Positions 1 to 24,812 of a DNA stretch of 24,812 nucleotides are shown piece by piece. Origin of the DNA: a virus; IMG/VR virus record IMGVR_UViG_3300018428_006207, positions 1 to 24,812 of that record; one strand, 5' to 3'. Position 1 is the first letter of the stretch, and each line of letters opens with the position of its first letter. A model generated the notes under the pieces. It was not told the DNA's origin, made no database searches, and saw only the letters and a program-made list of their open reading frames with translations. Made by a program: the position numbers and the translations under genes.

Positions 1-155
1 CCTGAAGTTCCACTAGTTCCTGAAGTTCCACTAGATCCATTGGTTCCACTAGTTCCTGAAGTTCCACTAGACCCTGAAGTCCCACTAGTTCCACTACTTC
101 CTGAAGTTCCACTAGTTCCACTGGAACCACTAGTTCCTGAAATACCAGAAGATCC
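1..155 (-). repeat. Collagen-like Gly-X-Y tract in the tail fibre gene
   Basis: Read on the minus strand, 17 consecutive Gly-X-Y triplets (GSS, GIS, GTS, GTN) begin at 155 and run off the left edge. At DNA level this is a degenerate 9-base repeat made of GGAACTAGT and GGAACTTCA units. Such tracts form rod-like trimeric shafts in phage fibres. X and Y are nearly all Ser or Thr, and proline is absent. Confidence 0.9.
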
Positions 156-3100
156 AGCATCTAATTCTATAACAACCCCATCAATATCAACTCCTAAATA
201 TTTAGTTGCAGAATAATCTTGTTTTTCTCCTTGACCATAACCACTTATTACCAAATAATCCTTAGAGCCGCTTTGGTAAATTATCCCAGTACCTAAAGTA
301 TCTTCATCTTTCCATAACGAAAAATAATTTGTTTTCCCAGAACCACCCACTCCCGAAAACACATCTTCTATCATTTTCCACCGAGGGCCTCCTTGCTCAG
401 AACTTAAAACCCAACCACCTGAACCTGTTGTATTTATAGAATCATATAAATAACCACTAATAATAGCATCACCATTAACATGTAAAAGATGCTTAGGTTC
501 TAAAACATTTACGCCAACATTCCCATCATAATCAAAAGTAACATGAGTACCCCCACCGTTTCCAAATTTTAATTGACCAGTAGACCCATCATTTCTTATA
601 GACCAATTAACAGGACCAGAACTTGGACCACTGGAATTACTGCTATAAAGCTCTAATACAGAATCTTCATTTTCAGCAGCAGCTATTCTCGCATAAACAG
701 TATTATCTCCAGATACTTCAAAGTTTCTTGTTTGCCCTGTTGTGCCTACACCAACTAACCCATCACCCTGCCAAGACATTATAGCTTGACCAGAAGCCCA
801 ACCATCAGCTACTGGATTTACTGTAGATACATATAAATGACTTTTAGGCCCACTAGCAGTATTAAAATTACCAAAAAAACCAAAGTTGGTGCGACCATCA
901 GTAACAATTCTTTTAAAACCCAACAATCCCTCTTTGTCATCTGTACCACCTAATATGTTAACTTTTGAAGCTAATCCTGATACAGCTCCAGCTAAACCAA
1001 CTTTCGATGCAGACAATTTAAGCGGAACATTTCTAGCATTTTCAGAATAAGTTAAAAATTCTGCACTACTCCCTAAGCTGCCAAGTATACCAATGCCAAA
1101 AGAAGATTCTATACTAAGAGCAGCCGTAGGTCCCGCTTGCGTAGGAGCAATAAACTGTATGCCAGCTACAGTGTTAGGATCAACAATGTTATTGTTTTCA
1201 ACACCAATAAAAGTTCCACCAGATGGCCCAGTTGCTGTAGATGCTTTAAAATAAGCTACATAATTTGTATATGTTGAAGGCCTTGAATCTCCACCTACAT
1301 AAAAAGGATATTCAGGATAATCATTAACACCTATCCAACCAGAAGTAAGATGCTGCCTAACAACACTATTTTTTAATGCTGCTGATCCAGCATTATCTGC
1401 ACCAGTCCATACAGGTAAATATGTACCAGTACCCGATAAAGCATCAACAGTTCCACCACCAAGTTGCCATTCTACGCCCCCAGGAACAGAAGTTAATACA
1501 TATCCACTTTCTCCTGTAGATCCATATAAATCATATAAAGAACCACTTAAATCTAAATTTCCAGAAACATACATGTTTCCAGATAAATTAAAGTCTCCAC
1601 TGAAATAAGAATCTCCAGAAACGTGCAATGGATATTCAGGAGTTGCTACATTTAATCCTACATAATTAGAATCTAAATCTTGAAAAAGACTACCAGTAGT
1701 TAACGTATCTTCATCTGACCAAATAGAAAAATAACCAGATTTACCGGATCCTCCAACGCCAGAAAGAACGTCTTCAATTGATTTCCATTCTGGGCCACCA
1801 GTTTGAGACGTTAAAACCCAACCACTTTGCCCAGTTGTATCATTATAATCATACAAATGACCACTAATAATAGCATCTCCAGAAACATGCAATTTATGCT
1901 GTGGAGCTACATCTCCTATTGCCACATTTCCATCACCAGATATTAAAAACCTAGTGAAATCCCCCCTCTTTATGACAAAATTTTTCTCCTCTGCCCCTAT
2001 TCTTACTGCAGTATTAGTTGCCGAATCAACATCTCTAAAATTAATATAAGCTCCAGTCTCGCTACTTTCAAAAAGAGAAACGCTTTTTTCATCAGAAAAA
2101 ACATGAAATCTATTAGCAGGAGCCGTTGTATTAATTCCTAAATTTCCATTAAAATCAAAAGTCGCTACATCTCCAACGCTATCATTTTTAAATTTTAAAT
2201 CGCATTCGTCAGTTCCTTCGTTGTAAATGGTCCAATTCACAGGACCAGTTGGCCCAGAACCACCACCGGCACCAATACTAGCAGCTCTTCTTCCCCCAGC
2301 ATACAATTCCAGAGCTGCATCATAACCACTAGGAGAAAATATTCTAGCATAAACATTATCAATTGTTCCAGCCGTAGGGCCTGATGGTGCTGCATAATCT
2401 CCAGTACCTTTAATTTCTAAATATCTTACTGGATTTGTCGTATTTAAACCAATTCTATATCTTTCATCTTCATATAAAGCAGAATGAATTAATCTAGTTG
2501 TGTATTCTTGCCCGGATCCACTAAATTTAGGAATATAACCACTTATCCCAGAACCTCTTAGCTCATCTCTAAAAAATGTATTATATGCAGCATCAATCGC
2601 CCCAGTAGTAAAAATTATTGAATCAGACCAATCTGAAGTATTTCTTCCATGCACACTTCTAATTTTTAATTCATAATTTGTTGAATTATTTATTGGTACA
2701 ATACAATATGGTTCTATTACAGAAACAACAGTAGATTGCCCAGTAAAACCTTCTCCCGTCCCGGTAGGGTAAGCAAAATCTATCCTTTCGGCTATTAAGT
2801 TTCCTGTTATTTTATTTTGATATTCGATTCCAGATACATTTCTATTTCCAGTGCTATGATCGTATGTGTAAAACCCCGAGTAAGAGCCTTTTTCTGGATA
2901 ATAAACAAATTGAAAATTTTCAGGGTCGTAACTATAATTTAAGAAAAGTTTGTTTGTATCTAAAGATCCACCAGATACATATATTGTATCATATTGTTGA
3001 CTTCCAGTAACAAATAGCTCATATTCACCTGTTGCATATAACCCAGATTTAATTATATTTCTTTTGTTTAATTTTACTACGTGATCTACCCACTGTATTC

Positions 3101-4202
3101 CACTTAAACCAGAAGGAGAAAAAACTGGACTATAATTCAAACCAGAATAATATCTATTTTTATTAATATCATCATAAAGATCATCAGCTGGAGTCCCTGA
3201 GTAAAGATACCCAGTTCCTTGGTCTATGGCTATGATATCATTTTTTGGATAAATATATTGAAAATTTATTTTATTCGGCTCGTATACCTTATCTTTCTCC
3301 CCACTTTGAAGAACCGATATTTGATACGTAGTTGTAGAATTATTTTTAGGAGCAGCCCAATGTAAAAACAATTTACTATTAACATGATTATTAAACTCAT
3401 TATAATCAGATAATATTCCACCAGTTATTATATAAGGTTTTTGCTCAGAATAAAATTGAGATAAAGAGGGCGTTTGTATAAAACCTATATTAAATAAGTT
3501 TCCTGTTCCGTAATTATCATGAGGCAATAATTTATAATAAAAATGGTTTTTAACTCCTGGAGAAAACCCCATATCACTATTATTATAAAATGTTTTTTTA
3601 TAATAAAGAAAATCTGGGTCTTGAAAAGCGGCACCAGTAAATGGTAGAGTAGAATACAAAAGTTCATATTTATTAAAAAACTGTAAATTAGAACCTTTGG
3701 GATAAAAAGATATTTTTTTATCAATGTTAACATCTACACCAGTCAAAGACGCTCTTTCGTATTTCAATCTTGCTACTACAGAAGTGTTATTATCATTTAA
3801 ATCTACTAATGACAATCTCAATGCAAAATCAGTCAATTTTGAGGGTTCATTAAAAACCTGAGAGGATAAAGTTTGTAAATTAAAATTATTTTGTTCTATA
3901 TTAAACGAATTAGCAGCTCTAGATAAAATGTAAGAATTTAAAACAAAACCATCTACAGTCATCAAATCCAACGTAAGACTTTTGATATATCTTACATCTT
4001 CTAACGAATCTTGTGTTTCAGTGTTATAAAACTCCCATTTAATAACATTTTCATGAAAATTATTTAAAACCCCACTAATAGAAGAAGTGACAGGAATAGA
4101 GCTATTATAAAACGTATCAGCTTCCGTAGTAAAAAAATTTCCAGTTAAATTTCTTATTCCTACATTGAAATTTTCAATTTGTGACTCGTCGTTAAATAAC
4201 AT
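1..4202 (-). CDS. Large phage tail fibre protein with collagen-like repeats (C-terminus beyond left edge)
   Basis: An open frame runs without a stop from an ATG at 4202 to the left edge, giving at least 1400 residues. The ATG overlaps the stop of the gpJ-like gene (TAATG) and has AAGGAG eight bases upstream. The first ~540 residues contain the segment YYKLLPHDNYGTG (near 3510-3550) and an FN3-type ending, YELKIRSVHGRNTSDW (near 2630-2690), both like the C-terminal parts of gpJ-type proteins. From about residue 610, fibre modules repeat (YARI..LELY, PVNW, LHVSGD, SGWVL, W.DEDTL). The last 51 visible residues are Gly-X-Y triplets. Likely role: the side or central fibre that contacts the host receptor. 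A C-terminal tip or chaperone domain would be expected beyond the edge but is not seen. The fibre call is firm; the receptor is unknown. Confidence 0.87.
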   Translation of the reverse strand, partial: MLFNDESQIENFNVGIRNLTGNFFTTEADTFYNSSIPVTSSISGVLNNFHENVIKWEFYNTETQDSLEDVRYIKSLTLDLMTVDGFVLNSYILSRAANSFNIEQNNFNLQTLSSQVFNEPSKLTDFALRLSLVDLNDNNTSVVARLKYERASLTGVDVNIDKKISFYPKGSNLQFFNKYELLYSTLPFTGAAFQDPDFLYYKKTFYNNSDMGFSPGVKNHFYYKLLPHDNYGTGNLFNIGFIQTPSLSQFYSEQKPYIITGGILSDYNEFNNHVNSKLFLHWAAPKNNSTTTYQISVLQSGEKDKVYEPNKINFQYIYPKNDIIAIDQGTGYLYSGTPADDLYDDINKNRYYSGLNYSPVFSPSGLSGIQWVDHVVKLNKRNIIKSGLYATGEYELFVTGSQQYDTIYVSGGSLDTNKLFLNYSYDPENFQFVYYPEKGSYSGFYTYDHSTGNRNVSGIEYQNKITGNLIAERIDFAYPTGTGEGFTGQSTVVSVIEPYCIVPINNSTNYELKIRSVHGRNTSDWSDSIIFTTGAIDAAYNTFFRDELRGSGISGYIPKFSGSGQEYTTRLIHSALYEDERYRIGLNTTNPVRYLEIKGTGDYAAPSGPTAGTIDNVYARIFSPSGYDAALELYAGGRRAASIGAGGGSGPTGPVNWTIYNEGTDECDLKFKNDSVGDVATFDFNGNLGINTTAPANRFHVFSDEKSVSLFESSETGAYINFRDVDSATNTAVRIGAEEKNFVIKRGDFTRFLISGDGNVAIGDVAPQHKLHVSGDAIISGHLYDYNDTTGQSGWVLTSQTGGPEWKSIEDVLSGVGGSGKSGYFSIWSDEDTLTTGSLFQDLDSNYVGLNVATPEYPLHVSGDSYFSGDFNLSGNMYVSGNLDLSGSLYDLYGSTGESGYVLTSVPGGVEWQLGGGTVDALSGTGTYLPVWTGADNAGSAALKNSVVRQHLTSGWIGVNDYPEYPFYVGGDSRPSTYTNYVAYFKASTATGPSGGTFIGVENNNIVDPNTVAGIQFIAPTQAGPTAALSIESSFGIGILGSLGSSAEFLTYSENARNVPLKLSASKVGLAGAVSGLASKVNILGGTDDKEGLLGFKRIVTDGRTNFGFFGNFNTASGPKSHLYVSTVNPVADGWASGQAIMSWQGDGLVGVGTTGQTRNFEVSGDNTVYARIAAAENEDSVLELYSSNSSGPSSGPVNWSIRNDGSTGQLKFGNGGGTHVTFDYDGNVGVNVLEPKHLLHVNGDAIISGYLYDSINTTGSGGWVLSSEQGGPRWKMIEDVFSGVGGSGKTNYFSLWKDEDTLGTGIIYQSGSKDYLVISGYGQGEKQDYSATKYLGVDIDGVVIELDAGSSGISGTSGSSGTSGTSGSSGTSGTSGSSGTSGTSGTNGSSGTSGTSGTS
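285..1896 (-). repeat. Three copies of a fibre module inside the tail fibre gene
   Basis: A module starting with LHVSGD or LHVNGD, followed by LYD..(N)TTG, GWVL or GYVLTS, a GG.EW/RW step, and a GSGK or GTGTY linker before a W residue, occurs three times: about 1896-1690, 1632-1400 and 496-285. Copies 1 and 3 are closest (shared GDAIISG, SGVGGSGK, DEDTL). A second element (VYARI..LELY..GPVNW..FD.NG.(L/V)G(I/V)N) precedes copies 1 and 3 at about 2352-2100 and 694-487. This suggests duplication of a larger block with later divergence. Confidence 0.8.
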
Positions 4203-7200
4203 TATAAAAGCTCCTTGTTTTTACCTATTCTATACACTAATGTTTCAAGCGTTACATTTTCTCGTATTTTGTTAGGTATAGCTATATTAAAAGTCTCTTT
4301 AACATCAGTTTTATACCACCTAAATGTAATTCTTCTCCCACATATTATAAGAGAAACTAACAACCCTTCCGTTTCATCAAATTGTTGTTGCGTTATAGCC
4401 CCTGACCTCAAAGCTTGATTTAAAGCTCGTGATGGATTAAATATATAAGATCTAAAAATTAAATCAAAACTTACTCCTATAGATTTTTCGGCTTGTACAT
4501 AGTGATCTACAGGAGCTTGAAAAGGTTGGGAGCCGTCATTTCCATTAAATAAAGCTCTAAAAACAGCACGTCCTGCTTGTTCACTTACTTTATCTGCTGC
4601 ATCTAAAAGTTCTTGAGGCTGAAAGTCTGATTGAGATAAAACTTCTAAAGAATTTTCATCTTCCACAAGAGTTGGCAACTCTAAAGCTTCATTAAAATCA
4701 ATGTGATCAAATTTACTTCTATTATATTGTGTTGCTTCTATTTCAAATTCAAAATCAGGTTTTTCTTTTATAGAAGACACCCTAAAAGGTAAATTGTAAT
4801 TTAAATCAGATCCGACCGCTTCCTCAAAAAACCATAAAGTAAATCTTTGTATCTGCGCAAAAGCTTTTCTATCTTTTTGGTTTGTAATGAATACTTTTAT
4901 TTGAGTCCTAAAATCATCATCAGTTTCAGAAATTTCGACTTCATCTACTTTCAAATAGTGTATATAAGACTTTTTTGTTCCTTTTATTTTAGCTTTTTCA
5001 AATTCATCCGTAGTAGAAGTGACAACCTGAAAACCAACAATATCATTAGGTTGTATAAAATCATATCTATTGTCTAAAGTAATTATATGACCAATAGACG
5101 GATCAAACTGTGTCCTAACCACCCTACCAGCTTTAGGACCAGCAGTTTTAAATCTATCTGAAATTGTAATAACATCTCCTACATCTAAAAATAAAGCTTC
5201 TTGGCTAGTTGTGAAAGATACTAATTCTGTTTCTACTTGATTCGTTATTAAGAACCATTTTCCAACTCTTCTAGCTTGCCCTATTGAAGTTATACCAAAA
5301 CCTAAAATTTCTTTTTCTATATATCCATAATCTCTAATAGCTTTATAATCTTCTACATATACAGTTTTATCTCTATAATTATCTGATGCATCACTATAGG
5401 TAACTTTACAAACAGTAAATTTTGTATCTCTACCAGCACTAAAATAATTAAAAATTCCATTCTTTACATTAGCGTTTGTAAAAGAATAAACTGGATCTTT
5501 TTTCTTATCTGTTGTAACGTTAACTGAAAAATTATTCCAATACGAGATGCCTCTAAAACAAGAAGCAATATTATTTATCAAATCAAATATTTCAGTAGGG
5601 TCTTGTAAATAAATATTGCAAGAAAATCTTGATTCTAATAAATTTGAAAATCCGCGTGAATTAAAAACAACGCTCATCTCAGCTGATTGTGTAATATAAT
5701 TATCTGAAACATATCTAGGTATTACAGGTAACTCGCTATCAGCAAAATTCATATTGCTATAATTTTTATCCCCCCTAATAAAGGCTGCTACTTGATAAAC
5801 AAATGTTGTTGCTTGTGCACCTAATGAAAAAAATGTCGCATCACCACGATTAACATTAAGTCTGGGAACATCACGACCATAAGGATTTTTATTTTTTGCA
5901 GCCGAATAAATCGGACCCATAAATTCTTGTTCAGTGATGGCTCCTTTTCCCAAACCTGACCTTAATTCTGTTATATACCTTTTAGCACCATCAAAAGAAC
6001 CCATGATTTTTTCAGCTCTTATTAGTTTTCCTACAGTAATATTCGGAGAGCTAGGATTAGAATCTAATATTACAGCTTCATAATTTTTATATTCTATCTC
6101 GCCTTCATCATTTGTATATCCTACATTTATAATAGATACTACGTAAATCCGATAATCCACATTAACGGATGGGTCGTTTATAGAAGGAAATGCAGCACTC
6201 CACTGCCTAGCAGCCAGACTTTGATCACCAGATAACGGGTTTGCAAACCAAATGTTATTTGGATTTATCGTTCTGACTTTTACTGGTTCATAAAGACTTC
6301 TTCCTCTAGTTTGAACTTTTTCGTCACAATATTTAGCTAGTTCATAAATCGACCATTTATTTAAATACCATGAATCACTAGTAAATCTTCCCACTCCATA
6401 TCTATTATTAGTTACTATGTCATATAAAATCCAAGCAGGGTTATTAGTCCATTGAAGGCTTGAACTGAAATTACCATCCCATTCCCCAAAATACGTTTTT
6501 GTTTCTGCATCATAATTATTAGGAACTTTAACCTTCAAAAGTTTCATCATATAACTTCTGTTTGGTACTTGAGAAACATTTCTCGAATCAATAATATTAT
6601 GTATATAAGCGGAATTAGGGTAACTAAATCTAGATTTTTGATACTCAGTAATTTTGACTAAAGTAAGATCTCTTTTATCTCGTGTATAAGTCATAGGTAT
6701 TTTTTTAGATATATTAAAAACCTTAATTATAAGAACTCTGCTCTCAATTGCGTCTACTAAATTTAAATTTAAATCAAATTCATAAGGAGAAGTACAACCT
6801 CCTGATAACCTAGCAAGAACAATAGCAAATGGCCTGTCATCACCTAAATACGATATAGTAACTGCTATATCTTGGTCTTTTGCTATAAGGGCTCCGTTCT
6901 TTTTTCTCATGTGGTATAATGCGCCTTGTTGAAAAGTAATACTTACATATCCTACATTCATATCATTAACTTCATGAGCAACACCAAAACCTCTTCTAAA
7001 TGTGTCATCATCTAATAATTTTTCTATATCCTTAAATTCTGCGTTACCTCCATAAAGAATAGGATACCTATCGTCTTGCCTAAGGAAAACAAAAGGCCTA
7101 TTAGTCATGTCAGGTAAGGGGCCTGGAGCAATGTCTCCTGCACTAGCAAATATAGCTGAAAGAACGGTATCAGAAACAAAGTCCCTTCTCACAGGATATA

Positions 7201-7762
7201 GTTTTTTACTATAGTCAGTCATTATTCCGACATTAAAAGGGCTAAAAGGGATATCACTTATGTTTGTCCCAAATCTGGTATAAGCCTCATCTTCAGATTC
7301 AGCAGTTGAAACTTGACTATCACCGAAACTATAACCTGCGTCATACCTTATAGAAACTCCGTTCCAATTGATTTGATTTGTATAAGTATCTTTAACTGGA
7401 ATATCATTATAAAAAACGGCTTTAAATATTTCTTCACTGCTGTCAATACTTTCAATCGTAGGATCAATATCTATGTCAAATCCCATATCATCTACAAACC
7501 CTCTAATAGGCCCTTCTCCTATCAAGTCTGTAATTACCATCTTGGAAGCGGACTCTAGTAGAGATGTTGCTGCTTTTTTCTTAAATCCGAAAATTTTCCC
7601 TTGATTGCATTGACTAAGTAAATAATCTCCAGGAGTAGGCTCTAGATTCAATGTCCTCCTCATATCGGACGTCCCTTGGGTATATGGTTCGGACGAAAAG
7701 ACTGAAGCAGACGGTCGAAAAGGTCTGTTATTTCTATTATTAGAATAAAATGTATCTGCCAT
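4202..7762 (-). CDS. gpJ-like tail tip / central hub protein
   Basis: Member of the lambda gpJ (host specificity, tip attachment) family. The N-terminal part has DLIGEGPIRGFVD, then NDIPVKDT..NWNGVSIRYDAG. Next come the highly typical YPNSAYIHNI, KVKVPNNYD, GEWDGNFSSSLQWTNNPAWI, VTNNRYGVG and YELAKYCDEKV motifs (about residues 380-483). The second conserved part begins at SRFSCNIYLQD (about residue 711) and runs through FTNANVKNG, YSDASDNYRDK, ARRVGKW and a DVGDVI..GRVV barrel-like segment. Between these parts lies an insert of about 225 residues. I chose the ATG at 7762, eight bases after the stop of the preceding gene, over an in-frame TTG at 7795 that overlaps that gene; neither has a clear Shine-Dalgarno site. 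At 1186 residues it is similar to lambda gpJ, but the insert takes the space of gpJ's distal domains. The next gene probably supplies the fibre. The protein should form the trimeric hub closing the tail tube. Confidence 0.94.
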   Translation of the reverse strand: MADTFYSNNRNNRPFRPSASVFSSEPYTQGTSDMRRTLNLEPTPGDYLLSQCNQGKIFGFKKKAATSLLESASKMVITDLIGEGPIRGFVDDMGFDIDIDPTIESIDSSEEIFKAVFYNDIPVKDTYTNQINWNGVSIRYDAGYSFGDSQVSTAESEDEAYTRFGTNISDIPFSPFNVGIMTDYSKKLYPVRRDFVSDTVLSAIFASAGDIAPGPLPDMTNRPFVFLRQDDRYPILYGGNAEFKDIEKLLDDDTFRRGFGVAHEVNDMNVGYVSITFQQGALYHMRKKNGALIAKDQDIAVTISYLGDDRPFAIVLARLSGGCTSPYEFDLNLNLVDAIESRVLIIKVFNISKKIPMTYTRDKRDLTLVKITEYQKSRFSYPNSAYIHNIIDSRNVSQVPNRSYMMKLLKVKVPNNYDAETKTYFGEWDGNFSSSLQWTNNPAWILYDIVTNNRYGVGRFTSDSWYLNKWSIYELAKYCDEKVQTRGRSLYEPVKVRTINPNNIWFANPLSGDQSLAARQWSAAFPSINDPSVNVDYRIYVVSIINVGYTNDEGEIEYKNYEAVILDSNPSSPNITVGKLIRAEKIMGSFDGAKRYITELRSGLGKGAITEQEFMGPIYSAAKNKNPYGRDVPRLNVNRGDATFFSLGAQATTFVYQVAAFIRGDKNYSNMNFADSELPVIPRYVSDNYITQSAEMSVVFNSRGFSNLLESRFSCNIYLQDPTEIFDLINNIASCFRGISYWNNFSVNVTTDKKKDPVYSFTNANVKNGIFNYFSAGRDTKFTVCKVTYSDASDNYRDKTVYVEDYKAIRDYGYIEKEILGFGITSIGQARRVGKWFLITNQVETELVSFTTSQEALFLDVGDVITISDRFKTAGPKAGRVVRTQFDPSIGHIITLDNRYDFIQPNDIVGFQVVTSTTDEFEKAKIKGTKKSYIHYLKVDEVEISETDDDFRTQIKVFITNQKDRKAFAQIQRFTLWFFEEAVGSDLNYNLPFRVSSIKEKPDFEFEIEATQYNRSKFDHIDFNEALELPTLVEDENSLEVLSQSDFQPQELLDAADKVSEQAGRAVFRALFNGNDGSQPFQAPVDHYVQAEKSIGVSFDLIFRSYIFNPSRALNQALRSGAITQQQFDETEGLLVSLIICGRRITFRWYKTDVKETFNIAIPNKIRENVTLETLVYRIGKNKELL
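4211..4216 (-). promoter_or_regulatory. Shine-Dalgarno site for the tail fibre gene
   Basis: AAGGAG lies eight bases before the ATG at 4202, inside the last codons of the gpJ-like gene. It is the only well-placed Shine-Dalgarno match among the ten starts visible in the window. It could be chance, because it also encodes Lys-Glu of the upstream protein. Confidence 0.55.
5636..6313 (-). other. Extra ~225-residue segment inside the gpJ-like protein
   Basis: In lambda-type gpJ the YCDE helix end is followed within a few dozen residues by the RF.CN strand. Here YCDEKV (ending near 6314) and SRFSCNIYL (starting near 5635) are separated by about 225 residues. The segment includes VDYRIYVVSIINVGY, YEAVILDSNPSSPN, GLGKGAITEQEFMG and FVYQVAAFIRGDKNYS. 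It looks like a folded beta-rich domain of unknown family. The borders are approximate. Confidence 0.6.
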
Positions 7763-7769
7763 AATATTA

Positions 7770-8288
7770 TTAAGTTGTGGCTGATGTTGTATCAAAAGTG
7801 TATTGTGTCACATTTACCACAGGGGGAGCTATCCTTAACATTCCGTAACCCAATGGAACAGGAGTATTTCTCGCCGCCGTATTGACCTTGCCTTTTAATA
7901 TGTACGAAGCAGTTTTGACATTTTTAGGGTCATCTTGGCCCATCATTTTTGCCATTAAATAAGAAACAGCCATACTTATAGCTATCATAATTATCACTTT
8001 AACAACAAAAATTACTATACTAACTGGATCTGCTAATGCAACTACAGGTATAACTTCTATTTTTTTTGCGTTTTTAAAAGCGTGTTCTAGATTATCTGCT
8101 TCGATTGTTTTACCGTCTATGACAAAAAAACATCCTGTTAATTTTTTTTTCATCAACTTTCGAAATTTTCTATAGATAGGTACGTTAGCCTGAAGATACT
8201 GACAAACTTCAAACCAAGAACTAACTTCTAAAAATCTAGGCTCCTTGCCCAACTTCTTCAAAATTCCATAAAAAACTATCTCTTTCAT
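7770..8288 (-). CDS. gpI-like tail assembly protein
   Basis: The 172-residue protein fits the lambda gpI tail assembly family. A basic N-terminal domain (residues 1-85, ending KIEVIPVVA) of the ubiquitin-like type is followed by a strong hydrophobic stretch at about residues 89-115 (IVIFVVKVIIMIAISMAVSY). The C-terminal signature is NTPVPLGYGMLRIAPPVVNV, which matches the family's VP(L)-YG-R(I/V) ending. In lambda, gpI acts with gpL, gpK and gpJ to build the tail-tip initiator and is not kept in the mature virion. The gene overlaps the gpK-like gene by 53 bases and ends just before the chosen start of the gpJ-like gene, so translation is probably coupled. No Shine-Dalgarno site precedes the ATG. 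Confidence 0.87.
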   Translation of the reverse strand: MKEIVFYGILKKLGKEPRFLEVSSWFEVCQYLQANVPIYRKFRKLMKKKLTGCFFVIDGKTIEADNLEHAFKNAKKIEVIPVVALADPVSIVIFVVKVIIMIAISMAVSYLMAKMMGQDDPKNVKTASYILKGKVNTAARNTPVPLGYGMLRIAPPVVNVTQYTFDTTSATT

Positions 8289-8613
8289 TTTTATTATTTA
8301 CACTTAAAAATTTGTGTTTATCTAATACATATACCAAAATAGGTAAATCATAAACTTCTACAAAATTTAAATCAGACTCAGACAGCTCATCGCTAAAAAG
8401 GTGAGAATGAAAACAAAAAAGAATATCATCTTTTTTATTAATTATGTCTAGATAAAAATCTGGCCCAGGCACAAAAAAGTTTGAATTTAATTCTAATGGC
8501 TCAAAATATTTTATATCAAAATTTTTATTAACATACCCTCCCGCCTCGAAAGGATCATTTCTGTGGCAATACTTAGCTATTTTAGTATATAAAAAATTAT
8601 GTTCTGTATTCAT
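8236..8613 (-). CDS. gpK-like tail assembly protein, JAMM peptidase domain only
   Basis: A small protein of 125 residues that matches the N-terminal Mov34/JAMM metallopeptidase half of lambda gpK. Visible zinc-site residues (numbered from the ATG) are Glu23 in EAGGYV, His69 and His71 in CFHSHLF, then Ser78 and Asp81 (H-x-H-x6-S-x2-D). The catalytic set therefore looks intact. The C-terminal NlpC/P60 cell-wall hydrolase domain of lambda gpK is missing: the frame ends in TAG soon after the JAMM fold. I chose the ATG at 8613, which overlaps the gpL-like gene by 17 bases. An in-frame GTG at 8637 would add eight residues. Position between gpL-like and gpI-like genes is exactly as in lambda. Confidence 0.85.
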   Translation of the reverse strand: MNTEHNFLYTKIAKYCHRNDPFEAGGYVNKNFDIKYFEPLELNSNFFVPGPDFYLDIINKKDDILFCFHSHLFSDELSESDLNFVEVYDLPILVYVLDKHKFLSVNNKNERDSFLWNFEEVGQGA

Positions 8614-9622
8614 AAGGTCTAGTTCCAGGAAAACCACCGTAAGGTAATCTTATAGAAGATTTATCTACGTCTCTAGGAGCACTAATCTCCCACCTTAACC
8701 TGCATCCATAAAGATTTTTTGCGCATTCATCTTGAACCCAGTATTCTCGATTAAGCTTAGGGTTTTTATTTGCTGAACTAGTATGCGATTTAAGACACAC
8801 AAACACAGATTTTATACCATCATTGCTTGATTCTTGCACAATTTCTCCCTCAAAATCATAAGCGAAAATAAGCTGCATATAAACATAATTCCCTGGAGCA
8901 TAACTTACCCCTGGTTGCCACTGACCTCTGTTTGACAGATTTAATCTATAATCTGTAAGGAACGTTTTATTTTCAGCATCAGCGATTGGTTCCCCTCCAA
9001 ATCGAGCCGGAAATCCGCTTTCCGTTTTAGCGAAATTTTTTCTACTACCCCAACAACATCCTTCACCTCTATAAAAAAAATCGCACAAATTATCATTTAT
9101 TTTTCTAGCAGGAAGCCTTAAGTTTTCTAAATCTAAAGGAGACGCAAGCTCTAACTCAACTTGATATTTATTCTCTAATTTCTTTTTTGCTATTATATAA
9201 AATTCTTTAAAATATTCTTTTCCATAACCTGAACTTTCATTAAATTTATTTATGTAACCCCAAAAAGGGTTCAAACCTTTTGGAAAATTTACATCATCAA
9301 TATTTTGAAGCATAACTTTTTTTCTTGTAACTTTTGATTTATTTAAATTATCTTTGTTTTTTATATATTTAGTTACTATACTATCTATGTTTGCAATTTT
9401 TATGGTAGGCCTGGGCGACGATCCTGCAGCATTTTGCTCTGACCCTTCGAACTCTATCGGACAAGGTAAATATTCTTTTCCATGAAAAAATATGCTTTTA
9501 TCAAAATTTTTTCCCGCATGAAGATATAAATATCCAACCGATACATCTATATAAACCTCAAAAAGCTCTAAAAAAGTATCTGGGTTTAATGTTAATATTG
9601 ATTTTAAATCTGATACACTCAT
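8597..9622 (-). CDS. gpL-like minor tail protein with Fe-S-type cysteines and an inserted domain
   Basis: The 341-residue protein matches the lambda gpL family. The N-terminal part (residues 1-170) has LNPDTFLELFEVYI, HGKEYLPCPIEF, PRPTIKIANID and later ELASPLDLENLRLPARK. The C-terminal part has Cys180 and Cys189 (C-x8-C), then Cys300 and Cys307 (C-x6-C) and the typical end LPYGGFPGTRPY. In lambda gpL, four cysteines with the same spacing inside each pair hold a [4Fe-4S] cluster. Here the two pairs are separated by about 110 residues instead of about 22. The extra segment (W235, SYAPGNYVYM, VFVCLKSHTSS, NP, YW) resembles a chitin/carbohydrate-binding CBM5/12 fold. The protein should sit in the tail-tip ring next to the gpJ-like hub. 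It lies 21 bases after the previous gene, with no Shine-Dalgarno site. Confidence 0.88.
   Translation of the reverse strand: MSVSDLKSILTLNPDTFLELFEVYIDVSVGYLYLHAGKNFDKSIFFHGKEYLPCPIEFEGSEQNAAGSSPRPTIKIANIDSIVTKYIKNKDNLNKSKVTRKKVMLQNIDDVNFPKGLNPFWGYINKFNESSGYGKEYFKEFYIIAKKKLENKYQVELELASPLDLENLRLPARKINDNLCDFFYRGEGCCWGSRKNFAKTESGFPARFGGEPIADAENKTFLTDYRLNLSNRGQWQPGVSYAPGNYVYMQLIFAYDFEGEIVQESSNDGIKSVFVCLKSHTSSANKNPKLNREYWVQDECAKNLYGCRLRWEISAPRDVDKSSIRLPYGGFPGTRPYEYRT
8729..8926 (-). other. Inserted CBM5/12-like segment within the gpL-like protein
   Basis: Codons for about residues 233-298 encode GQWQPGVSYAPGNYVYM, then VFVCLKSHTSSANKNP and EYWVQD. The spacing of W, SY, G-x-Y-V, the Y/F-x-C strand, H-T-S-S, N-P and W follows the small aromatic carbohydrate-binding modules of chitinases and of many phage tail proteins. 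It sits exactly between the two cysteine pairs of the gpL fold. Recognition is by pattern only. Confidence 0.6.
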
Positions 9623-9643
9623 AAATTTATATTTTTATTCTGT

Positions 9644-12580
9644 TTAGTCCTCTACGGTACCCATTCTTCCCCAAAATATTTCAGTACTTTTAGTTCCTCC
9701 TTTATAATATGTTCCTGTATTAGGAATTTTTTCTGCCTCTGGAAAAACATAAGTTTCCTGCCTTAGATTGTCTCTATATAAGTACTTTCCAACCCCTGGT
9801 AATATTTCTGAAGGAAATGTAGACCCATTGACATAAAAAGCTTGAGGACTAGGATTATCTACTGTACCAAAATTACCATCTATGTATTTTCCAGTAGCAG
9901 GGTTGCAAGCTCCTAAGAAAAGCTTTCTTTTTGAATATTTAGCAGTTAAATTATCAAGGATTACATCTATAGCATTTTCCATTGTATAATTTGATTGCTT
10001 ATCTCCTATATTTGTATAAGTAACAACGTCGTATATGTTAAATTTTAAACAATCCCAAAAGTAACCTGAACGAGTAGTTCTCCTATCTATTTCTAGATAT
10101 TTTCCTGTACCCTTCGTCGCTAATTGAGTTTTATTAATGTAATTTCTTCCCGTAAGTAATGAAAGCGGAGGACGGGTTTTGCTGTTCCAGTACGTTAATT
10201 TATCACTACGAACAAAGCCCTCATCAGCAACAAAGTCGCCATTTGAAAGATCAGGATAACTATTCATTCTACACCAATTATTAATGTATAGAAATTGTGA
10301 TTGGCCTACCTTTAAGTTATCGGCTGTAAATCCTCGATCTCTGGTTTTTTTGCTAAACCAATCGCGTGTCAAAAGGTTTTCTTGTTTATAACCCACATCA
10401 TCGCAACCCCAAAAATAAGTATTTGTAACAGTATTATAACCTTGATATATAATACTTAATTTATTTTTATTCCAAACTCTCTTTTCATCAAAACCAGAAT
10501 AAGCTCCAATATCATAATCAGATCTCTGCTTAGTTCTTTCTATGTATACATTTCTTTGTCTTTTAAATGTGGCTTCTACGATGGCTTGATTCAAATTAAA
10601 TGTTTCTCTTGTCCTAAGTGGATATACGCCCATTAAACTATATGGATCACGAGGATCTGCTGTAAGATCACTCAAAGCAGCTCCAGTATAATTCGTTGGT
10701 TCCCTTTGCCACATTTCAAATGAAGGCATATGTGACCAATCAAATTCTCCGCATGTATCACTATATAATCTTAAAACATTTTTAGATTCTCTTATTGCAG
10801 GATTCACTCTAAAAGAATCGTTTGGACTAACCCATCTACCGACTTCTAATCTAAGGGCATTATATTCATTATACTGAAGCCAATGACTTAATTGTTCACA
10901 GCCACCACTAAACCCAGTTTTAGAAAATGAAGAGAAAGGAAAATTACAATAACTAGCCCCATTCATAACATCAGAACCCATAAAATAAGGCTCACCATTA
11001 GTCACATCAAAATTTGCAAACTTTGCATCCTCTGCCCACCTGGTAAATCTTTCTCTTGAAGGCACAGGAGGTTGTACATATTTATTATAGTACATCTCGA
11101 AATTACTATCCATATAACCACTTAAAAATCTTCCCGTATCCCTCTGCTCATATAAAAAAGTATTCAACGGATCAGAATTATCTAACAAAAACCATTTTAA
11201 ATTACTATACCCATTTCCACCATCAGTAAGGAAGTATAGATCATCATTCAAATTATTTAATTGCTCTGTGTAAGTATATTGACGTCCAGTACGAGGGTTT
11301 AATAAATCGGGATCTAATTTTCTATCTTTATCATCATAATCTAAATCTACCACATAAAATGTTAATATATTGTCATAGCTTAATTGGTCTTTTTCTTCAA
11401 TACTCATTCGATACCAATCTATTGCTCCTGATAATGGAATTCTTATATGCCCACTACTGGGAAGTTGATAATAAACATGTTTATCACCTCCAGAAAACAT
11501 ATCTGCCCCAAAAAAACCCACATTGTTATCGTCCATTAGAACGGTTCCATCAGCAATTTCTCCACTATTACCACACATAAATATAGCTGCGTCAGCATTA
11601 CTTATAACAGAAGTACCTGTTCTATAATCACAATATCCATAAAAATGGTCCCCCGACCAATCAAAAAGCCTAATATTGTTTTGAAATTCTTTTGCGCCAC
11701 CACTACCACTTATATAAATACTCATCCCTGTATAATTATATTGTGGATAAAGATCAAAAAGATCAACAGCGTTTTGATATCTTAAATTATTTACTATAAT
11801 TAAATTAGTTGAATGATCATAAGTAAAATTACAAGGGAAAGCGAAATTTGGAGTCAATATTGGGGTGACCCTTCTTATGTTTTCTGCGTATACACCATAA
11901 GCATTAGAAATTTGTATACTGTCATTCTGAATATTAAATACATCAGTCGGGAACTCAGGAATATAATTAAAATTTATTTTGCTAGCCATTAGAGTAGCAG
12001 GAGTTGAGCTGTTATACCTTTTTCCTGTTACATATTTTATAGCAAATCCTGCTTCAGAATAGTATTGAGATGCTGGATCCAGAAAATCTCCTTCAGAATC
12101 AACATAATTAGTCCTACTCAGAATTGCCCCTGTTGCAAAAAGCCCAAAATCTACTAAATAACCTGGCCTACGAACGACGTAAGGATTTTCAATCCATTCA
12201 TAAGCACTCCCCTGCCACCATTTTGCTGTTTGTTTATTTATTTCATATAAATTACGATTAAAAACGTTAGTATATCTGTCAGCTTTAAAACTATGTAAAA
12301 GATAATTTAACTCTCCCGCTTCTAAAAATTCAGGATCTTCATCATCTTCATCTTCTGCATCTTCTTCTATAGTAGCAGGTAGTCTCAGAACATCATCTTT
12401 AAATCTATACCAAAAAGGGGGCTTACCTCTTTCTCCTAAATCCCCACCTTTTCCCCCTTTAAAAAGGAACCATGAACTGCTGTTAGTATTTTCTTGAGGC
12501 GCTGAGTCAACCACTATAGGTATAGATTTAACTTCAAGCCCCTCAACAGAAAGTATGTCGTTTTTAATTAAGAATGGCAT
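9644..12580 (-). CDS. Unassigned large tail-module protein (978 aa)
   Basis: I do not recognise this protein as a whole. It has a hydrophilic N-terminus with a short glycine/charged stretch (KGGKGGDLGERGKPP, residues 41-55) and an acidic tract (residues 72-86, mostly Glu/Asp). The long middle is rich in Tyr, Trp, Asn and Asp, with isolated cysteines and no obvious repeats, signal peptide, membrane segment or coiled coil. A C-terminal stretch (residues 864-902: NYTMENAIDVILDNL, then LFLGACNPATGKYIDG) recalls short units in other phage tail proteins where a helix precedes an Asn-Pro or Asn-Ala-Pro loop. It sits between the gpM-like and gpL-like genes, so a structural role at the tail tip, as a decoration or accessory fibre, is the likeliest inference. 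Gaps of 40 and 21 bases flank it. Confidence 0.8.
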   Translation of the reverse strand: MPFLIKNDILSVEGLEVKSIPIVVDSAPQENTNSSSWFLFKGGKGGDLGERGKPPFWYRFKDDVLRLPATIEEDAEDEDDEDPEFLEAGELNYLLHSFKADRYTNVFNRNLYEINKQTAKWWQGSAYEWIENPYVVRRPGYLVDFGLFATGAILSRTNYVDSEGDFLDPASQYYSEAGFAIKYVTGKRYNSSTPATLMASKINFNYIPEFPTDVFNIQNDSIQISNAYGVYAENIRRVTPILTPNFAFPCNFTYDHSTNLIIVNNLRYQNAVDLFDLYPQYNYTGMSIYISGSGGAKEFQNNIRLFDWSGDHFYGYCDYRTGTSVISNADAAIFMCGNSGEIADGTVLMDDNNVGFFGADMFSGGDKHVYYQLPSSGHIRIPLSGAIDWYRMSIEEKDQLSYDNILTFYVVDLDYDDKDRKLDPDLLNPRTGRQYTYTEQLNNLNDDLYFLTDGGNGYSNLKWFLLDNSDPLNTFLYEQRDTGRFLSGYMDSNFEMYYNKYVQPPVPSRERFTRWAEDAKFANFDVTNGEPYFMGSDVMNGASYCNFPFSSFSKTGFSGGCEQLSHWLQYNEYNALRLEVGRWVSPNDSFRVNPAIRESKNVLRLYSDTCGEFDWSHMPSFEMWQREPTNYTGAALSDLTADPRDPYSLMGVYPLRTRETFNLNQAIVEATFKRQRNVYIERTKQRSDYDIGAYSGFDEKRVWNKNKLSIIYQGYNTVTNTYFWGCDDVGYKQENLLTRDWFSKKTRDRGFTADNLKVGQSQFLYINNWCRMNSYPDLSNGDFVADEGFVRSDKLTYWNSKTRPPLSLLTGRNYINKTQLATKGTGKYLEIDRRTTRSGYFWDCLKFNIYDVVTYTNIGDKQSNYTMENAIDVILDNLTAKYSKRKLFLGACNPATGKYIDGNFGTVDNPSPQAFYVNGSTFPSEILPGVGKYLYRDNLRQETYVFPEAEKIPNTGTYYKGGTKSTEIFWGRMGTVED

Positions 12581-12620
12581 TTTATATTATATCTTTGTTT
12601 TTAAATTTTTTTAATTTATT

Positions 12621-15584
12621 TTATAAATCGCTGACTACAGTACTACTTTCTGATTTTGATTGCGCTTGTATGTAAAAATTATCTTGAAGCAAAAAAGGAA
12701 CAGCCAGAGAGTACCCTTCAGAACCAAATTGGCTTGTAGGTGCTTCCACAAAAATTTTAGTATCTATATTATCAACTGCTGAACCGTCAAAGATTTGTGA
12801 AGGGTAAGAATACTGAATTGTATCAATTATTTCATCTTGTGGATTAAAAGTTCCTGCACCAAAACCTCCATAAATTTGAAATTTTGGATCTTCAAGCGTA
12901 CCAAAAAAAACATTTTGAAAATGCCCTGTATTCTTCAGTCTTGTATCTATCGAACTGCTACTCATCCCAAAAAGCTGATTAAATCTTGTTATATCATCTG
13001 CTTGTTCACCTTGTTCATAAGTCCTCGCAAAAGAAAATCTATTTTCTTCGGTAACAGGTGTCTCTAACCCTTCTCTTATAGGTGTAAAAAATTTATAAAA
13101 AGAACCCGAAGGTAGACTTATTCCTCCCCCTCCTCCTCCTGCTATAACAGTAGAAGAATTTACATTAAAATCTATACTTCCCGAAGCATTAATATAGATT
13201 GCGCAGTTTCCATCTGAATCGCTCCTTCCAGCAGCGCCTATAACTGCTGTATTTTGCAAGAAAATAGTTAAACCGTCGTCTATATCAGTGTAATCTCCCG
13301 TTATAATCAAAGCTCCCGTATGAGTATTATCTGGCCCTGCAGATCCAATTACTGTTCCATTCAGAAAAATAACATTAACCCCAGAATAGTAATGCAATCT
13401 GTCTCTAAAAGTTCCATTTTGTCTTATAACATCAAATATATCAACATTATATAAGTTAGTATTATAAACAACAATATTTTCTACATGTCTTCCCCAATTT
13501 AAAGGAATGGGATCAGGAGTCCATCCTGAAATCACTTCAGGATTAGTTAAACTATCTATTATTCCATACCCACCGGTAGCATAAGTATTTTGTGATGAAG
13601 CGCTATAAGTAATATTTTCTCCTCTTACCCTAATATAATAAGTTCTAAGCTGTTCTACGTTATTAATCGTAGCTTCATATGAATGATTTAATCCACTTAA
13701 ATTTCCATATATACCATCAACTATGGAAGGATCTAATCTTTCTACATCTACAGTTGATCCTGTTGCTGCAGCAAAATCATCCTGTTCGCTCATCTCATAA
13801 CTAAAACGCTCGAAAAAATATCCAGTGGGAGGAGGTCTCCAATAAAGTTCTGTGCTTAATACGTCAGTGTCATAATCATATGATGGATAAGCTTGAACAT
13901 AATTAGGAAAACCTAACCAACTAGAATTGGGACCTGTAGCAAAATAAGTAGAAGGGTTATCTGTTTGAATTGCGTCGGATCTTCCTGTCAATTCAATAAT
14001 TACATCTGGGCCTCTATCTCCAAATTTTATCGCATATTGTTTTAGTGGTAATTCACTTCTATACCTAAATGGTCCACTTATAACCGGAACTAATTCTTCG
14101 GCAATATCTTCTGCAGTATATTCGATATCAGTTAAATAATAAGTAAAAGTAATTACCCCCGAAGACCCAGGAGGAAACTCGTTTTCAATTAAATTTTCTT
14201 GACCATGATCAAATATATCTATGTATTTATCTGATTTTTTATCAAAAATTTTATATGTAGATACATCTTGATTATCTACAGCTGTAAAAGTTATAACATC
14301 ACTGCCACTATTAACAAAATATAAATCTTTTGAAACAGCAAACCCAGAAGGAACGTAACCAAAATCAAACCCATCTTCTGGAGTATAAACAGGGCCTTCT
14401 ATATTATAATCAGTAAAGCTTTCTACATTAAAAATAGGTGGATCAGGAAGCCCATATACCACTTCAATAAAATTAGCACTGATAGTATTATTATTTTTAA
14501 AGTTGTAAGTATGGCTCCAATTTGGACAGACAAAGTTTTTGATTCCCGTAAAATTCGGTACTCCCCCAAATTCAAAAACATCTTTTCCTTGGTGTTCTTC
14601 TAGGTAATGCAACAGAGCTTTAGCTTCTTTATCTGATCTATTATTGAATTTTAAATCTAAAACTAAAAGGTTTGCATTATTTCCATCTAGCTGGTATAAA
14701 TAAAACTTGTCTAATAAATTTTTGTAATTTCTAGATTTCGTATCAACGCTATTAGACATGTCCGGTTTAAAATAGAACTGCTTAGTAAATTCTGAACTTT
14801 CGTATGGATATCTAGCTCCAAACGAATAAATTCCAGTCATATACCAGCTTTTTATAAGATTAGCTCCCCCTTCAGTTAAATAAACATAATCATGTCTTCT
14901 GTATTCTTTATCAGTTTTGTAAATTTGATCTGACGTATTCGGTATTAATAAACCGTCCCAGTATGTAGTAGACAAAAAAGGGCTATCAAAATTTACAGTT
15001 ACTTTATTTGAATTAGCATAAATGTAATTCGTATTTACATTTTCTATGTAGCCTGGAACTCTTCTAGAATAAGGAGGAAACAAGCTTAAATTTATTATCT
15101 TCTGGCCTTCAGAAGGATTTTCCTCGGAAAGCAAAGCGTTTGATTCATAAAAATGAACTATACTTTTAGCTTCTAAATCAGTAACTCCATCAAAATTAAG
15201 CTGAGCTTTTAATGTGAGTGAATTTGTATTTCTAGCTGCATTATATAAGTAATTATCTCCGAAATAAATTGAATATAAATTACTTTGAAAAGAAACAGTA
15301 GATCCGTAAGTCGGGGTGTAAAACCATTCTTGAGTCCAATACCTTTTGCCTCCCTCGGCATCAGGTCTAGTATAAAAATAAGCATCATCTCCTGAAATGT
15401 TTTGCAAACAATAATAATATCCAGTTTGAAAAGGCCGATTAACGGTTTCAGTTACTCCGTTTTGAGTATGAGTAGCAACAGGTATTCCCGTATAGTAAAC
15501 AGGCTGATACCTATAAAAACCAGCACCTGTCTCATAATAAGGAATATCAGATAAATTTATATTAAAATCATTTACGCTTTTCAT
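12621..15584 (-). CDS. Tandem gpM-like minor tail protein with FN3-like and glycine-loop domains
   Basis: The 987-residue protein appears modular. Residues ~90-205 (TPTYGSTVSF, FGDNYLYNAARNTNSL, AQLNFDGVTDLEAKSIVHF, SLFPPYSRRVPGYI) and ~268-380 (FKPDMSNSVD, LVLDLKFNNRSDKEAKALLH, FVCPNWSHTYNFKNNN) each follow the lambda gpM minor tail pattern: fold start, GDGY-like strand, F-x(n)-EA-helix, F..P, C..W. Residues ~405-500 look Ig-like (DFGYVPSGF, FVNSGSDVITF). Residues ~575-665 look FN3-like (LYWRPPPTGYFFERFSYEM, YYIRVRGEN). Residues 743-821 hold glycine loops (GTVIGSAG, VIGAAG, IAGGGGGG) as in some phage adhesins. Position downstream of the tape measure and upstream of the gpL-like gene agrees with gpM, which joins the tape to the tip. 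It starts 2 bases after the previous stop. The gpM assignment is pattern-based; the domain borders are approximate. Confidence 0.82.
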   Translation of the reverse strand: MKSVNDFNINLSDIPYYETGAGFYRYQPVYYTGIPVATHTQNGVTETVNRPFQTGYYYCLQNISGDDAYFYTRPDAEGGKRYWTQEWFYTPTYGSTVSFQSNLYSIYFGDNYLYNAARNTNSLTLKAQLNFDGVTDLEAKSIVHFYESNALLSEENPSEGQKIINLSLFPPYSRRVPGYIENVNTNYIYANSNKVTVNFDSPFLSTTYWDGLLIPNTSDQIYKTDKEYRRHDYVYLTEGGANLIKSWYMTGIYSFGARYPYESSEFTKQFYFKPDMSNSVDTKSRNYKNLLDKFYLYQLDGNNANLLVLDLKFNNRSDKEAKALLHYLEEHQGKDVFEFGGVPNFTGIKNFVCPNWSHTYNFKNNNTISANFIEVVYGLPDPPIFNVESFTDYNIEGPVYTPEDGFDFGYVPSGFAVSKDLYFVNSGSDVITFTAVDNQDVSTYKIFDKKSDKYIDIFDHGQENLIENEFPPGSSGVITFTYYLTDIEYTAEDIAEELVPVISGPFRYRSELPLKQYAIKFGDRGPDVIIELTGRSDAIQTDNPSTYFATGPNSSWLGFPNYVQAYPSYDYDTDVLSTELYWRPPPTGYFFERFSYEMSEQDDFAAATGSTVDVERLDPSIVDGIYGNLSGLNHSYEATINNVEQLRTYYIRVRGENITYSASSQNTYATGGYGIIDSLTNPEVISGWTPDPIPLNWGRHVENIVVYNTNLYNVDIFDVIRQNGTFRDRLHYYSGVNVIFLNGTVIGSAGPDNTHTGALIITGDYTDIDDGLTIFLQNTAVIGAAGRSDSDGNCAIYINASGSIDFNVNSSTVIAGGGGGGISLPSGSFYKFFTPIREGLETPVTEENRFSFARTYEQGEQADDITRFNQLFGMSSSSIDTRLKNTGHFQNVFFGTLEDPKFQIYGGFGAGTFNPQDEIIDTIQYSYPSQIFDGSAVDNIDTKIFVEAPTSQFGSEGYSLAVPFLLQDNFYIQAQSKSESSTVVSDL

Positions 15585-15586
15585 TA

Positions 15587-17479
15587 TTATATGGATTGTG
15601 GATTAGATGTATCATAACCACATTTATTTTCAAGGTCTGATATAACCTCCCAATCTACAAATATATTATATGCAGGAGCATTTTCTGCTTGAGTTTGAGT
15701 TAGTGTTTCATTATTATCTGCAAAGGTTGATACTATAGTTAATTCTTCGAAATCTAATGCATTAAACTCCCCTACAGAAACAAAAGCTTGACAAAATGTT
15801 AATTCTTCTTGTGGAACTTGGGAGGAAGTCGCCTCCCCACACTCACACTCATGATTTTTAAATTTAGCAAATGCAATTAAAGCCCGTTCACTCACCTGTT
15901 TCACATCCCTCTGAAAGCTCCCCTCTTCTTCAGAATAAGCAAAAACCTGCCATCTTGTTGTTGTAGTATTGTTACACTGTTCAGGTATTGTTATATTACA
16001 ATCCTCATCCTTATAATGCTTACTTCCCACATCAGAAACAGATACATTTTGAGCGCTTTCTCTTACCCCAATTTTTCCCATATATGTATAATTATCGCTT
16101 TTTGGTAATTTCCAATCTCTTTTTTCGCTGTTTTCTGGTCTTATTAGATACATAATATCCCCATTAGCCTGATCGATAACTGGCACAAATTCTCCGTCAT
16201 CATTCATAACCCCTAAATAACCTGCTACTCTAACTTCTGAATCTTCTCCCCAGTTTTCTAACTCTATGGCAATACTACCATCTGCGCAATCTATCTGTGA
16301 TGATATATTGTTTCTAACATAAAAATTTTTATATTTTATTTCGTCATCCTCTAAGTCGTTTGGATCTTTCTGGCTTACTTGACCTTGACAATCAGGATGA
16401 TCTGGGAAATCTAAACAATTCATTTGACTGCTTCCGTTTTGGCTACCACCACCACAATCATCGCAACCTCCACCGCCTCCGCCTCCATCGCCTCCGCCTC
16501 CCCCACCCGGACTAGGATTCCAGCCCCCATAATCCCACCCAGGAGGTGGATACGGTTCTCCTGGATCTCTTCTAATTCTTTCTTCGTCTGGTTGATCTAC
16601 TTCTGGATCAGGAGTATCAGTTAATTGAAGCGGAGTATCGTATGGAGGAATAGTTGGAAATCGTCTTATTGTTTCAATTGTTTGTATGGCTTTTATGGCG
16701 CCTTTTCCAAATTCTCCAGCCCCGATTGAATAATTTTGATCTACTATCTTTCCTAAAAAAGTTAATCCCACAAGCTCGCCCTCCCGATCTGAACTAGAAT
16801 TAAGATATCTAAAAGTCACCTCGAAATGAGCATCATTACCTCTATAATCTAATATTTTGTCAATATTACTTCCCTCAAGAGACATTTCAGCTTTGATATC
16901 TTCAATAGCAACTCTAGTTGGCACAGTTGAACCTATTTTTCCATACGGCGTTCTTTTTATTCTTAAAGAATAATTAAAATTAGTAAAATAAGAAGCGATT
17001 TGAGCGCCGTAACCTAATTTTACACCAGCGCTATCGTATATTTTCAAACTACCCTCAGTAAGTTTTCCATCAATAGTATCTGGCAATATTGTTTGTAAAT
17101 GTTTTATACCATGAAAAAAAACAAATCTTGCTTTCATACCAATAGGCTCAAAAGGCCTGATTGTATAATCTATACTTTCTAAATACCCATATATAAAAAC
17201 AGTATTAAAACTAATTTTTACAGGCACCTCTGTAGCCCCTTCTGCCGTTAAATAATCAGGAAGCTCTCCTGTTAAATAAAAATCTAAATCCACATTGCCC
17301 TTAATAAAACTAGTCGGAGCATAACCAATAAGCCTTCCGTCATTTCCAACACTTTCAGCTAATGCTGTATTTAAAGATAAAGATATTCTTTCTGCAGGAA
17401 AAATATCTCCATTTAATCTTAGAGAGTTACTCTCAAAGACTAAAAATCTTCCTCTATTATTTTGATAAGATACTGCCAT
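15587..17479 (-). CDS. Two-part tail protein: tube-like N-terminal half, cysteine-bearing C-terminal half
   Basis: The first ~275 residues of this 630-aa protein are beta-rich and look like a two-domain tail-tube or distal-tail fold. They line up by position with the 318-aa protein encoded at 19318-20274: ESIDYTIRPFEPIG at residue 101 against TSYSYSVDYGQTPVSTLG at 97, and FTNFNYSLRIKRTPYG at 165 against RVKNFSVDVNVPKLVAYAYG at 163. A Pro/Asp-rich linker (280-325) and a Gly tract (325-347, containing C-x2-C at 339/342) lead to a C-terminal half of unknown fold. All eleven cysteines lie from residue 339 onward, including NHECECGE (545/547). The ATG follows directly on the stop of the fibre-like gene (TAA-ATG). 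A role as a tail structural or tip protein is inferred; the C-terminal function is unknown. Confidence 0.82.
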   Translation of the reverse strand: MAVSYQNNRGRFLVFESNSLRLNGDIFPAERISLSLNTALAESVGNDGRLIGYAPTSFIKGNVDLDFYLTGELPDYLTAEGATEVPVKISFNTVFIYGYLESIDYTIRPFEPIGMKARFVFFHGIKHLQTILPDTIDGKLTEGSLKIYDSAGVKLGYGAQIASYFTNFNYSLRIKRTPYGKIGSTVPTRVAIEDIKAEMSLEGSNIDKILDYRGNDAHFEVTFRYLNSSSDREGELVGLTFLGKIVDQNYSIGAGEFGKGAIKAIQTIETIRRFPTIPPYDTPLQLTDTPDPEVDQPDEERIRRDPGEPYPPPGWDYGGWNPSPGGGGGGDGGGGGGGCDDCGGGSQNGSSQMNCLDFPDHPDCQGQVSQKDPNDLEDDEIKYKNFYVRNNISSQIDCADGSIAIELENWGEDSEVRVAGYLGVMNDDGEFVPVIDQANGDIMYLIRPENSEKRDWKLPKSDNYTYMGKIGVRESAQNVSVSDVGSKHYKDEDCNITIPEQCNNTTTTRWQVFAYSEEEGSFQRDVKQVSERALIAFAKFKNHECECGEATSSQVPQEELTFCQAFVSVGEFNALDFEELTIVSTFADNNETLTQTQAENAPAYNIFVDWEVISDLENKCGYDTSNPQSI

Positions 17480-19282
17480 TTAATCTACCGTGTAAGAAAC
17501 CGTGGACATTATCGTAGAATTTATATCTGTAGCTGATCCCCCAACTTGACATATTCTATATTGAACCAATTGACCTTCTTGAAAAGTTGGATTCCCTGAC
17601 CAAGTTTCAAAAGTGAAAACTGTCCCTGCTGCATTTACACTAGTGAGAGCGAATTGAGCAACTACACCGTTAGAAGGTAAAGTGACAGGCGCAGAAGCAG
17701 CAACCGAAGAAAAGCAGTCTAATTCTCCATCTACGCCCCCAGATGAAGCATCAACTATTGATATCTCAAAACGAGCTCCTGCTGTAAAATGCGTTAAACT
17801 AGTATCTGCTGTTACTATTTTTATTTTTTCTACCTGGCCAGCAAATGGCGCTAATCCATATGGAGGATTGCCTGTCCCAGCAACACCAGCATTAGCGTCT
17901 GTTGTAGAATCTGGATTAAAAGGATTTATATAAATATTACTAGAACGACATTGAGTTTGATAATTTTGTGTAAATTTACCTTTAGAATAACTTGAATTTG
18001 TTGTATAAGAACCTTTAATGTCTAAATTACCATCCCAGTCAAACATATGGGTATTTTGCGAAACTATATAATTATCAGTATTATCCCCAGAATTTATAAA
18101 CATGTATTTTCTTTCAAAATCACATCCAAAATAAAATTGATTTTTATTTCCAGATTTATAACTAGTTCTTATAAATTGAACCGGACCAGATACCGGATCT
18201 CTTTGTAAAGAATATACTAGATTTAAAGTTTGTTCCACAGAGCTAAACCTATTAGCCAGTGAGTTTCCACTTACATCCAAACTATAAACTGGAGGATTTC
18301 CGCCTATACTAACTTTTTTAGAAGATAAATTAAATATAACTCCATCAGCGTTAGAATAAGAAGAAGGAGATTTGTTTCTACCAAAATATAAAGTATTAAC
18401 ACCATCAAATGTTAAAGAAGTATTTAAATTAGATCCTGATTTTTGAAAAAATAAATTAGGAAAATTATAATCAATCAGCGTTTGAGTTCTATACGTTGTA
18501 TTTTCAGTAGGTGCATTTGTTACTTCTAATCTTGAAACAGGAAACCTTTCTATATTTCCTATCCTTGTGTTTTGATTATGACTAGACACAAAAACAGCCC
18601 CACTTAACCCTAATCTAGTTCCCGTTGCAGCATTATTTCCTGAGAAAAAATCTATATCAAGATCGCCATCAGATTGAATCCCCAAGCTAGTAAAATTAAT
18701 GTTTTTTGAATTAGTGCCATCATTTATCGTTGTTCTTATGTTATTTTGAGCGTAAATCTGTATATTTGTATCAGTATCGCAACCTGTAGCTTCATATCCA
18801 AAACCATCTGATATAAAAGTCCCACTTCCACTGTGGAAGTATAAAGGAGGAAAAGTCAAAGCTTCCCCTGTCATCCAAAAATCATTTATAGTGTTTTTTC
18901 TAAAGCCATATGAAGCATTTGGAGAATAAAAATATAACGATTGATTTACGTCTTGTGGTCTTAATCCCATATAAACATCAGATCCCGAAGTTCCAGCGAC
19001 CTCAAGGTCGAAAAGCGGAGTAATAGGGTCATAAGGCTGGTTGGTAGGTCCATAAAAAGACCCTATTCCTACTCTTTTAGTTGTTTGTTTTACAGTTATC
19101 GCATGACTATCTGTATCGCTTCCAATACTTAAATCTGATCCTGTAGCTCTAATTTTATTTAAATTGCTTTTAAAATCTTCAAATGTTATATTATAAGAAG
19201 TTATATCAAATTCACTTATAGGCATCAAATAACTATTACTTATTGTTGATACCGTGCTTAGACTATCTATTCTTTGAGCCAT
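17480..19282 (-). CDS. Fibre-like structural protein (600 aa)
   Basis: The N-terminus (residues 4-41: RIDSLSTVSTI, YLMPISEFD, ITFEDFKSNL) resembles the attachment segment of phage fibres and head fibres. The body carries three modules of the type K-V-x-I-G...P...L-x-V: KRVGIG..PLFDLEVAG (69-96), TRIGNIERFPVSRLEV (239-254) and KKVSIGGNPPVYSLDVSG (322-339). These also occur in the terminal fibre gene of this window. Residues ~444-600 form a separate C-terminal domain (YINPFNPDS, LAPFAGQVEKIKIV, TAGARFEISIVDASSGG, FTFETWSGNPTFQEGQLV) like the small beta-rich heads that end marine phage fibres. The fibre gene sits directly behind the tape measure and its 318-aa neighbour, away from the usual fibre position. 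It may be a decoration fibre on the tail or tip. Confidence 0.83.
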   Translation of the reverse strand: MAQRIDSLSTVSTISNSYLMPISEFDITSYNITFEDFKSNLNKIRATGSDLSIGSDTDSHAITVKQTTKRVGIGSFYGPTNQPYDPITPLFDLEVAGTSGSDVYMGLRPQDVNQSLYFYSPNASYGFRKNTINDFWMTGEALTFPPLYFHSGSGTFISDGFGYEATGCDTDTNIQIYAQNNIRTTINDGTNSKNINFTSLGIQSDGDLDIDFFSGNNAATGTRLGLSGAVFVSSHNQNTRIGNIERFPVSRLEVTNAPTENTTYRTQTLIDYNFPNLFFQKSGSNLNTSLTFDGVNTLYFGRNKSPSSYSNADGVIFNLSSKKVSIGGNPPVYSLDVSGNSLANRFSSVEQTLNLVYSLQRDPVSGPVQFIRTSYKSGNKNQFYFGCDFERKYMFINSGDNTDNYIVSQNTHMFDWDGNLDIKGSYTTNSSYSKGKFTQNYQTQCRSSNIYINPFNPDSTTDANAGVAGTGNPPYGLAPFAGQVEKIKIVTADTSLTHFTAGARFEISIVDASSGGVDGELDCFSSVAASAPVTLPSNGVVAQFALTSVNAAGTVFTFETWSGNPTFQEGQLVQYRICQVGGSATDINSTIMSTVSYTVD

Positions 19283-19317
19283 ATAGTATATTACACTTTC
19301 TATTTAATTTTTAAATA

Positions 19318-20274
19318 TTATAAATATTGATACAGAGTTGTATTGCTGTTTGGGTTATTCAATAAACTTTTGTAGCTTATTTTTACCTCTGAAATGCCGT
19401 CTACAGAGGAAGAAAAATCTTGAGATATTATTTTAGTATTAAAACTCGAAAAAGACCATAATTGACTTATTTGATAAATTGTATCGCTTAATAAAGTCAA
19501 AAAAGTTCCATCAGGTAAAGTTAGCTCATCTCCAGGCGCAGTTATAAGAACATTTTCATCATAAACAATGCCTTTAACATTAATAGAAAATGCATCAAAA
19601 TTTTTATTTATTAAATAATCACTTACTCTTTTTGACTGGTAATCATCGACTTCCATAGTAAACGAAGAAGTGACTTCAACAGGATATCCTATACTTACCT
19701 GAACAGCTTGAGGAACCGTTAATCTATCTCCATATGCATACGCAACTAATTTAGGGACATTCACGTCTACAGAAAAATTTTTAACTCTATTACTTGTAGA
19801 ACCGTGACAAGAAACAGATATGTCACTAGGCCTAACTATTTTTTTGTTAGAATCGTCTTGATATGGCCCTTGGTAATTCATATATCCAGCCACTTCTGGA
19901 TCTCCTGAACCCAGATCCCCGTATACAGTTATCCCTAACGTAGAGACAGGCGTCTGCCCATAATCTACAGAGTAAGAATATGAAGTTAAATGACCTTCAT
20001 CAAAACTTATCATTCTATTACCATAAAGAAGGCTTCCTCTTATAGATCTATTTATACCAGTATAATTTTGAAATAAATCCACAAAACTAAGATCTCTTGT
20101 TACTGAAACATTAGCTTGAGGAGCTCCTGCAGTTATTTGGCCTATTGAAGAGCTTCCTAATATATTAACAGATTTAAAATTAGCACTACTACTAAAAGAA
20201 ATATTATTTACCCCTTTTAGCTTTATGCCTTGCATATATACATTTTGATTATAATTTGTATAAGCGTTTGCCAT
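19318..20274 (-). CDS. Two-domain tail tube-like / distal tail-like protein
   Basis: The 318-aa protein is almost entirely beta-rich, with one cysteine (156) and no membrane segment. The N-terminal half (ANFKSVNILGSSSIG, APQANVSVTRDLSFVD, HLTSYSYSVDYGQTP, LGITVYGDLG) has the alternating pattern of tail-tube folds. The second half repeats the type (VKNFSVDVNVPKLVAYAYG, YPVEVTSSFTMEVDDYQ). The N-terminal half of the 630-aa protein two genes further on has corresponding segments at nearly the same residue numbers. The gene starts two bases after the tape-measure stop. In lambda the main tube gene lies before the tape measure, so this one is more likely a tip-proximal tube ring or distal tail protein. 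No family can be named with certainty. Confidence 0.8.
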   Translation of the reverse strand: MANAYTNYNQNVYMQGIKLKGVNNISFSSSANFKSVNILGSSSIGQITAGAPQANVSVTRDLSFVDLFQNYTGINRSIRGSLLYGNRMISFDEGHLTSYSYSVDYGQTPVSTLGITVYGDLGSGDPEVAGYMNYQGPYQDDSNKKIVRPSDISVSCHGSTSNRVKNFSVDVNVPKLVAYAYGDRLTVPQAVQVSIGYPVEVTSSFTMEVDDYQSKRVSDYLINKNFDAFSINVKGIVYDENVLITAPGDELTLPDGTFLTLLSDTIYQISQLWSFSSFNTKIISQDFSSSVDGISEVKISYKSLLNNPNSNTTLYQYL

Positions 20275-20276
20275 TT

Positions 20277-23200
20277 TTATGATTTGCCTTTAGTAGAAGA
20301 AAGCATGCCACCAGATCTTTGCTCTTTATTTAAAACTTCCATTACAACACTTTTTATTTTTTGCGATAAATTGAAAGCTTTTTCACTTTCGCTTTCTTTA
20401 GATCCCACACCACTATCCTCACTCTTTTCTTCTGACGATTTTCCTGTTGAAGATTGATTGTTTACTGTTATATTTACAGAAATATTATTTGTAGAGCTAG
20501 ATGAACTGTCCGATTCAATAGGCCCAGCATCCATACCTCCTCCAACTAAACCCCCTTCTTGAAAACGTGCCAAACCAGCATTAACCTTATTTAAGCCACC
20601 AACACCATATTTTCTAACAGCTTTACTGTTAACTATATATTCACCACCAGCTAACATCGCAGGAATAGAATCTGTTAATCTATTCCCATACGGAATATAA
20701 CCTCCTTTGTTTGCTTTTATTAAACCTCCTCTTTGCGCTACACCAAAACCACCACTAAAAATATCAGCAGACAAATTTTGTGATGTTACAGTATTACTAA
20801 AAGGATTTTTAGTTTGAAGCCCCGAAAAAGTTTGTTTAGTCACTCCTCCACCTAAATCGCCTCCAGAGGTACTAGTAGTACCTCCAGAACCTCCAGCTCC
20901 AGAACCTATAGCTCCTACACCAGCGCTAACGCCCATCATTATAGCTGTAGTTATTGCTTGACGAATCAACGCTTTTCTTTTTTCTTTTTTTGCTCTTCTT
21001 TTTGCATCTCTTCTTGCTGCTATTTCTTGCTGTTGTTTTCTGTATCTTTTAATATAGACATCATTATCTAGAGCGAATCCCGAAAGACGATCACTATCTG
21101 CTGCAAGATTTATAGTTGCAGAAGCATCAAAATTCCCTCCTTTAAGATCCATTAAATCCACAGTTTTAGATAATTTAGCTTCTCCAGTTTCTTTTATTCT
21201 TGCTGACGTAACTTTACCTCCACCTTCAAAACCTGGAACTTTTGCTGAAATACCTGAAGTTAAACCAGCATTTTCTGCGAATCTGGGCATCATACCGAAA
21301 TTAAGCGCATCAATCGCAGATGGACCACCCATACCTTTAACAGCATTTCTATTTAAAACGTACTCTCCGTCTTCCAGCAAAGCTGGATTTTTATCACCTA
21401 TTCTTCCCCCAGAAATATACATACCATTTTGAGCTCTTATAAATCCACCTCTTTTAAACATCATAGTCGATGCGCCACCGCCCATGCCACCACCCATGCC
21501 ACCACCCATGCCACCACCCATGCCACCACCCATGCCACCGCCGCCTCCAAACAAACCTCCTAATCCTCCCATAATTCCCCCCATCATCTGATTAGCTATG
21601 TTTTGCATTAGCATGTCGTTCATCTTTCCAAGAAAAGAAGAAGCTGCATCTAAAAGTCCATCTTTAATACTTTTAGTGCCATCAGCAGCAGATTTCATTG
21701 CATCGACCAACCCATCCCTAAAAGCCATAGTAGTATTTTCTGTAAACGTGGCAGGAAATTCGTCTAATTCTTGTTGGATTCTACCTTTAGCTCTTTCAAA
21801 ACCTCCTTTAGCAGTTGTTCTTGATTCTACTTGAGCTTTCCTTAGCTGTCTTTGCCTTTCTAGCTCAGCATTTATTTCTTTTTCTCCCTGCTTAATTTGA
21901 TCTTGTGCTGCTTTTAAATTTTCAACTTCTGTTTTTAACTCTCTTACTTTAGTAGTTTCCCCTTCTCTTTCTTCAATTGTTCGTATTACGGCTTCTCTAG
22001 TTTCTATTACTTTTTGTAAATTTTCTTCGCTAGCAGTTTTTCTGTACTCATTTAATGCAATTTCTGCATCCTGTAATTCTTTAATAGATTGTAATTCTGA
22101 ATCATATTTATTTTGCTCTTCTTGGGAAACAACTCCCCCACCCTCATATTTTTCATTTACTGATTGCTGAAGTCCTTCTTTCATTCCAGTAAATCTATTG
22201 TCTCTAAGTCCTTGTTCAACCTGACTTAATTGTGATGCTTTTTGTAGTCTTATATTCTCTGCTGCATTTTGTGCTGCAATTTGATTTTCTAAATCAGCTC
22301 TCGCACCAATTCCTAAATTTTGCGCTTGAGGAGTATTCAGCATAGCTGCTCTATTTGCTTGTTGTATTCTTACATTAGAAGCTTCAGCTTGTAAGAATCT
22401 TTCTCTTTGAGCGCTAGCAAGAGCAGCCTGTACAATATTTTCTCTTTCTTTTTCTACTATTGATAATCTTTGAAAATTGACTTGAGTTTCTTGAGAAAGA
22501 ATATCTCTTTTTCCCTGATTTATTTCTTTTTGAGTGAGTTGATTTTGTTTTTCTGTTTCTAGAGCGTTTTTAAAAGCTTCAGTATCATCTGGATCAGTAA
22601 ATAATTCCACATCTTTAGCTGCGTTTTGTAATTCTTCTAACTTGCTAATTATAGATTCTACTGAATCTCCCCCTGTGAGTAATCCTTCAACTTTTTCTTT
22701 AGTACTGCGATCTGTTAGCTTATTTGCTATCCCGGATATATTTGTTATAAATGCTGATCTTATCTCTTTTTGGTTAGCTTTTATTGCTGCCTCTAACTCG
22801 CTTTTTAAAAAATTTGAATTTCGTTGAAATATTTCTATTGGACTCTGAACATTAGAAAGAAGCGTTTGATTAAATGTTTCATTTATTCTACCTAATTTTT
22901 GACTTATACTAGCTTGCTCTAACGCCCTTTGTGTTTCTGCTTGTAACTTAATTAAATATGCATTTATTTTATTAGTTAAATCCTTTAGACTTGGAACTTT
23001 TTCCCCGTTTTCTATAACTTTATCAGCATCTTCAGTTGCTTTTTTTTGCCTTTTCTGTGACAATGTTAGAAGCGCAATATTCTCTTTAAAATCTGGCGCT
23101 TCTTCAGTTGGCGTCATGCCTGTTACGCCTGGAGCCATGGGTGCACCCAAACCTGCACCCATGGCTCCGCCTAAGCCTTGTGGTATTCTACCTAACTTCT

Positions 23201-24812
23201 TGTCAACGTCTCCTACAATATTTTTAAATACTTTTTGGAAATCTACGTCTAACTCTTTAAATAAATCACTTTCTAAATAGTTTCTAAGCTTTTCGTAATT
23301 ACCATTAGCTTCCACAACAGCAGCTATATTGTTTTTTATTAAATCGTTTTCTTCTCCAATAGCGACAAGATTATTGAGAGCCTTTTCCTTTTCGGCTCTA
23401 CTTAATTGCTTATCTAGTTCAAACTGCAAAGCTTCGGTCCTCATGTTCTCCTTAGCAATATTTTTTTGCTGTTCATTTCTTAATTTGTCAAAAACTTCAG
23501 TCCCCTCTCTGTCAGCTTTTCTTATTTGTGCTGCCTTAGCCCCTTCAGAGGTAGAAAGCTCAGTTATTAAACCGCTTCGCTTTCTTATTCGCTCTTTTTC
23601 TTGCTCTCTTGTTTCATTAGGTCTAGCTTGACTAAGACTTTCAATCTGACCCAATAAAGATAAAACTTCCATTTCTCGTTCCACTCTTTTGTTTCCAGCA
23701 GCCCTCAGATCTTCCAGCGTTGTAGCAGCATTCATTGCAGCAGCAGCTAAACCTGCTAAACCTCCTACTGCTGCACCTATACCTGTGCCTATACCCGGTA
23801 TAGATGAACCGATAAGAGCTCCAGTGAGCGCTCCTGATGCAACACCAGTGACACCAGATGACGCTAATCTTTCACCATAAGTAAGCTCACTTCTATCTCT
23901 ACCTTTTGTTATGGAAGAAGAAATCTGTCCTGCTAACATTGGAACTGCTAAAGATGCCCCAATTAAACCGGCTCCACCACCCCCTCCCATTTTCTGAAAA
24001 CCGCCTTTAATAAAGCTAGCTCCTTTGCTAAAAGTAGGGGTATACTTTTGAAAAGCATTCCTTGTTGGTCCTATAGAATTTGATGAACCAACAGTTGGAA
24101 CAGCAGTTGGAATAGCGTCACCTGGACCAATAATTGGAATAGCTGCAGCTTGAGCAGTTGCAGCTTGAGCAGCTGCAGTTTGAGCAGCTGCAGCTGTCAT
24201 AGTTGCCGTAGTTGCAGCTTTAGTAGCTGCAGTTTGAGTTGCTTTTGCTGTAGCAAGAGCTTGGTTAGCTTTGGTAATTACAGTGGTAGATCCAGTATTG
24301 GCTTCTAAAGCTTTTGCATTAGTTCTAACATCATTAACAAGCAATCTTTGCTGATCAGCAGTTAAATTCGTTGAAGTAGCTAATTTTTGTAAAGCAGAAT
24401 TAAGATTTTGCATTTGTTGTTGTTGCAATTTCGTCAAAGCTTGAAATTTTTTACCAAAAACATCCATGGATTTTAATCCCGGGATTGTAGGTATAGCAAA
24501 ATTTGGAATAAAACCATTGCTTATTATTCCAGTCTGAGATTGCATAGCATAGGAATCTTTAAGAGCTTGTACCATCCCTCCATGATCTGACATCGCTTTA
24601 GAAAAACTAGGTTGACTAGCATTTCTAACATGCGGAAAAGGCTCATTGTAAAACATAGCCTTTTCTCCACTTAATTTTTCCTCTAAACTCATAACTGAAT
24701 CTTTAGAAGATTTTTTTGAAGCGAAATTAGGAATAAAACCTAAAGAAGACAATTTAGTAAATTTACTAGCAATTCCAGAATTAAAACTTTTCCTAACTAA
24801 ACTATTAACAGC
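20277..24812 (-). CDS. Tail tape-measure protein (N-terminus beyond right edge)
   Basis: The frame stays open to the right edge, so the start is outside; the first possible TTG at 24752 is not a credible start. At least 1511 residues are visible. From the N-terminal side it contains two GFIPNFA motifs and an Ala/Thr/Gln-rich helix (near 24140-24260). Then come a glycine-zipper hydrophobic region (near 23990-23720), a long charged coiled-coil region (near 23700-21800) and a Gly-Met tract. Two copies of the tape-measure GEY(V/I)(L/V)N motif follow. The very end, NISVNITVNNQS...LSQKIKSVVMEVLNKEQRSGGML, is typical of tape-measure proteins. The protein sets tail length and is ejected ahead of DNA. 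At about 1.5 angstrom per residue the tail would exceed roughly 225 nm. It begins the order seen here: tape measure, gpM-, gpL-, gpK-, gpI- and gpJ-like. Confidence 0.95.
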   Translation of the reverse strand, partial: AVNSLVRKSFNSGIASKFTKLSSLGFIPNFASKKSSKDSVMSLEEKLSGEKAMFYNEPFPHVRNASQPSFSKAMSDHGGMVQALKDSYAMQSQTGIISNGFIPNFAIPTIPGLKSMDVFGKKFQALTKLQQQQMQNLNSALQKLATSTNLTADQQRLLVNDVRTNAKALEANTGSTTVITKANQALATAKATQTAATKAATTATMTAAAAQTAAAQAATAQAAAIPIIGPGDAIPTAVPTVGSSNSIGPTRNAFQKYTPTFSKGASFIKGGFQKMGGGGGAGLIGASLAVPMLAGQISSSITKGRDRSELTYGERLASSGVTGVASGALTGALIGSSIPGIGTGIGAAVGGLAGLAAAAMNAATTLEDLRAAGNKRVEREMEVLSLLGQIESLSQARPNETREQEKERIRKRSGLITELSTSEGAKAAQIRKADREGTEVFDKLRNEQQKNIAKENMRTEALQFELDKQLSRAEKEKALNNLVAIGEENDLIKNNIAAVVEANGNYEKLRNYLESDLFKELDVDFQKVFKNIVGDVDKKLGRIPQGLGGAMGAGLGAPMAPGVTGMTPTEEAPDFKENIALLTLSQKRQKKATEDADKVIENGEKVPSLKDLTNKINAYLIKLQAETQRALEQASISQKLGRINETFNQTLLSNVQSPIEIFQRNSNFLKSELEAAIKANQKEIRSAFITNISGIANKLTDRSTKEKVEGLLTGGDSVESIISKLEELQNAAKDVELFTDPDDTEAFKNALETEKQNQLTQKEINQGKRDILSQETQVNFQRLSIVEKERENIVQAALASAQRERFLQAEASNVRIQQANRAAMLNTPQAQNLGIGARADLENQIAAQNAAENIRLQKASQLSQVEQGLRDNRFTGMKEGLQQSVNEKYEGGGVVSQEEQNKYDSELQSIKELQDAEIALNEYRKTASEENLQKVIETREAVIRTIEEREGETTKVRELKTEVENLKAAQDQIKQGEKEINAELERQRQLRKAQVESRTTAKGGFERAKGRIQQELDEFPATFTENTTMAFRDGLVDAMKSAADGTKSIKDGLLDAASSFLGKMNDMLMQNIANQMMGGIMGGLGGLFGGGGGMGGGMGGGMGGGMGGGMGGGASTMMFKRGGFIRAQNGMYISGGRIGDKNPALLEDGEYVLNRNAVKGMGGPSAIDALNFGMMPRFAENAGLTSGISAKVPGFEGGGKVTSARIKETGEAKLSKTVDLMDLKGGNFDASATINLAADSDRLSGFALDNDVYIKRYRKQQQEIAARRDAKRRAKKEKRKALIRQAITTAIMMGVSAGVGAIGSGAGGSGGTTSTSGGDLGGGVTKQTFSGLQTKNPFSNTVTSQNLSADIFSGGFGVAQRGGLIKANKGGYIPYGNRLTDSIPAMLAGGEYIVNSKAVRKYGVGGLNKVNAGLARFQEGGLVGGGMDAGPIESDSSSSSTNNISVNITVNNQSSTGKSSEEKSEDSGVGSKESESEKAFNLSQKIKSVVMEVLNKEQRSGGMLSSTKGKS
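20555..21455 (-). repeat. Duplicated GEYVLN-type motif in the tape-measure protein
   Basis: Two copies of the same segment occur on the minus strand. The first, about 21455-21270, reads GGFIRAQNGMYISGGRIGD, NPALLEDGEYVLNRNAVKG and then A.NFG..PRF. The second, about 20735-20555, reads GGLIKANKGGYIPYGNRL, IPAMLAGGEYIVNSKAVRK and then VNAGLARFQEGG. The pattern GG-x-I...G...D..PA.L..GEY(V/I)(L/V)N..AV...G is common near the C-terminus of tape-measure proteins. Confidence 0.8.
21481..21540 (-). repeat. Five 12-bp tandem repeats encoding Gly-Met-Gly-Gly
   Basis: Five head-to-tail copies of CCCATGCCACCA (plus strand) fill this interval exactly; only the last base of the fifth copy differs (G). They lie in frame in the tape-measure gene and encode a flexible GGGM tract between the coiled-coil body and the C-terminal motif copies. 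A run this exact is a candidate for slippage in multiples of four residues. Confidence 0.92.
24140..24200 (-). repeat. 15-bp alanine-rich repeat in the tape-measure gene
   Basis: About four imperfect copies of a 15-base unit close to AGCTGCAGCTTGAGC (plus strand) encode the five-residue pattern AAAQT/AAAQA/ATAQA in an Ala-rich helix. A looser Ala/Thr-rich stretch continues to about 24260. Confidence 0.75.
24495..24740 (-). repeat. Two GFIPNFA motifs near the visible N-terminus of the tape measure
   Basis: GFIPNFA is encoded at 24720-24740 and again at 24495-24515, exactly 75 codons apart. Between them lie a LEEKLSGEKAMF helix and FPHVRNASQPSFSKAMSDHGG. The spacing suggests a larger repeat unit that may continue upstream of the window. 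Confidence 0.75.

Follow-up and report, generated by a model that had tools for sequence, protein, structure and literature searches.

A marine-type phage encodes a gpL tail-tip protein that carries, between its two Fe-S cysteine pairs, an insert whose residues ~231–297 resemble CBM5/12 chitin-binding domains beyond chance. Within the window analyzed, the whole 24,812-base stretch of a virus record, we establish the gene, its cysteines, the insert and the CBM5/12 resemblance. On balance we lean, with modest conviction, toward a gpL hub in which the nested CBM5/12-like module has one cluster at its base, faces outward and likely makes weak contact with a glycan or other polymer. Such modules would extend the known set of adhesion parts at the tips of siphophage tails; annotation of gpL by PF05100 alone hides inserts of this kind.

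A lambda-type gpL with distant cysteine pairs

The open reading frame at 8597..9622 on the minus strand (341 aa, stop included) is a lambda-type gpL, as a preliminary description of this DNA had proposed. It passed the cut-offs of both PF05100 (E 1.7e-29, 103.1 bits against 25) and TIGR01600 (E 8.1e-29, 100.4 bits against 70.75), and lambda gpL was the top match in a PDB sequence search (E 5e-12). HDI, the tail-tube-like ring domain, covers residues 1–165 (9128..9622, minus strand) and was predicted by AF2 with pLDDT mostly 80–93. Predicted residues 11–169 align with lambda gpL (8iyk_L) at Z 15.0 over 146 residues, the top structural match, confirming that the HDI fold is present.

The gene sits in a lambda-like tail-tip block on the minus strand and is followed by a protein of 133 aa at the place of gpK (8236-8637), named by position and with no Pfam match, a gpI-like protein (7770-8288; phrog_32, E 1e-13) and a gpJ-like protein (4202-7795; phrog_31, E 1.4e-110). 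It shares with lambda the gene order L-K-I-J, in addition to the HDI fold and the cysteine spacing within each pair.

Cysteines occur in the gpL frame at positions 54, 180, 189, 190, 276, 300 and 307. The first Fe-S pair, C180-x8-C189 (9056..9085, minus strand), corresponds to lambda C173/C182, and the second, C300-x6-C307 (8702..8725, minus strand), to lambda C205/C212; together these are the cysteines of the lambda gpL cluster, Cys173/182/205/212 (PMC10721106). The lambda spacing claimed for both pairs holds, and all four cysteines are unchanged in 38/38 aligned gpL sequences. Equally, the claimed separation of the pairs by about 110 residues was confirmed by counting: the gap between the second and third cluster cysteines is 110 residues, compared with ~22 in lambda, which lacks a nested domain, and in most relatives. 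In a sample of 103 distinct gpLs, biased towards the queries used and not a census, the gap has its mode at 21–22 residues (68/103) and reaches 40 in a handful; it exceeds 40 only in the window family (110–123) and in the clade of Synechococcus phage S-CBS4 (247–275).

A CBM5/12-like module between the pairs

Positions 8729-8926 on the minus strand, the segment first singled out, encode gpL residues 233–298. In the 38-gpL alignment the insert proper begins at about residue 216. A linker into the insert (residues 198–230; 8933..9031, minus strand) precedes the module itself (residues 231–297; 8732..8932, minus strand). The insert also occurs in three further contigs at 99–100% identity. Another three, of which two do not differ over the part searched, carry it in gpLs with 50–52% whole-protein identity. 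This recurrence, at 99–100% in some contigs and at ~51% gpL identity in others, shows that the insert is no assembly artefact. Identity between the two lineages is 72–75% around the first cysteine pair, 58–61% in the C-terminal part, 54–55% in HDI and 42–43% in the module, compared with 27–30% in the fast-diverging linker. Searches of the phages collection with the C-terminal half, of genome contigs, and of viral contigs by way of gpI and gpK found only the same two lineages; with the full protein of L021, a more distant relative, 0/848 matches in the phages collection covered 80% of the query.

The SY-x-x-G-x-Y-V pattern reported for the insert is present as S240-Y241-x-x-G244-x-Y246-V247. 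Against a profile built from 56 bacterial CBM5/12 domains, the insert scored 27.4 in local hhalign alignment (maximum of 600 column shuffles, 20.4) and 26.4 in global alignment (maximum of 600, 14.3), and 0/300 segments of the phage's other proteins equaled its score. When only the window sequence was used, local alignment spanned residues 5–65 of 67; the match of L021 is less complete. In Pfam the insert missed the CBM_5_12 (PF02839) cut-off, scoring 15.9 against 26.2 bits over only the first 15/44 positions, with a second sub-threshold fragment at positions 20–32 in the right order.

Residue by residue, the insert follows the W...Y..G..V ... [YF]xC...HT..P......W pattern of CBM5/12 domains (ChiA1, 1ed7; chitin deacetylases 4nz4 and 8yh4; C. 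violaceum chitinase 4tx8) and keeps most of their core. Our query sequence for the chitin-binding domain of ChiA1 hit 1ed7 (chitinase A1; E 1.3e-28). The core of ChiA1 comprises W656, Y662, V668, Y670, Y675, C677, L695 and W696 (PMC3701571), and 6/8 of these are kept or conservatively replaced here (W235, Y241, V247, F274 for Y675, C276, W295); Y670 and L695 are changed to M249 and Y294. The main role in ligand binding belongs to ChiA1 Trp687 (PMC3701571). Its place is taken by Lys286 (8765..8767, minus strand) in an ungapped alignment of ChiA1 C677-W696 with window C276-W295, and the same loop has no Trp in either L021 or L025. Further differences from CBM5/12 domains are a ~20-residue loop after the second strand, the sub-threshold Pfam score, and location in a phage hub. 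Of the original interpretation, the lambda-type gpL, the intact cysteine pairs and the CBM5/12-like segment that lies between them are supported.

Because ChiA1 Trp687 is a lysine here and the Pfam cut-off is missed, sugar binding by the module is putative. The same holds for the reversible first contact proposed for it. The likeliest job of the module would be to engage a glycan of the host, or another of its surface polymers, through weak and multivalent contacts. In view of the missing tryptophan, a role that is structural only must be taken seriously as a rival, and we assign it a smaller but substantial probability: a CBM5/12-type fold serving as decoration, which packs on neighboring tip proteins or shapes the tip, with the central fiber gpJ and the two large tail proteins (978 and 987 aa) as candidate partners. 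Retention of the fold core alongside the Trp687-to-Lys replacement fits such a role. So does the loop QxIFxYDFxxExVQxSSxD (residues 250–268), the best-conserved part of the module between lineages, which could be a protein interface. The pattern of divergence argues the other way. Between the close relatives L021 and L025, a single sequence pair with regions fixed before counting, linker and module together hold 14 nonsynonymous and 14 synonymous codon changes, compared with 8 and 35 outside them (p 0.008 by Fisher's test), and so diverge faster than the remaining gpL; the module alone shows no significant excess of amino-acid changes (p 0.20). Moreover, 4/7 of the amino-acid changes in the module fall in the loop that bears the ligand residues in ChiA1. 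This concentration of codon changes in linker and module, together with conservation of the insert across two lineages at 51% identity, supports the contact-making module that we favor, whereas the replaced ligand tryptophan, the sub-threshold Pfam score and low model confidence over the insert weaken it.

The full-length AlphaFold model (38 rows; mean pLDDT 60.6) is good for residues 1–165 and falls to ~40 over 166–299, and is accordingly silent on the insert and on whether the cysteines meet. A model of the insert alone, made from 3 rows without CBM sequences, also has low confidence (pLDDT 51). In a Foldseek search of the PDB with this model the first five matches are chitinases, at a weak E of 1.0–2.0. 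On closer alignment CBM5/12 domains fill most rows at Z 3–4.2, including chitin deacetylase 4nz4 residues 384–432 (Z 4.2, 47 residues, 2.3 Å), 4tx8 residues 2–52 (Z 4.1) and 1ed7 residues 655–698 (Z 3.1, 42 residues at 1.9 Å); Z 3–4 is weak by the structural tool's own standard and below its reliable level. A viral-structure search with the insert gave no match below E 0.17. The Foldseek/VIA matches, mainly to CBM5/12 domains, nevertheless count, since they indicate the same family as the sequence profile, which was absent from the model input. That agreement bears on the possibility that the likeness is a chance motif in an unrelated beta insert. The sub-threshold Pfam score and low-confidence models would suit a chance motif, but with the profile score reached by 0/600 shuffles and 0/300 other segments, and an independent structural comparison indicating the same family, we consider it very unlikely.

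Probable placement on the tail tip and comparison with known hubs

On the favored reading, the Fe-S C-terminal domain of gpL carries a nested CBM5/12-like beta module of ~65 residues plus linker. By analogy with homologous cryo-EM structures, both cysteine pairs would form one [4Fe-4S] cluster at the module's base. Distant pairs can meet in this way. The JBD30 cluster cysteines lie at 147, 156, 238 and 245 (PMC11445458), and R4C hub cysteines that fit the pattern lie at 147, 157, 244 and 251; in the cryo-EM hubs of RcGTA, R4C and JBD30 the pairs are ~80–87 residues apart and still serve one cluster. The Fe-S domain of lambda gpL sits on the outer surface (PMC10721106), and in RcGTA and R4C the hub is a trimer situated beneath the distal tail ring (PMC7296036, PMC10276861). 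Homology to these hubs suggests that a single basal cluster would fix the window module at both ends and direct it outward from the tail-tip ring, probably in three copies per tail. That the module touches a host glycan is our best guess, in line with the glycan contact proposed for the RcGTA hub (PMC7296036).

The nested-domain layout is already known. RcGTA g13 has an oligosaccharide-binding domain at 168–249 between ion-binding segments at 143–167 and 250–263 (PMC7296036; published 2020), and the hub of roseophage R4C (8gtc) has a nested domain at 162–243 between 142–161 and 244–266 (PMC10276861; published 2023). Both share with the window a two-segment Fe-S domain with a domain, ~82 residues and termed 'oligosaccharide-binding', nested between the pairs. 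The insert might then be a domain of this kind that has come to look like CBM5/12 by convergence. Site and size agree (82 residues in R4C), but the R4C domain, the only one of the two compared, is unrelated to the window insert in sequence (hhalign probability 0.3–0.4%). The carriers differ as well: the R4C hub combines an N-terminal PF09931 with PF09356, both strong there and neither listed up to E 1 for the window gpL, whose hub domain is PF05100. Given also that CBM5/12 domains predominate among the structural neighbors of the insert model, convergence is the least probable of the alternatives, and the favored reading remains a CBM5/12-like module.

Other tail tips show comparable additions. 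In lactococcal and other siphophages, 'evolved' Dit proteins, likewise part of the tail-tip ring, contain an inserted carbohydrate-binding module (PMC7291167); there the carrier is Dit and the CBM fold is of BppA type. S-CBS4-type gpLs (L007:1965-3362 and L211–L236) have a large insert at the same PF05100 gpL site with the cysteine pairs kept, and differ in its 247–275 residues, the lack of a CBM5/12 Pfam match, and Ala-rich helix-like segments at both ends. The middle of that insert looks beta-rich, and the arrangement may be that of a head on a stalk. For a lambda-type gpL, a CBM5/12-like module appears to be new, seen in only two related lineages, and we found no published description of one in a search that did not reach most of the subscription literature.

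The inserts of the window, S-CBS4-type and GTA-type hubs have no detected mutual relation (S-CBS4 compared by Pfam only). Unrelated modules at one site with the cysteine pairs kept lead to a testable idea, that the cluster closes an insertion-tolerant loop. More broadly, and tentatively, the loop between the Fe-S pairs could be a repeatedly used socket for exchangeable host-contact modules, with the cluster as a clasp that preserves the ring; it would hold the CBM5/12-like module here, a large helix-armed head in S-CBS4 and, in GTA-type hubs, another domain of sugar-binding type. We rate this broader proposal as somewhat doubtful. According to PMC10721106, what the Fe-S cluster of gpL proteins does awaits characterization.

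Other gpL variants and neighboring genes

Two other gpLs, L085:2303-2530 and L075:677-970, have an extra N-terminal module before HDI. The L085 module begins with a stretch weakly like CBM5/12 (hhalign 21.2; 1/150 shuffles as good), unlike that of L075, where no such start was seen.

Within the window, the gpK-position protein shows by eye an E...HxHx7SxxD pattern of JAMM type, and is too short to include the NlpC/P60 part of lambda gpK. A 978-aa protein (9644-12580, minus strand) without Pfam or PHROG match lies between gpL and the gpM-containing protein; L021 has a similar, shorter protein (744 aa) at this place. The gpM-containing protein, 987 aa long (12621-15584, minus strand), matches Phage_min_tail (gpM) below the cut-off over residues 269–376, so that this much larger protein may harbor the distal tail protein. 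Its N-terminus matches Pfam WW_like, again below the cut-off (E 0.0018); a CBM5/12 signal in the same protein was checked and not supported. At the downstream end of the block, positions 1-4200 (minus strand) hold a long, probably fiber-like coding region with Ser/Gly-rich repeats that is cut by the contig end.
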